Below, piece after piece: positions 1 through 55,318 of a stretch of 55,318 bases of DNA (the stretch's first letter is position 1; each line of letters opens with the position of its first letter). The DNA is from Actinomycetota bacterium. Its GTDB lineage: Bacteria; Actinomycetota; Aquicultoria; Subteraquimicrobiales; Subteraquimicrobiaceae. Under the pieces are notes generated by a model. It worked only from the letters and a program-made list of their open reading frames with translations. It searched no databases and was not told the origin of the DNA. The position numbers and the translations under genes are program-made. Location of the stretch: the NCBI GenBank assembly GCA_030018275.1, contig JASEGB010000010.1:1-55318 (forward strand), read 5' to 3'.

Positions 1-32
1 CTCCTTTTACGGTAAAATATGAGTGTTTCTTG

Positions 33-50
33 TGTTGGTCTAAACCAACA
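33..50. promoter_or_regulatory. perfect 7-bp inverted repeat, possible operator
   Basis: TGTTGGT and ACCAACA flank a 4-base CTAA loop. No T-run follows on either strand, so it does not look like a terminator. It could be a regulator binding site for a gene to the left of the window. The rest of 1-170 shows no gene. Confidence 0.3.
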
Positions 51-121
51 TATAAATGACTGCCTCTTTCTTTGTTTTTCCTCCTTTATATCAGGAGGTT
101 TGAAAGGAGGCTAGTCTTTTC

Positions 122-162
122 ATGACATCACTTTTGACTCTTGACTTTTGACTCTTCACTGG
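122..162. repeat. 7-bp-period intergenic repeat
   Basis: The units TTTTGAC, TCTTGAC, TTTTGAC and TCTTCAC follow one another with a period of seven. This is one member of a window-wide class of heptad-period intergenic repeats whose unit sequence differs from place to place but whose period stays near seven. Confidence 0.6.
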
Positions 163-171
163 TTTTTATAG

Positions 172-312
172 CTGGGACGGCCGGATTTGAACCACCTGGC
201 GCTGACCGCCTTCCTAGGGGGACTCCGTCCCCCTGAGGACGCTCGCCTTCCGGCTCGCTGTCACCCCTGGAAACCATTCCCACTGCGATCGGCTATTGAC
301 TAAATGAAATTG
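172..312 (-). other. tRNA-Pro 3'-end fragment and GC-rich spacer, possible integration scar
   Basis: Positions 174-193 repeat exactly the 20 bases at 315-334, which are the acceptor 3' strand and T-arm of the neighbouring tRNA-Pro. The rest of the tRNA is absent here and the T-stem cannot pair, so this is not a second tRNA. The stretch between the copies is GC-rich and carries a small hairpin (GGGGGACTCCGTCCCC, about 216-231). Integrases that target tRNA genes leave this arrangement, a whole tRNA at one end and its 3' end duplicated at the other. No integrase or element is left, so this is inference. Confidence 0.45.
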
Positions 313-387
313 TCGGGACGGCCGGATTTGAACCGGCGACCTCTGCCTCCCGAAGACAGCGCGCTAACCAAACTGCGCCACGTCCCG
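313..387 (-). tRNA. tRNA-Pro (anticodon CGG)
   Basis: The minus strand folds as a cloverleaf: acceptor CGGGACG pairs with CGTCCCG, the anticodon stem CTGTC/GGCAG carries the loop TTCGGGA with anticodon CGG, and the T-arm is GCCGG-TTCAAAT-CCGGC. The discriminator is A. CCA is not encoded, as CAA follows. Confidence 0.93.
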
Positions 388-515
388 ACAAATGAAACCG
401 CATATTTCTATCCCTCAAAACCTATTATACACATTTTCACGTTGCAAAATGCATGCTTAACTCCCACAAATTTTGAAATTACAATCATCATAGATCCTGA
501 ATCATGCATGCTGTA

Positions 516-1571
516 TCAAAGTTTCCAATATTTCTCATGAATTCTTCTTGCCTCGTCAAATACGTCTTCTGCTCCTCCGGGAGTGGTACTGGGAGAGCCG
601 TAAGGATCAGATACTTCGTGTCCCAGTTCAGCCAATTCATTTATGGTGGCCAGTACCGAGTGGGAAAGGGCTTTGAGATTGTAGCCTCCCTCCAAAGACA
701 AAATGAGGCGACCCTGGCAAAACATCTTCGCCAATTCCTTTACCTTGGCCGTCATCTTGGCAAAACTGCCCACCATGAGATTGAGGGAAGCCAAGGGTTC
801 CGCAAAGTGACCATCATAACCTGAGGCTATCATCAAAAGCTGGGGCTCAAATTGATCTGCCACGGGTGATATTATCTCCTCAAAGGCCCGCATGTAGGCT
901 TGTTCTCCCGTGTGGTAGGGGAAGGGTAAATTTATGGTAAATCCTTTCCCCTCACCCAATCCAACTTCGTCAAGAGATCCCGTGCCCGGATAGAGGGGAT
1001 ATTGATGTAAGGATATATAGAGGACTCTGGGGTCCGAATAAAAAATTTCCTGAATACCGTTGCCGTGATGAACATCCCAATCGATGATAAGGATTCGAGA
1101 GATTTTGTATTTCTCCAAAGCGTATTTGGCTCCAATGGCAAGGTTGTTAAAGAGACAAAAACCCATCCCTTGATCGGCAAGGGCATGGTGACCAGGGGGT
1201 CTTATCAGACAGAAAATCATTCGAATCTCTGAGCTGAAGATTTCGTCAATGGCAGAGAGGATGCCCCCCGCAGCCAGACAAGCTGATTCATAAGATTTGG
1301 AAGAAAGTGCGGTATCCAGAGTTAAGTATCCTCCACCTCGTTTGGAAAAATTTTCGATTCTTTTAATGTACGAAGGATCGTGGACTGTGGTGAGTTCTTC
1401 GAGGGAAGCCATTCTCGGCGATATCAGGGTTAACCGCGACAAGAATTTTCTTTCTTCCAATAACTCATGGATGCAAAGAAGACGGCTTGGACTTTCTGGA
1501 TGATTGGGACCGGGGTCGTGTTCGAGATAGAGGGTGTGGTAGACCAATCCAACGGAGAAATTACTCTCCAA
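516..1571 (-). CDS. histone-deacetylase-superfamily amidohydrolase (AcuC/acetylpolyamine deacetylase type)
   Basis: A 351-residue zinc-dependent deacetylase of the arginase/deacetylase fold. The family signatures are present: RPPGHH at about residues 124-129 (catalytic His pair), DWDVHHGNG at 164-172 (Asp and His zinc ligands), SGYDGH near 252 (third ligand) and SLEGGYN near the C-terminus. Bacterial members remove acetyl groups from acetoin-pathway proteins, lysines or polyamines. The sequence does not show the substrate. It starts at a TTG overlapping the stop of the upstream YjbQ gene by 11 bases, with AAGGTG as ribosome site, so the two are probably translated from one message. Confidence 0.88.
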   Translation of the reverse strand: MESNFSVGLVYHTLYLEHDPGPNHPESPSRLLCIHELLEERKFLSRLTLISPRMASLEELTTVHDPSYIKRIENFSKRGGGYLTLDTALSSKSYESACLAAGGILSAIDEIFSSEIRMIFCLIRPPGHHALADQGMGFCLFNNLAIGAKYALEKYKISRILIIDWDVHHGNGIQEIFYSDPRVLYISLHQYPLYPGTGSLDEVGLGEGKGFTINLPFPYHTGEQAYMRAFEEIISPVADQFEPQLLMIASGYDGHFAEPLASLNLMVGSFAKMTAKVKELAKMFCQGRLILSLEGGYNLKALSHSVLATINELAELGHEVSDPYGSPSTTPGGAEDVFDEARRIHEKYWKL

Positions 1572-1971
1572 TTATCTTCACCTTAACCTGTCTTGAGCGG
1601 GGACCATCCAATTCCAAAAGGAAAACGCTTTGCCACGTTCCAAGCTCTATCTTTCCCCCAGAAATGGGTAAGTTTAAGGTATTTCCCAGGAAAGCTGCAA
1701 CTATGTGGGAGGGAGCATTGCTGTCGATGAGGTTGTGGGCATAATCTTTCTCCCAGGAGATGATGTCCTTCACCGCAATTTTGATATCGCTCACGAGACG
1801 GGACTCATTCTCATTTATGATCAATGCTGTAGTGGTGTGAGGAGAATAGACGATCATGACACCATCTGTGACTTTGCTTTTCGAGAAGCAATTGAAAAGT
1901 TCACCGGTTATGTCGATGAGATCTATTTTCGCACCGCTTTTAAGGGGCAAATCGGCTGTATGTATTTTCAT
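1561..1971 (-). CDS. YjbQ/UPF0047 family protein
   Basis: This 136-residue protein matches the YjbQ (UPF0047) family at full length. The characteristic SPHTTTALIINENE segment (about residues 44-57), the histidine in HNLIDSNAPSH and the LGTWQSVFLLELDGPR segment near the C-terminus are visible. Members are small trimeric proteins with weak thiamine-phosphate-synthase-like activity. The physiological role is not settled. It lies just upstream of the deacetylase-like gene and 10 bases after the NlpC/P60 gene, in the same direction. Confidence 0.88.
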   Translation of the reverse strand: MKIHTADLPLKSGAKIDLIDITGELFNCFSKSKVTDGVMIVYSPHTTTALIINENESRLVSDIKIAVKDIISWEKDYAHNLIDSNAPSHIVAAFLGNTLNLPISGGKIELGTWQSVFLLELDGPRSRQVKVKIIGE

Positions 1972-1981
1972 CTCAAATTAA

Positions 1982-3085
1982 TTAGGGTCGGCAGGCACCC
2001 ACGTATCCTCCGTGGCTATCAAGGCTCGAAACCTTAACCACATCTCCAGAAGATGAGGCATGAATGAAATTTCCTCCACCGATATATATCCCCACGTGGG
2101 AAATGTGCCTTCGCCCAAAGAAAACCAAATCCCCGGGTTGCAATTCGTTTCGACTTACACGTTTTCCGCAACTATATTGGGCTGCACTTGAATGTGGGAG
2201 TGAAACTCCCACTTGCCCGGAGCAATACATAACAAATCCAGAACAGTCAAAAGCATTGGGACCTGCGGCACCCCAAGCATATGGTCTTCCCAAATATCTC
2301 ATAGCAATACCAACCACATCTCCACGTGCTGCGCCGATGGCACCTCTAGAAACAGCAACTCTTGATTTCTCCCGCTCCTCAGATTGCTCTTGGAGCATTC
2401 GCCGACGCCTTTCTTGCTCACGGCGGATTTCTTCAAGTAATCTCGCCTGCCTGGCTTCCTCCTCACGCTGAAGAGCGGTGATTTCTTCCTGAAGGGAGAA
2501 AAGGAATGCTCTCTTCCTAGAAAGCTCCGCTTCTATTCCAGATTTCCTGATTTTTAATCCTTCCTCTTGTAGCCGCTGTTTCCTCTCCTGCCTCTGAAGC
2601 TCCTCTCTTCTCCTCTCAATCTCAGCTTTATCGGCGATTATTCTTTTGACGATTTGGGCATCTTTACTGCCGATTCGTATCAAAAGGTCGAAATGAAAGA
2701 GAAATTCGTCGAAGCTCTTGGCATTGAAGATGACCTCGACGAATTTCAACTTACCATGCTTATATATCCCCACAACCCGATCATTCAAGATTTTTCTATT
2801 TTGAGCTAAATCTCTCTCAAGCTCCTGAAGCCTTAAAACATTGTGACGTATTTCCCGTCTCGTTCTATTGAGAGCCAAATTGGCCTGATTGTATTCCTCA
2901 ACTACTTCATCCAACTTTCGGTTTATATCGTCGATTTGGGCTTTTACCCTTTGAAGCTGAGCTCTCTTTTCGGATATTTGAGGTGTAGCCACTGCTGGGG
3001 TAATTAGGTTTGGCACCAAGAATAAACTTAAAATAGGTGCAATAACCCTTAAATATAGGCATCTACCACATAAAATTTCCACCAA
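1982..3085 (-). CDS. secreted NlpC/P60 peptidoglycan endopeptidase with N-terminal coiled coil
   Basis: A 367-residue exported cell-wall hydrolase. The N-terminus is a signal peptide (hydrophobic about residues 12-33). A long charged coiled coil follows (about 36-240), as in the PcsB/CwlO/RipA group. The C-terminal NlpC/P60 domain carries the catalytic Cys281 in FDCSGF, His330 in SHVGIYIGGG and a polar third residue, His342, in FIHAS. Such enzymes cut the D-Glu/meso-DAP or related bond in peptide stems, often under control of the coiled coil during division. The neighbouring amidase gene upstream suggests a small cell-wall remodelling cluster. Confidence 0.9.
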   Translation of the reverse strand: MVEILCGRCLYLRVIAPILSLFLVPNLITPAVATPQISEKRAQLQRVKAQIDDINRKLDEVVEEYNQANLALNRTRREIRHNVLRLQELERDLAQNRKILNDRVVGIYKHGKLKFVEVIFNAKSFDEFLFHFDLLIRIGSKDAQIVKRIIADKAEIERRREELQRQERKQRLQEEGLKIRKSGIEAELSRKRAFLFSLQEEITALQREEEARQARLLEEIRREQERRRRMLQEQSEEREKSRVAVSRGAIGAARGDVVGIAMRYLGRPYAWGAAGPNAFDCSGFVMYCSGQVGVSLPHSSAAQYSCGKRVSRNELQPGDLVFFGRRHISHVGIYIGGGNFIHASSSGDVVKVSSLDSHGGYVGACRP

Positions 3086-3152
3086 CTCCTAGAATCTTAT
3101 TTGCCCAAATCGCCAGAAGTATATCATAATACGTTTCCATCCGCAAGCCCAT

Positions 3153-4244
3153 TTATGCCTCAAAATATCTCTTTAAACCATCGAAGATGGCAACAGCAAT
3201 CTTTTGGCGAAAGGCCTCTTCCTTTAATAACTTTTCTTCCCCTGGGTTGGTTATATACACGGGTTCAACCAGAATTGCGGGCATTCTGGTTTCCCTTAAA
3301 ACCAAAAAATTCTTGCCATGGATCCTCCCGTCCTTTCTCCCCAGGGAAGAAACCAACTCCTCCTGAATAACCTGGGCGAGTTTTTTACCCCTCTTTGAAA
3401 AATGATTCCCACTGGCAAAATAATAGGTGCTCGAACCCTCAGCCTTGGGATCCGTTGAACCATTGACATGAAAACTTATGAATAGTTCAGCTTTGACATC
3501 ATTGGCCAAATTAGCCCTTTGAGATAGTCCAACAAATTCTCCCTTCTTCCGGGTGTAAATAACCTTCGCTCCCAAAAGATCGAGGAGATTCCCGAATCTT
3601 TCCCCCAAATCCTCACAAACTTCACTCTCTTTTAGCCCCGTGGGGCCCACGGCGCCAGGATCGGGGGGATACCCGTGACCAAAATCGACCGCAATTCTCC
3701 TACCCTTTAATATGGAAATTACACCCCCGATTGAATCGAGGGGTTCTTCCTCTCTTACGGGAAAATCTGCGTGTTCATTGGATTTAAGAATCCTTTTGAA
3801 ATTTTGAAAGGCTCCCAGGGTAGAAGGACCCACTATCCCATCGCTCACAAGTCCCACATTTTCCTGGAATTCTCTCACGGCTTTCTCTGTAAGAGGACCG
3901 AAGATACCATCCACCGGACCAGCGTTAAATCCCAAAGTGTTGAGCCAACGTTGGAGCTGCTTGACATCATCGCCCCGAAGGAAAGGGGATCGGAGATACA
4001 GAAGGCGATCCCCCAATCTATAGGTTGCTTCCACGAGCTCACGCCAGGTATCTTCGCCCACAATACCGTCGGCAAGTAATCCTCTATCCTGCTGGAACTC
4101 CTTCACCGCTCTCTCCGTGTACTTTCCAAATATGCCATCCACGCCGGTTGGGCCCAGATTAAACCCAAGTTTGATCAATCTTGTTTGGATATCAACAACC
4201 TCATTCCCTCTGCTACCTCTCTTGATTAACTGCATTGGACTCAC
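3153..4244 (-). CDS. N-acetylmuramoyl-L-alanine amidase with two peptidoglycan-binding domains
   Basis: This 363-residue protein has two PG_binding_1 repeats (about residues 8-72 and 82-150), each with the G-x-DGIFG...AVxxFQ pattern. An Amidase_3 catalytic domain follows (about 183-361). The zinc ligands are His in VDFGHGYPPDPGA, Glu in LKESEV and His in FISFHVN. The catalytic Glu is in ILVEPVYITN. It cleaves the amide between MurNAc and L-Ala. No signal peptide is visible, as in some spore or prophage amidases that leave the cell by other routes. The start is ATG after a purine-rich site (AAAAGGTGAG). Confidence 0.92.
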   Translation of the reverse strand: MSPMQLIKRGSRGNEVVDIQTRLIKLGFNLGPTGVDGIFGKYTERAVKEFQQDRGLLADGIVGEDTWRELVEATYRLGDRLLYLRSPFLRGDDVKQLQRWLNTLGFNAGPVDGIFGPLTEKAVREFQENVGLVSDGIVGPSTLGAFQNFKRILKSNEHADFPVREEEPLDSIGGVISILKGRRIAVDFGHGYPPDPGAVGPTGLKESEVCEDLGERFGNLLDLLGAKVIYTRKKGEFVGLSQRANLANDVKAELFISFHVNGSTDPKAEGSSTYYFASGNHFSKRGKKLAQVIQEELVSSLGRKDGRIHGKNFLVLRETRMPAILVEPVYITNPGEEKLLKEEAFRQKIAVAIFDGLKRYFEA

Positions 4245-4313
4245 CTTTTAAGATTATAGCCCAAAAGTGGAATAAATAAAGATAGGGGAATTATGATTTG
4301 AATGGGGAAAGAG

Positions 4314-5936
4314 TTAAACCACCGGCGAGTTAAGAAAAAGGCATACTCTATTGCGTCCACGCCTCTTCGCCTTATATAATGCCCTATCTGCCGCATCGAC
4401 AAGCTCATCTACGTTCCCAGCATCGTAGGGACAAGTAGCGATGCCCAAACTCATAGTGAGATACCTCTTCTCAGGAGAATCATCAAAAGAAAAAACATAC
4501 TGCTCTACGTCTCTTCTTATTCTTTCCGCGATGTTCAAGGCTTCGGTCTTGTCCGTTTCGGGTAAGATGATGGTGAACTCGTCACCACCATACCGCGCAA
4601 CTACATCGAATTTTCGCGTGGTCTTGATGAGCATTTTGGCCACTTGCTTGAGGACATCGTCTCCTCGTTTATGACCACAGACATCGTTGTAGTCCTTGAA
4701 ATAGTCAATGTCCATCATTATCAAGGAGAGGGGGTGATTATAACGTTCGGCTCTCTTCATCTCTTTCTCCAAATGCTCGTAAAAGTATCTGTGGTTGAAG
4801 GCCTTGGTTAAACCATCGGTTGCTGCCAGCCAGCGAGTTCGTTCATGAAGCTGTGCATTATTGATGGCGATGGCCGCTTGCATCGCCAGGAAGGAAACCA
4901 ACCGCACTTCACTTTCAGAAAAGGTCCGAGGTTTAAAATCGTCAACGTAAAGAATGCCTATTATTTTTTCTTCAACCAAGAGTGGTGCGGCGATAAGGGA
5001 TCTGATCCCTTCCTCGAGAGCTATGGGATTATTGAATGTGGGCTCCTTCAGCGCGTCTTCCAAAACCAAAGGATTTCTACTCTTCAATATCAGATCGGTC
5101 ATACCCCCCGGTCTTACCTTCCATTTGAGGGTATGCATGAACTCCTCACTGAACCCAACCGCCCCTTTAATTGAAAATTCGAGATTCTTCTCATCGAAGA
5201 GGGCTATGCTGCCCGCTGAGGTACCGGTAATTCTAATGGCACTATGCAAAATCAAATCCAATATATCATCCAGCTCTAGGGTGGAATTTATCAATTTTCC
5301 TATCTCCAAAAGAGCAGAGAGTTCTTCTATTCCCTCCTGCTTTTTCTCGATTATATTGATTAGGTAGTTGGTTAAATACACCGTGAAATAAAGGGTGCTC
5401 GCTAAAATGGTCACCGTGCCCGCATTGAATATCCTCAGGGTACAAAGGTCGGGCTTGATGAAGGTAATGATGTGAATGTGGGGAATGAGTTTCAGGTATT
5501 CCAAAACCACTACGGAACCGAAGAGCAGAATGGCAAGGGTCGCAATGAGATAGCTGGTAATGGTGGATAGCATCGTTCCAGCGGTGATCATATGCAATAC
5601 GAAGTAGAATATGAAGGGACTTTCCACACCACCAGAGAAATGTACTAAGAATGTTAGGGCCACCAAATCGAAGACAATCTGTACACTGGCAAACTTCTCC
5701 AAATCCGCCTGCACATAATCCCTTGATTTCATGAGCTTTCCGCAAACTATAAAGAATATATTATAGAGGGCGATGATAGCGGCAATGACATATAATGGGA
5801 TCATGGGGAAGGATAGATTGCCAATCATTCTAATGAAGTGGGTAGCCAAAAGCATTCCCGCTACGGCCACCCATCTTATTACAATCAACCACTTTATTCT
5901 CTCAATTAGTGTAGTCTTTTCCCTGAAAGGATTCAT
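4314..5936 (-). CDS. membrane-bound GAF-GGDEF diguanylate cyclase
   Basis: This 540-residue protein makes the second messenger cyclic di-GMP from GTP. The N-terminal ~200 residues hold about six membrane segments. A GAF sensor domain follows (about 205-360) and then a GGDEF domain. The active-site motif GGDEF is intact at 450-454. An RxxD inhibitory site (RKFD, 441-444) sits five residues before it, so product inhibition is expected. The gene lies 70 bases downstream of fdhA in the same direction, so it could be cotranscribed, but nothing ties it functionally to the Wood-Ljungdahl genes. The ligand of the GAF or membrane module is unknown. Confidence 0.93.
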   Translation of the reverse strand: MNPFREKTTLIERIKWLIVIRWVAVAGMLLATHFIRMIGNLSFPMIPLYVIAAIIALYNIFFIVCGKLMKSRDYVQADLEKFASVQIVFDLVALTFLVHFSGGVESPFIFYFVLHMITAGTMLSTITSYLIATLAILLFGSVVVLEYLKLIPHIHIITFIKPDLCTLRIFNAGTVTILASTLYFTVYLTNYLINIIEKKQEGIEELSALLEIGKLINSTLELDDILDLILHSAIRITGTSAGSIALFDEKNLEFSIKGAVGFSEEFMHTLKWKVRPGGMTDLILKSRNPLVLEDALKEPTFNNPIALEEGIRSLIAAPLLVEEKIIGILYVDDFKPRTFSESEVRLVSFLAMQAAIAINNAQLHERTRWLAATDGLTKAFNHRYFYEHLEKEMKRAERYNHPLSLIMMDIDYFKDYNDVCGHKRGDDVLKQVAKMLIKTTRKFDVVARYGGDEFTIILPETDKTEALNIAERIRRDVEQYVFSFDDSPEKRYLTMSLGIATCPYDAGNVDELVDAADRALYKAKRRGRNRVCLFLNSPVV

Positions 5937-6006
5937 GGTTCACACCATTTTCCATACTCACCAATATTATCGACCGTTTTGATTTTTTAATGAGTCCTTT
6001 AAAGAA

Positions 6007-8697
6007 TTAGAGTTTTTCGATTCTCACCGCACAAACCTTAAATTCGGGAATTTTGGCGAGAGGATCGAGAGCGGGATTGGTGATGACATTGGCGGGATAT
6101 TCGGAGAAATGGAAGGGTAAAAAGATCGTGCCTTGGGGTGAGCGTTCAGTGATATTGACCCTAACTTTGATCTTCCCTCGTCGCGAAGTTAAAATCACCT
6201 CTTCTCCCTCTTTGATCCGGTAAGCGGCTGCATCCTCCGGATTGATCTCCGCTGGTCCCGCGGGACAGATTTCCTCTAACCCCTTGGAGCGTCGAGTCAT
6301 GGTCCCGGTATGGTATTGGAATAATAACCTTCCAGTGGTCAGGATCAAGGGATATTCTTCGCTCGGTTCCTCAGAGGGGGGTTTATATTCCACCGGATGG
6401 AACTTCCCCAAACCTCGGGCAAATTTATCTTGATACAAAATGGTCGTTCCCGGGTGATCCAATGAGGGGCAAGGCCACTGAATCCCACCGGAGGAATTAA
6501 CCCTATCGAAGAGGATTCCCCCATAAGTGGAAGTTAGAGAAGCAATTTCATCCGTTATCTCACCCGGAAAGGAATAACCCATCTCATAACCCATGGCTTT
6601 AGCTAAATCGCAGATGATCTCCCAATCAGCCTTTGCCTTACCTGGGGGATTTATTGCCTTCCTTACCCTCTGCACCTTTCTTTCAGTACTTGTGAAAGTA
6701 CCATCCTTTTCAGCAAAGGTGGCCCCGGGGAGAACGACATCCGCAAACTCTGCGGTCTCGGTAAGGAAGATATCTTGAACGACGAGAAAATCCAATGTCC
6801 TTAAAGCCTTTTCAACATGGGTAATGTCCGGATTGGAAAGCATGGGGTTTTCCCCCATGATATACATGGCCTTTATTCTTCCCTGGAGAGCCGCTTCAAA
6901 CATCTCCACAACACTGAGACCAGCTTCTTTGGGTAACCTGCAACTCCAGGCCTTCTCAAATTTCGCTCGTACCTCATCGTGGGCAATCTTTTGATAACCG
7001 GTAAGTGTAGTGGGTAAAGCACCCATATCGCAGGCGCCTTGAACATTATTTTGACCGCGCAAGGGACTCACCCCCGTTCCGGGTTTTCCAATATTGCCGG
7101 TGAGCATGGCCAGATTGGCGATAGAAAGGACGTTATCGGTCCCGGTGGTATGCTGGGTGATGCCCATGGAATAGATGATGGTAGCCCTTTCGGCTTGGGC
7201 GAAGATGCGAGCTGCTTGGCGTAGGTCGGTGGCAGGGACTCCCGAAATTCTTTCCCCCACCTCAAGAGTATACTTTGGTAAAATCGCCTTTAACTCCTCA
7301 ATTCCCTCCGTACGGTTGGCTATGAATTCCTCATCCGCGAGACTTTTCTCGAGAATCACATTCATTAACCCGTTTATGACCGCGACGTTCGTACCTGGTT
7401 TTTGGCGTAGCCAAAGATGGGCATAGTCCACCAATTTGATCTTACGCGGATCTATTACAATGAGTCTGGCGCCATTTTCCCGGACCGCTTTCTTTATTTG
7501 AAGAGCGATGATGGGATGGGCCTCAGTGGTATTTGATCCGATGACCAGGATAACATCGGCTTGAGCGATATCTGCGATGGAATTTGTCATCGCTCCACTT
7601 CCAAATGCAGCGGCCAGACCGGCCACGGTGGGGGCATGTCAAAGGCGAGCGCAATGATCAACGTTGTTCGTTCCAATGACGGCGCGCATGAACTTTTGAA
7701 AGAGGTAATTCTCCTCATTGGTGCACTTCGCGGAGGATAATCCAGCGATCGAATCAGCTCCATATTTGGTCTTAATTTTGGAGAGATTGGTGGTCACAAC
7801 CTTCAGGGCCTCTTCCCAGGAAGCCTCGATAAAGCGTCCATCCTTTCGAATCAATGGAGTTTTAAGGCGGTCCTGATGATTGATGAAATTGTAACCGAAA
7901 CGACCTTTGGCACATAGATTGCCTTCGTTTATACCACATTCAACATCGGTTGAAATCCCTATGACTTCACCGTTTTTGACATGGATAATTATCTGACAAC
8001 CACAGCCACAATAGGGACAAATGCTCCTAACCTTTGCTGTCTCCCAGATCCGTCCCTTGAATTTTCTCTGTCTGTCGATGAGCGCTCCCGTGGGACAGGT
8101 TGAAACACACTGCCCACAAAATTCACACTCCGTTTCCGTCAGTGAACGATCGAAGGGAGTAGTGACCACGGTTTCAAATCCGCGATTGATAAAATCATAA
8201 ACCTTGATCCCCTGGACCTCTTCGCATATTCGGACACACCTACCACAGAGGATACATTTGCTGTGATCCCTTTCAATTAAAGGATTAAAATCCTCAACTT
8301 TGTATTCATACTGCTCGCCCTTGAAGCGAACTTCTTCGATTCCCAATCTATACGCCAAATCTTGAAGTTCACAACTTCCAGCACTTTCACAGACTAAGCA
8401 ATCGGGGGGATGATTGGAGAGTAATAATTCCACAATGGTTTTTCGAATCTCATATAATGTTACAGTGTCCGTGGCAATCTCCATACCATCGGTGACCTCC
8501 GTGGCGCAGGCGGGAAGCAATCCCTTGGCTCCCTCGACCTCCACGAGGCATACTCGGCATGCTCCATAGGGTTTGAGCCTGGGTTCATAGCAAAGGGTGG
8601 GTATATATATCCCATTCTCCTTTGCCACTTCAAGGATGGTCTTGCCCATCTCTGTTTTTATTCGTCGTCCATTAATGGTAACGATTACTTGAGCCAT
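6007..8697 (-). CDS. fdhA: formate dehydrogenase catalytic subunit, selenocysteine-containing
   Basis: An 896-residue molybdenum/tungsten bis-MGD enzyme that interconverts CO2 and formate, the first methyl-branch step. The reading frame is interrupted by one in-frame TGA (7639-7641), read here as selenocysteine 353 in the context ARL-U-HAPTVAGL, exactly where family members carry active-site Sec or Cys. Domains: NuoG-like [2Fe-2S] (Cys36, 47, 50, 64), the His/Cys cluster (His96, Cys100, 103, 109), two [4Fe-4S] ferredoxin sites (from 148 and 191), the molybdopterin [4Fe-4S] site (from 227), then the bis-MGD domains. Length and order match the Moorella enzyme. Without recoding it would look like two genes, 7639-8697 and 6007-7626. 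The window also encodes SelA, SelB and tRNA-Sec. Confidence 0.95.
7610..7626 (-). promoter_or_regulatory. bacterial SECIS hairpin of fdhA
   Basis: Twelve bases after the TGA the RNA can form a 6-bp stem, GUGGCC with GGCCGC (one G-U pair), closed by the 5-base loop GGUCU. The E. coli fdhF SECIS has the same GGUCU loop at about the same distance from its UGA, and SelB binds it there. I infer that this element directs selenocysteine insertion. Confidence 0.85.
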
Positions 8698-8747
8698 ATC
8701 CTCTCACCTAAATTGGTTCACGGTTCATAGTTCTCCGTCAAGCCTTT

Positions 8748-9182
8748 TTAGTCTTTCACTTTTCGCTTCTTGACTCTGGCACCCAATTCCACGAGAATAC
8801 AATCGATATATCCCTGAACGAAACAGGCGATATCCGAGATGGAAAGGATTCCAACGACGTTACCTTGATCATCGACAACGGGTAAGTATCTAATCTCCAA
8901 TTCCTCCAATATTTTCGCTGCCTTGGCTAAATCCATCTCCGGGGAGACGGAAATCACATCTTCCCTCATAAATTCACAAACCCTTGCTCTTCTCGGATCT
9001 TTTGCATGCACTAAGACGCCCAGGCCTATGATTCTGTCGCTGATTATTCCCAGCAATTTCCCCTCCTCCATGACCAACAAGGAACCTACTTTCTCCTTTA
9101 TCATTTTTTTCGCCGCTTCCATCGCTGATGCTTGCGGTGCGATGGAAACAACTTCTTTGGTCATGATCTCCTTGACCCTCAT
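8748..9182 (-). CDS. CBS-domain pair protein
   Basis: A 144-residue soluble protein made of two CBS domains (about residues 1-58 and 62-125) with a short basic tail. It begins VKEIMTKEVVSI and has the second-domain motif YLPVVDDQGNVVGILSISDI. CBS pairs usually bind adenine nucleotides and act as energy sensors. An ATG at 9182 preceded by GAGGAGG at good spacing is preferred over a longer start at 9272, because the extra 30 residues would be encoded by intergenic repeat sequence. It sits between the NuoF-like subunit and fdhA in the same direction, so it may tune the formate dehydrogenase, which is inference. Confidence 0.85.
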   Translation of the reverse strand: MRVKEIMTKEVVSIAPQASAMEAAKKMIKEKVGSLLVMEEGKLLGIISDRIIGLGVLVHAKDPRRARVCEFMREDVISVSPEMDLAKAAKILEELEIRYLPVVDDQGNVVGILSISDIACFVQGYIDCILVELGARVKKRKVKD

Positions 9183-9214
9183 TTTAATCCTCCTCACCTG
9201 AGTACAATCAGGGC

Positions 9215-9230
9215 TTATGTCTAGACATAA
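9215..9230. promoter_or_regulatory. perfect 16-bp palindrome upstream of the CBS gene
   Basis: TTATGTCTAGACATAA is a perfect palindrome 33 bases upstream of the CBS start. Degenerate copies of the same word, TTATGTCTAGG followed by CA, end the dispersed element near 9413 and 50514. It may be an operator or a leftover end of that element. Confidence 0.4.
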
Positions 9231-9255
9231 TTCACACTTAATAATTCGATAAGAG

Positions 9256-9428
9256 TATCCTGGAAGGCGCATCTTAAGAGAACCATTAAGCGAAAGGCTC
9301 GAACAGCGGCGGCAACGGCCCGACCCGAACTTATGGAGGGCGTTGCCCTTAAGAGAGCAGCGAGTAGGCTCGCAGCCTAGCGCCTGTAAGGATGGCTCTT
9401 AGAGATCAGTCTATTTATGTCTAGGCAC
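9256..9428. repeat. dispersed structured repeat R1, copy a (right end type A)
   Basis: This copy shares long blocks with 34384-34570 and 50404-50528. It contains two stable hairpins, AGGGC-GTT-GCCCT and GCGAG-TAGG-CTCGC. Its ends ATCTTAAGAG and CTCTTAGAGAT are imperfect inverted repeats. It fills the gap between the NuoF-like gene and the CBS gene. No protein is encoded. It could be a MITE-like element or a structured RNA element. Confidence 0.75.
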
Positions 9429-9431
9429 AAA

Positions 9432-11219
9432 TTAGGCTCTGTAAATGGCATCGAAGGGACAGTGCTCCATACACAGGCCACACTTGATACACTTAGATTC
9501 ATCGATGTGATAAATCTCTTTTCTCTTCCCAACGATGGCCTCCACTGGGCAATGTTTGACGCATATACCACAACCTTTACACAGATTATCCTTGATCACA
9601 AAGACGGTTAAATCCGTGCAAACTCCGGCGTAACATCTCCTCTCCCTCACATGAGCCTCGTATTCTTCCTTAAAATATTCAAGAGTTGTGAGAACTGGAT
9701 TGGGTGCAGTTTGACCGAGACCACAAAGGGAAGCAACCTTGACATCCCTGGCAAGATTCCTCAATAAATATAAATCCTCTTCTTCGCCCTTACCTTGGGT
9801 GAGACGGATAAGTATCTCTAACATCCGTTTTGTTCCCAATCTACAGGGTACACATTCACCGCATGATTCATTCTGAGTAAAACTCAAAAAGAATTTGGCT
9901 AGGTCCACCACGCATGTGCGTTCATCGGCTACTACCATTCCCCCCGAACCCATGATCGCTCCCGTTCGGGTTATGGTCTCGTAATCAATTGGGATATCCA
10001 AAAGATCAGCGGAAAGACACCCTCCCGAAGGGCCTCCCAACTGAACTGCCTTAAATTTACCATCGTCTTTAATCCCGCCCCCGATGTCGAAGATGATCTC
10101 CCTCAGGGTTATGCCCATGGGGACCTCAACCAAACCACTGCGCTTAATTTTACCGGTGAGGGCAAAAACCTTCGTGCCCTTGCTTTTCTCCGTACCAATG
10201 GCGCTATATTTTCCTGCTCCATTTGAGATTATCCACGCGATATTGGCGAAGGTTTCAACATTATTTATGCAAGTGGGTTTGCCCCATAGGCCTGAGGTCG
10301 CTGGGAATGGAGGACGCAAGCGAGGCATGCCCCTTCTTCCTTCAATGGAAGCGATAAGGGCTGTTTCCTCGCCACAGACGAATGCTCCAGCTCCTTCCTT
10401 AATTTTGATATTAAAGTTAAAGGGGGTACCCAAAATGTTATTTCCGAGAAAGCCATGGGACTTCGCCTGTTCTAATGCTATTTTGAGACGCTTCACAGCC
10501 AATGGATATTCCGCCCGGATATAAATGAAACCTTCCTGGGCACCTACGGCATAACCAGCGATGAGTATACCTTCAAGCACACTGTGAGGATCTCCTTCAA
10601 GAACGCTTCGATCCATGAAGGCACCAGGATCACCTTCATCAGCATTACAGATGATATACTTCTTATCGCCTTTCGCCTTACGGGTAAATTCCCACTTAAG
10701 ACCAGTGGGAAAACCCGCTCCACCTCGACCTCTCAAACCTGATTCTTTTATGATCAAGATTACATTCTCGGGAGAAATTTCCGTAAGTACCTTCTGCAAA
10801 GCTTGATATCCATCACGAGCTATATATTCTTCGATTGCTTCTGGATCTATTCGACCGCAATTCCGAAGAACGATTCGGTATTGTCTGGTCAAAAAATCCG
10901 TATCCGGAGTGGTATATCCATCACCGAGTACTATCCACTCCTCGACCGGTTTATCGTTGATTATATGCTGCTCAACGATGCGGGGAACCATCTCTGGTGT
11001 GACATTGCCATAAGAAATCCTGCCTTGGCTTTTTGTAATTACATCGGCAAGTACTTCCCGGTAGCAAAGACCAAGGCAACCCGTCCGACCAAGTTTGGCC
11101 CTTACACCCTGCCTTTTTAGCTCCCTTTCAAAAGCTGCTAGGACTTCACGTGCTCCCGCAGCGATACCGCAACTCCCCAATCCCACCACTATTTTGGGAG
11201 CAGCATTCTCACCCATCAT
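9432..11219 (-). CDS. NuoF/HymB-type NAD(P)H-oxidising flavoprotein subunit of the formate dehydrogenase
   Basis: A 595-residue subunit. It has an N-terminal thioredoxin-like [2Fe-2S]-type segment (about 8-90), the FMN/NAD core with GRGGAGFPTG at 164-173, an SLBB segment, the NADH_4Fe-4S domain (ESCGECVPCRLGT, near 465) and two C-terminal [4Fe-4S] ferredoxin motifs (CKGCGICVKHC and CIKCGLCMEHC). This is the layout of HymB, HndC and the Moorella FDH beta subunit. It would pass electrons between NAD(P)H and FdhA, perhaps with ferredoxin by flavin-based bifurcation. It overlaps the upstream NuoE-like gene by four bases (ATGA), which indicates translational coupling and a 1:1 complex. Confidence 0.93.
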   Translation of the reverse strand: MMGENAAPKIVVGLGSCGIAAGAREVLAAFERELKRQGVRAKLGRTGCLGLCYREVLADVITKSQGRISYGNVTPEMVPRIVEQHIINDKPVEEWIVLGDGYTTPDTDFLTRQYRIVLRNCGRIDPEAIEEYIARDGYQALQKVLTEISPENVILIIKESGLRGRGGAGFPTGLKWEFTRKAKGDKKYIICNADEGDPGAFMDRSVLEGDPHSVLEGILIAGYAVGAQEGFIYIRAEYPLAVKRLKIALEQAKSHGFLGNNILGTPFNFNIKIKEGAGAFVCGEETALIASIEGRRGMPRLRPPFPATSGLWGKPTCINNVETFANIAWIISNGAGKYSAIGTEKSKGTKVFALTGKIKRSGLVEVPMGITLREIIFDIGGGIKDDGKFKAVQLGGPSGGCLSADLLDIPIDYETITRTGAIMGSGGMVVADERTCVVDLAKFFLSFTQNESCGECVPCRLGTKRMLEILIRLTQGKGEEEDLYLLRNLARDVKVASLCGLGQTAPNPVLTTLEYFKEEYEAHVRERRCYAGVCTDLTVFVIKDNLCKGCGICVKHCPVEAIVGKRKEIYHIDESKCIKCGLCMEHCPFDAIYRA

Positions 11220-11680
11220 CTTCTGATCACTTCCCTAGCTTTTCCAGGGGTCAAGCGGCCGTAGACCATTTCATCAACCATAACCACCGGTGCCAAGCTA
11301 CAACAACCCAGACAGGCGACGGTTTCAAGGGTAAATTTTCTATCTTTCGTCGTCTCTCCACTCTCGATACCCAATTCCTCACTCAAAGTCAAACTGATAT
11401 CTTCCGCTCCACTAACATGACAGGCAGTACCATGGCAAACCTTAATAACATGCTCCCCATGAGCATGAAGTCTAAATTGCGCGTAAAAGGTTACTACTCC
11501 GTAAATTTGGCTTAGGGGTATTCTCGTCTCCTTGGAAATCTGATCCAGAATTTCTTGGGATAGATAACCATAGGCGTTCTGAGCTTTCTGCAAAATGGGG
11601 ATCAAGGAGCCAGCGTCGTCTCCGTGCTTATCCAAAATTTGGCGAAGAGTTTTAAATTTGTGTTTTTCCTTCTCGAGCAC
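11216..11680 (-). CDS. NuoE/HymA-type [2Fe-2S] subunit of the formate dehydrogenase
   Basis: A 154-residue thioredoxin-fold ferredoxin of the 24-kDa complex I subunit family. The four cluster cysteines are in CHGTAC and CLGCC with family spacing, followed by the typical APVVMVDEMVYGRL segment. The helical N-terminal part (LIPILQKAQNAYGYLSQEIL) is complete. It precedes and overlaps the NuoF-like gene, so NuoE, NuoF, CBS protein and FdhA form one transcription unit. The role is electron transfer to the FMN subunit. Hydrogenase assignment is unlikely here because the catalytic neighbour is FdhA. Confidence 0.92.
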   Translation of the reverse strand: MLEKEKHKFKTLRQILDKHGDDAGSLIPILQKAQNAYGYLSQEILDQISKETRIPLSQIYGVVTFYAQFRLHAHGEHVIKVCHGTACHVSGAEDISLTLSEELGIESGETTKDRKFTLETVACLGCCSLAPVVMVDEMVYGRLTPGKAREVIRR

Positions 11681-11768
11681 CTGAAAGCACCTCGACTTAA
11701 TCCCAAATTTAAACTGAAAAAATAAAAATCATAATGATGCTGTTTGAGAAAATGCAAGAGCTCAGTTG

Positions 11769-12548
11769 TTAATCCAGATAAGAATGGCAGTACAGAATCT
11801 CGTTTCGAAATACCTGTGCAGTCTTGAGGGTCTTCATTAATTCCTCGTCCAAAGGATCCAATATGGCCGCATCCAGACCCACGGTCATGAGCATCGCCAG
11901 TAAGGTGCGATCCAGTATTGGCTTTACTTGGGCGGGAACTCCATTAGAAATATTGCTCAAGCCCACCACGGTCTTTAAGGGGGGATCGTGTAACTGCTTG
12001 AATAACCTTACAGCCTCTATAGCTTCCATGGTCTGCTGCTGAGCCACGCCTATTGGCAAGAGTAATGGATCTAGATACAGATTTTCCAGATGGACTTCAT
12101 ATTCCGCCATCGCCGTTATGATATCCACGGCGATGCTCGCCCTTTCATTGGCATCTCTGGGTATCCCCTTTTCGGTCATCGTTAGACCGATTATCTTTGC
12201 ATCATATTTTTTAGCCAGGGGAAGCATGCTCTCGAGGCGTTCCTTTTGCCCGGAAGCAGAATTGATGAGGGCTTGACCCTTATGAACTTTAAGTCCGGCT
12301 TCCACGGCTTTTGGGTTTGTGGTATCCAGAGATAGGGGAATATCCACAACCTCCTGAATCGTTTTCACTAGCCACTCCATGAGTTCGGGTCCCCCCTTCG
12401 TGGCCGGTCCAATGTTCACATCTAACATATTCGCACCAGCATTGACTTGAGCTATGGCCAGCTCCTGGATTGGTTTTGGATCTTTGGCCTTCATGGCGGC
12501 TCCTATTTTCCTGGATATCACATTGATCTTTTCCCCTATTGCGAGCAT
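11769..12548 (-). CDS. acsE: 5-methyltetrahydrofolate:corrinoid/iron-sulfur protein methyltransferase
   Basis: A 259-residue TIM-barrel (pterin-binding family) enzyme that moves the methyl group of methyl-THF to the Co(I) centre of the corrinoid/iron-sulfur protein. Family features seen are GEKINVISRKIGAAM at the N-terminus, the pterin-site segments ANMLDVNIGPA and IPLSLDTTNPKAVEAG, INSASGQ, and VGLSNISNG with the conserved Asn. Its length matches Moorella AcsE. It lies between cooC and the FDH subunits, downstream of metF, in the same direction. The start follows GGGGGAGAAATC. Confidence 0.95.
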   Translation of the reverse strand: MLAIGEKINVISRKIGAAMKAKDPKPIQELAIAQVNAGANMLDVNIGPATKGGPELMEWLVKTIQEVVDIPLSLDTTNPKAVEAGLKVHKGQALINSASGQKERLESMLPLAKKYDAKIIGLTMTEKGIPRDANERASIAVDIITAMAEYEVHLENLYLDPLLLPIGVAQQQTMEAIEAVRLFKQLHDPPLKTVVGLSNISNGVPAQVKPILDRTLLAMLMTVGLDAAILDPLDEELMKTLKTAQVFRNEILYCHSYLD

Positions 12549-12561
12549 GATTTCTCCCCCT

Positions 12562-12668
12562 CATTTTCGTTGTCCGTTGTTGGTTGTTCGTTAAATATTC
12601 GTGTTCGTGTTTGGTTCCTTCATGGTTCACCGTTCACGGTTCACGGTTCACAGTTCATAGTTCATGAT
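12562..12668. repeat. two 7-bp-period repeat tracts
   Basis: The first tract repeats CGTTGTC, CGTTGTT and GGTTGTT. The second (12623-12667) repeats GTTCACG, GTTCACG, GTTCACA, GTTCATA and GTTCATG. They lie between acsE and cooC. Together with the element end at 12748 they account for most of this 248-base gap, where I see no gene. Confidence 0.65.
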
Positions 12669-12704
12669 TTAATTTTTTAATTTTATCGAGATTAAGATGG
12701 ACTA

Positions 12705-12723
12705 TTAACTCGTTAATAATACA
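12705..12723. promoter_or_regulatory. AT-rich palindrome shared with the right end of the window
   Basis: TTAACTCGTTAA is a perfect 12-bp palindrome at 12705-12716. Eighteen bases, TAACTCGTTAATAATACA (12706-12723), recur exactly on the minus strand at 55237-55254. It may be an operator, promoter or element end. Confidence 0.3.
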
Positions 12724-12747
12724 GATTAAGCTCATATTTTTGTGTGA

Positions 12748-12783
12748 CAATATAAGTGTTACCAATGTGCGTAAACATTACAC
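12748..12783. repeat. R1 right end (type B), solitary
   Basis: CAATATAAGTGTTA followed by an AATGTGCG...ACATTAC segment matches the right ends of the R1 copies at 28560-28596 and 34540-34570, but the body of the element is missing here. Confidence 0.55.
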
Positions 12784-12796
12784 CTAGACCTTGAAC

Positions 12797-13633
12797 CTAC
12801 AACTTACACGACCTCGTCCCGCACCTGATTTCCAGCTCTCTCTTCAGTGTTTTCAATTGTCGAACGAGGGATTGGTGTGCATCATAGGGAGATATTCCCT
12901 CCAAATCGGCGAGACGAATCTCGGGGCTCTCTTTTATCGAAACCAAAATGGGTAGTTCAGGCAAATTTTCCCTTAAATAAGCCTCTTCCTCCCCGCTTCG
13001 TATTTTATTTATCACCAGGAAAATTCGCTTGATCCCGATATCCTCGGCTAGCTTCTTTATGGATCTGGCGGTTTGAATGCTCCTCGAACTGGGTTCCACC
13101 ACCACAAGTAGAGCATCAACAGATTCGGCGGTACCTCTGCCTAAGTGTTCGATTCCCGCCTCCATATCCATGATCACTACCTCGTCTCTGTCGATGAGAA
13201 GATGCCTCATCAAACTCCTAAGGAGGGCGTTCTCCGGGCAGATACAGCCCATGCCCCCTTTGTCTACGGTTCCCATGACCAGGAGTTTTACTCCAAAGGC
13301 TTCCGTGCAAAACTTGTCCGGGCTATCATCAACCTTGGGATTGAGCTTGAATAAACCGCCTGGAAATCCAGGTTTCGCCCCCGTTCTTTCTTCCACCAAG
13401 TCCTTCATGGCCGAAAGGGGAACTATATTCTTTGCCAATTCATCGGGTATCCCTATGGTGGAGGCCAAATTGGCATCAGGATCCGCATCGATGGCCAATA
13501 CCTTATATCCCTCATGGGCAAAAAGACGAGCCAAAGTTCCAGCAATTGTGGTCTTTCCAACACCGCCCTTACCGCTGATGGCGATCTTCAACCTCTCATC
13601 ACTCCAATTAACTTTTTCAATCTTTTCAAGCAT
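12797..13633 (-). CDS. cooC: CooC-type nickel-insertion ATPase
   Basis: A 278-residue MinD/ParA-like P-loop ATPase that matures CO dehydrogenase or acetyl-CoA synthase by delivering nickel. The deviant Walker A motif GKGGVGKTT is at 21-29, DADPDANLA at 50-58 and the paired metal-binding cysteines CxC at 130 and 132 (GCICPEN), a hallmark of CooC. It is one of two CooC paralogues here; the other is at 25616-26410. Position between thyX and acsE ties it to the CODH/ACS operon. Confidence 0.92.
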   Translation of the reverse strand: MLEKIEKVNWSDERLKIAISGKGGVGKTTIAGTLARLFAHEGYKVLAIDADPDANLASTIGIPDELAKNIVPLSAMKDLVEERTGAKPGFPGGLFKLNPKVDDSPDKFCTEAFGVKLLVMGTVDKGGMGCICPENALLRSLMRHLLIDRDEVVIMDMEAGIEHLGRGTAESVDALLVVVEPSSRSIQTARSIKKLAEDIGIKRIFLVINKIRSGEEEAYLRENLPELPILVSIKESPEIRLADLEGISPYDAHQSLVRQLKTLKRELEIRCGTRSCKL

Positions 13634-13660
13634 GACTCCATAGCACGTTTACATTGAAAA

Positions 13661-14380
13661 TTATGGTTTTCGGGTTGGAACCCTCCCACAGCTCATCTCA
13701 CCTTCGGGGCAGTAACCGAGGAATTTGTCGTCGCATTTAGGCACCATATAAGAGGCAACGGTCGGAGCAATCTTTGCCACTTCCTCCTTTATTGCCTCAA
13801 ATAACCGGCGAATCTCCCATTGAGCGCGCTCACAGAGTCTGACATTGCTCACATGAATCAATTCCCTGGCATTCATGGTCATCACGATCTTTGTCTCCGC
13901 GGCATTGGGGAGGATAAATCTTGCATCCTCCTGAGCTTGCTCTCGAGTGCGACCTTTTGCCCTAAGCCTTTCAACGTAGAACTCATAACTCTGGGCAAAT
14001 CTCTCCATATTCTCTATGAACTTGGCTCGAAGCTCATCATCTTTTGCTATTTCGGGGGGGATGATATAACCGAAATCCTTGGCGCTCACATATCTTTGTG
14101 ATTGCTGGCTGTACGATGCCAAACGATGACGAACCAGCTGGTGACTGCAGGCTCTGGAGATACCCTCTACCGCAAAGGTGAAGTTCACATGCTCTAATGG
14201 ACTATGGTGACCCCCCTCCAACAAACGGTGGAGAAGTTTCTCTTTGTCCTCCCTGGACATTTTCTCCCTAAGTTGAGGCACCCCCACGCGGGAATAGCAA
14301 AGCCTTCCTGCCAAAGCTATGGTCTCTTCGGGGTCCGGTGTGTATTTCAATAAAATAACGCGCAATTGCTCCTCGGGCAC
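13661..14380 (-). CDS. thyX: flavin-dependent thymidylate synthase
   Basis: A 239-residue FAD-dependent enzyme making dTMP from dUMP with methylene-THF, leaving THF rather than dihydrofolate. The ThyX signature RHRxxSxxxxSxRY is present at 84-97 (RHRLASYSQQSQRY). The dUMP-side residues in ECVNFTF-like and NAAETKIVMTMNARELIHV segments are also present. It lies inside the folate/methyl branch gene run, 35 bases after metF, so it draws on the same methylene-THF pool. THF release without oxidation suits a cell whose carbon fixation depends on reduced folate. Confidence 0.95.
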   Translation of the reverse strand: MPEEQLRVILLKYTPDPEETIALAGRLCYSRVGVPQLREKMSREDKEKLLHRLLEGGHHSPLEHVNFTFAVEGISRACSHQLVRHRLASYSQQSQRYVSAKDFGYIIPPEIAKDDELRAKFIENMERFAQSYEFYVERLRAKGRTREQAQEDARFILPNAAETKIVMTMNARELIHVSNVRLCERAQWEIRRLFEAIKEEVAKIAPTVASYMVPKCDDKFLGYCPEGEMSCGRVPTRKP

Positions 14381-14414
14381 CGATTTTTCTCTCCCTCAAT
14401 TTGTTGGTTTCAAT

Positions 14415-15284
14415 CTATAACTCTGCAGCGTCGAGAATTTTGGGCACCTTCTCCCCGGCTCCAATGGCCATGATGTGGGTTCCATCGCAAATTTCCCGCA
14501 GCTCCTGGATTTGCCGGGCAGCAATCTCTATACCCTTTTGAGAGGAGTCGGATGCTTTTTCGAGTTCGTCAATCAAGTTCTTTGGCACAAAAATGCCGGG
14601 GACTTTTTTATTGAGATAGCGAGCCATGCCGGCTGATTTTAAGAGTAGAATGCCGGCTAGAATCTTAACCCTGAATTGTCGAGCATAATCCATGAATTCC
14701 CTGAATTTTTCGAGATCGTAAACGGCTTGGGTTTGGAAGAAAATGGCTCCAGCTTTTACCTTCTTTTCAAATTTCAAAAGTTGGGGTTCGAGTGGAATGG
14801 CACCAGGGGTAACGGTTGCCCCTGGGCAAAAATTCGTTGGGCCAACAAGTTCATTACCGGACATATCCTTCCCACTATTCAGCAAATGAATGACTTTAAG
14901 GAGTTGTACCGAATCAAGATCAAAAACTGCCTTGGACGAGGGATGATCACCAACCACTGGATGGTCTCCAGTCAATGCCAAAACATTTTCTATCCCTAAG
15001 GTGGCGGCACCCAGCAAGTCGGATTGAAGTGCCAGGCGATTTCTATCCCGGCAGGTCAATTGGAAGATAGGATCGAGACCCCTTTCTTTAAGGAGGTGAC
15101 AGGCGGCAAGCGAACTCAACCTCATGACCGAACTCTGATTATCCGTGACATTTACCGCGGATACACGCCCTTTTAACAAATCCGCAGCATGAAGCATCTC
15201 ATGCATATCGGTTCCCTTGGGAGGACCAACTTCAGCGGTGATCACAAACTCTTCGGAATTTAATATATCCCGAAATTTCATCAC
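14415..15284 (-). CDS. metF: methylenetetrahydrofolate reductase
   Basis: A 289-residue TIM-barrel flavoprotein reducing methylene-THF to methyl-THF. It has the family start VITAEVGPPKGTD, the VTDNQSSVMRLSS and LALTGDHP segments and IFFQTQAVYDLEKF, which line the FAD and folate sites. It overlaps the stop of the upstream metV by four bases. In Moorella-type acetogens MetF works as a complex with MetV, and the same pairing is seen here. No NADH-binding extension is visible, so the electron donor comes through MetV or another partner. Confidence 0.94.
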   Translation of the reverse strand: MMKFRDILNSEEFVITAEVGPPKGTDMHEMLHAADLLKGRVSAVNVTDNQSSVMRLSSLAACHLLKERGLDPIFQLTCRDRNRLALQSDLLGAATLGIENVLALTGDHPVVGDHPSSKAVFDLDSVQLLKVIHLLNSGKDMSGNELVGPTNFCPGATVTPGAIPLEPQLLKFEKKVKAGAIFFQTQAVYDLEKFREFMDYARQFRVKILAGILLLKSAGMARYLNKKVPGIFVPKNLIDELEKASDSSQKGIEIAARQIQELREICDGTHIMAIGAGEKVPKILDAAEL

Positions 15285-15934
15285 TTATCCCCTTCTTCAG
15301 ATAGATAGTGTGGGTGAAGGGCTTTGGAGAAATCCTTCGGATCGAAGATGTCTTTGATGTTATCCAATTTACCCTGCGACTTTAACCGATCATGGATGAG
15401 AACCCAGACACATTCCCTACCATTACCTACCTCACATTTACCCTCATTCACTCCGCCACAGGGACCATTGAGGATGCCCTTGGCACATCGGGTCACAGGG
15501 CAAATCCCACCCGTGAGGTTTAGAATACATTCTCCGCAAAGTGAGCAATGTTCCTCGAACCGACGATTTTCCGTGATGCCACCCAAAAATAGGGTATCGA
15601 GAGCGGGATAAACCGACTTAGCAGAGATTTCGCTAACCACCTGTACCCCTTCCCCACAGGCCAAAACGAGTATGGATTGGGCTGCATCGACTTCCCTCGC
15701 CCTTTCGGACAATTCCTTTTCCACATTTTTGCCATGGCAAAGAGCGGCAATAGCCGAAAAACCGGTTATGGTTTTTCCTCGAGCCTTAAGTTTCTCTCCC
15801 ATCTCCTTGACCTGAGGAAGTCCCCCGGTATCGTACATCGCAGCACAAAGTCTGCAACCTATGAGAAAGATGGCTTCATAGTCCTTAAGGAAATTCAAGA
15901 TTTCCTCAAGGGGTTTCTGTTTGGTGACGATCAT
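15281..15934 (-). CDS. metV: MetV, zinc/iron-sulfur partner of methylenetetrahydrofolate reductase
   Basis: A 217-residue protein of the methylene-THF reductase C-terminal domain family. The N-terminal half is a Rossmann-like domain with IGCRLCAAMYDTGG near residue 25. The C-terminal half is cysteine-rich (CSLCGEC, CPVTRCAKGILNGPCGG, and a later CEVGNGREC), and in the Moorella complex it binds metal clusters. It directly precedes and overlaps metF, so the two subunits should be made together. It probably supplies electrons to MetF. Confidence 0.92.
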   Translation of the reverse strand: MIVTKQKPLEEILNFLKDYEAIFLIGCRLCAAMYDTGGLPQVKEMGEKLKARGKTITGFSAIAALCHGKNVEKELSERAREVDAAQSILVLACGEGVQVVSEISAKSVYPALDTLFLGGITENRRFEEHCSLCGECILNLTGGICPVTRCAKGILNGPCGGVNEGKCEVGNGRECVWVLIHDRLKSQGKLDNIKDIFDPKDFSKALHPHYLSEEGDK

Positions 15935-15952
15935 TTTTCTCCCCTCACAAAG

Positions 15953-17299
15953 TTAGGCGGCCCACTGCCTTAAAAAGACCGGAATATCAGCAGCCTCCCG
16001 CGGACCGACGATTATGTCCCAATCGGGAAGCTCATCCTCAAGCTCACCACTGATTTGAGCCACGCAACCCGGTATCACCAGTTTATGGTGCTCGACCTTA
16101 TCGGTAATGCCACTGCGTTTCACGAAGGGGGCAATCGTTTCCGGAACGAACTTTCCCGCCGCCCAGGATGTCATCACCGAAAGACCCTCCGTATCCAGAA
16201 CGAGGAGCCATGAGGGAATTTTGCTCGCTTCTATCTCCCCCGAAACTATGAAATAGGTTAAAGAAAAGTTGGAGGTGATGAGAACCGGTGAAGTCTCATT
16301 GGGATTGCCGATTGGATAAATTCCCTCCTCAACTCTCATGGGACGTTGAGGATCCGTGTAGATGTTTTGACGGAGCACGAAAAGGGGCAATACCTTCCAA
16401 GGCTCCAGGTTCCGCAGGAGAATGATTCCCCCATACTTCATGATATATATAGCAGCTATGGCTGCCTCCATGAGATCATCTTCAGCTTGAAAGCAGGGGA
16501 ATGTTATCACCGGATAACCCAATGGACGAAACTTTTGCTTAAGTGCAGCCCGGCGAATGAGCACTAAATCATGCAAAGTGGAACCGACATTTTCGGAACC
16601 CGGATCTAGTACGAGATGCTTGATGCCCAAGGCGAGTATCTTTTCCACAAGTGGGGATAAGGTCTCAAGACCCTTTGCAGAAACCACCAGGGGACAATCA
16701 TATTCTTTGGATAAATTGGCCATGGCTTCATAATTTTCACCATTCGCCGCATAAATCAAGGGCTTATCCTCAGCACATACCGAGAGCGCGACTTTCATGA
16801 TCTCGGGATTCTGGCTCATGAGGACCATGGGAATGTCCAGGGAATCCTTTACCCTTTTCACAACGGAGACGAACTTTGAAGCATCTCCGGAGGAAGCTTT
16901 AACCGCGATGATGTCGGATTTTAATATCTGTCCCACTCTCTCGAATTTGACCTCGCGAGTTTGGTTTATCTTCCCATCGATGACTTCTTGAGGATCGGTA
17001 TCTTCCACGATCACTCCGATGCCCGGTGGATGGAAGAAGGTTTTCTCGTGCCTGAACATCACCTGTTCTTCCCCGATCTTTAGGACATTTTCTCCCCTGC
17101 CCATGGTCACCAATCGAATTGGCGGGGCCGATGCTTCAGCGAGCTCCTCTTTTATCTCCTCAGAGAGATAGGGGCAAGCATCGAGCTCTGCCTGACCTGC
17201 TGCCAACTTCATGGCGAAGGGAAGGCAAGCTGGAAAGCCACACTCCCCACAATTCGTTTTGGGTAATTTCTTGTAGATATCCAGTCCAGTCAACGCCAC
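15953..17299 (-). CDS. acsC: corrinoid/iron-sulfur protein large (gamma) subunit
   Basis: A 448-residue subunit that carries the methyl group from AcsE to acetyl-CoA synthase on cobalt. The N-terminal [4Fe-4S] domain is visible (CGECGFPAC at 17-25 and a fourth Cys at about 42). A TIM barrel follows, and then a C-terminal corrinoid-binding domain. Length matches the family. It lies between acsB and metV, all in one direction. AcsD, its small partner, is unusually separated from it by acsA, acsB and the NuoEFG remnants. Confidence 0.95.
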   Translation of the reverse strand: MALTGLDIYKKLPKTNCGECGFPACLPFAMKLAAGQAELDACPYLSEEIKEELAEASAPPIRLVTMGRGENVLKIGEEQVMFRHEKTFFHPPGIGVIVEDTDPQEVIDGKINQTREVKFERVGQILKSDIIAVKASSGDASKFVSVVKRVKDSLDIPMVLMSQNPEIMKVALSVCAEDKPLIYAANGENYEAMANLSKEYDCPLVVSAKGLETLSPLVEKILALGIKHLVLDPGSENVGSTLHDLVLIRRAALKQKFRPLGYPVITFPCFQAEDDLMEAAIAAIYIMKYGGIILLRNLEPWKVLPLFVLRQNIYTDPQRPMRVEEGIYPIGNPNETSPVLITSNFSLTYFIVSGEIEASKIPSWLLVLDTEGLSVMTSWAAGKFVPETIAPFVKRSGITDKVEHHKLVIPGCVAQISGELEDELPDWDIIVGPREAADIPVFLRQWAA

Positions 17300-17371
17300 T
17301 TATATATCTCCCTCCCTATTTTAGTTGATAGTTGAGAGTTGGTAGTTGGAGGTGATAAACCTACCGACTTG
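17300..17371. repeat. 7-bp-period hairpin repeat between acsB and acsC
   Basis: TTGATAG, TTGAGAG, TTGGTAG and TTGGAGG follow each other with period seven. GTTGGTAG can pair with the later CTACCGAC to form a hairpin. Confidence 0.55.
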
Positions 17372-20050
17372 TTAGAACATGGGTGGCATTTCTAAAGCTG
17401 GATGTCCCACTTTCTGCATGAATTCAAGAACTTCTTCCTCCGTGGTTGCCACCGTCTCATCGACGATCTTATCCACAAAGTCCGGCTCACCAATTTCCTT
17501 TGCCCGCTTATCGAGCATATCTTTCAATTCCTCCTTGAGTTCCTTGGGCATCCAGACAATTCTTTTGAAACCTCCATCGGCTGAGATGAATTTGGGACTG
17601 GTCAGGAAGAACTTCCCCACACCGCTGAAGCCTGGTGTCTGCTGACCCCCACCAACCATGCCAGCCATGGTGGAAAAAGTCATTCCAGAAGGTGTCATCC
17701 CAGCAAACTCCCTATTGACGACCATAACCCCATTGGTGGTGGGAAGAACGGCCACGATGCACTGGAAACACCCACAGTTCTTGAGCAGTGGACCTCCATT
17801 AGCAAAGTAACAATGCGTCTCTCGGACTGTTAAATTGTAAACAAAATCATAATCTCCTTTATTTTGCACCTCTTTTATATCAGTGATGGTATCCAAATAA
17901 TAATCCACATTTCCTTGGACATTAACATTGCGCTTTTTGAGGGAAATAACTGGATCTCCTATCCTTAAACAATCTGCCCTCACCCAAGCTAGAACTCCAG
18001 CTCTACTGATAGCTACTCCATGATTACATGTGAGCGTAAGCTCCTTCCCAGATTTGGTTTTAAACCAAATCAGTCTATTTGGAGCGGGAAATTTTTGCAT
18101 CGCCACCAAATTCTTAGAAATGGCACGTCCATGATTAAGTGTTAAAACTCTGGATTTTGTATATTCCTCGCCTCCTCGATGTGCATTGACAAAATCGGCT
18201 ATTTTGACAGGTTTGTCATCGATGATTATTTCGGTATCTGCGACAAGACATGAGGTCATTGGGTCTTCCATCATGCTATACATGCTGACCTTTTCTATCT
18301 TGTTATGAGAGGCTTTGTAGACAAATTCATTTACCCCTTTGAACTGACCCTTAACTGGATCAATGACTTCTCCCTTGGAAACAGGCTGGTTGGGTCCGGT
18401 GGGGTTTATTTCAAAAGCTGCTTTTCCATCGAGCCAATTATAAGCCCCACAGAGCCCCAATCTTTGAGGCGAGATGATGCACACGTGATCCGGAGCAAAC
18501 GATTGACAGAGGGTGCACGAGAAATAGACATCGACGCCCTCATCGGTCATGCCCGCCACGCGCTCATCTCTCTCGTGATAGATGGCTCTGGCCATCGGGA
18601 GTAACTCCTTTACCCTCTCCTCATCGGTATATATGGTGACTTGGACCTTATCCACGATGGCTGGGAAATCCGCCAAAAGTTTGGCTCTAATGATGTCGCC
18701 CAAATGGTGGAGCTTAAAGCCTTTTTCCTTGGCATCCTTGGCAATTCTTATCCAGATGATATCGCGTGAACCCATATGCATGACGCCTTGAGCACCATTG
18801 ATGAAATGGTGAAGCTGCCGCTCTAAGATGGATTCGAAATCCTTTTGCATCTTGCTCCCAGCGACATGGATTAGAATACCAAGCGGAAGTAAGGACCCCT
18901 CGGAGATATCATCGATTTCCTTGCCGACGACTTCGATCTTGTTGTCCTCCACCTCATCCAGACTCTTCATCAAAAGCAGTTCAGAAGAAGGAGATTTGCC
19001 GCCCCCGAATTCCACAAAAAGATTCTCTTTCCTCACTCGTTCGCCCTCGAAGGCTGGTCCATAAGAAACAGGCACGGGTACTTCGGTCACGGTGATTTTC
19101 AGTCCCCGAACCTCAATGGCCTTGGGGACGATCTCATCGTGGGGGACACTTGAGACCACATGCTCATAGAGGCAAATGCCCGTGGGAAGTATCTGTGGGA
19201 TATCCGTATCGGCAATGGTGGGGAATCCGAAGTTGATTGCCCCTGCGACTTGGGCATATTTTTCGTCGTCCACTTCTCCCAAGGCTATAACGAAGGCGAA
19301 GATGCGATGCCTGTTGTAGAGCAAAATTCGTTTAAAATCTCCGGGTTTGATTCCACCAAAGGCCATGGCCGCCCTGGCCGCGAAGCCCAAGGAGAAGACG
19401 GTCGCCGTGATATCCTTACCGAAGGGGACGAGCCTGGTCTCCCAACCCATTTGAATTCCCTCTTCGGCGAGTTGCTCCGCCATGTTCTTCCCATTGGTAG
19501 TGGCTGACATGAAAACATATAAGTTCTTCTCTTGCAGCTCCCGTGCGATTTTCACAGCGATCTCATTGGTTGGAGCGGCTCCCACTATGGCTGCAAAACC
19601 GGGAGCCGTACCGTCCACGAATTCGATTCCCCCCTCCCGCATGATCACATCATCCGCCGCTCCCAGCCAGATATTCTCATCCGTGGGACTAGCCGTCATG
19701 GTATAAGGAACGTTCTCACTCACGTACTTTATGGCCTCGATGATTTCGTCAGCAAATAGGGTGGCCATTCCAGCATCCAGTGCGGGACCAAGATAAGGCA
19801 GCCACACACGCTTGTCGGGGACTGGGGGAAGAAGCGCTTTAGCCCTCTCCAACACAGGGAGCATATCGCCTAAGGTGCTCACCTTCATCCCGGTGATACT
19901 GTAAATTACGGGCAGGTAATAACCCGTGTTGGGGAAACTCACCGCCTTATCCGGTCCATAATTCTTGAGGGCTTTTTTGAGATTTTCCTCCGCCCTTTTG
20001 ACGATATTATGGGCACCTCTTATGGCAGCTGAAGCTATGATTTTAGACAC
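17372..20050 (-). CDS. acsB: acetyl-CoA synthase (CODH/ACS beta subunit) precursor containing an intein
   Basis: An 892-residue precursor. After removal of a 158-residue intein the mature enzyme would be 734 residues, close to the 729 of Moorella AcsB. It condenses CO, a methyl group and CoA at the A-cluster. The ligands are all present: Cys512, 515, 524 and 534 for the [4Fe-4S] and proximal site, and Cys-Gly-Cys for the distal nickel. This last motif is the C-extein start, precursor residues 759-761. The start is GTG with GAGGAGAA upstream, and it overlaps acsA by eight bases. Without splicing the enzyme could not form its active site, so splicing appears essential. Confidence 0.96.
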   Translation of the reverse strand: MSKIIASAAIRGAHNIVKRAEENLKKALKNYGPDKAVSFPNTGYYLPVIYSITGMKVSTLGDMLPVLERAKALLPPVPDKRVWLPYLGPALDAGMATLFADEIIEAIKYVSENVPYTMTASPTDENIWLGAADDVIMREGGIEFVDGTAPGFAAIVGAAPTNEIAVKIARELQEKNLYVFMSATTNGKNMAEQLAEEGIQMGWETRLVPFGKDITATVFSLGFAARAAMAFGGIKPGDFKRILLYNRHRIFAFVIALGEVDDEKYAQVAGAINFGFPTIADTDIPQILPTGICLYEHVVSSVPHDEIVPKAIEVRGLKITVTEVPVPVSYGPAFEGERVRKENLFVEFGGGKSPSSELLLMKSLDEVEDNKIEVVGKEIDDISEGSLLPLGILIHVAGSKMQKDFESILERQLHHFINGAQGVMHMGSRDIIWIRIAKDAKEKGFKLHHLGDIIRAKLLADFPAIVDKVQVTIYTDEERVKELLPMARAIYHERDERVAGMTDEGVDVYFSCTLCQSFAPDHVCIISPQRLGLCGAYNWLDGKAAFEINPTGPNQPVSKGEVIDPVKGQFKGVNEFVYKASHNKIEKVSMYSMMEDPMTSCLVADTEIIIDDKPVKIADFVNAHRGGEEYTKSRVLTLNHGRAISKNLVAMQKFPAPNRLIWFKTKSGKELTLTCNHGVAISRAGVLAWVRADCLRIGDPVISLKKRNVNVQGNVDYYLDTITDIKEVQNKGDYDFVYNLTVRETHCYFANGGPLLKNCGCFQCIVAVLPTTNGVMVVNREFAGMTPSGMTFSTMAGMVGGGQQTPGFSGVGKFFLTSPKFISADGGFKRIVWMPKELKEELKDMLDKRAKEIGEPDFVDKIVDETVATTEEEVLEFMQKVGHPALEMPPMF
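17777..18250 (-). mobile_element. mini-intein in acetyl-CoA synthase
   Basis: Precursor residues 601-758. The N-terminal splicing block CLVADTEI gives Cys1. Block B is LTLTCNHGVAI with the conserved His. Block G ends CYFANGGPLLKN, with terminal Asn and Cys as the first C-extein residue. Removal joins EDPMTS to CGCFQC. The penultimate residue is Lys instead of the usual His, a variation known in some active inteins. At 158 residues there is no room for a homing endonuclease. The stretch is visibly AT-richer than the flanking acsB sequence. Confidence 0.93.
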
Positions 20051-22013
20051 GAAGCATTCTCCTCATCTCCATGTCATAAAGCACCCTTTCTATCTTCTTG
20101 TCGATTCCCAGAGCTTTCCTATTTCGGTCAATGCGATCGATCAGTATCCTTGCCATCTCCATTGGATCGGATTCATAAACCCACATCGCCCCGGTGAGAT
20201 CCTCAAGTTCTCTAAATAAGAAATCGCATAGGGTCTCGCTTCCCAAGGTCGGGAAGGACACTCCAAATACGACCATCACTCCACTGGCAACGAAGTATTG
20301 ACCGATGGCGATGGCCTTTTCGCTCATCCAACCGGGAGCACAACCGGCGGCGGGTATCTGGTGCATATCGTCACCCAATCCACCTTCCCTTATTATCTCA
20401 GAAGCTGCAGTTAAGATACGGCTGTTATCCACACAAGAGCCACAGTGAACCACTGGGGGCATCCCCACCGCCTCGCAGACCTCTCGCAGTCCAGAGCCAG
20501 CGAGTTCAGCTGCCTCGGGAACCAACAATCCTTCCTTGGCACAACTGATGGCGGAGCAGCCGGTGGTTAGGACCAAAACATTGTTGGCGATTAGTTCCTT
20601 GACTAGCGTGGTGTGAACGAAATCCGACTTCACGCGGGGATTGTTGCACCCCACAACGCCGACAACTCCCCTTATCCTTCCGTTAATTATATTGTCGTTG
20701 AGGAGGCGATATGAGTAGCGGAATTTTCCTCCCAGGATATACTCTATCGTCTCGTGACTGAAACCTGCGATCAGCTCCATCTTTTCCTGTGGTATATCTA
20801 CATCTCCCCTTTTGGGATAATTGACGATGGCTCGTTTTATTATATCCTTGGCCACATCGATGGCATTATGGGCATGGAATTCGAGATGGATTGCACCTTG
20901 TATTTTCGCCTTTCGCGATGTGGTGACGATCTCCGTGTGATAACACTGAGCCACCGATGGTAGAGACTGCATAACGCATTGGACATCCACGACCATGACC
21001 TCAACGGCCCCAGTTGCGATGGCCAATTCCTGCTGCAGGAAATTACCAGCTATGGGTATCCCATGCCTCATCAAAAGCTCATTCGCGGTACAGCATATCC
21101 CAGCAATGTTTATCCCCCTTGCCCCAGCTTTCTTGGCTAAATCGAGTAACTCCTGGTCACGAGAGGCGATGACCATTGCCTCGGGTAATAATGGCTCGTG
21201 TCCGTGGACGATTATGTTGACTTCGTCCCTTTTAAGGACACCTAAATTAACCTTCGCCCTTAAAGGAACCGGTGTGCCAAACATGATATCCTGCAGTTCA
21301 GTGGCGATCATGGAACCACCCCAACCATCTGCCAAAGCAGTTCGACAACCATGCAGGATTATATTTCTATGATCTTGATCCACACCAATGCTCGTTCTGT
21401 GCATCATCTCCACAATTTCACGATCAATACCTCTGGGGACGATACCAAGGTTCCTCCATAACTTTTGTCTGGTTGTAGGGGCTCGCTTTATGAAGTGAAG
21501 CTCTCCATCTTGCTTGCCGAATTCTGCGAGCGCCTTCTCCCCTACTTCGATGGCAATTTGATTTTTATTCTTTCCATCCACATCCACTCCAAGAACACTC
21601 GCTATCATTTTCAGCTTCTCTTCATCTTTGATTTCATATGCCGGTGCCTCGCCTCTGGCTGCTGCCAAAAAGGTTAGGACAACCTCTCTAGCGTGATCAG
21701 AGTGGGCAGCTGCTCCAGCAGCGATCATGCGACCAAAATTTCTAGCCGCAATGACCTCAGGTGTAGCGCCACACACCCCAACCTCGGAACCGGCTTCCTT
21801 GTGGATGATTTGGCACGGACCCATGTTGCACACCCGGCAACAAGATCCCACACTTCCAAAGGAACATGGCCTTTTCTCCTTGGACCGCTGAAAGACGGTG
21901 GTTACACCCTCTCTAGCCGTCTTATCCAGCATCTTGATGCTCGCCACGCAGCTAGTTTCGGAACGAATGCTCGCAGGATTTGATGATTTACTTTTCTTCT
22001 TATATTCACTCAT
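20043..22013 (-). CDS. acsA: carbon monoxide dehydrogenase (CODH/ACS alpha-type catalytic subunit)
   Basis: A 656-residue Ni-Fe-S CO dehydrogenase that reduces CO2 to CO for AcsB. The D- and B-cluster cysteines are in PCSFGSVGSCCRVCNMGPC (about 50-68). C-cluster ligands are recognisable: His in MRHGIP, Cys in VDVQC, VGCNN, TTGCSAISC and VHCGSCVDNSR. Length fits bacterial AcsA/CooS. Eight bases overlap acsB downstream and eight bases overlap the small ferredoxin-like gene upstream, so the three are coupled. Confidence 0.95.
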   Translation of the reverse strand: MSEYKKKSKSSNPASIRSETSCVASIKMLDKTAREGVTTVFQRSKEKRPCSFGSVGSCCRVCNMGPCQIIHKEAGSEVGVCGATPEVIAARNFGRMIAAGAAAHSDHAREVVLTFLAAARGEAPAYEIKDEEKLKMIASVLGVDVDGKNKNQIAIEVGEKALAEFGKQDGELHFIKRAPTTRQKLWRNLGIVPRGIDREIVEMMHRTSIGVDQDHRNIILHGCRTALADGWGGSMIATELQDIMFGTPVPLRAKVNLGVLKRDEVNIIVHGHEPLLPEAMVIASRDQELLDLAKKAGARGINIAGICCTANELLMRHGIPIAGNFLQQELAIATGAVEVMVVDVQCVMQSLPSVAQCYHTEIVTTSRKAKIQGAIHLEFHAHNAIDVAKDIIKRAIVNYPKRGDVDIPQEKMELIAGFSHETIEYILGGKFRYSYRLLNDNIINGRIRGVVGVVGCNNPRVKSDFVHTTLVKELIANNVLVLTTGCSAISCAKEGLLVPEAAELAGSGLREVCEAVGMPPVVHCGSCVDNSRILTAASEIIREGGLGDDMHQIPAAGCAPGWMSEKAIAIGQYFVASGVMVVFGVSFPTLGSETLCDFLFRELEDLTGAMWVYESDPMEMARILIDRIDRNRKALGIDKKIERVLYDMEMRRMLRV

Positions 22014-22380
22014 TAGTCACTTCCCCCACTTCATCAAGTTGTGAAATTGCCACAGCGGATAGCTGAATCTTCCTGGTCTTTGTGGCAGGTTCGATATCCG
22101 AAGTCGTGAGTACAACGAAACGCCTGGCTTCAAGGACTCTGTCCGTTCTCGTTCGCACCACCATCCCGGACTTGACCTTCCTCCTGCACGAGACGACCAA
22201 TTCCTTAGCACCCTCCAATTCAACGAGGCATAACCGACACGCCCCCGTGCTTTCAAGACCCTTACAGTAGCAAAGGTGAGGAATATCGATACCAGCATGG
22301 GTAGCTGCTTCAATGATTGTTATACCGTCGGGAACGGTGACCTTTCTGCCGTCTATGTTTAAGGTTGCCAACTGACTCAA
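22006..22380 (-). CDS. NuoG/HymC-like N-terminal [2Fe-2S] domain protein, truncated
   Basis: A 124-residue protein matching only the N-terminal ferredoxin domain of NuoG, FdhA and [FeFe]-hydrogenase large subunits. It has Cys in IPHLCYC, CRLC and SCRRKV. Homology ends after LEARRFVV, where the family continues into the His/Cys cluster. The last ~34 residues look unrelated. It overlaps acsA, so it is probably translated. It could be a degraded subunit or a stand-alone [2Fe-2S] carrier for CODH. The intact match elsewhere in the window is FdhA. Confidence 0.7.
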   Translation of the reverse strand: MSQLATLNIDGRKVTVPDGITIIEAATHAGIDIPHLCYCKGLESTGACRLCLVELEGAKELVVSCRRKVKSGMVVRTRTDRVLEARRFVVLTTSDIEPATKTRKIQLSAVAISQLDEVGEVTNE

Positions 22381-22395
22381 TTCTCTTCCCCCTTG

Positions 22396-23233
22396 TTAGA
22401 CCAAGATAATAGCATCGGCTTCACAAGTTGACAAACATAGACCACACTTCGTGCACTTTTTCTCCATTATGATATAGGGTTTGTTGTCAGCCAAATATGC
22501 TACATATTCGTCTCCAAGGATGGCTTCTTCGGGACAGATGCTCTTGCATGAGCCGCACATCGTACATCTTTCGGCAACCACTTTGTAGGAGATGAGATCC
22601 TTGCAGGATTTCTTGGGGCAATGCTTCTCCTCTATATGCTCCCGGTATTCTCGCTCCCTCGAAGAGAGTGAATCTGATAGAAGTTGGCCGCTTCTCTCCC
22701 CCTTTTGCATCGAGCCGTCTCATTAACCCTTGAAGAGATTAACCGAAGGAATTCCATGTCTTGGCTTATGCCCTCACCTCGTAATCTTGTCCAATATCCA
22801 AATTACCCGATCCGTCCCAGGCATGCATGGAAGGCATCTGCCACACATCTCTTTTTGGGCAAAGTCACGAAAATATTCCAATGCTTCAAGGACCGCACAA
22901 TGCTCCTCCACCGCTGGTATCATGCTTTAACCACTCTTTTTCCTTCAACGGTGCCCTTTCCTTCCACAATTCTGGTGAGAATCTCCAGCATCTCATAGGT
23001 TCCAATGCGACATGGCGGACATTTGCCACAGGATTCCCTCTGAGTAAAAGAAAGGAAAAATCTAGCTATTTCCACCATGCAATCGGATTCGTCCATCACC
23101 ACTAAACCACCTGAACCCATGCACGACAACCTGTCCCGGCACACACTTTCACTCTATGCTTCTTTGCTTCTCTTCTGCAGATGAGTACCTCTCTGAGGGC
23201 TTGTAAATCCTCTACGCTTTTTAATCTAGTCAC
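22396..23233 (-). pseudogene. NuoF/HymB-like gene with internal deletion and frame breaks
   Basis: Pieces of a ~595-residue NuoF-like protein in several frames. 23233-23102 begins at a GTG overlapping nuoE and encodes the N-terminal part up to KVCAGTGCRA, then a stop. 23144-22920 encodes MGSGGLVVMDESDC through the NADH_4Fe-4S motif SCGKCPPCRIGT. An ORF starting in an ATGA overlap (about 22923) carries a second, similar motif, MCGRCLPCMPGT. 22710-22396 encodes the C-terminal end with two [4Fe-4S] motifs (CTMCGSC, CTKCGLC). The FMN/NAD core is missing. The last ORF is still open and may make a small ferredoxin. Confidence 0.72.
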
Positions 23234-23720
23234 CTTGCTCCTCTTCCCCTCTCAACTTTGCAACTATCCTCTTTGGATTCCTCTCTTTAGAGACCACATC
23301 GTTGATGACTACAACGGGAGCTAGGGCACAACAACCAACACAACTGACGGTCTCCAAAGTGAATTTTAAATCATCGCTGGTCTCTCCATCTTTTAAACCT
23401 AAATTGGTCTCAAATTCCTCAAGAATCGCATGCGAACCCCGAACATGGCAAGCTGTACCCATACATACCCTGATGATATTCTCACCCCGAGGCGTGAAAT
23501 AGAAACGGGTATAAAACGAGGCCACCCCATAGGCGTGAGCGAGGGAGATATCGAGCTCTTTCGCGATGACATTCATCGCATTTTCCGGAAGATAACCAAA
23601 CTCAAGTTGAACGTCCTGCAAAATATGGACGAGTACTCCTTGTTTGCCCTCATATTTTTTCACTATCTCTCGAGTCTTTTCTAACTCTAAGCAAGCACAA
23701 ATTTCTCCCATGAAACCCAA
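23226..23720 (-). CDS. NuoE/HymA-like [2Fe-2S] protein, second copy
   Basis: A 164-residue full-length thioredoxin-fold ferredoxin with cluster cysteines in CMGTAC and CVGCC and the usual helical N-terminus (GVLVHILQDVQLEFGYLPENA). It is clearly related to 11216-11680 but not a recent duplicate. Its expected flavoprotein partner just downstream is broken, so it is either on the way to loss or has taken another role beside CODH. It is 21 bases downstream of acsD. Confidence 0.88.
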   Translation of the reverse strand: MGFMGEICACLELEKTREIVKKYEGKQGVLVHILQDVQLEFGYLPENAMNVIAKELDISLAHAYGVASFYTRFYFTPRGENIIRVCMGTACHVRGSHAILEEFETNLGLKDGETSDDLKFTLETVSCVGCCALAPVVVINDVVSKERNPKRIVAKLRGEEEQGD

Positions 23721-23741
23721 CCTTCCTCGTGGAATTTAAGC

Positions 23742-24692
23742 TCATTCGCCTTCGATCAGGAGATCGATTACCCTTCTCACCAATTTTACGGCTTCGGGGT
23801 GGCGCATGATCAAAATATTTGCGCCAGCTAAGCCCAAGCTTATCGCGGTAAGAGCTTCCCATAAAATACCGCGTTTTTTGACATCCCCCCAGGAAGGTTC
23901 ATCTTCCTCGGTGGCTCTAGCCTCTTTAGCTCTCCAAGCTTCCCTGCCCAAATTACAGACCAGGGGCATCTGCATCATTGCATCGTTCTGCTGCAAGGCC
24001 GCCAATTTATCCCTCTCCATTACCGAGTAGGTATATTCCAAACCATAGCCCAGAGCCCCGGTCGAGGGATCCATGATCACCCTCTGGGCATCGATTCCCA
24101 AATTTGTTATTAAAATGTTGAGTTGTTTTGCCATGTTCACATCTATGGGTGTTTGTCCGGACACAACATGGTCAAAACCCAATGCAGCAGCAGTTATGGA
24201 TTTATAATTATCCTCCTGAGCTGGACCGAGAACTATTCTTCCCCCATGAGCAACCTGAGCTACTTTCTTCAAGACCTCCATATCCTTTTCAACATTTCCT
24301 GAACCGTAAACGATTAGAGGAATGGAAATCGCTTCTAAAACGGATTTGACGGTTTCAGCAGCTTCATCGGGACTGCGATTCTTTCCCGTGGGATCCGTTC
24401 CCAAGAGCTGGAGACAGATTAAATCAGCTTGATACTGGTCCTGACACTTCTTAGCCCATGCCGGTGGATCATTGATTACATCCTTGAAGGGTTCCAGGGC
24501 GACTTCAGACCATCCTTCGGGAACCACATCATAAACCTCCATGGCTATAACGGGCTTGTGAGACATCTCCCCTTCGAATAAATAGAAGGGAAGGGTATTT
24601 TCTCCGCCAACGGTTATTTGAGAGTTCCCACTTCCGATGGTTACCTCTCTGATCTTGCCCATATATTTCTCAAAGGGCGGTACAAAAGCCAT
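23742..24692 (-). CDS. acsD: corrinoid/iron-sulfur protein small (delta) subunit
   Basis: A 316-residue TIM-barrel subunit that pairs with AcsC and helps hold the corrinoid. Family segments include IGGENTLPFYLFEGEM-like start, VIAMEVYDVVPEGW, LICLQLLGTDPTGKN, VLGPAQEDNYKSI, VIMDPSTGALGYGLEYTYSVMERDK and the C-terminal ANILIMRHPEAVKLV. Full length. It follows folD by 57 bases of repeat sequence. Confidence 0.95.
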   Translation of the reverse strand: MAFVPPFEKYMGKIREVTIGSGNSQITVGGENTLPFYLFEGEMSHKPVIAMEVYDVVPEGWSEVALEPFKDVINDPPAWAKKCQDQYQADLICLQLLGTDPTGKNRSPDEAAETVKSVLEAISIPLIVYGSGNVEKDMEVLKKVAQVAHGGRIVLGPAQEDNYKSITAAALGFDHVVSGQTPIDVNMAKQLNILITNLGIDAQRVIMDPSTGALGYGLEYTYSVMERDKLAALQQNDAMMQMPLVCNLGREAWRAKEARATEEDEPSWGDVKKRGILWEALTAISLGLAGANILIMRHPEAVKLVRRVIDLLIEGE

Positions 24693-24703
24693 TTAAACCC
24701 CCC

Positions 24704-24748
24704 TCATTATCAGTGATTCAAGTGATGAAGTGATTCGAGTGATTCGAG
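24704..24748. repeat. short-period repeat between folD and acsD
   Basis: GTGATTC, GTGATGA, GTGATTCGA and GTGATTCGA units follow one another with a period of about nine. It is similar in setting to the heptad repeats but with a longer unit. Confidence 0.45.
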
Positions 24749-25603
24749 TTACTTTCTCGCGGATTGGATCTTGGCTGCCTCCACGGTATTCTTCAGAAGC
24801 ATACCTATGGTCATTGGGCCAACTCCTCCAGGCACTGGCGTTATGGCAGCAGCCTTTTCCTTCACCGCTTCGTAGTCAACATCGCCCACCAATTTATCAT
24901 CCACTCTATTGATGCCTACGTCGATTACAACCACGCCCTCCTTGACCATATCCGCCGTAACCAGTTTTGGATGTCCCACGGCAACCACCAAAATATCGGC
25001 TCTCCTCGTGTGAGAGGCCAGATCCCTTGTCTTGGAATGGCAGATGGTGACCGTAGCATCATTATGTAAGAGCATTAAAGCCATGGGCTTCCCAACGATG
25101 TTACTTCTTCCAACCACAACAGCATTTTTGCCTCTGATTTCCACACCCGTCCTCATCAACAGCTCCAATACCCCATGGGGTGTACATGGTGGATAGCGGA
25201 TTTCACCTATGGTCAAATTGCCCACATTAAAGGGGTGAAAACCATCAACATCCTTCTTAGGATCAACGGCATTTAAAACCTTTTGGGTATCGATGTGGTC
25301 GGGTAATGGTAACTGAACGAGGATGCCATGGATCGAAGGATCATTATTTAAATCATCGATGAGTTTTAAAAGTTCTTCCTCGGAAACATCTTTAGATAAA
25401 GAATATTTTTTCGATAAGATACCTAGTTTCTCACAAGCTCTCTCTTTCTGGCGAACATAAACCAGGGATGTAGGATCCTCGCCAACCAAAATAACCGCTA
25501 ATCCGGGGATGATACCCCCCTCTTTAAGGATTTTTATCTCTTCTGATAACTCACGGTAAATGCTGGAGGCTACCTCTTTCCCGTTGATGATTTTCGCCGT
25601 CAT
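24749..25603 (-). CDS. folD: bifunctional methylene-THF dehydrogenase / methenyl-THF cyclohydrolase
   Basis: A 284-residue FolD covering two methyl-branch steps, cyclisation of formyl-THF and reduction of methenyl-THF. It has the catalytic Tyr-x3-Lys segment YVRQKERACEKLGI (about 49-62), QLPLPDHID, the dinucleotide site VVGRSNIVGKPMALML and the C-terminal TPVPGGVGPMTI. No separate cyclohydrolase (FchA) is seen, so FolD probably does both reactions. It sits 12 bases downstream of the second cooC. Confidence 0.96.
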   Translation of the reverse strand: MTAKIINGKEVASSIYRELSEEIKILKEGGIIPGLAVILVGEDPTSLVYVRQKERACEKLGILSKKYSLSKDVSEEELLKLIDDLNNDPSIHGILVQLPLPDHIDTQKVLNAVDPKKDVDGFHPFNVGNLTIGEIRYPPCTPHGVLELLMRTGVEIRGKNAVVVGRSNIVGKPMALMLLHNDATVTICHSKTRDLASHTRRADILVVAVGHPKLVTADMVKEGVVVIDVGINRVDDKLVGDVDYEAVKEKAAAITPVPGGVGPMTIGMLLKNTVEAAKIQSARK

Positions 25604-25615
25604 CTTTGTACCTCC

Positions 25616-26410
25616 CTAAGTGATTTTCCTACGGCTCGTCTGGATAGCCAAAAGCTCCTCCATAATTCCGTCCACGGCTTGCACGGCTTTTGAGGTCTCC
25701 GGGAGATCCAGCAGGGATCGATGTTCTATATCGTAACGGGGAATGAGCTCATCATTTGGTACAATTCCTGCCAGTTTAAGCTCCCCTTTTTTCAACTCGC
25801 TTAATACCGAAGGATGAGGTTTCCCTTCTATCCGGTTGATTATCAGGAAAATCTTTTTAATCTTCAATTTTAGTTCACTTGCCAGATCTCTTATCTTTAC
25901 CGCCGTTTCGACGCCTCTTAAGGTGGGATCGGAAACGACCAAAAGGAAATCCACATCCCTTGTTGTACGTCTACTTAAATGCTCCATTCCAGCTTCATTA
26001 TCTATCACCACATATTGGTAGTTTTCTGATAAAGCATCCAGGCATCTCCTTAAGATTGTATTGGCATAGCAATAACATCCCGGACCCTCGGGTCTTCCCA
26101 TACTCAGTAAATCGAACTTCTCGGACTCCACTAAAGCCTCCTGGATCTTGAATTCGATGTATGTATCCTTCGATATTCCAGGTGGTAGTTCACGGATGCT
26201 CTCCAATACCTCTTCCCGAATACTACCCACGGTGGACTTAAGTTCCATCCCTAAAGCTTCGTGCAGGTTTGTGTTGGCATCGGCATCCACTGCCAAAATG
26301 GGTATCTCTTCCGTTCGGCATAAATATCTGATGATCAACGCAGCAAGAGTAGTTTTTCCGGTGCCACCTTTGCCAGCTACAGCTATCACGCGACTCAACA
26401 AACTCACCAC
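25616..26410 (-). CDS. CooC-type nickel-insertion ATPase, second paralogue
   Basis: A 264-residue MinD/ParA-like ATPase with Walker A GKGGTGKTT at 13-21, VDADANTNLH at 41-50, a paired CxC at 112 and 114 (GCYCYAN) and NEAGMEHLSRRTTRD. It is distinct from the other copy at 12797-13633. One may serve AcsA and the other AcsB; in acetogens an AcsF-type ATPase loads the A-cluster. Which does which cannot be told from sequence alone. It sits 2 bases downstream of acsV. Confidence 0.9.
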   Translation of the reverse strand: MVSLLSRVIAVAGKGGTGKTTLAALIIRYLCRTEEIPILAVDADANTNLHEALGMELKSTVGSIREEVLESIRELPPGISKDTYIEFKIQEALVESEKFDLLSMGRPEGPGCYCYANTILRRCLDALSENYQYVVIDNEAGMEHLSRRTTRDVDFLLVVSDPTLRGVETAVKIRDLASELKLKIKKIFLIINRIEGKPHPSVLSELKKGELKLAGIVPNDELIPRYDIEHRSLLDLPETSKAVQAVDGIMEELLAIQTSRRKIT

Positions 26411-26412
26411 GG

Positions 26413-28359
26413 CTATATCGCTTTCCTCGTAAGGGCTTTTATCCTTCCCTTCATGGAGGGGAAAAGGTCCACATTGGTGTGAGGAAGAAAGAGTGCCGAA
26501 ACGTATCTCTCCATGAACTTGGAACTGGTACTTAAATCAAGGTAGGACATTTTCTCGGCGATTTTTTTGGCTTTCTCCTGCATTTCCCGCGATAGACAAG
26601 CGAAACAAGCACCGAGCAAGGATCCATTCCCTATGAAAATGAACTTCTCCATGGGAAGTTCCGGTAAGAGACCGATGGTTATGGCTTTATCGATCTCCAA
26701 ATAGTTTCCAAAGGCTCCAGCGATGATGATATTTTCTATACCCGAGAGCTTGAGATCTAAACTCTCCACCAACACCGTTATCCCTGCAAAGACAGCCGCT
26801 TTAGCCCGCATCAAATTATCGATATCGGCCTCGGTGATCACGATGTCTTTACCCGTGGCCGTTTCGTTAGCCCAGGCCAAGACGTATTCAGCTCCGTATG
26901 CTCCCTTTCGAACACGAGGGGTCTCAAGTTCCAAATTTATCTTTCCCTTCTGGTTGATCACCCCGGCCAGGAATAGTTCAGCCACAGCATCGATGAGACC
27001 AGAACCGCAGATCCCTAATGGTTTCGTGAGACCGATCGTTATTATCATGGGTTCAAGAGTCACTGGATCAATGCGAATTTGCTCTATAGCTCCTCTTGTA
27101 GCTCGCATGCCGTGTTTAATGCCGCCGCCTTCAAAGGCGGGACCAGCTGAACATGAGCAAGAGAGCAACCAATCGGAGCAACCCAAGACCATTTCTCCAT
27201 TGGTCCCCACATCCATATACAATGTGAGTATATCCTCCTCTAAGAAATTTGAAGCAAGAATTCCAGCCGTTATGTCGCCACCTACATAACTCGCTACACA
27301 GGGAGAACAGTGGAGATAGGCTTGGGGAATGACATCTATCCCCAATTCTTCACACTTCACCCAGGGGAAAGAAGTAGCAGCTGGGATGTATGGCTCTTCT
27401 CTTATGTATTTGGGGTTAAGCCCCAGGAGGAGATGGGTCATCGTTGTATTTCCCGTTGCTGTTAGGATGGCAATGTGCTCCGATTTTATCTTCGCCTTTT
27501 TTATCAGTCTCTCGATCAATCCATTAATTGTGGAGACCACGAGAGATTGCAATTTTGCCAGCCCACCTTCCTTCGTTGCAAAGATGATCCGGGCTATTAC
27601 ATCCTCTCCGTAAGTTATTTGAGCATTATAGTCTGAACTTTCAGCCACGGTATGGCCCTTGTTAAGATCCATGAGACGTGCCACGATGCTCGTGGTACCC
27701 ACATCTATGGCTACACCATAATGCTGGGAGGTCGTGTCGCCCGGTTCCACCTGCATGAGTATGATCTCGGAGCCCGTATTCAAAAGGGTCACCGTGATAT
27801 CCCAATTGCTTTGCCTGAGGATATCGGGTAGTTTCCGAGCAACGGAAATATGAGTGATGATGTTCTTTATGTGATGCTTCACACTAAGCTCCCTTTCGAT
27901 CCGAGACAGGTCACTTAAGCTATCATCCAAAGAAGGTGGTTTTAATCTCAAATGAACCTTCCTTGCAGCTGGATCGAGTTTTACGCTTACAAGGCGCGCC
28001 TCCCATTCGGGGGTGGACAAAATATGCCCATAGGTGGGAACCCTTCTTTCCCTCTCCAAAATCTGCCTATCTGCCAACCTGGATTCGATGGGGACTCTTA
28101 CTTCGAGATCACTCTTGATCGCAGAAGAACAGGCGAGTACATAACCCTCCTTTATCTCCTCAGTTGATAGCATTGTCGTCGGCTTTGTGTCCACTATTCC
28201 CTTCTCTACGATCACCCGACATTTACCGCAGGTGCCATCGCCGCCGCAGAAGGCATTGATATGCACCTCAGCAGCTATCGCCGCTCGCAGGAGATTCTCT
28301 CCGTCTTTCACTCGAATCCTTCGATTGCTGGGATAAAATATTACGTTATACTCCTTCAT
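26413..28359 (-). CDS. acsV: corrinoid protein reductive activator (RACo / AcsV)
   Basis: A 648-residue ATP-dependent activator that returns inactive Co(II) corrinoid protein to Co(I). The N-terminal [2Fe-2S] domain has Cys38, 44 and 47 (CGGDGTCGKC) and a fourth Cys near 76. A linker domain follows. The C-terminal ASKHA-type ATPase domain (DUF4445) has AIDVGTTSIVARL, LTATGNTTMTHLLLG, MDVGTNGEMVLG and GAFGNYL. Length agrees with Carboxydothermus RACo. It lies upstream of the second cooC. Confidence 0.94.
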   Translation of the reverse strand: MKEYNVIFYPSNRRIRVKDGENLLRAAIAAEVHINAFCGGDGTCGKCRVIVEKGIVDTKPTTMLSTEEIKEGYVLACSSAIKSDLEVRVPIESRLADRQILERERRVPTYGHILSTPEWEARLVSVKLDPAARKVHLRLKPPSLDDSLSDLSRIERELSVKHHIKNIITHISVARKLPDILRQSNWDITVTLLNTGSEIILMQVEPGDTTSQHYGVAIDVGTTSIVARLMDLNKGHTVAESSDYNAQITYGEDVIARIIFATKEGGLAKLQSLVVSTINGLIERLIKKAKIKSEHIAILTATGNTTMTHLLLGLNPKYIREEPYIPAATSFPWVKCEELGIDVIPQAYLHCSPCVASYVGGDITAGILASNFLEEDILTLYMDVGTNGEMVLGCSDWLLSCSCSAGPAFEGGGIKHGMRATRGAIEQIRIDPVTLEPMIITIGLTKPLGICGSGLIDAVAELFLAGVINQKGKINLELETPRVRKGAYGAEYVLAWANETATGKDIVITEADIDNLMRAKAAVFAGITVLVESLDLKLSGIENIIIAGAFGNYLEIDKAITIGLLPELPMEKFIFIGNGSLLGACFACLSREMQEKAKKIAEKMSYLDLSTSSKFMERYVSALFLPHTNVDLFPSMKGRIKALTRKAI

Positions 28360-28374
28360 GATCTCGCATCTCGT

Positions 28375-28510
28375 TGTTCGTTGTTAGCCAAACTACCTTC
28401 CAACTCTCTCACATGGTCCACCGTTCACCCTAGTTTGCTGGTTTGTTAGTTGGTTGGTTTGCTAATTGATTCTAGCAAACTGGCAAACTAGCCAACGAGC
28501 CAACCGAAGC
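28375..28510. repeat. 7-bp-period tracts forming a long imperfect hairpin
   Basis: TCGTTGT units (28370-28384) are followed by a GGTTTGCT/GGTTTGTT/AGTTGGT tract at 28432-28465. The complementary tract AGCAAACTGGCAAACTAGCCAAC lies at about 28474-28497. The two tracts can pair over some 30 bases. It is located between fhs and acsV. Confidence 0.6.
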
Positions 28511-28512
28511 TA

Positions 28513-28598
28513 AGCAGCGAGTAGGCTCGCAGCAGCTAGCACTCGGAGGGATGCCCCAAACAATATAAGTGTTATCAATGTTCGTGAACATTACAACC
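28513..28598. repeat. R1 dispersed repeat, copy d (right part, end type B)
   Basis: It carries the AGCGAGTAGGCTCGCAGCAGCTAGC hairpin region in common with the other copies. It continues into the type B end CACTCGGAGGGATGCCCCAAAC and the palindrome AATGTTCGTGAACATT. The left part of the element is missing. Confidence 0.7.
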
Positions 28599-28600
28599 AA

Positions 28601-28656
28601 CTACTTACATACTAACAACCGCCTTAGACTACTTACATACTAACAACCGCCTTAGA
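28601..28656. repeat. exact 28-bp tandem duplication at the fhs stop codon
   Basis: 28601-28628 and 28629-28656 are identical. The second copy covers the stop codon of fhs (28652-28654). Twenty-eight is four times seven, in keeping with the heptad repeats nearby. Confidence 0.85.
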
Positions 28657-30349
28657 ACAGTCCAACAATTCTCCCGTGCTCATCGATATCGACGTGCACG
28701 GCTGCGGGCACCGAGGGAAGTCCCGGCATTGTCCTCATTTCACCACAAATGGGGTAGAGGAATCCAGCACCAGCGGAGGCTCGGATGTCCCGAATGGGAA
28801 CCTTAAATCCCCTTGGTCTCCCCTTCAAATTGGGATCGTGCGAAAGGGAGAGATGGGTCTTGGCCATATTTATGGGTAATTTATCGAATCCCTGTTTCGT
28901 GTATAGCTCTATCTTTCTCTCAGCTAAGGGAGCATAGTCCACACCATCCGCTCCGTAAATCTTGGTGCAGATGATCTCGATCTTTTCCTTAATGGGAATA
29001 TCCAAGGGGTAAAGAAAGTGGAAACTATTTGGTTCCTTGCAAACTTCGACCACGGCTTGGGCTAATTCGATGGCTCCTTCTCCACCTTTGGCCCAAACCT
29101 CTATGGGGATGGCATATTTGGCTCCCGCTTGTATCGCTTTTTCCTTTATCACCTCGATCTCTGCCTCGGTATCCGAGGGAAACCTATTGATGGCAACGAC
29201 GACCGGAACGCCAAACAATAACATGTTTTCAATCTGCTTTTCCAGATTTTCGCAACCCTTTTCCACGGCTTCGACATTCTCCTTCTCCATGAGTTCCCTA
29301 TCGATTGATCTACCGGGAATGGCTTTGAAGCCACCCCCATGCATCTTCAAGCCCCTTACGGTGGCGGTGAGAACCACGCAATCGAGTCTCAAATTGCCGT
29401 AACGACACTTTATGTTGAACATTTTTTCCGCTCCACAGTCAGCACCAAAGCCGCTTTCAGTGACCACATAATCGGCCAATTTGAGCGCGATGTGGTCGGC
29501 GACGACGGAGTTGTTGCCGTGAGCCACGTTGGCGAAGGGACCAGCATGCATGATGCAGGGGGTGTTCTCAAGGGTTTGGATAAGATTTGGTTTTAGAGCA
29601 TCCCTAAGTAGCGCGGCCATGGCTCCCGCAGCCCTCAAATCCTCCGCGGTTACAGCTCGACCATCGTAGGTACTCCCCACAACTATGCTACCCAATCTAT
29701 TCCTAAGATCCTTAAAATCGGTTGCCAGAGCCAGAATGGCCATAACCTCCGAAGCCACGGTGATATCAAAGCCCGTTTCCCTTGGAATACCATTCTCACG
29801 ACCCCCGAGTCCGATTATGACGTGTCTCAAAGCCCTATCGCTGATATCCACAACCCTGGGCCAAGTGATAGAGAAGAGGTCTATACCGAGTTTGTTTCCC
29901 TTCAAGATGTGGGTATCCAGCATGGCTGCCAGTAGGTTGTGAGCAGCCCCCACGGCATGAATATCCCCAGTGAAGTGCAGATTTATATCCTCCATGGGGA
30001 CAACCTGAGCGTAACCGCCTCCACATGCACCACCCTTGATGCCAAAAACGGGGCCCATGGATGGTTCGCGAAGGGTATTTATTACATTCTTCCCTATTCT
30101 GGCCAAAGCCATGGTAAGCCCAATGTTTGTGGTGGTCTTTCCCTCCCCCAAGGGCGTAGGGGTGATCGCCGTCACGGTGATGAATTTACCATCCGGTCTG
30201 TCCTTAAACCTTTCCAAAACATCAAGGGAAATTTTGGCTTTATACTTACCATAGAATTCGATTTCATCCGCCAAGAGCCCAATTTGCTCCGCTATCTCGG
30301 AGATGGGTTTCAATTTCGCTTCTTGAGCAATTTCAAGATCGGTCTTCAT
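28652..30349 (-). CDS. fhs: formate-tetrahydrofolate ligase
   Basis: A 565-residue ATP-dependent ligase that makes 10-formyl-THF, the second methyl-branch step. The P-loop TPTPLGEGKTT is at 63-73. Other conserved segments are REPSMGPVFGIKGGACGGGYAQVVPMEDINLHFTGD-like region (about 94-130), FANVAHGNNSV, TESGFGADCGAEKMFNIKCR and the C-terminal GFLYPICGEMRTMPGLP. Full length. It is the first gene of the long minus-strand Wood-Ljungdahl run; AAGGGG lies 11 bases before its ATG. Confidence 0.97.
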   Translation of the reverse strand: MKTDLEIAQEAKLKPISEIAEQIGLLADEIEFYGKYKAKISLDVLERFKDRPDGKFITVTAITPTPLGEGKTTTNIGLTMALARIGKNVINTLREPSMGPVFGIKGGACGGGYAQVVPMEDINLHFTGDIHAVGAAHNLLAAMLDTHILKGNKLGIDLFSITWPRVVDISDRALRHVIIGLGGRENGIPRETGFDITVASEVMAILALATDFKDLRNRLGSIVVGSTYDGRAVTAEDLRAAGAMAALLRDALKPNLIQTLENTPCIMHAGPFANVAHGNNSVVADHIALKLADYVVTESGFGADCGAEKMFNIKCRYGNLRLDCVVLTATVRGLKMHGGGFKAIPGRSIDRELMEKENVEAVEKGCENLEKQIENMLLFGVPVVVAINRFPSDTEAEIEVIKEKAIQAGAKYAIPIEVWAKGGEGAIELAQAVVEVCKEPNSFHFLYPLDIPIKEKIEIICTKIYGADGVDYAPLAERKIELYTKQGFDKLPINMAKTHLSLSHDPNLKGRPRGFKVPIRDIRASAGAGFLYPICGEMRTMPGLPSVPAAVHVDIDEHGRIVGLF

Positions 30350-30717
30350 GAGAAAAAACCCCTTTTTTTTAAAATATACAATGCCTTTTAAGTAGATTTT
30401 AGAATTTTACCTAGCAAAAGGGTAGCCCCTTCCTATAGAGAAACTTAAATTACCGCCACCGTTGCAATTTCGTGAAAAAACTCACAAAACACATTTTTGA
30501 TTCACTAAAGTGGTATCGAAGAAAACAACTTTAAATTAATGGGTGTTATAAATCCAGGTAGTAAAACTTATTGAGGATAGTTCCATCAATATACCTTCTG
30601 TTTCGAAGAAATCTTAAAGGGTAATTTCCCGATGAGCCAAGAATTATCCACAAGCGGTAAAATATCGAGGTGAGCGGTTATAGAAGAAGAGTGAGCTAAT
30701 ATTTTATAAATAAATGA
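30350..30717. other. intergenic region upstream of fhs, no gene seen
   Basis: This AT-rich stretch should contain the promoter of the fhs-led operon. A weak candidate on the minus strand is TTGCTA, 17 bases, TACTTA (about 30386-30414). One DnaA-box word, TTATCCACA, occurs at 30644-30652, but it stands alone. I see no ORF or structured RNA. Confidence 0.4.
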
Positions 30718-30742
30718 GACCACCCATATGAAATGGGTGGTC
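30718..30742 (-). terminator. rho-independent terminator of the glycosyltransferase gene
   Basis: A perfect 10-bp stem, GACCACCCAT with ATGGGTGGTC, with a 5-base loop, 22 bases after the stop codon. It is followed on the minus strand by TCATTTATTTATAAAA. Confidence 0.8.
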
Positions 30743-30764
30743 TAGGTTTCATTTTGTAAGATTT

Positions 30765-31826
30765 TTAACAGAGGTGTTGGAAATAATAGGTGTCCGTATC
30801 TTGCATCATCGTAAAACCCAGTATCCTTTGATACGTCTTTTCGTAATCGCCAACCATCCTTTCCGCCGAGAATCTTTCCTCCACATGTTTGCGGCACATC
30901 TTGGGATCGATCTCTTCGACCTTGGCAACAGCTTTTACCATTTCTTCCATGGAATCAACTATAAAACCGGTCTTTTTGTGGACGATAACTTCAGGTGTGG
31001 AACCGTTCCTTAAAGCAACTACGGGAGTTCCGGTGGCCATCGACTCGACCATCACCAGACCGAAGGGTTCCGGCCATTGGATAGGAAATAATGTACATTC
31101 CGCATTCATATAAAGTTCAGCTTTGGTCTTCAAATCAACCTGGCCTAAAATTTCAACATTTTTTGAGAGCAGGGGTTCAACCTGGGTCTTATAGTATCGC
31201 TTTTCACGCTCCTCGAGGCACTTCGTCACCAAGACCAATTTCTTTTTGAGGCGGTTTGCAACCTCGACTGCAAGATGGGCTCCCTTCTCTGGGCTCATCC
31301 TTCCAAGAAATAGCAAATAATTGTCCTTCCGTGGAGAAAAGGGATAAGCGTGAATATCGATGGCATTATAGATGGTGGCAACGAAGTTTAAGTTCCCAAA
31401 ACACTTGCGCTGATATTCGGATATGGCATTAAAGTAAATCTTGTCTTTAAGCCTACTATATAAGTATTTGGCTCTTTCCGTTGCCGGTCCATGCAAGGTA
31501 TGCAGGACTGGCGTAGAGCAAAAAGAGCCGAGAGCTGGACCAATCATCCCACTATGATCGTGGATGATGTCGAATTCACTTGCCCTCTCGTAAGCATTGA
31601 GAACGTGAAGAAGATCGGGGTAAACTTGACCGATTTCCCTGGTGGGAGCAAATTCAAATACCGAGACCAATTCGGCTTCCGTTGATGAATCACCGGAGGC
31701 AAACAGAGTTACATCGTGCCCCCGCTGGACAAGCCCCTCCGTAAGCAAGCTCACCACGAGCTCAATTCCACCGTATCCCGCTGGTGGGATAGGATACCAA
31801 GGTGGTGCGATTTGTGCGATCTTCAT
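30765..31826 (-). CDS. GT4-family glycosyltransferase
   Basis: A 353-residue GT-B glycosyltransferase. The N-terminal domain starts KIAQIAPPWYPIPPAGYGGIE with the glycine-rich acceptor-side loop, followed by IIHDHSG. The C-terminal domain has the FLGRMSPEKGAHLAVE nucleotide-sugar segment and PEPFGLVMVESMATGTPVVA with the retaining-enzyme ExFGxxxxE pattern. No membrane segments. Neighbours give no hint of the sugar or acceptor. It is transcribed alone, with its own terminator. Confidence 0.88.
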   Translation of the reverse strand: MKIAQIAPPWYPIPPAGYGGIELVVSLLTEGLVQRGHDVTLFASGDSSTEAELVSVFEFAPTREIGQVYPDLLHVLNAYERASEFDIIHDHSGMIGPALGSFCSTPVLHTLHGPATERAKYLYSRLKDKIYFNAISEYQRKCFGNLNFVATIYNAIDIHAYPFSPRKDNYLLFLGRMSPEKGAHLAVEVANRLKKKLVLVTKCLEEREKRYYKTQVEPLLSKNVEILGQVDLKTKAELYMNAECTLFPIQWPEPFGLVMVESMATGTPVVALRNGSTPEVIVHKKTGFIVDSMEEMVKAVAKVEEIDPKMCRKHVEERFSAERMVGDYEKTYQRILGFTMMQDTDTYYFQHLC

Positions 31827-31914
31827 CCTTCTTTATATCCCCCTTTCTCTGGCCCGTCCGCCCAATCGGTGGGACTTGTCGGAGGGGGCAGGTTCCCTCT
31901 TCATCTCCACTTCT

Positions 31915-31958
31915 AGAAAACAAAAAATCCGACCCCTCATTTTTTATGAGCAGGTCGG
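31915..31958 (-). terminator. rho-independent terminator after the selA-selB-tRNA-Sec region
   Basis: On the minus strand CCGACC...GGTCGG encloses a second stem CTCAT...ATGAG with an A-rich loop, and the run ATTTTTTGTTTT follows directly. It is well placed to end the tRNA-Sec transcript. Confidence 0.75.
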
Positions 31959-32058
31959 TATATTTTAATGGTATTTATTCGACAAAAATCCGTAAATTCC
32001 TGCAAAAAGGAGGTTAGAAATTGTTGAGTTTTTAATCAACAGTTGCTAGACTAAAGAT

Positions 32059-32100
32059 GCCGGCTCCTTCACCGGAGGGGCACCAGATGAAGGAGCCGGC
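32059..32100. terminator. strong 13-bp hairpin downstream of tRNA-Sec
   Basis: GCCGGCTCCTTCA pairs perfectly with TGAAGGAGCCGGC around a 16-base loop. There is no clear U-run on the minus side, so it could be a processing or stability element rather than the terminator itself. Confidence 0.5.
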
Positions 32101-32175
32101 ACCACATTATAACATTATAAATTATGACATTATAATTTTACCCATTTGGCACGCTATTTAGTCTTAAGAGAATTT

Positions 32176-32271
32176 TGGCGGGAGTGTGTGGGAATCGAAC
32201 CCACCCGGGACGGTTTTCCGCCCCACCGTGGTTTTGAAGACCAGGCGGCCCACCAGGACCGATCCACCCCC
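32176..32271 (-). tRNA. selC: selenocysteine tRNA (anticodon TCA)
   Basis: A 96-base tRNA with long acceptor arm (GGGGGTGG against ACACTCCC), a long variable arm (GTGGGGCGGAAAACCGTCCCG region), anticodon loop CTTCAAA with anticodon TCA, T-arm GTGGG-TTCGATT-CCCAC and encoded CCA. The size, extra arm and TCA anticodon identify tRNA-Sec. It lies just downstream of selB, in the same direction. Confidence 0.95.
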
Positions 32272-32350
32272 ATGTAGTCGGTAGTGAGGAGTCGGTAGTT
32301 AAAGATAAATTTTCTTTCCACTCCAAACTACCAACTAACAGACTCCCAAC
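32272..32350. repeat. heptad-period hairpin repeat between selB and tRNA-Sec
   Basis: The left arm has AGTCGGT, AGTGAGG, AGTCGGT and AGTTAAA units. After an AT-rich loop the right arm AAACTACCAACTAACAGACTCCCAACT is roughly complementary. The same design, including an internal AAAGAT, recurs at 34275-34330 and 41162-41246. Confidence 0.65.
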
Positions 32351-34255
32351 TCATTGGAGGACTCGATAATCTCCAATTCTCCTCGTAATCTTTAGTGTAT
32401 CAAAATATTCCAGAAGTGGTAAGGCATATTTACGTGTGGTCCCCAAGAGCGCCTTGAACTCAGCAGGGGTTATATTCTCTTTCTCCCTTAAAAAGACGAT
32501 GATTCTCTCCTTGGCCTCCTCGACTGCCTCCCTTGAAAAATACATATCGTATCTCACCTTTACAACCTTGCCTTCGGAGGATAGTCTCTCCAATAAAGCC
32601 TTTAATTCCTCCATCCCGACACAGGTGCTTTCGCTCAATTCCTTTAATCCAGGAGGGGCAAACTTCTGCTTTGATAGGAAGTGATATACTCTATTGTACA
32701 GCTTCTTTTGCTCAGCTGTAAGCTCAAAACCTTTTTTGGGATGTCTTAGAATATCCCCTTCTTGAACTATGGATCCGCTGGAGATAAGCTTGTTAAAGAG
32801 CACATTCACCATCTTTAAAGGAAGATGTGCGAGGATTTGAGCTCTTACCATCTCCTTCTTGACCCCAAAACTAAAGGGGTTTTCCCGGAGATACTCTTCC
32901 AAATAATTTAATATCCTTTCCTTCGACCTTTGATACTCGGAAGAAGGAATATAGATATCTTCTCCTTCGCTGGGAAGAATCTCAATTTCACCTTTTTGAA
33001 CCAACGAGCTTAAGTCTGGTCCCACCTCACTCCCAAGGAGCTCAAAGCGATTTGCTACCTCACTTGCAGAAAGAGGGATTTTTGCCTCTCTCAAAGCTAG
33101 TCTCACGAGTTCCATGGATTTACCCTCTTCTAGAAGCTTCATTTGCTCCAAAAGCTCAGTGTGAAAACGTTTATGCTTTTGCGGGTGGCTATCTAAAATC
33201 TGTCCCCCTCCGATTGTATGGATAGGAGAATAGCTCCGAATGATGAATCTATCACCTCTTTTGGGAACTATGGGTCCTTCAAGACGTAATTGAGCGTAGC
33301 CAACTTCCCCGGGGAGAAGCTCATCCTTACCCAACAACATAATCCTTCCCATGACCTCCTGCGTTCCGTGATGAATCCTAACCCGAGTCCCGTTTTTAAG
33401 GGGTTTTGACCACACGGGCAAGAGATAGAGTTTGGCATCAAATCTGCGTGAGAGAGAAAGATAATCCGGTGGAAGGATGACATCCCCGCGCTTAAGTTCA
33501 CCCACTTCCACACCCACGAGATTCAGAGCTACACGTTGCCCAGCATAGGCTTTTTCCACGTTGTGACTGTGAACCTGGATGCTTCTTACCCTTGAAGATA
33601 GGCCCTTAGGGAGAATTACAACCTGTTCATCGAGGGAGATTTCGCCGGACCATAAAGTTCCCGTGACCACGGTACCAACACCCTTTAGGCTGAAGGCCCT
33701 ATCTATGGGAAGTCGATAGGGAGAGTCTGTATCCTTTGGGGCAACCTCGCTTGCAATCTTACCCATTTCATGCAGCAATTTTTCTAAACCAAATCCAGTT
33801 ACAGGGGATACACGAATGATAGGGGCATCTTCAAACGTGGTCCCTTTAAGCAGGGATTTGATATCCTCCTCCACGATTTCCAGCCATTCTTCTTCCACCA
33901 AATCCACTTTCGCTAAGGCCACTATGGCTTTCTTCACGCCCAAAAGATTGGCGATTGCCAGGTGCTCTTCGGTTTGAGGCATTACCCCATCATCTGCGGC
34001 TACCACGAGGAGTACTAAATCCATACCCGTGGCACCGGCGAGCATATTCTTCACAAAGCGCTCATGACCTGGGACGTCAACGACCCCTGCCACTTGACCG
34101 CTGGGTAATTTAAATTCGGCAAAACCCAGGTCTATGGAGATCCCCCGTTTTTTCTCCTCCTTTAACCGGTCGGTATCCACACCGGTAAGGGCTTTAACCA
34201 ATGTCGTTTTCCCGTGATCTATATGTCCTGCAGTTCCGATTATTATGTGCTTCAA
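32351..34255 (-). CDS. selB: selenocysteine-specific elongation factor
   Basis: A 634-residue GTPase that carries Sec-tRNA to the ribosome at UGA codons with a SECIS. G1 is [13 protein letters not shown] at the very start, G3 is [10 protein letters not shown] and the NKXD position reads AKVD. EF-Tu-like domains II and III follow, and then winged-helix domains that bind the SECIS (about 395-634). A TTG start at 34255 is chosen because homology begins there. The in-frame ATG at 34324 would add residues encoded by an intergenic repeat. Confidence 0.94.
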
Positions 34256-34274
34256 GAAGCCCACCCTTTTAGTT

Positions 34275-34330
34275 GAAAGTTTGTCAGTGGGTAGTCGGGA
34301 GTGTAAAGATTTTATTTCTATCAACTACCT
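34275..34330. repeat. heptad-period hairpin repeat upstream of selB
   Basis: AGTTGAA, AGTTTGT, AGTGGGT and AGTCGGGAGT units, then AAAGATTTT and the complementary CAACTACC. It is related to 32272-32350 and 41162-41246. Confidence 0.55.
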
Positions 34331-34383
34331 GTATAATCGCAGACATTGGTTACTCTCGCAGAATTCCAATAGTAATTTGGGGT

Positions 34384-34570
34384 TATCCTGGAGAGTGCAT
34401 CTTAAGAGAACCGTTAAGCGAGCAAAGCTCGAACAGCGGCGGCAACAGCCCGACCCGAACTTATGGAGGGTGTTCGCCCTGGGAGAGCCGCAGCGAGTAG
34501 GCTCGCAGCAGCTAGCACTCGGAGGGATGCCCCAAACAATATAAGTTTTACAATGTGCGTGAACATTACA
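34384..34570. repeat. R1 dispersed repeat, copy b (full, right end type B)
   Basis: The longest copy. It begins TATCCTGGAGAG, has GCATCTTAAGAGAACC, the hairpin AGGGTG-TT-CGCCCT (a G-U pair where copy c has G-C, which keeps the stem), and GCGAG-TAGG-CTCGC, and ends in the type B arm with AATGTGCGTGAACATT. It fills the selA-selB gap. Confidence 0.75.
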
Positions 34571-34579
34571 TCTGTACAT

Positions 34580-36007
34580 CTATCGACTAGCAGACTCCTG
34601 ACTGATAGAAATGGAAGCAAAGGCATCCACTATCTCCCCGATTTCCTGAGGTCGAATGGTGCGCATATCAAGAAGGACTTTATCTTCCTTTACACGAGCC
34701 ACGATGGGAGGTTCCAATCGCCGAAGTTTATCCTCTAAATCAGCTGTGGGAAATTTCTTAGAGGTTATTGCCACCACCCATGTGGGGAGCTCCTCCAGGG
34801 GAAGTGCTCCTCCACCGACCATGGATATCTCCCCCTGAACTTCGATATTGAAGGCTGTACCAACCCTTTGCCTCAATTTTTCGGCCAATTTCCGAGCCCT
34901 TCGCTCAAGTTCAGAGGGCGAAGCGAGGATCATGGCCAAGGTTGGAATCTTTTCCGCCGCTTCTGCTGGATCAAGATAAATCTTCAAAGTGGACTCCAAA
35001 CCAGCCAGGGTGAGTTTATCCACCCTGAGAGCTCTAGTCAGTGGATTCCTCTTCATTTTGGAGATGAACTCTTTCTTCCCCAGGATTATTCCGGCTTGGG
35101 GTGCTCCAAGGAGCTTGTCACCGCTGAAAGTTACCACATCGGCTCCCGCCTTAATGCACTCTTGAACTGTAGGCTCATGGGAGAGTCCATATTGTGAGAG
35201 TTCTACAAAAACGCCGCTTCCCAAGTCCTCCATCACTGGGATATTATGGCCTTTGCCCAGGGCTACCAATTCTTCGAGACTAACTTCAGCGACGAATCCA
35301 ACCACCCTGAAATTGCTGGTGTGCACCTTGAGCAGAAGGGCTGTTTCCGGAGTTATGGCTCTTTCATAATCATGGATATAAGTCTTATTCGTCGTTCCCA
35401 CTTCAATCAAGGTGGCTCCACTTTGACGCATAACATCGGGTATCCTAAAGGCTCCGCCTATTTCAACCAACTCTCCTCGGGAGACGATAACCTCTTTGCC
35501 ACAGGCCAATGTATTTAGGGCTAAAAGTACGGCACCCGCATTATTGTTAACTACCATACCCGCCTCCGCTCTGGTGAGCGTACTTAAAATGTCCTCTACA
35601 TGCTCATAGCGGGAGCCTCGCTCGCCCTTTTTCAGATTGAACTCCAGATTGGAGTAGTTCTTCGCCACGTTGACGAGAGCATCCACAGCTTCAGGAGCAA
35701 GAATGGACCTGCCGAGATTTGTATGGATAACCACTCCCGTAGCGTTGATCACCTTCCTCAAATGAGGATGCATGACCTCTTTCACCAATTTGGTGATTAA
35801 AGGAACTAAATCCTCCGGCTTAAGCTGCAAATTCTCGAGCTCCACGGGATCCTTACTTGAGAGTATTGTCTGCCTAAGTTCCTGTAATACCGCGCGGATA
35901 GCTTCTACAACTACTGAGCGGGGATAGTTTTTCATCAGATCTTGAATTGGCGACAATTGTAGCAATTCATCGACGGCCGAAAGGCGGCGAAGGTACTCGT
36001 CCTTCAA
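34580..36007 (-). CDS. selA: L-seryl-tRNA(Sec) selenium transferase
   Basis: A 475-residue PLP enzyme that converts seryl-tRNA(Sec) to selenocysteinyl-tRNA(Sec) with selenophosphate. The PLP lysine is Lys298 in TFSGDKLLGAPQAG. NATGVVIHTNLGRS (88-101), NNNAGAVLL and EDLGSG are present. The start is TTG with AGGAGGAG seven bases upstream. selD, which makes selenophosphate, is not in the window. Confidence 0.95.
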   Translation of the reverse strand: MKDEYLRRLSAVDELLQLSPIQDLMKNYPRSVVVEAIRAVLQELRQTILSSKDPVELENLQLKPEDLVPLITKLVKEVMHPHLRKVINATGVVIHTNLGRSILAPEAVDALVNVAKNYSNLEFNLKKGERGSRYEHVEDILSTLTRAEAGMVVNNNAGAVLLALNTLACGKEVIVSRGELVEIGGAFRIPDVMRQSGATLIEVGTTNKTYIHDYERAITPETALLLKVHTSNFRVVGFVAEVSLEELVALGKGHNIPVMEDLGSGVFVELSQYGLSHEPTVQECIKAGADVVTFSGDKLLGAPQAGIILGKKEFISKMKRNPLTRALRVDKLTLAGLESTLKIYLDPAEAAEKIPTLAMILASPSELERRARKLAEKLRQRVGTAFNIEVQGEISMVGGGALPLEELPTWVVAITSKKFPTADLEDKLRRLEPPIVARVKEDKVLLDMRTIRPQEIGEIVDAFASISISQESASR

Positions 36008-36074
36008 GATATTTCTCCTCCTCTTTCAAAGGCAAATACTGAATTCTCCAAGCAAGGAGAGATTCCTCTACATA

Positions 36075-36080
36075 ATTATA
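36075..36080 (-). promoter_or_regulatory. possible promoter -10 of selA
   Basis: TATAAT on the minus strand, 68 bases before the selA start. The -35 region is weak (TGTCAG), so this is tentative. Confidence 0.35.
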
Positions 36081-36171
36081 CACCTTAAAACTCAAATCCT
36101 GACATTTATTATCCAAGGAGGAAATAAAGGGAAAAAGGAGAAAAAGAGAGTAAACGATGGGAGGCAATGCG

Positions 36172-36867
36172 GTGAAGATAAAAGGATTCTCTGGGGTAAA
36201 GAAGGAAGCTACCTTAATCGCAGTTTCAGTCCTCTGTCTCATCCTCTCCGGTTGTATTACGTTTACCTTCGAAACGAAGATTAATCCAGATGGTTCAGGA
36301 AGACGAATTCAGGATATCGCCTTGGAGAGTAGTTTCGCACGAATGCTGGAGTCTGCGGCAAAAAAGTCTGGAAAAACCAGTTTAAAAGAGGAATTAAAGA
36401 AAAATCTACCAAAGGAAGGGAAATTAAGAATCTACACAAAAAAGGGTAAAGTTCACTATGAGGTCAGTTTCGATTTTAAAGACATCGATGAACTGAACAG
36501 GATAAATAAAAAGCTCAGCGCGGTCAGGGACATTTCAACCAACGTGAAATTGACCAAAAAAGATTCAATATTCCTGGCCCTCTACGATTTCCAAGAAAAA
36601 ATTCCACCCTTAGAGGCAACTGAACTTGAACAACTGGAAATGATCGGGGCATATTCGATCGTGTATAAGCTGAACATGCCCGGGAAAATTATTAAAGCAA
36701 ATACCAATGAAATTGAAGGCGAAACTGCTATCTGGGATATAAATCCCTTCAAGGGAAAAGAAATACGGGCAAAATCAAGATATATCCGATGGTGGGCAAT
36801 TTCATTCCTGCTTTTCCTTTTGGTTTTAATCTCAGCGGGGGGTATCCTTTTAAGGAAAAGGGGTTAA
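36172..36867 (+). CDS. membrane-anchored lipoprotein, LppM/DUF3153-like
   Basis: A 231-residue exported protein. A basic N-terminus is followed by a hydrophobic stretch and the lipobox LILSGC, so it should be lipid-anchored. The region after it (TFETKINPDGSGRRIQDIAL) resembles LppM-type domains, and a C-terminal membrane segment (about 206-226) ends with basic residues. A GTG at 36172 with GGGAGG seven bases before is preferred over the ATG at 36157. Function unknown. It overlaps the convergent DUF72 gene by four bases. Confidence 0.7.
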   Translation: MKIKGFSGVKKEATLIAVSVLCLILSGCITFTFETKINPDGSGRRIQDIALESSFARMLESAAKKSGKTSLKEELKKNLPKEGKLRIYTKKGKVHYEVSFDFKDIDELNRINKKLSAVRDISTNVKLTKKDSIFLALYDFQEKIPPLEATELEQLEMIGAYSIVYKLNMPGKIIKANTNEIEGETAIWDINPFKGKEIRAKSRYIRWWAISFLLFLLVLISAGGILLRKRG

Positions 36868-37574
36868 ACAGTCAATATTTCCTTAAACCTTAAAGCGTCG
36901 TCGAACATGACGATATTGTTGAACATACAGTAGGTCACCTTGTGCCTACTGCATTTTTCCTTTAGCCACAGAAGCTCTTCTTTAGAATACTTATGTCTGT
37001 AACCGGGACCTCCATGGAGTCGGAAGTATTTTATTTCTCCATGGAGTGACTCTCCTTCAAAGGGATCCACGCAGTGGATCAAATTCAATTCGCGGCAAAG
37101 GGCGATGATATCCCGGTCATCCCATTCCCCTCGGGGTTCCCAAACCATAAGGAAATCATGGCGGTCGATAGTTTTGAAGAAATTCTTAAGGTTCTTAATA
37201 TTTTCGGTCGTGGGTTTGAAGCTCGCGGGGCACTGGAAGAGGATGATTCTTGCACTCAGGGCTCTTCCTATCTCCTTTGTCCTTCTCCAAGCTTCAAAAA
37301 CTTCCCCCGTGGGTCTAAAAAAGCCATATTTTCCCCCGCACTCTTCGGATACTTGTAGGCCGGCTTTTTTATAGGTAGGGCTCTTCGAAGGATGTGTTAT
37401 TAACTGCCAAGCTTTCAGGGTGAATTCAAAACCATTTGGAGCTTCACCCCGCCATTTTAAAACGGTCTCAATTTTTGGTAAATTATAGAAGGTTCTTTGG
37501 ATTTCTATCACATCAAAGTGCTCGAAATACCTTTGTTTTTTAACGGGAAAACCGCAGCAGCCAACCTTTATCAT
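36864..37574 (-). CDS. DUF72 family TIM-barrel protein
   Basis: A 236-residue protein of the YecE-like DUF72 family. Features are KVGCCGFP at the start, TFYNLPKIETVLKWRGEAPNGFEFTLKAWQLITH, ILFQCPASFKPT, VWEPRGEW and YFRLHGGPGYRHKYS near the C-terminus. No biochemical function is established for the family. The ATG at 37574 is chosen because homology starts there. Confidence 0.88.
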   Translation of the reverse strand: MIKVGCCGFPVKKQRYFEHFDVIEIQRTFYNLPKIETVLKWRGEAPNGFEFTLKAWQLITHPSKSPTYKKAGLQVSEECGGKYGFFRPTGEVFEAWRRTKEIGRALSARIILFQCPASFKPTTENIKNLKNFFKTIDRHDFLMVWEPRGEWDDRDIIALCRELNLIHCVDPFEGESLHGEIKYFRLHGGPGYRHKYSKEELLWLKEKCSRHKVTYCMFNNIVMFDDALRFKEILTV

Positions 37575-37619
37575 GGCACTTAACTCCACACGTGGATCAT
37601 AAATCCAAAACCAGCCTCT

Positions 37620-37696
37620 TTAATTCAAAATTAAAGTTCTAAAATTTTTGGATTTTGAACTGTAATTTTGATTTTTGATCTTTGCATTTTAAATTT
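37620..37696. repeat. AT-rich 7-bp-period repeat, copy 1
   Basis: The 50 bases 37646-37695 match 47011-47060 at 48 of 50 positions, in the same orientation. Units such as TTTTGGA, TTTTGAA, TTTGATT and TTTGATC show the same seven-base period as the GC-richer repeats. The surrounding gap 37575-37872 holds no gene. Confidence 0.75.
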
Positions 37697-37872
37697 TCTT
37701 ATGGTTTGAAATAGGGAACGTTTAGGAAATCCGTTATTAAGGATATCAACACTCACCCTCATTTTCCAGATTTAAATAAGTTCGTGAGTTGGAACTTCCA
37801 AAAATTATGAAACTTTTCCTGAAACCTTCCCTTCAAAAATGATAGAATACTTCTGGAGGGGAGGTGAATTAA

Positions 37873-38109
37873 ATGGTCAATGCTTATGTCCTCATAAATG
37901 CCGAAGCCGGTAAGGCTGGAAATGTGGTTAGAGAAGTATCGAGAATTGCAGGTGTGAAATCCACTCATGCCGTCACCGGTCCCTATGATGCCATTGCCTT
38001 CGTTGAAGCAGCGGATTTCAACGCCTTGGGGGAATTGGTTGTAGCAAGAATTCAAAAAGTGGAAGGAGTTAACCGTACTCTCTCCTGCATCGTCGTAGAA
38101 CTGAGCTAA
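37873..38109 (+). CDS. stand-alone Lrp/AsnC ligand-binding (RAM) domain protein
   Basis: A 78-residue protein that is only the effector-binding domain of Lrp/AsnC regulators, without the DNA-binding helix-turn-helix. It begins VNAYVLINAEAGKAGNVVREVSRI and contains GVKSTHAVTGPYDAIAFVEA. Such proteins bind amino acids and form dimers or larger rings. GGGGAGGTG precedes the start. It overlaps the stop of the convergent nitroreductase gene. Confidence 0.9.
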   Translation: MVNAYVLINAEAGKAGNVVREVSRIAGVKSTHAVTGPYDAIAFVEAADFNALGELVVARIQKVEGVNRTLSCIVVELS

Positions 38110-38828
38110 AATTCCTCTTTGTGGACGATTTCAGAGAGGCTTTTTCTGGAAGGGGATTTGGGGATAATATCTGGGTGTCCCAAAACAAGGATTCCCAAAC
38201 TTAAATAGTTTTTTGGGATACCCAGAAGCTTTCCCAGCCTCATTCTGTGATCCGCGTGATCGCATGGAGAGCCATACCAATGGCTGCCAATGCCCAAAGC
38301 CGTTGCTGCAAGCATCATATTTTGCACCGCACAAGCCACACTAGCAAGACTGGTCCAGGGTTTACATAATCCGCGTTTACTTTTATCCATCAACACCGCT
38401 ATATGCACGGGGGCTTGGATAAAAGCTCCTTTGATCATTCTTTTCGCCAACTCTCTCCCAAACTTTGTCGAGCTAAGATGCTCCACTATATCCACGATTC
38501 CAGAGGATTCCAAAAGAAGGGAAACGATTTTGGGAATTCCCATCCCTTCGACCATGCGCTTGAAATCTTCACGACTACAGATTTTCTTCGACCTCTCCAC
38601 AGCTTTTTTGTCCAAAAGAGCGCGTTCACAGGCCTCAGCGGCTATACATGCAATTTCCTCTCTGATCTTTCTATTCTTAACCACGATAAACTCCCAAGGT
38701 TGTGCATTAGACTCGGAGGGAGCCCACCTTGCGGCATCCAAAATTTGCCCCAAAATTTGCTCCGGAATAGGTTTTTTCCTGAATTTCCTTATGCTTCTTC
38801 TGGATTTGATGGCCTCGAAGACGTCCAT
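38106..38828 (-). CDS. nitroreductase family protein
   Basis: A 240-residue flavin enzyme of the NAD(P)H nitroreductase fold. FMN-site segments KSRRSIRKFRKKPI at the start, AARWAPSESNAQPWEFIVV (about 33-51) and LGIGSHWYG in the second half are visible. An insert of ~50 residues in the middle distinguishes it from the shortest members. Substrate unknown. The ATG at 38828 with GAGGA upstream is chosen over a TTG seven codons earlier. Confidence 0.88.
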   Translation of the reverse strand: MDVFEAIKSRRSIRKFRKKPIPEQILGQILDAARWAPSESNAQPWEFIVVKNRKIREEIACIAAEACERALLDKKAVERSKKICSREDFKRMVEGMGIPKIVSLLLESSGIVDIVEHLSSTKFGRELAKRMIKGAFIQAPVHIAVLMDKSKRGLCKPWTSLASVACAVQNMMLAATALGIGSHWYGSPCDHADHRMRLGKLLGIPKNYLSLGILVLGHPDIIPKSPSRKSLSEIVHKEEF

Positions 38829-38932
38829 TTCTTTTTCCTCATATATCAAAGCAAAGATAACGTGAAAGTCAAGAGAAAAGACATTTATGCAGCTAAAAAT
38901 GGATTTTAAGAATGAAAGAAGAGGTAGAAAGT

Positions 38933-38940
38933 GCTATAAT
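38933..38940 (+). promoter_or_regulatory. extended -10 promoter of the DUF2892 gene
   Basis: GTGCTATAAT contains the extended -10 pattern TGnTATAAT, 48 bases before the start codon. No good -35 is seen, as is common with extended -10 promoters. Confidence 0.45.
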
Positions 38941-38987
38941 TAATATTGGAGCTATGAGCTGAGTCTCCCAAGAGGAGGGGATGAAGA

Positions 38988-39221
38988 ATGAAGCGGAACG
39001 TGGGTATTATTGATAGGGTGATCAGAGTGATCTTGGGAATCGTTTTGCTGGCATATTTCGCAACAAACTACACAGAACTCGTTTTGTTTTGGAACATCGT
39101 ACTACTTGTAGTCGGACTTGGTTTCTTGCTCACAGGTATCATCGGTTATTGCCCTATCTACGCTCTTCTAGGCATAGAGAGTTTTGAATTTCCCGGGATT
39201 CACCGCGTTAAAAAGGCATAA
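38988..39221 (+). CDS. DUF2892 family small membrane protein
   Basis: A 77-residue protein with the family start MKRNVGIIDRVIRVILGI and two membrane segments (about 13-24 and 29-52), ending in the GYCPIYALLGI motif with its conserved Cys. Homologues often accompany sulfurtransferases or thioredoxins. No function is known. A strong ribosome site (GAGGAGGGGATG) precedes it. Confidence 0.9.
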   Translation: MKRNVGIIDRVIRVILGIVLLAYFATNYTELVLFWNIVLLVVGLGFLLTGIIGYCPIYALLGIESFEFPGIHRVKKA

Positions 39222-39298
39222 AAACAAATTAGAATACTCAGTAGTTTTGCCAGCGCCAGCTCATAGCTTCATATTCCCCCCTATTTCTTTCGCATTCC

Positions 39299-39520
39299 TT
39301 ATACTGTTTCCACCTTTTTTACCTCTGGAACCAGTTGTTTTAAGGTTCTTTCGATTCCCATCTTTAAAGTCATCTCAGCCATGGGACAACCACAGCAAGC
39401 CCCAGTGAGTTTCACCTTCACCACACCATTTTCGGTAACTTCACATAATTCTACATCCCCCCCATCCGCCTGCAACGAGGGTCTGATCTTGGCTAATGCC
39501 TCTTTAACTTTTTCTCTCAT
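39299..39520 (-). CDS. NifU C-terminal-domain Fe-S carrier protein
   Basis: A 73-residue protein consisting of the NifU C-terminal domain. The cluster-binding CxxC is in GACCGCPMAEMTLKMGIE, preceded by the family segment IRPSLQADGGDVEL. It would assemble or carry an [Fe-S] cluster, fitting a cell rich in Fe-S enzymes. It lies 21 bases downstream of PEP carboxylase. Confidence 0.93.
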   Translation of the reverse strand: MREKVKEALAKIRPSLQADGGDVELCEVTENGVVKVKLTGACCGCPMAEMTLKMGIERTLKQLVPEVKKVETV

Positions 39521-39541
39521 TCAAATCATCTCCTAGATAAA

Positions 39542-41158
39542 TTAGCCCAAACTTTTCCTGATTGTGCCAAGTTTGATAACCCATTCTCTCACCAGGTTAT
39601 ATTCTAAGCCTTCATCGCTCACCAGGTGTTCTCCATCAACACCGATTACTTGCTTGAGCATGGGCTTCATGGTCTCCAAGATCGTTGCATAGAATCTATC
39701 TTCCTTGTTTCGAATACCAACTTTAATGCCCAAGTGATCCTCGATGAACTTTAGATCCTCCTCAACCTGGGAAATTACCGAAGAAGGAAGGAACTCCCCG
39801 GCATTCTTGAAATGGACGAATCTACACGCGAAGGACAAATCCTTTTTTAGTCCAATGCAGGTTTTAAGGAGAGCCTTGAGGGCATTCTCACCATATCTGG
39901 TTAGTACCTCGTGTAAGCCTCGACCCGTGCCTATTATCTCTGGAGGGAGCCCGATGCTATACAGAGCCGCAGTATAGGAAATGACCCGAGGTAATTCGAT
40001 CTCCCTTGTCAACTCGAGGCTCTCTAATTCGGAAACAAGTTCTTTATCGCTTACGAATCTCGCCAGTTCTCTGGGGCGTGGAAGGTCGCGCGCGTAACCC
40101 ACCTCCCCTTTCCTGGTAAGACGGTCCCGATGCTGCGGGATATAATCGGAAATACAACATGCGGGTTCAGCCATCTCATAGAAGGAATGCAGATAGTGCT
40201 TGGTGAATATGCCCATGATGTTCATGAGTTTGGCCTTAAAAGACTCGTCAAAGACCAGAGGAGGGAGGAAAGGGAGTTTCCTCTGCAGGATTTTAACGAG
40301 TTTTCGTGTCTTCTCATAACCATGATCGTATCTCATACCCGATTGGACGGTAAGCGTCCGAATTCCACCATACTCCTTTAAGGTACTATTCACATTTTCC
40401 AGAGTGAAATGTCCTCTAAAGGGAAGGGTCCCTCCCCCCAAGATGGGACAGATGTTGATCCCCGTTTCCCGTGCGAGCCTATAGCCCTCAGCAATGGCGA
40501 TCTTATTGGAAAGGATTGCGGGCACCATTCCATAGGATAAAGCAAGGTCCGAGCGTCCAAGCATGAATCTCAGCCGACTCACGGTGAGTCCCATTCTCTG
40601 ACATCCCTCGATGTAGCCCTTAAGCATGAAGTAAATATCGAGTATTTGAGGGACGGTTTCCACAAGGGGTATCAATTGGACGAGATTGGGATCTCTGCTC
40701 AACCCGAACTCCTTGTGTGCCAATTCGATGACATCGATGATCCTTTCCCTCACGCTAAGAAGTTCCTGAACCCCCGTGCACATGGGCGAGATAACTTCCC
40801 TTACAGCATAGACTCGAGAGCGTTTCCAGGCGTGATAGTTGGCTTCCACGATGGACATCAAAGCCATGAGTTGTCTGAATACACTTTCTTCAATGCCACT
40901 GGGAATTCGTGGGGTGATAAATACATCCCTTCCGGGAACGATTCCTTTACCCAGTAAGCCCAGGACAACCTGGGAAGTTTGCATATATGGTGTTAGTTTC
41001 CCCTCGAAGTCCACCATGGCTTCCTCTAATCCCAGACCCTCAGGAAGGGGAGTAAGAGAAAAAATCGCTTCCTCGGGTTCCTCCTGGACGGAGATATACT
41101 TGGACGCAGCATCAGGGTGCTGGGTCATCATCGTCGTTGGAATTCTCAACTCTTCCAC
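39542..41158 (-). CDS. ppcA: phosphoenolpyruvate carboxylase, archaeal type
   Basis: A 538-residue enzyme of the short PEPCase_2 (PpcA) family, unrelated in length to the ~900-residue bacterial enzyme. The family start TTMMTQHPDAASKY, VDFEGKLTPYMQT, RFMLGRSDLALSYGM and GGGTLPFRGHFT are present. It makes oxaloacetate from PEP and bicarbonate, supplying C4 compounds to an autotroph. This type is mainly archaeal with scattered anaerobic bacteria, so it may have been acquired by transfer. Confidence 0.95.
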   Translation of the reverse strand: MEELRIPTTMMTQHPDAASKYISVQEEPEEAIFSLTPLPEGLGLEEAMVDFEGKLTPYMQTSQVVLGLLGKGIVPGRDVFITPRIPSGIEESVFRQLMALMSIVEANYHAWKRSRVYAVREVISPMCTGVQELLSVRERIIDVIELAHKEFGLSRDPNLVQLIPLVETVPQILDIYFMLKGYIEGCQRMGLTVSRLRFMLGRSDLALSYGMVPAILSNKIAIAEGYRLARETGINICPILGGGTLPFRGHFTLENVNSTLKEYGGIRTLTVQSGMRYDHGYEKTRKLVKILQRKLPFLPPLVFDESFKAKLMNIMGIFTKHYLHSFYEMAEPACCISDYIPQHRDRLTRKGEVGYARDLPRPRELARFVSDKELVSELESLELTREIELPRVISYTAALYSIGLPPEIIGTGRGLHEVLTRYGENALKALLKTCIGLKKDLSFACRFVHFKNAGEFLPSSVISQVEEDLKFIEDHLGIKVGIRNKEDRFYATILETMKPMLKQVIGVDGEHLVSDEGLEYNLVREWVIKLGTIRKSLG

Positions 41159-41161
41159 CCT

Positions 41162-41246
41162 TATTTCCCCCTATTAGTGGGGAGTGAGGAGTCGGGAGTC
41201 GGTAGTAAAAGATTTAGATTCACACTTCCGACTACCCACTAAGAAA
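41162..41246. repeat. heptad-period hairpin repeat between the DUF488 gene and ppcA
   Basis: AGTGGGG, AGTGAGG, AGTCGGG, AGTCGGT and AGTAAAAGAT on the left, with ACTTCCGACTACCCACT and CGGACTCTC as the complementary arm. It has the same design as 32272-32350. Confidence 0.65.
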
Positions 41247-41687
41247 CTACGGACTCTCTCCGCGGGGGATCCACTGGCGTTTCTCATCGATGATGTGGAT
41301 CACTTCCCACCCACTCCTCTGTAACTCTCTGCCTATGAATCTACGATGGCACTTCCAAGGCAGCCTTTCTGAACACATTACCACAGTCTTAGTTCTAGTA
41401 GCAATGCCCTCCAAGCTCTCAATGCCTTCTCTGAATTGTTGAGAAAGGGTATGGGCTTCATAGCCACCCGAGCGATAACCTCCCAACTCCTCACCCAAGT
41501 AGACGTAGCCAATTCCCGCTTCACTCAAAATATGGGCGAGATTCTCCCTTTTAAAGTGCTCTAACTTACTTGTGGGAAACCTTCTGACATCGACCAAAGT
41601 TTGGATTCCATAATATTCAAGCAATTCTATGAATTCATCCGAGCCTCTTGTGCTTGAACCAATGGTGTATATCCTTTTTTCGTGCAC
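41247..41687 (-). CDS. DUF488 family protein
   Basis: A 146-residue protein with the DUF488 features IYTIGSSTRGSDEFIELL, VDVRRFPTSKLEHF, GIGYVYLGEELGG and VVMCSERLPWKCHRRFI, a conserved Cys and Arg/His-rich region. Function unknown; the fold is related to nucleic-acid-linked enzymes. GTG start with GGGGAG upstream. Confidence 0.9.
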   Translation of the reverse strand: MHEKRIYTIGSSTRGSDEFIELLEYYGIQTLVDVRRFPTSKLEHFKRENLAHILSEAGIGYVYLGEELGGYRSGGYEAHTLSQQFREGIESLEGIATRTKTVVMCSERLPWKCHRRFIGRELQRSGWEVIHIIDEKRQWIPRGESP

Positions 41688-41713
41688 TTGAAGCTCCCCT
41701 GAAAAGAGGAATA

Positions 41714-41917
41714 TCAGACTCCTATTACTTCTCCCTTGATCGTGGAATCGATGTGAAGAAAGCCCAGAGAGTTACAAGGGGCGAAGATCTTATCGGTGGG
41801 ACTGCCAGGATTGAAGAAAAGTATCCCGTTTAATAACTTCAACACGCCCACTTTAACCAAGTCCCCTGCATGTAGGAGGAGACTGTCTAACTCCCTCTTT
41901 AACCTCCTCTCGACCAT
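41714..41917 (-). pseudogene. remnant of a YfcE/MJ0936-type phosphodiesterase
   Basis: The open frame holds [11 protein letters not shown], the metal-binding HAGD motif of this phosphoesterase family. It is followed almost at once by ILFFNPGSPTD and a C-terminal sheet (LGFLHIDSTIKGEVIGV) that belong ~90 residues later. So the middle of the gene is missing. Its 5' part overlaps the 3' end of lon in another frame, which suggests that one deletion affected both. Confidence 0.5.
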
Positions 41918-44270
41918 ACGGTCGCCTCATTCCCTCCGTCACAAGAGCCATTTTTAGCACCTCGTCCATATGTTCAGCAAAGATACACTTTAAACCTTTA
42001 AGAACATGCTCTGGCACCAGCTCTAAATCCTTCTCATTATCCTTTGGAAGGATGACTTCCTTCAACCCAGCCCTGTGGGCTGCAAGTATCTTCTCTTTTA
42101 TGCCTCCCACCGGAAGGACATGGCCTCTCAAAGTAATCTCACCGGTCATGCCCACATCCTTTCTCGCCGCTTGCTTGGTTAAAGCCGAAACGAGAGCGGT
42201 GGCCATGGTGATTCCAGCGGATGGACCATCCTTTGGAATTGCTCCAGCGGGGACGTGGATGTGGATATCGTATTTGTCGTAGAAATCTCCCTCTATTTTA
42301 AGAGCTGAAGCTCTGGAGCGGATGTAACTTACAGCCGCTTGAGCCGATTCACGCATTATCTCTCCCAAATGGCCGGTTAGGATCAGCTTGCCCTTGCCCT
42401 TCATGATGGTGGCTTCCACAGACATGACATCTCCACCCACTTCTGTCCAGGCTAAAGCAGTGGCCACACCTATCTCATCCTTTTGCTCCGCCACCCCATA
42501 TCTGAACTGAGGGGGTCCTAAGAATTCTTGAAGATTCCTCGCGGTGACTTTAACCTCCTCCTCTTTACCTTCCACCACCGATCGGGCTACCTGACGACAG
42601 ATAGCGGCTATTTTTCTTTCCAGATTCCTCACTCCAGCCTCACGGGTATGCTCCCTGATTATCTTACGCAGGGCATCTTCGCTTATCTCCAATTGCTCCT
42701 TAGTCAATCCATGCGCTTCCAATTGTTTCGGGATGAGGAACAGCTCGCCGATCTTGACCTTTTCTTCCTCTGTGTAACCGGGAAAGTGAATTACCTCCAT
42801 TCGATCCCGAAGGGCTGGGGGGATGGTATCCAAAATGTTTGCCGTGGTTATGAACATGACATTGGATAAATCGAAGGAAACCTCCAGATAGTGGTCGCTG
42901 AAAGCAAAATTCTGCTCGGGATCCAGAACTTCAAGTAGGGCAGCGGAGGGATCTCCTCTAAAGTCGGCTCCTATCTTGTCTATCTCATCCATCATGAAAA
43001 CGGGATTTTTCGTTCCCGCCTGGCAGATTGTTTGAATTATCCTTCCTGGTAAAGCACCTACATAAGTGCGTCTATGTCCTCTTATCTCAGCTTCGTCTCG
43101 AACTCCGCCAAGGGATATGCGAATGAACTTTCTCCCTAATGACCTAGCAATGGATCTTCCAATGGATGTCTTTCCCGTTCCGGGAGGACCTACAAAGCAC
43201 AGGATGGGACCTTTCATCTTCCTCGATAACTTATGGACGGCTAAATATTCCAAGACCCTTTCCTTAGCCTTTTCTAATCCGTAGTGATCCTCGTCCAAGA
43301 TTTTCGCCGCCTCATGAAGGTCAAGTTTCTCCCGATCCTCCCTGGACCAGGGGATGTTGATTAACCAATCCAGATATGTACGGACGACGGAAATCTCGGC
43401 TGAGCTGGGTGGCATCATCTCCAATCTGTCAATTTCCTTAAGAGCCTTTTTCTCAACCTCTGAAGGCATTTTGGCCTCTCTTATCTTTGCCTTTAACTCT
43501 TCTATCTCCGCGGTTCGTTCATCGAGTACCCCAAGTTCCTTCTGAATAGCTCTAAGTTGCTCCCTCAGGAGGTATTCCTTTTGTGTCTTGCCCATTTGCT
43601 CTTTCACTCTGGATTGAATCTTGCTCCCAATCTCTAATATCTCAATCTCCCTATTTAAAAAGCCTCCAATCTTCTGCAGTCGATTCCTGGCATCCATCGC
43701 TTCCAATATTTGTTGTTTCTCCTCGGTTTTAAGGTTTAAATGAAAAGCAATAAAATCTCCCAGCCTACCAGGTTCATCTATATTGAACGCGGCCAATAGG
43801 ACTTCCTGGGGTATGGGCTTCCCCAGTCGGGCACATTTCTCAAACTGGGAAATCAAACTCCTCATGAGGGCCTCGATTTCAAGGGTTTTTTCCTCCGGTT
43901 CCTTTAAAACTTCGATTTTTACCTTGAAGAAGGGTCCCGTTTGCAGAAATTCCCTTATTTTAACCCTCGTTAGCCCCTCCACCAGGGCTTTGGCGGTCCC
44001 ATCGGGGAGTTTGAGCTCTTGCATGATGGTGGCGACACAGCCCACTCCGTACAGGTCTGTGGTTTCCGGCTCCTGTATTTCTGCCTTCTTCTGAGCCGCG
44101 AGTACAATAAAACGATCGCTTTTCATGGCCTCTTCCAAAGCGTTTATGGATCTCTCTCGCCCCACGAAGAGAGGGATCACTAAATTTGGAAAGATGACCA
44201 GATCTCTCAGGGCAATTAGAGGAAGCTCCTCCGGAATTTTAAATTTTTCTTTGGGCATGTCTCCCACCAT
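41853..44270 (-). CDS. lon: ATP-dependent protease Lon
   Basis: An 805-residue AAA+ protease. The N-terminal substrate-binding domain starts [27 protein letters not shown]. The ATPase domain carries GPPGTGKTS (Walker A) and MMDEIDKIG (Walker B). The C-terminal protease domain has the catalytic Ser in PKDGPSAG and the Lys about 43 residues later. The last ~25 residues, [23 protein letters not shown], look unlike a normal Lon end and overlap the phosphodiesterase remnant. The start is uncertain among TTG 44285, ATG 44273 and ATG 44270; 44270 is the best spaced after AAAGGA. Confidence 0.95.
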
Positions 44271-44442
44271 CATCCTTCCTTTCAATGTACATTGTAGTCT
44301 TTTAAGACGAGTTGTAAATCTAACGTTCTTAAAGTTTTCTGCAGATCACCTTGAAATTCCTTTTGAAGACCAAAAACACTTTATTAAAGGATTCATTTCT
44401 GCTTTCATAGAATTTATAAGTATTAAAAATGGAGAAGCTGCC

Positions 44443-46464
44443 GTGAACCTGAGACTTAATGTATTACGCCTGTTACCTCTACTATTAATTTTAATTTTCT
44501 TGCCTTATCCGTCAAACCAGTCTTCGAGTCAGCCTCCTCAAATCTCCATGCAACTAACCTTCGATAAACCATATTTCTCACCCAGTGAATATTTCAGCAT
44601 TACTACGACGATTCTCAACAATTCCAATTCACCCATAAAAAGAACGAAGCTTACATTAACACTTTATAGAGAACAAACGCCCACAAAACCCAAAAGGGTT
44701 GTCCTCGAACAAAGGTTTTACGTTCCTCCACTTGATCCAGGTGAAATTGCTCAATTTAAGCTTAGCAAAAAAGCTTCCAATTTAAAAATCGGCGAGGGAG
44801 CTCATCCGGTTAAGGCCATTTTGACCCAAAGAGGAACGATTCTAGCGGAGAAGGAAACCGCCCTCGTATTGGTGGATCCAAAACCGGTGCCTCCTCTACC
44901 AGTTGTTATAATCTGGAACCTCCATGATAGAGTCCATTACGAGCCCAATGGTATTTTCGTGGATCAGCAAATCCAGGTCGACTGTAGTACAAATCCGCAA
45001 AACCCGGGTATTTATTTCCAGCATCTTTCCGCCCTGGCACAACATCCAAATGTCCAAGTGAACTTGAATTTTACGCCCGCCCTCGTCGAGCAAATTCTCA
45101 ATATAAGTGATGGTTATAAATTCAAAAAGAAAGACAAGATAAAAGCCATACCAGAGACTTCCCAAGAAGCGCGAGATGCCGAAGAAATTTTGAAGGGATA
45201 CGAGCGGGTCATAAAAAATAAACAGGTCGAATTGATCCCCGCTCCCTATGCCTATCCCGCCCTTTCCGATGTTGCCAAGAGAGGATGGAACGATGATGGA
45301 TTAATCCAAATTGAAAAAGGAAAGGAGATTCTCTCCGAAGCCTTTAACCTCCCTCCAGAAAATCTTAAATCGGTTTATCCTCCGGATTTGAGTTTGAGTG
45401 AGGATTCTCTATATTATCTGGTCCGTAGTGGCGCTGAATATTCCGTGCTTGATGAGCGCTTTTTAATGGACATTCCCACAGTGGAGGGAGATGTCCACAA
45501 GTCCTATCGCGTTCAAGATAGAGCGGGTAATCGATTGACCATCTTCTTTACTGATGGTACAGCCACCAAAACCTTGGTAGAGTTCAAAGATGAGGAGTGC
45601 GCAACCCAGAGACTCATTGGTGTACTTGCTCAAACCTACCTTAAACAACCCGAAATCCAGCAGCTCGTGGTCATCGCTCCAAAAGATAGATATTGGAGAC
45701 CCACGCAGAGATTACTGGAAATGTTATATTCCAAGTTGGAACAAACACCCTGGATTAGGACAACAACCCTGAGCACAGCCGCACAGTTAGTTCCCCCCTC
45801 AACTCAGCCACTCATATTGGCCGGTGGAGATGGTGAGGAAAGTTACATCAAGCTCAACTATTATCGGAAGATCGAGAAGTCACGGGAGTTCTTAAATCTC
45901 TTCTCCAAGATGGTATTGGAGGATAATCCCCTCAAAGAAAAATTCCTTAATCTTCTCCTCATCGCTCAAAGCAGCGATTGGATGCAAATTCAAAGAAATC
46001 CGCAGCTTGTAAATTATGGATTGGATTTCGCAAAGACATTGCAAAGAAGGATTGAATCTGAGTTGGCAAAGATGAAGATACCTAAAAGACAGGTGGTCAC
46101 CTTAACCTCACGAACAGGTAAGGTCCCCATACCCATCTATAATGATACTGACTATATTGTAAGAGTTCTCATCATCGTGAGAGGAGAAGATTTCTCCTTC
46201 CCCGCCGGTAATAAAAAGATGGTGAGCTTAAAACCAAAGGAAAATTTATTCACATTCCCAGTCATCGCAAAGACCACTGGTTCATCCGCCATCGAAGCAG
46301 CGATTCACGTCGGCGACAAAGAAATAGAAAAATCCACCATAATCGTAAAAAGCACCTATTTTACCAGAACGTTCATTTTCATCCTCATAACCCTTTTGCT
46401 TCTGGGAACACTCTTAACCCTGTTGGGACGGTTCATTAAACTTAAGAAAAAAATCGAAAGATAA
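44443..46464 (+). CDS. membrane-anchored GH57-like protein
   Basis: A 673-residue exported protein. The signal peptide (LRLLPLLLILIFLPYP) is at the N-terminus and one membrane segment (FIFILITLLLLGTLLTLLG) near the C-terminus. An N-terminal beta-rich domain (about 35-140) precedes a GH57/38-like region with WNLHDRVHYEPNGIFVDQQ, HPNVQVNLNFTPALVEQI and PAPYAYPAL. Where catalytic GH57 enzymes have W-x-PE, this protein reads VYPPDLSLSEDSLYYL, so the usual nucleophile Glu seems replaced and glycosidase activity is doubtful. GTG start with GGAG upstream. It abuts the next gene without a gap. Confidence 0.65.
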   Translation: MNLRLNVLRLLPLLLILIFLPYPSNQSSSQPPQISMQLTFDKPYFSPSEYFSITTTILNNSNSPIKRTKLTLTLYREQTPTKPKRVVLEQRFYVPPLDPGEIAQFKLSKKASNLKIGEGAHPVKAILTQRGTILAEKETALVLVDPKPVPPLPVVIIWNLHDRVHYEPNGIFVDQQIQVDCSTNPQNPGIYFQHLSALAQHPNVQVNLNFTPALVEQILNISDGYKFKKKDKIKAIPETSQEARDAEEILKGYERVIKNKQVELIPAPYAYPALSDVAKRGWNDDGLIQIEKGKEILSEAFNLPPENLKSVYPPDLSLSEDSLYYLVRSGAEYSVLDERFLMDIPTVEGDVHKSYRVQDRAGNRLTIFFTDGTATKTLVEFKDEECATQRLIGVLAQTYLKQPEIQQLVVIAPKDRYWRPTQRLLEMLYSKLEQTPWIRTTTLSTAAQLVPPSTQPLILAGGDGEESYIKLNYYRKIEKSREFLNLFSKMVLEDNPLKEKFLNLLLIAQSSDWMQIQRNPQLVNYGLDFAKTLQRRIESELAKMKIPKRQVVTLTSRTGKVPIPIYNDTDYIVRVLIIVRGEDFSFPAGNKKMVSLKPKENLFTFPVIAKTTGSSAIEAAIHVGDKEIEKSTIIVKSTYFTRTFIFILITLLLLGTLLTLLGRFIKLKKKIER

Positions 46465-46824
46465 ATGAGAGATATCTTTGGCACCTTTGTCAAAATTGGG
46501 TTTATCTTCCTCATCGCCGTAGTCATCATCAACGATCTTGGCGCCATTGCCATGACCTATTGGCAAGCATCGGATTTTGCTCAAGTTGTGGCAGATGCCG
46601 CGGTTTCTTCCTACAAAACTTCCCATACATGGGATGCAGCCTTGGATGCGGCCAAAGAGGTCGCTTCCCACAGAGGGGTAAAGCTCACCGACTTCAAAGT
46701 GAACGAGGATAGGGTCACGGTGTCCATCGAAGTTCCACCAAAAAGAACATTGATCATTCATCGGATAAAATCCTTGACGCCCCATCTTTCAGCATCCGCC
46801 ACCGCGAGCGCATCGGTTCGGTAA
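46465..46824 (+). CDS. TadE/TadG-like small membrane protein
   Basis: A 119-residue protein with one N-terminal membrane segment (about 11-30) followed by an extracellular part starting AMTYWQASDFAQVVADAAVSSY, similar in layout to the pseudopilin-like TadE/G proteins. The ATG follows the previous TAA directly, so translation is probably coupled. No pilus machinery is nearby. Function unknown. Confidence 0.5.
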   Translation: MRDIFGTFVKIGFIFLIAVVIINDLGAIAMTYWQASDFAQVVADAAVSSYKTSHTWDAALDAAKEVASHRGVKLTDFKVNEDRVTVSIEVPPKRTLIIHRIKSLTPHLSASATASASVR

Positions 46825-46889
46825 AGCCCACGGGTTTTAAAACTATAGCCACAAATCGTGGAAAGTTTATAATAGGTATGCAATGTTTG

Positions 46890-47062
46890 GATGAGCGTAT
46901 TTCAATTCAAAATTCAAAATTATCCCATCTCCGAAGTCCAACGTCCAAGGTTTTATCATCTCGGAGACTCTCGTGGGATTATTTAGACGGAAACATCGGA
47001 CCAAAATAAATTTTGGATTTTGTTCTGTAATTTTGATTTTTGATCTTTGCATTTTAAATTCA
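46890..47062. repeat. AT-rich 7-bp-period repeat, copy 2
   Basis: 47011-47060 matches 37646-37695 at 48 of 50 positions. An A-rich tract at 46901-46922 (CAATTCAAAATTCAAAATTAT) is roughly complementary to it. It reaches to within 30 bases of the trxB start. Confidence 0.7.
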
Positions 47063-47088
47063 AGATAAAGAAACTGAGGGTGAAGAAT

Positions 47089-48051
47089 TTGAATAAAGAA
47101 ATTTACGACGCCATGATAATTGGAGGAGGTCCCGCCGGTCTGACTTCGGGTATCTACATGGCCAGATCGATGGTTAAAACACTGCTCATCGAGAAGGAAA
47201 CACTGGGGGGACAGGCTTTAACCACGGACCTCATCGAAAACTATCCGGGATTTCCCAAAGGAATTTCCGGTCTTAAGCTCACGCAACTGATGGAGGAGCA
47301 GGCACAACACTTCGGATTGGACATAGCACTACCCTGTGAAGCAATTTCCATCGAGAAACAGAATAGATTAAAGAAGGTCATCACGAGCAGGGGTGATTAT
47401 CTCACAAAAGTGATAATAATAGCCACGGGAGCTCATCCCGCAAGACTCAACATTCCAAGAGAAAAAGAACTCCAAGGTAAAGGGGTCTCTTATTGTGCCA
47501 CTTGCGACGGACCTCTTTTTAAAGATAAGGTCGTTTTAGTGGTCGGTGGTGGAGATGCAGCCGTTGAAGAAGCACTGCTTTTATCAAAATTTGCTTCAAA
47601 AGTCATTGTGGTTCACCGTCGTGACGAGCTCAGGGCAACCCAGATCCTGCAAGATCGAGCCTTCAAGAATCCAAAGATAGAATTCCTCTGGAATTCAAAT
47701 GTGACGGAAATTTTGGGAAGAACCAAGGTGGAAGGAGTGATTGTTCGCGATAAAATAAGCAGGGAGCTCAGAAAAATTCCAGTTGCTGGTATATTTGTTT
47801 ACATCGGGACCATTCCCAATAGCAATTTTGTCAAAAATATTTTGCATCTCGACGAAAAAGGATACATAATAACCGATGAGAAACTCGAAACTTCAGTGGA
47901 GGGTATATTCGCCGCAGGCGATGTCAGGAAAAGTCCTCTTAAACAGGTGACGACAGCCGTAGGAGAAGGTGCTCTCGCTGCAATTTCGGCTCAAAAATAT
48001 GTTGAGCAAAACTTCAGCGATCTTTACACCGAACTTAGGAAAGGAGATTAA
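47089..48051 (+). CDS. trxB: thioredoxin reductase
   Basis: A 320-residue FAD/NAD(P)-linked disulfide reductase. FAD site [16 protein letters not shown] (12-27), redox pair CATC (Cys136, Cys139), second dinucleotide site [15 protein letters not shown] and C-terminal [16 protein letters not shown]. The TTG at 47089 after GAGGGTG is preferred, since an earlier TTG (47047) falls in repeat sequence. GTG 47080 is another option. The thioredoxin gene follows after one base. The HRRDELRA segment in the pyridine-nucleotide domain is like NADPH-using enzymes. Confidence 0.95.
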
Positions 48052-48052
48052 T

Positions 48053-48382
48053 ATGGGCGGAAAAGTCATCCATTTAAACGACGATAATTTCAAAGAAGAG
48101 GTTCTAAAATCGAACATCCCTGTCCTCGTGGATTTCTGGGCTGCCTGGTGTGGTCCTTGTAGAATTATTGCGCCCATTCTTGATGAAATAGCTGGAGAGT
48201 ATGTGGGGAAAATAAAGGTAACTAAATTAAATGTGGATGATAATCCAAACACAGCTGCACAATATGATATCCTGAGCATCCCCACCCTTATCCTATTTAA
48301 AAACGGAGAAGTGCAGAAAAAATTGGTGGGTCCTGTGCCTAAAAAGAAAATTATCGATGAACTTTCACCTTGGCTCGAATAA
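48053..48382 (+). CDS. trxA: thioredoxin
   Basis: A 109-residue thioredoxin with the active site WCGPC (Cys33, Cys36), cis-Pro in [11 protein letters not shown] and family length. AAAGGAG precedes the ATG at 48053, which is one base after the trxB stop. It is reduced by TrxB. A longer upstream reading frame is ignored because homology starts here. Confidence 0.97.
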
Positions 48383-48472
48383 CAAGGGATGAGGGATTAG
48401 GGATGAGTCAAAAAGATTTTTTCCTTATCTCTCCAGACTTATTCCTTATCTCTCTTAAATGGGGAGGACATT

Positions 48473-48907
48473 ATGACCATAGTGGTTATCGATGGAATGG
48501 GTGGGAGCATTGGACATCAGATAGTCACCCGCTTGCGGGAAAATGTACCGGAGGCTGAGATAGTGGTTTTAGGGACGAATGCCATTGCCACGAGTAACAT
48601 GATGAAGGCCGGCGCCAACCGAGGTGCTACGGGAGAAAATGCGGTAAAGCTCTCCGTAAACAACGCCGACATCATCATCGGATCGATTTCTGTAGTGATC
48701 CCAGATTCTATGATGGGAGAACTTACTCCGGGCATGGCCGAGGCTATCGCTGCCTCGCCCGCCCAGAAGATTCTACTACCCTTAAGCCACCCCCATATCG
48801 ACTTGATTGGAGTCACTCACCTACCCCTACCACATTTAATGGACGAGGCCATAGCCTTGGTGAGGAAAAAACTTGGTCTACCACAGGAGGTCAAAGAAGA
48901 TGTGTGA
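48473..48907 (+). CDS. DUF3842 family protein
   Basis: A 144-residue protein with a Rossmann-like start IVVIDGMGGSIGHQIVTRLR and the DUF3842 segments LGTNAIATSNMMKAGANRGATGENAV and LLPLSHPHIDLIGVTHLPLPHL. The family occurs beside cooT and metal transporters in anaerobes, as here. Function unknown. GGGAGGACATT precedes the ATG. It overlaps cooT by eight bases. Confidence 0.88.
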   Translation: MTIVVIDGMGGSIGHQIVTRLRENVPEAEIVVLGTNAIATSNMMKAGANRGATGENAVKLSVNNADIIIGSISVVIPDSMMGELTPGMAEAIAASPAQKILLPLSHPHIDLIGVTHLPLPHLMDEAIALVRKKLGLPQEVKEDV

Positions 48908-49103
48908 AGCAAAGGTTTATATGGAAAAAGAGGGGAATCTCGTGGAATTCATGGAAAATGTGATCACCATAAAGCCCGAAAGGGATAAATTGCTACTAGT
49001 GGATCTCTTTGGTGAACAAAAATTCGTGGAAGCCGATGTAAAAGAGATCAAATTCCTCGATCATAAAGTAATCCTCACCGAAAGGAAAAAACAACAAAAA
49101 TAA
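48900..49103 (+). CDS. cooT: CooT, small nickel-binding CODH accessory protein
   Basis: A 67-residue protein starting MCEAKVYME, with the conserved Cys2 that binds nickel in CooT, followed by the family segment VITIKPERDKLLLVDLFGEQKFVEADVKEIKFLDHKVIL. The ATG at 48900 has GGAGG eight bases upstream. It should aid nickel delivery to CODH. It sits upstream of a nickel/cobalt importer, which supports that role. Confidence 0.92.
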   Translation: MCEAKVYMEKEGNLVEFMENVITIKPERDKLLLVDLFGEQKFVEADVKEIKFLDHKVILTERKKQQK

Positions 49104-49150
49104 GTTTAAGCAGGATTTTCCAAAAGTTTATAGAACATAATTATTAATAG

Positions 49151-49211
49151 TTTAGACCACGAAGGTCTAAATTCGGCTCGAAAGCCGAGCAACTTCGTGG
49201 TTTTTGTTTTT
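49151..49211 (+). terminator. rho-independent terminator with a competing upstream hairpin
   Basis: CCACGAAG (49157-49164) pairs with CTTCGTGG (49193-49200), enclosing an inner TCGGCT/AGCCGA hairpin, and TTTTTGTTTTT follows. An overlapping alternative, TTTAGACC with GGTCTAAA around ACGAA (49151-49171), uses part of the same 5' arm. So two mutually exclusive folds exist between cooT and the importer genes. It is a terminator for certain and a possible attenuator. Confidence 0.8.
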
Positions 49212-49267
49212 AGAGAGAATTTGTATTTGAGGCTATCGAGGAAATTTCAAGGAGGTGAATCCACTGT

Positions 49268-49519
49268 GTGCATTGGGGAGTTAACTTGCCGCAGTTTAAG
49301 CTCTCCATTCATCAGACCATTGAGCTCGGTAAACTCTACGAGAAGCACACCGAGCAATGGCGAAACATAGCCAAAAACGCGGATTTAAAGAGCTTAACTA
49401 GTGAACTTTCCACCGCGGGGAGTAAAATTTCCGAATCGATTTTTTCCCTTCAAAAAGTCTTAGAAGAGCTAAACCGCCTTTCCTCAGAAGGAGAATCCGT
49501 AACCATAACAAAGCTATAG
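49268..49519 (+). CDS. small helical protein of unknown function upstream of cbiM
   Basis: An 83-residue soluble protein, not recognised. It starts GTG CAT TGG (Met-His-Trp) nine bases after a strong AAGGAGGTGA site. The sequence is mostly helical, with a probable short coiled coil (about 45-75). It has five histidines or cysteine-free polar patches but no clear metal motif. Position between cooT and cbiM suggests a link to nickel/cobalt handling. Real translation is supported by the ribosome site and frame length. Confidence 0.6.
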   Translation: MHWGVNLPQFKLSIHQTIELGKLYEKHTEQWRNIAKNADLKSLTSELSTAGSKISESIFSLQKVLEELNRLSSEGESVTITKL

Positions 49520-49614
49520 GGAAGAGGGAAAGTTAAGTTAATGGATGGCACTAGCCTCCTAAAGAACCTCAAGGTTCGTTTTAAATGCTTAAAAATTGAA
49601 AGGAGGCAATATAG

Positions 49615-50088
49615 ATGTTAAATTTTCCCGTAGTCGGTGGAACGTCGGGTCACTTCCTGGGAGCGGTCTTTGCTGCGATATTACTTGGTCCATGGATGTC
49701 CTGTTTAACAATGGCGATGGTCCTGTTCGTCCAATGTCTCATATTTCAAGATGGTGGTCTCACCGCTTTAGGAGCTAATATCTTCAACATGGGCATAATC
49801 GGAGGAATCCTGGGCTACTATATCTACTTTGGATTAAAGTACCTCATTAAGGGAGAAGTGGGTACATTTACAGCCACCTTTTTGGCAGCTTGGGCATCGG
49901 TGGTTCTGGCTTCGGCTGCCTGTGCCATAGAACTGGCCATCTCCGGCACCTCTCCCCTGTACGTGGCCCTTCCAGCTATGGTCTCCATACACGCTTTAAT
50001 CGGTATAGGTGAGGGACTTATCACCACCGTAGCCATAGCCCTCGTACACAAAACGAGACCGGATCTTTTGGCCTTGGAGAAGGTGTGA
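49615..50088 (+). CDS. cbiM: CbiM-like ECF transporter S component, short at the N-terminus
   Basis: A 157-residue membrane protein matching CbiM/NikM from LNFPVVGGTSGHFLGAV onward, with GPWMSCLTMAMVLFVQCLIFQDGGLTALGANIFNM. The usual first 60-70 residues, including the Met1-His2 metal ligands, are missing. A TAG lies directly before the ATG, and AAAGGAGG provides its own ribosome site, so the short form is genuine in this sequence. It imports Co or Ni with CbiN, CbiQ and CbiO encoded downstream. The histidine of SGH remains. Confidence 0.85.
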   Translation: MLNFPVVGGTSGHFLGAVFAAILLGPWMSCLTMAMVLFVQCLIFQDGGLTALGANIFNMGIIGGILGYYIYFGLKYLIKGEVGTFTATFLAAWASVVLASAACAIELAISGTSPLYVALPAMVSIHALIGIGEGLITTVAIALVHKTRPDLLALEKV

Positions 50089-50092
50089 GGTG

Positions 50093-50392
50093 ATGAAAGT
50101 GAAAAGGGTTATACTTTTTGGCTTACTTGTCTCATTAATTCTGGCCATCTTTATCTCGCCGTTTGCCTCTTCCTGGCCAGATGGGCTGGAAAAAGTGGCT
50201 GAAAAATATGGTTTCTTGGAAAAGGGAGAGGGGCATGAAGTCTTTCATGCTCCCATTCCCGATTACGCCATGCCAGGCATAAAAGTGGAGTCGGTAGCCA
50301 CCGCCCTCGCTGGATTGATGGGAACATTGATTGTTTTTGTGATCGCATATGGAGTGGGAATCGTCATAAAAAGAAAGGCTGAGCCCAAGTAA
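50093..50392 (+). CDS. cbiN: CbiN/PDGLE-domain ECF transporter accessory protein
   Basis: A ~99-residue protein with two membrane segments (about 5-24 and 71-93) flanking an external loop that has SSWPDGLEKVAEKYGFLEKGEG, the PDGLE motif of nickel/cobalt transporter N components. It follows cbiM with one or four bases between them, with GAGGTG as ribosome site. Confidence 0.9.
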   Translation: MKVKRVILFGLLVSLILAIFISPFASSWPDGLEKVAEKYGFLEKGEGHEVFHAPIPDYAMPGIKVESVATALAGLMGTLIVFVIAYGVGIVIKRKAEPK

Positions 50393-50403
50393 CCCCTAAA
50401 AGT

Positions 50404-50528
50404 CGGCGCAACGGCCCGACCCGAACTTAGGGAGGGCGTTCGCCCTTAAGAGAGCAGCGAGTAGGCTCGCAGCAGCTAGCGCCTGTAAGGATGGCTCTTA
50501 GAGATCACTCTATTTATGTCTAGGGCAT
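50404..50528. repeat. R1 dispersed repeat, copy c (right end type A)
   Basis: It shares CGACCCGAACTTA, AGGGC-GTTC-GCCCT and GCGAG-TAGG-CTCGC with the other copies and ends like copy a, GGCTCTTAGAGATCACTC and TTATGTCTAGG. It lies between cbiN and cbiQ; the left third is absent. Confidence 0.75.
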
Positions 50529-50567
50529 AAAACCATTAGAAGCCTAAAGTGCAAAGGAGGAGAGGAA

Positions 50568-51342
50568 GTGGAACATAGCTTTATTGATAGATATAGCTAT
50601 CTACAGAGTTTCATTCATGAACTCCGATCCTCGCATTAAAATCATTTCCTTTTTCTCCTTCATCCTTTTTGTCGTCCTTACCCCACCAACTTCCTGGAGC
50701 TCCTTCGGGCTTTACTTTGCTTTAATCCTATTCATCGCCATCCTCTCAAAGGTCCCCCTTTCCTTCACCCTTAAACGCTCCTTGGTTATCGTTCCATTCG
50801 TTCTGATGATTGCCATCTTCATCCCTTTCTTTAAACCCGGTGAGGTGGCAGGGGGATATAGTTTCGGCTCCTTTCGCTTAACTCTCACCTATAGTGGACT
50901 CATAATTTTCTGGAACGTCCTCATCAAATCTTGGCTCTCGGTATTGAGCATGATCATGCTCTCATCCACAACCAAATTTCCCGATCTCCTTAAGGGATTG
51001 GAAAAACTCAAAATACCGAAGGTCATGATATTAATCCTGTCATTTATGTATCGCTATATTTTTGTCCTCGTCGATGAGGTCATGCGCATGAAACGAGCTC
51101 GGGATTCTCGAAATTTTGGAGGCCATAAGACTTGGCAGATCAAAACCATAGGCAACATGATCGGTACCCTATTTATGCGCACCTATGAACGTGCGGAGCG
51201 GGTGTACGTGGCCATGGTTTCCCGAGGTTTCAGCGGGGAAATAAAAACCTTGGATAATCTACACCTAACTGTGAGGGATTTTTGTTTCCTCTCCTTGATT
51301 ATTTTGTATTTGATCTTTATTCGACTATGGGTGGTTTCATGA
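50568..51342 (+). CDS. cbiQ: CbiQ ECF transporter T component, with a 1-base frameshift near the N-terminus
   Basis: The expected N-terminus, EHSFIDRYSYLQSFIHEL, is encoded from GTG 50568, preceded by AAAGGAGG. The frame for the rest, DPRIKIISFFSF onward, is one base out. Skipping one C at 50624-50625 (CTCCGAT) joins them into a 257-residue CbiQ. The remainder has five or six membrane segments and the coupling helix motifs ARDSRNFGG and ERVYVAMVSRGFSG. It may be a sequencing error, a true mutation with reinitiation at TTG 50584 or ATG 50617, or recoding. Confidence 0.85.
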
Positions 51343-52070
51343 AAATAATAGAAATCGCCAATCTTAAGTTCACCTATCCAGATGGGACGGTGGCATTGAA
51401 GGGAATCAACATGGATATCGAAGAAGGGGAATCGGTGGCCATAGTCGGTCCCAATGGATCTGGAAAATCAACGCTCCTTCTTCAATTGAATGGTATCTTA
51501 AGGGGCGAAGGGACCATCAAGATTCGGGGTCTTTCCTTGGAAGAAAAAAATCTGAGGCGGATCCGGAGTCTGGTGGGGGTGGTCTTCCAAGATCCCGATG
51601 ATCAGCTCTTTTCCCCAACGGTCTTCGATGATGTTGCCTTTGGCCCCACGAATATGGGCTTATCCCAGGATGAAGTGAGAAAGAAAGTAAAAGAGGCACT
51701 CGAAGAAGTGGAGCTCACTGGTTTTGGAGATCGCTCAGCTCATCATCTAAGCTTTGGGGAGAAAAAGAAGGTTTCCATCGCCACCATTCTGTCCATGAAC
51801 CCCGAGATTTTGGCCCTCGATGAACCCACAAGCAATCTCGATCCCAGGGCAAGGAGACATGTCATCGATTTGCTCAAGGAATTAAAGCAAACCAAGATCA
51901 TCGCCACCCATGATATGAATCTGGCCTGGGAACTTTGTGAGCGAGCCGTGTTACTTAACGATGGAAAGATTGTGGCCGATGGATCAAGGGAGAAAATATT
52001 GACCAACGAGTCCCTCCTAGTCAAACATGGCTTAGAACTACCCTCTCTTTCCACAGCCTCAAAACGCTAA
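51339..52070 (+). CDS. cbiO: CbiO ECF transporter ATPase
   Basis: A 243-residue ABC ATPase energising Co/Ni import. Walker A GPNGSGKST (about 34-42), Q-loop VFQDPDDQLFSPTVFDDVAFGP typical of ECF ATPases, a signature LSFGEKKKVSIATIL, Walker B ILALDEPTSNLD and the His switch ATHD. The ATG overlaps the cbiQ stop (ATGA). An in-frame start further upstream is ignored. Confidence 0.95.
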   Translation: MKIIEIANLKFTYPDGTVALKGINMDIEEGESVAIVGPNGSGKSTLLLQLNGILRGEGTIKIRGLSLEEKNLRRIRSLVGVVFQDPDDQLFSPTVFDDVAFGPTNMGLSQDEVRKKVKEALEEVELTGFGDRSAHHLSFGEKKKVSIATILSMNPEILALDEPTSNLDPRARRHVIDLLKELKQTKIIATHDMNLAWELCERAVLLNDGKIVADGSREKILTNESLLVKHGLELPSLSTASKR

Positions 52071-52188
52071 TTCGAGGCATCCATCAAATTTGAAAGAATT
52101 AATGGATTTGCTGCCATTTTTATCCCCATATTCCATGATTATATTGATGACTTTTTATATATTCTGATACGGCGAAGGGGCGGAATGT

Positions 52189-52273
52189 CATATAACGTTT
52201 CAGCGTATCTGAAGTTCTCCAAGAGGGGAATTTAAGTGCCAAAAGTACGAAGCCAGATACGCTCTGTTATATG
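52189..52273 (-). other. attC-like recombination site 1
   Basis: On the minus strand: CATATAAC, 2 bases, AGCGTATCTG, a variable centre, CAGATACGCT, 5 bases (GAAAC), GTTATATG. The outer 8-bp ends and inner 10-bp arms are perfect inverted repeats with unequal spacers, the R''-L''/L'-R' layout of integron attC sites. It is 85 bases long. Confidence 0.75.
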
Positions 52274-52323
52274 AAGTTGCGAGTCCCTTCTCTAACTTCA
52301 GGGCTTTTAAGATCCTTTTCTAC

Positions 52324-52758
52324 TCACTTCCGAGCTAAAATAACTCTCGCTGGGACTAAAATGGCAATGGCAAACAGTACAGTGCCAATGCTCCCCGTCA
52401 CCAGGACAAACGTCTTTCCAGCAATTATGCTAGTGACTAAGACACCACCCCAGCCAAATATGCCAGCTACTAGAAGGGTAAGCCAAGCCCATCTTTCTCC
52501 TCTCCTATAACCGGTCAATACTATGCCGATAATCAGGGTTGCAATGCAAAGAGCTAAACATCCAATCTCTCTGTGATCTGCTCTATACAAATCCGCTAGC
52601 CTTGGGTTGGCACTAGCAAAGTCACTCCAGGCTTGGCCAGTATAGCTTTCAAATCCGGCGGTAGGCATAATAATGTCCATTAATATCCCACCCAACAGTA
52701 TCCAGATTGCCATAATCAAAGCTGCAATCCAACCTATCGTGATGAGTTTGCTTTCCAT
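52324..52758 (-). CDS. four-helix membrane protein, cassette gene
   Basis: A 144-residue membrane protein of unknown function with four membrane segments (about 8-28, 64-82, 90-112 and 116-138). The first loop ends YRADHREIGCL, and the layout resembles DoxX/DUF998-like small membrane proteins, but I cannot assign a family. ATG 52758 after AGAAGGGA is preferred; an in-frame ATG at 52800 lies inside the attC-like site. It is the sole gene of the ~609-base cassette 52196-52804. Confidence 0.65.
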   Translation of the reverse strand: MESKLITIGWIAALIMAIWILLGGILMDIIMPTAGFESYTGQAWSDFASANPRLADLYRADHREIGCLALCIATLIIGIVLTGYRRGERWAWLTLLVAGIFGWGGVLVTSIIAGKTFVLVTGSIGTVLFAIAILVPARVILARK

Positions 52759-52797
52759 TTTGTCCCTTCTTTCATAGATTTGTGAGGCAAGCAATTT

Positions 52798-52880
52798 CAT
52801 ATAACGTTTTCGGTGTAAAAGAAGTTGCCGAAGGCAATTTGGGGAAATCTTTGATTTCCCTTTTATCCGCTGTTATACGC
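52798..52880 (-). other. attC-like recombination site 2
   Basis: On the minus strand: GCGTATAAC, 2 bases, CGGATAAAAG, centre with GCCTTCGGC hairpin, CTTTTACACCG, AAAAC, GTTATATG. It shares the block TCGGTGTAAAAGAAGTT (plus strand) with site 3 and the outer ends with all three. Confidence 0.78.
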
Positions 52881-52924
52881 ACCCGTTAGGGTCGGAGCTT
52901 TGCGAAGCAAAACGGAGAGTTCGT

Positions 52925-55006
52925 TCATGGCGCCTTAACCTCCCAATTACATATATCGTTTGCGCAAATCATTCCTGATATTACGACAGCTTCAATTCCA
53001 CCTCCTGGGAAAGTTGATGCACTTGCCAAATACAAGCCTTTAATCGGCGTTTTAAAGTAGGGTCTTTTAACTCCAATTGATTGATCAAAGGAATAAAGTG
53101 CTCCTTCAGGCATGAAAGTGTATCTTTCAAAGGTTTTAGGTGTTGCTGCTTCTTGAACAACTATGTGCTTGCTCAAATCAGGAATAGTTTGTTCGACTTT
53201 GTGGATCAACATTTTAGCAAGTTCCTTTTTCTTTTCCAAATATTCCCTCGTTCCCCTTTCTGGAAAATCGTGGTAGTTGGCACCTGTCAATATCGTAACG
53301 CTGGATTTATCTTTTGGTGCCAAACTTGGGTCAGCATTTGAATTAATCACAACCTCATAATCTTCACCCAGATTTTTAATGAGGGTTGGATAGTTGGATA
53401 GATTTGTATCTACACCTAAGAATACCATAAAGCAAGAAGGAGACATTTTTAACCCTTTTATATATTCAACGAATCCTTTATCCAAATTCTCCCCTCCGAC
53501 AAGTTCTAAAAAGGTGCTTTTAGCGTTTGCATTGGATATGACAACGGGACTTCTAAAAACTTTATCTCCAACTTTTACTCCTTTTACCTCTCCTTTTTCC
53601 GTCAATATTTTATCTACCTTATGTTTGAGCAAGACTTCACCGTCATACCTCTCGATAAACTCCTTCAAACTATTCGCAAATTTCTGAGCTCCTCCTTTCG
53701 GAAAATAACCTCCATAGAGATAGTAGGATACACATGCGGTGAGTGCGCTGCTCGCTGAGGTTTTATCAGGGTCTGTTCCGATGTAACCTAATAGAGCACA
53801 GAGCAATGTTTTTAAATCATCATTTTTGAAATGCTCGTCAAGCTTTTGCTTAAACGATTTATTCATCCAATCATAGAAATGAGGGTGCTCCCTTGGATAG
53901 TCCAAAAGCTTTCGTTCTCCAAAAACTTTCACAATCAACTCGGCAGGCAAAGGTGTTCCGTAAATTTCGGCTTCTCCATAGCATTCCTCGTAAGCTTTTT
54001 CAGCTTCATCAAAGAAATCAGAAATACTTTCCTTCTCATCCGGAAACATTTCTGAGAGCAGTTTTATGAACTCCTCTAAATTGCGAGGTTTATCAATTTC
54101 ATCACCTCTGAAGATATACCTTGATGTATTTCTCACAAACAAATCCTCTTTTTTCAGCTCCAGTTCTCGTAGAAGATATGTAAGAGGCCCTTTCTCCCAT
54201 AACCCGCTTACATCTTCCACTCCGGTATTAAAGATAAACCCTTTTCTTTGGAAGGAGGAGCAATAACCTCCAACCTGATAATGTTGCTCTAGAATCAAAA
54301 CCTTGTAGCCTCTCTTTGAAAGTAGGGTGCCACAGGTTAAACCTCCTATTCCAGAACCAACGATGATAGCATCGTATTCGTTTTCTTCTTTTGGCTTTTG
54401 AGGATTCACCTTAACGCTCCAGTCATATTTCTTGAATTCATTTGAAGTGAAATAAGCAGGTGCTTTCAAAGGGAAAATGATTGAGAAGACTATACCGAGG
54501 GCAATTAAAATGTTTGAAAGAGCTACTGTAAAGGGTTTAGTAAGAAGCAAAAATATGATTGCGTTTAATAGAAAGATGCTAACCCAAACTATTGTGATTA
54601 GAGTGTTGATGGCTAAAAACAATTTGTCCTTCCAATAGATTTCTGGGTAATCTCTTTTTGAAACCTGCAAAGTGTAAGGTTGCTTGACGATTAAAGAAAA
54701 AAGAGCCATAAGGAACAGGACAGAATAACCCAGAAAACCACTACTTCCCACAAATATGTTCAAGTTGAGAATAAATGTGCCTACCGTAGCTATGCTGAAA
54801 TAGAGAACAGAAGTAAGATCCATCAGATTAAAGTCCCGTTTGCAGATTTGAGGGATTACGAGAAGTAAAGAGATTGCAAGAGGAACAACAATGCCCAGCA
54901 CGTTGCCCATACCACATAATATCCAGTAAACAATCCACGGCGTAAAGGAAACAAGTATGTAAAGCATACCAGGTATTTTTCTCTTATTATTTTTCATATC
55001 CTCCAT
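52925..55006 (-). CDS. membrane-anchored phytoene-desaturase/CrtISO-like FAD oxidoreductase, cassette gene
   Basis: A 693-residue protein. The first ~185 residues have about six membrane segments. A FAD-dependent domain of the phytoene desaturase/carotenoid isomerase superfamily then begins at about 211, with the dinucleotide motif GSGIGGLTCG at 217-226, EQHYQVGGYCSSF and the C-terminal GLYLASASTFPGGGIEAVVISG. Relatives include carotenoid isomerase and all-trans-retinol saturase, so a hydrophobic polyene or lipid may be the substrate. No carotenoid genes are nearby. ATG with AAAGGAGGTG upstream. It fills the ~2.25-kb cassette 52805-55057. AT-rich compared with the rest. Confidence 0.85.
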   Translation of the reverse strand: MEDMKNNKRKIPGMLYILVSFTPWIVYWILCGMGNVLGIVVPLAISLLLVIPQICKRDFNLMDLTSVLYFSIATVGTFILNLNIFVGSSGFLGYSVLFLMALFSLIVKQPYTLQVSKRDYPEIYWKDKLFLAINTLITIVWVSIFLLNAIIFLLLTKPFTVALSNILIALGIVFSIIFPLKAPAYFTSNEFKKYDWSVKVNPQKPKEENEYDAIIVGSGIGGLTCGTLLSKRGYKVLILEQHYQVGGYCSSFQRKGFIFNTGVEDVSGLWEKGPLTYLLRELELKKEDLFVRNTSRYIFRGDEIDKPRNLEEFIKLLSEMFPDEKESISDFFDEAEKAYEECYGEAEIYGTPLPAELIVKVFGERKLLDYPREHPHFYDWMNKSFKQKLDEHFKNDDLKTLLCALLGYIGTDPDKTSASSALTACVSYYLYGGYFPKGGAQKFANSLKEFIERYDGEVLLKHKVDKILTEKGEVKGVKVGDKVFRSPVVISNANAKSTFLELVGGENLDKGFVEYIKGLKMSPSCFMVFLGVDTNLSNYPTLIKNLGEDYEVVINSNADPSLAPKDKSSVTILTGANYHDFPERGTREYLEKKKELAKMLIHKVEQTIPDLSKHIVVQEAATPKTFERYTFMPEGALYSFDQSIGVKRPYFKTPIKGLYLASASTFPGGGIEAVVISGMICANDICNWEVKAP

Positions 55007-55049
55007 TTCTCACACCTCCTTTAAATTTCTTGGGCACCGTGAACGAATT

Positions 55050-55134
55050 GCGTATAACGTCCTCGGTGTAAAAGAAGTTCGGCGAAGCCGAATTTGGACG
55101 AAGCATAGTGAAGTCTTTTCACCGTGTTATACGC
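55050..55134 (-). other. attC-like recombination site 3
   Basis: On the minus strand: GCGTATAAC, 1 base, CGGTGAAAAGA, centre with TTCGGCTTCGCCGAA hairpin, TCTTTTACACCG, AGGAC, GTTATACGC. The outer 9-bp ends are perfect inverted repeats. One inner arm has an extra unpaired base, as attC sites do. Confidence 0.8.
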
Positions 55135-55318
55135 CTGAAGATTGCTCAGATTGGCTGAAAGGATATTTCAACATGCTCAGATGCCATATTTTCGAGGTCG
55201 GAGATGTAAGAATTATAAAAAAATTAAAATTTAAATTGTATTATTAACGAGTTAGGTTAACACTTGCCCTTTGACAAACGCAGGACATGTTGACGCTTTC
55301 GGTTAAAATTAGATTATT
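55135..55318. other. AT-rich end of window, no gene seen
   Basis: No ORF of useful length. On the minus strand TATAAT (in TTTTTTTATAATTC, about 55210-55222) could be a promoter reading into the cassette array. The 18-base word at 55237-55254 also occurs at 12706-12723. It could be the 3' part of another cassette or a leader region. Confidence 0.4.

Follow-up and report, generated by a model that had tools for sequence, protein, structure and literature searches.

The best-described relatives of the element reported here are class 1 inteins of archaea and bacteria, such as Pho CDC21-1 (6rpq), Pho RadA (4e2t) and TvoVMA (4o1s). The insert in the acsB gene of an actinomycetotal genome (order Subteraquimicrobiales) shares with them the Hint fold (TM 0.84), Cys1, a TxxH motif, a terminal Asn, Cys at position +1 and insertion at a conserved functional motif, but it is ~20% identical to them in sequence, carries Asn at F:4 and Lys at G:6, and resides in a Ni-Fe-S enzyme of carbon fixation. 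Its full-length relatives resemble homing inteins with LAGLIDADG_3 (PF14528) and have a pair of LAGLIDADG motifs where inteins usually carry the endonuclease, whereas this copy has lost that domain.

The Wood-Ljungdahl pathway centres on acetyl-CoA synthase. We are not aware of any intein reported from this enzyme, and none in AcsB/CdhC was found in the open-access literature. In the Moorella enzyme, Cys595 and Cys597 ligate both nickels of the A-cluster, the distal nickel being ligated also by backbone amides of the Cys-Gly-Cys (CGC) tripeptide, and Cys509 links the A-cluster nickel to the Fe4S4 cubane as the bridging ligand (PMC10299331). ACS-alpha15, a fragment made up of the last 136 residues of this enzyme, folds alone and binds Ni (3s2x; PMC8910529).

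The insert in AcsB is an intein

The window (the whole stretch of 55,318 nucleotides that was analysed) encodes the acetyl-CoA synthase precursor AcsB at 17372-20050 on the minus strand, as a single uninterrupted ORF of 892 aa with a GTG start (734 aa once spliced; NF040764, 1082 bits; PF03598, PF18537 and PF19436). The surrounding Wood-Ljungdahl cluster is complete, comprising CODH, both CoFeSP subunits, methyltransferase, MTHFR, RACo and a CooC-like NTPase; the CO dehydrogenase catalytic subunit (AcsA/CooS; PF03063) lies at 20043-22013 and the corrinoid Fe-S protein large subunit (AcsC; PF03599 and PF04060) at 15953-17299, both on the minus strand. A ThyX-type thymidylate synthase gene (13661-14380) is also found within the cluster, flanked by MTHFR and the CooC-like NTPase. 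AcsB is the only copy of the catalytic (A-cluster) domain in the genome (G000; 1.49 Mb, 99% complete). Another gene, at G000:C8:79363-80071, is similar to AcsB over just the first ~290 residues (55% identity) and lacks the A-cluster domain; in G000 it is broken into two frames, and two congeners have it as well (G001:C60 and G002:C12).

AcsB contains a 158-residue insert (residues 601-758; 17777-18250, minus strand) that begins with Cys and ends with Lys-Asn, and whose excision yields EDPMTS-CGCFQC with the frame kept on both flanks. A sequence-only reading had proposed a mini-intein here, and its coordinates proved correct to the base. The insert matched the intein N-terminus profile TIGR01445 (E 3.8e-10; 40.6 bits, cut-off 24.5) and the C-terminus profile TIGR01443 (17.7 bits, cut-off 15.6), and PF14890 with E 4.5e-8 at 33.5 bits, about two bits below the gathering score of 35.8. 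Among solved structures, the KlbA intein was the top sequence match (E 4e-7), with the RadA intein also among the closest. Modelled with AlphaFold2 from an alignment of family members only, the insert adopted the Hint fold with a pLDDT of 90.7, and Foldseek matched the model to solved inteins with E down to 2e-10 and TM 0.84 (68 PDB matches with E < 0.001). On these results, the insert is an intein and more than a chance motif match. The corresponding model of the whole precursor, from a thin alignment of 28 rows, reached a pLDDT of 77 and was weakest around the A-cluster loops; it is given no weight here.

Hint fold, Cys1, Cys+1, TxxH, C-terminal Asn, the existence of an empty allele and the lack of an endonuclease together identify a class 1 mini-intein. 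A class 3 intein is excluded by the presence of Cys1 and by Asn139, which is invariant, rather than Cys, at F:4.

As every source is a metagenome assembly, an assembly or binning artefact might be thought to have put a Hint sequence into acsB. However, the identical junction, with in-frame exteins on both sides, recurs in more than 10 genomes of independent origin, one of them a chromosome of 1.55 Mb assembled as a single contig (CP070837.1), which refutes this explanation and leaves it a negligible probability.

The intein interrupts the A-cluster

The insert sits between MTS and the C(759)GC(761) tripeptide, and in a phmmer alignment with the Moorella enzyme (1oao_C) the splice junction falls at residue 595. 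Cys+1 (AcsB Cys759; 17774-17776, minus strand) is therefore the counterpart of Cys595, at once the predicted splicing nucleophile and an A-cluster ligand (PMC10299331). The second Cys of the tripeptide, Cys761 (17768-17770, minus strand), corresponds to Moorella Cys597, and Cys515 (18506-18508, minus strand) to the bridging ligand Cys509; all six A-cluster cysteines (512, 515, 524, 534, 759 and 761) are present and invariant. These results bear out the earlier proposals that removing residues 601-758 restores MTS-CGCFQC at the nickel-binding Cys-Gly-Cys and that the +1 nucleophile is itself a metal ligand. The assignment of the two cysteines to the distal nickel held as to their ligand role and needs refinement, because they also ligate the proximal nickel and the backbone amides of CGC ligate the distal one.

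The position agrees with that of known inteins, since native inteins lie nearer to active-site residues than other Cys, Ser or Thr sites do (mean 8.3 vs. 21.1 angstrom; PMC3359363). Furthermore, the 134-aa C-extein (17372-17776, minus strand) matches ACS-alpha15 in sequence, so the intein lies at the edge of a piece that, in Moorella, folds separately and binds Ni (PMC8910529). From this anatomy, in which the halves of the A-cluster need rejoining, and from the single-copy state of the gene, we infer that the precursor would be inactive until splicing, as the sequence-only reading had also argued.

Splicing residues

The first nucleophile, Cys1 (18248-18250), is conserved in all family members in which that end is present. 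Block B contains TCNH (18020-18031), a TxxH motif whose T74 and H77 are invariant. Blocks F and G, VYNLTVRETHCYFANGGPLLKN (17777-17842; TIGR01443), include N139 at F:4, His146, Lys157 and Asn158, of which N139 and N158 are invariant; His146 is kept in 11 of 12 members, with Tyr in the congener G002. All of these features are on the minus strand.

Two residues that are common in inteins, and do not define them, are replaced here: Asp at F:4 by Asn139 and the penultimate His by Lys157. The sequence-only reading had remarked on this Lys. Both are assisting positions that vary among inteins (PMC4031507). F:4 is Asn, never the usual Asp, in every family member, and the penultimate residue is Lys in ten of the twelve and Ala in the other two. 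Being the family norm, Lys157 appears to be no defect and gives no argument against function; conservation across the family suggests that the combination of Asn F:4 and penultimate Lys works.

Distribution and loss of the endonuclease

In a survey of the class, the intein was found in 5 of 36 genomes, all of one order (Subteraquimicrobiales). In most of the remaining AcsB-bearing genomes of the class the site is intact and empty, reading MTS/CGCF or MTC/CGCF wherever it is covered (the slash marks the junction); in sister families the empty MTS/CGCF site shows neither gap nor duplication. In the congeners G001 and G002 and the same-order genomes G003 and G004, acsB is interrupted at the identical codon by inteins of full length (about 526-529 aa), the G004 copy being cut by a contig end. 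Full-length members have two LAGLIDADG motifs and match PF14528 (E 7e-16). The window copy is shorter than its kin by ~370 aa, and where these have the ~370-aa endonuclease it has a short linker (RNVNVQGNV/DYYLD region; 17906-17923, minus strand).

We scanned 84,980 species genomes for the pattern Asn/CGCF[EQ] (Asn/Cys-Gly-Cys-Phe-[Glu/Gln]); the nucleotide form AAYTGYGGNTGYTTYSARKBNRT has too few fixed bases for such a scan, and a longer form was used. Eleven loci were recovered, ten of them real AcsB inteins, from Actinomycetota, Bipolaricaulota (2) and Omnitrophota (5), which puts the family in at least three phyla; the remaining locus (L048, Bacteroidetes) was a chance match in a 56-aa frame that is not AcsB. 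Surveys of 384 Omnitrophota genomes, 148 of which had a matching AcsB, and of 100 Bipolaricaulota genomes, 37 of which did, show that the AcsB intein is rare in both phyla. One Omnitrophota copy (L076) is a second mini-intein that has also lost its endonuclease; mini-inteins thus arose at least twice.

Twelve Omnitrophota AcsB frames of 795-1046 aa were checked as candidates for further inteins and rejected, as the readable sites were uninterrupted and the extra length was mostly N-terminal (the CGCF site was unreadable in L114 and L119). An Omnitrophota AcsB group, e.g., L109-L116, has frames of ~830-860 aa in which more than 100 additional residues precede the A-cluster region; these are not inteins. 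Viral contigs gave no match at the AcsB junction and one weak, unrelated intein-like match; no match was found in plasmids, and phages yielded a single match, to a Vibrio phage gene (29% identity).

A second insertion site at Cys509

Two Omnitrophota relatives carry inteins of 550-553 aa before the codon of the bridging ligand Cys509, the only two cases found. In L069 (JAFGCM010000059.1, 634-6054, minus strand; Omnitrophota MAG Zod_Metabat.1113), a 1807-aa AcsB has inteins before both Cys595 and Cys509, and in L107 (G278) only the Cys509 site is occupied, the 595 site being empty. The Cys509 inteins differ from the window intein in their site within acsB and in their length; nevertheless, they are full-length homologs of the Cys595 family (25-30% identity, E to 1e-56) and share with it Asn at F:4, the Lys-Asn end and a +1 residue that is an A-cluster ligand. 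These similarities are most simply read as the colonisation of two acsB sites by a single intein lineage.

Selection and allele exchange

Between the window and the congener G001, dS was 0.20-0.35 for the exteins and 1.3-1.7 for the intein, with an intein dN/dS of 0.15-0.19; within the genus, dN/dS was 0.15-0.26 for the splicing domain and 0.17 for the endonuclease. Judged by these ratios, both domains are under purifying selection. By synonymous divergence, the intein alleles of the window and G001 separated long before their host genes did, so alleles have been replaced or exchanged. For alignment and tree only, the two overlapping G001 frames were joined at the protein level. In G001 (Ca. 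Subteraquimicrobium carltonvillense), a one-base frame change at L034:8960-8975 breaks the full-length intein, with an 8-base overlap (ATGGATAA), into frames of 1020 and 243 aa; the sequence may contain an error, the allele may be dead, or the intein may be naturally split.

The congener G002 provides a further indication of exchange. Codons 1-57 of its intein (the first ~171 bp) differ from the window copy at no synonymous site and by one amino acid (one base), and the remainder is G001-like, with exteins at dS 0.3-0.6. The family members are MAGs, and unless the mosaic is an assembly chimera, the G002 allele is, on this pattern, a recombinant of the mini-intein and a full-length allele. In G003 and G004, the C-exteins are 95% identical and the inteins 61-65%. 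Intein trees grouped mostly by phylum, with modest support, which suggests that spread between phyla is old or rare; they do not indicate recent transfer between phyla, and their support is too poor to date such transfers.

About nine further inteins were noted in the 1.49 Mb of the window's genome (loci L038-L046), in NadE, NrdD (three, in one 1716-aa frame), PorB, a PcrA/UvrD helicase, dTDP-glucose dehydratase, topoisomerase I and the V-type ATPase A subunit. That in the pyruvate synthase subunit PorB is a homing intein (L040:1030-3081, G000:C20) at YDNQAYMN/TGIQRSS; with AcsB and PorB both interrupted, two carbon-fixation enzymes of this organism would depend on splicing.

A homing intein that lost its endonuclease

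Taken together, the insert is very probably a mini-intein that splices in cis and stems from a homing intein targeting the MTS/CGCF codons of acsB, the endonuclease of which has since been deleted. The codons for this nickel-binding motif would have been the recognition site, through which the LAGLIDADG endonuclease formerly copied the intein into empty acsB alleles; the same lineage would have reached the Cys509 codon. In the window lineage the endonuclease was lost, and the splicing domain would have been retained because the sole acsB copy is useless until the insert leaves. By class 1 chemistry, a thioester would form at Cys1, the N-extein would be passed to Cys+1 (Cys595), Asn158 would cyclise and an S-to-N shift would produce MTS-CGC, after which nickel insertion would become possible. 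The replacements at F:4 and the penultimate position and the PF14890 score just below gathering count as caveats to this account, in which splicing is predicted. An ordinary homing intein, newly placed and targeting the most constrained codons of acsB, is the best account of the data.

The same replacements could be taken to mean that the intein has decayed and only cleaves, with the N- and C-terminal pieces of AcsB reassembling non-covalently around the A-cluster; the autonomous folding and Ni binding of the Moorella C-extein counterpart (PMC8910529) would fit this. However, every nucleophile is intact and under purifying selection, the atypical residues recur in members with conserved endonucleases from several phyla, and a key enzyme encoded by a single gene copy is most simply preserved if its halves are rejoined. 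We consider cleavage without ligation very unlikely.

Could splicing act as a switch?

The sequence-only reading had also suggested a redox- or metal-dependent switch on carbon fixation, and this was not supported. Such a domesticated intein would sense redox, metal or temperature and release active acetyl-CoA synthase when A-cluster assembly or reducing conditions allow. Conditional splicing is known, by a disulfide in the MoaA intein and by metals (PMC10663303, PMC4031507). In this locus, Cys+1 (Cys759) and Cys761 are Ni ligands and the C-extein corresponds to a fragment that folds independently and binds Ni, which could let metal compete with splicing; moreover, the intein is kept in all five sampled members of the order. 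Nonetheless, no regulatory Cys or metal site is conserved with the intein: Cys75 and Cys94, which might pair as a disulfide close to the active site, are absent from all other family members, and Cys147 is Ser or Thr in 4 of 12. The MoaA intein likewise interrupts an oxygen-labile Fe-S enzyme, but there an N-extein Cys traps Cys1 (PMC10663303), whereas the window N-extein (MEDPMTS) has no such Cys just upstream. Four of the five order members still have the endonuclease, homing accounts for persistence, and the majority of relatives manage without the intein. The known inhibition of splicing by metal, together with a metal-ligating thiol at +1, makes a regulatory switch possible, but the comparative data do not favour one, and we regard domestication as unlikely.

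A related and similarly doubtful idea, to which we give marginally more credence, is that inteins at Cys595 and Cys509 make A-cluster assembly dependent on splicing and that metal loading competes with it, the +1 nucleophile being a nickel ligand and belonging to a fragment that folds on its own and binds Ni; nickel or redox would thus set the level of active acetyl-CoA synthase. If this were true, available nickel or redox state would set carbon fixation in this organism.

Implications

Within the scope of the open-access literature, an intein in AcsB is new, and the kind of element is already known. Where AcsB serves as a marker of acetogenesis, annotation pipelines should expect such inserts. 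With two sites in acsB, two independent mini-inteins and allele exchange within a genus, the family is a compact case in which to trace the natural history of intein homing among uncultured anaerobes. A mobile element aimed at nickel-ligand codons also provides a testable system in which metal-centre assembly and predicted splicing would draw on one and the same thiol.
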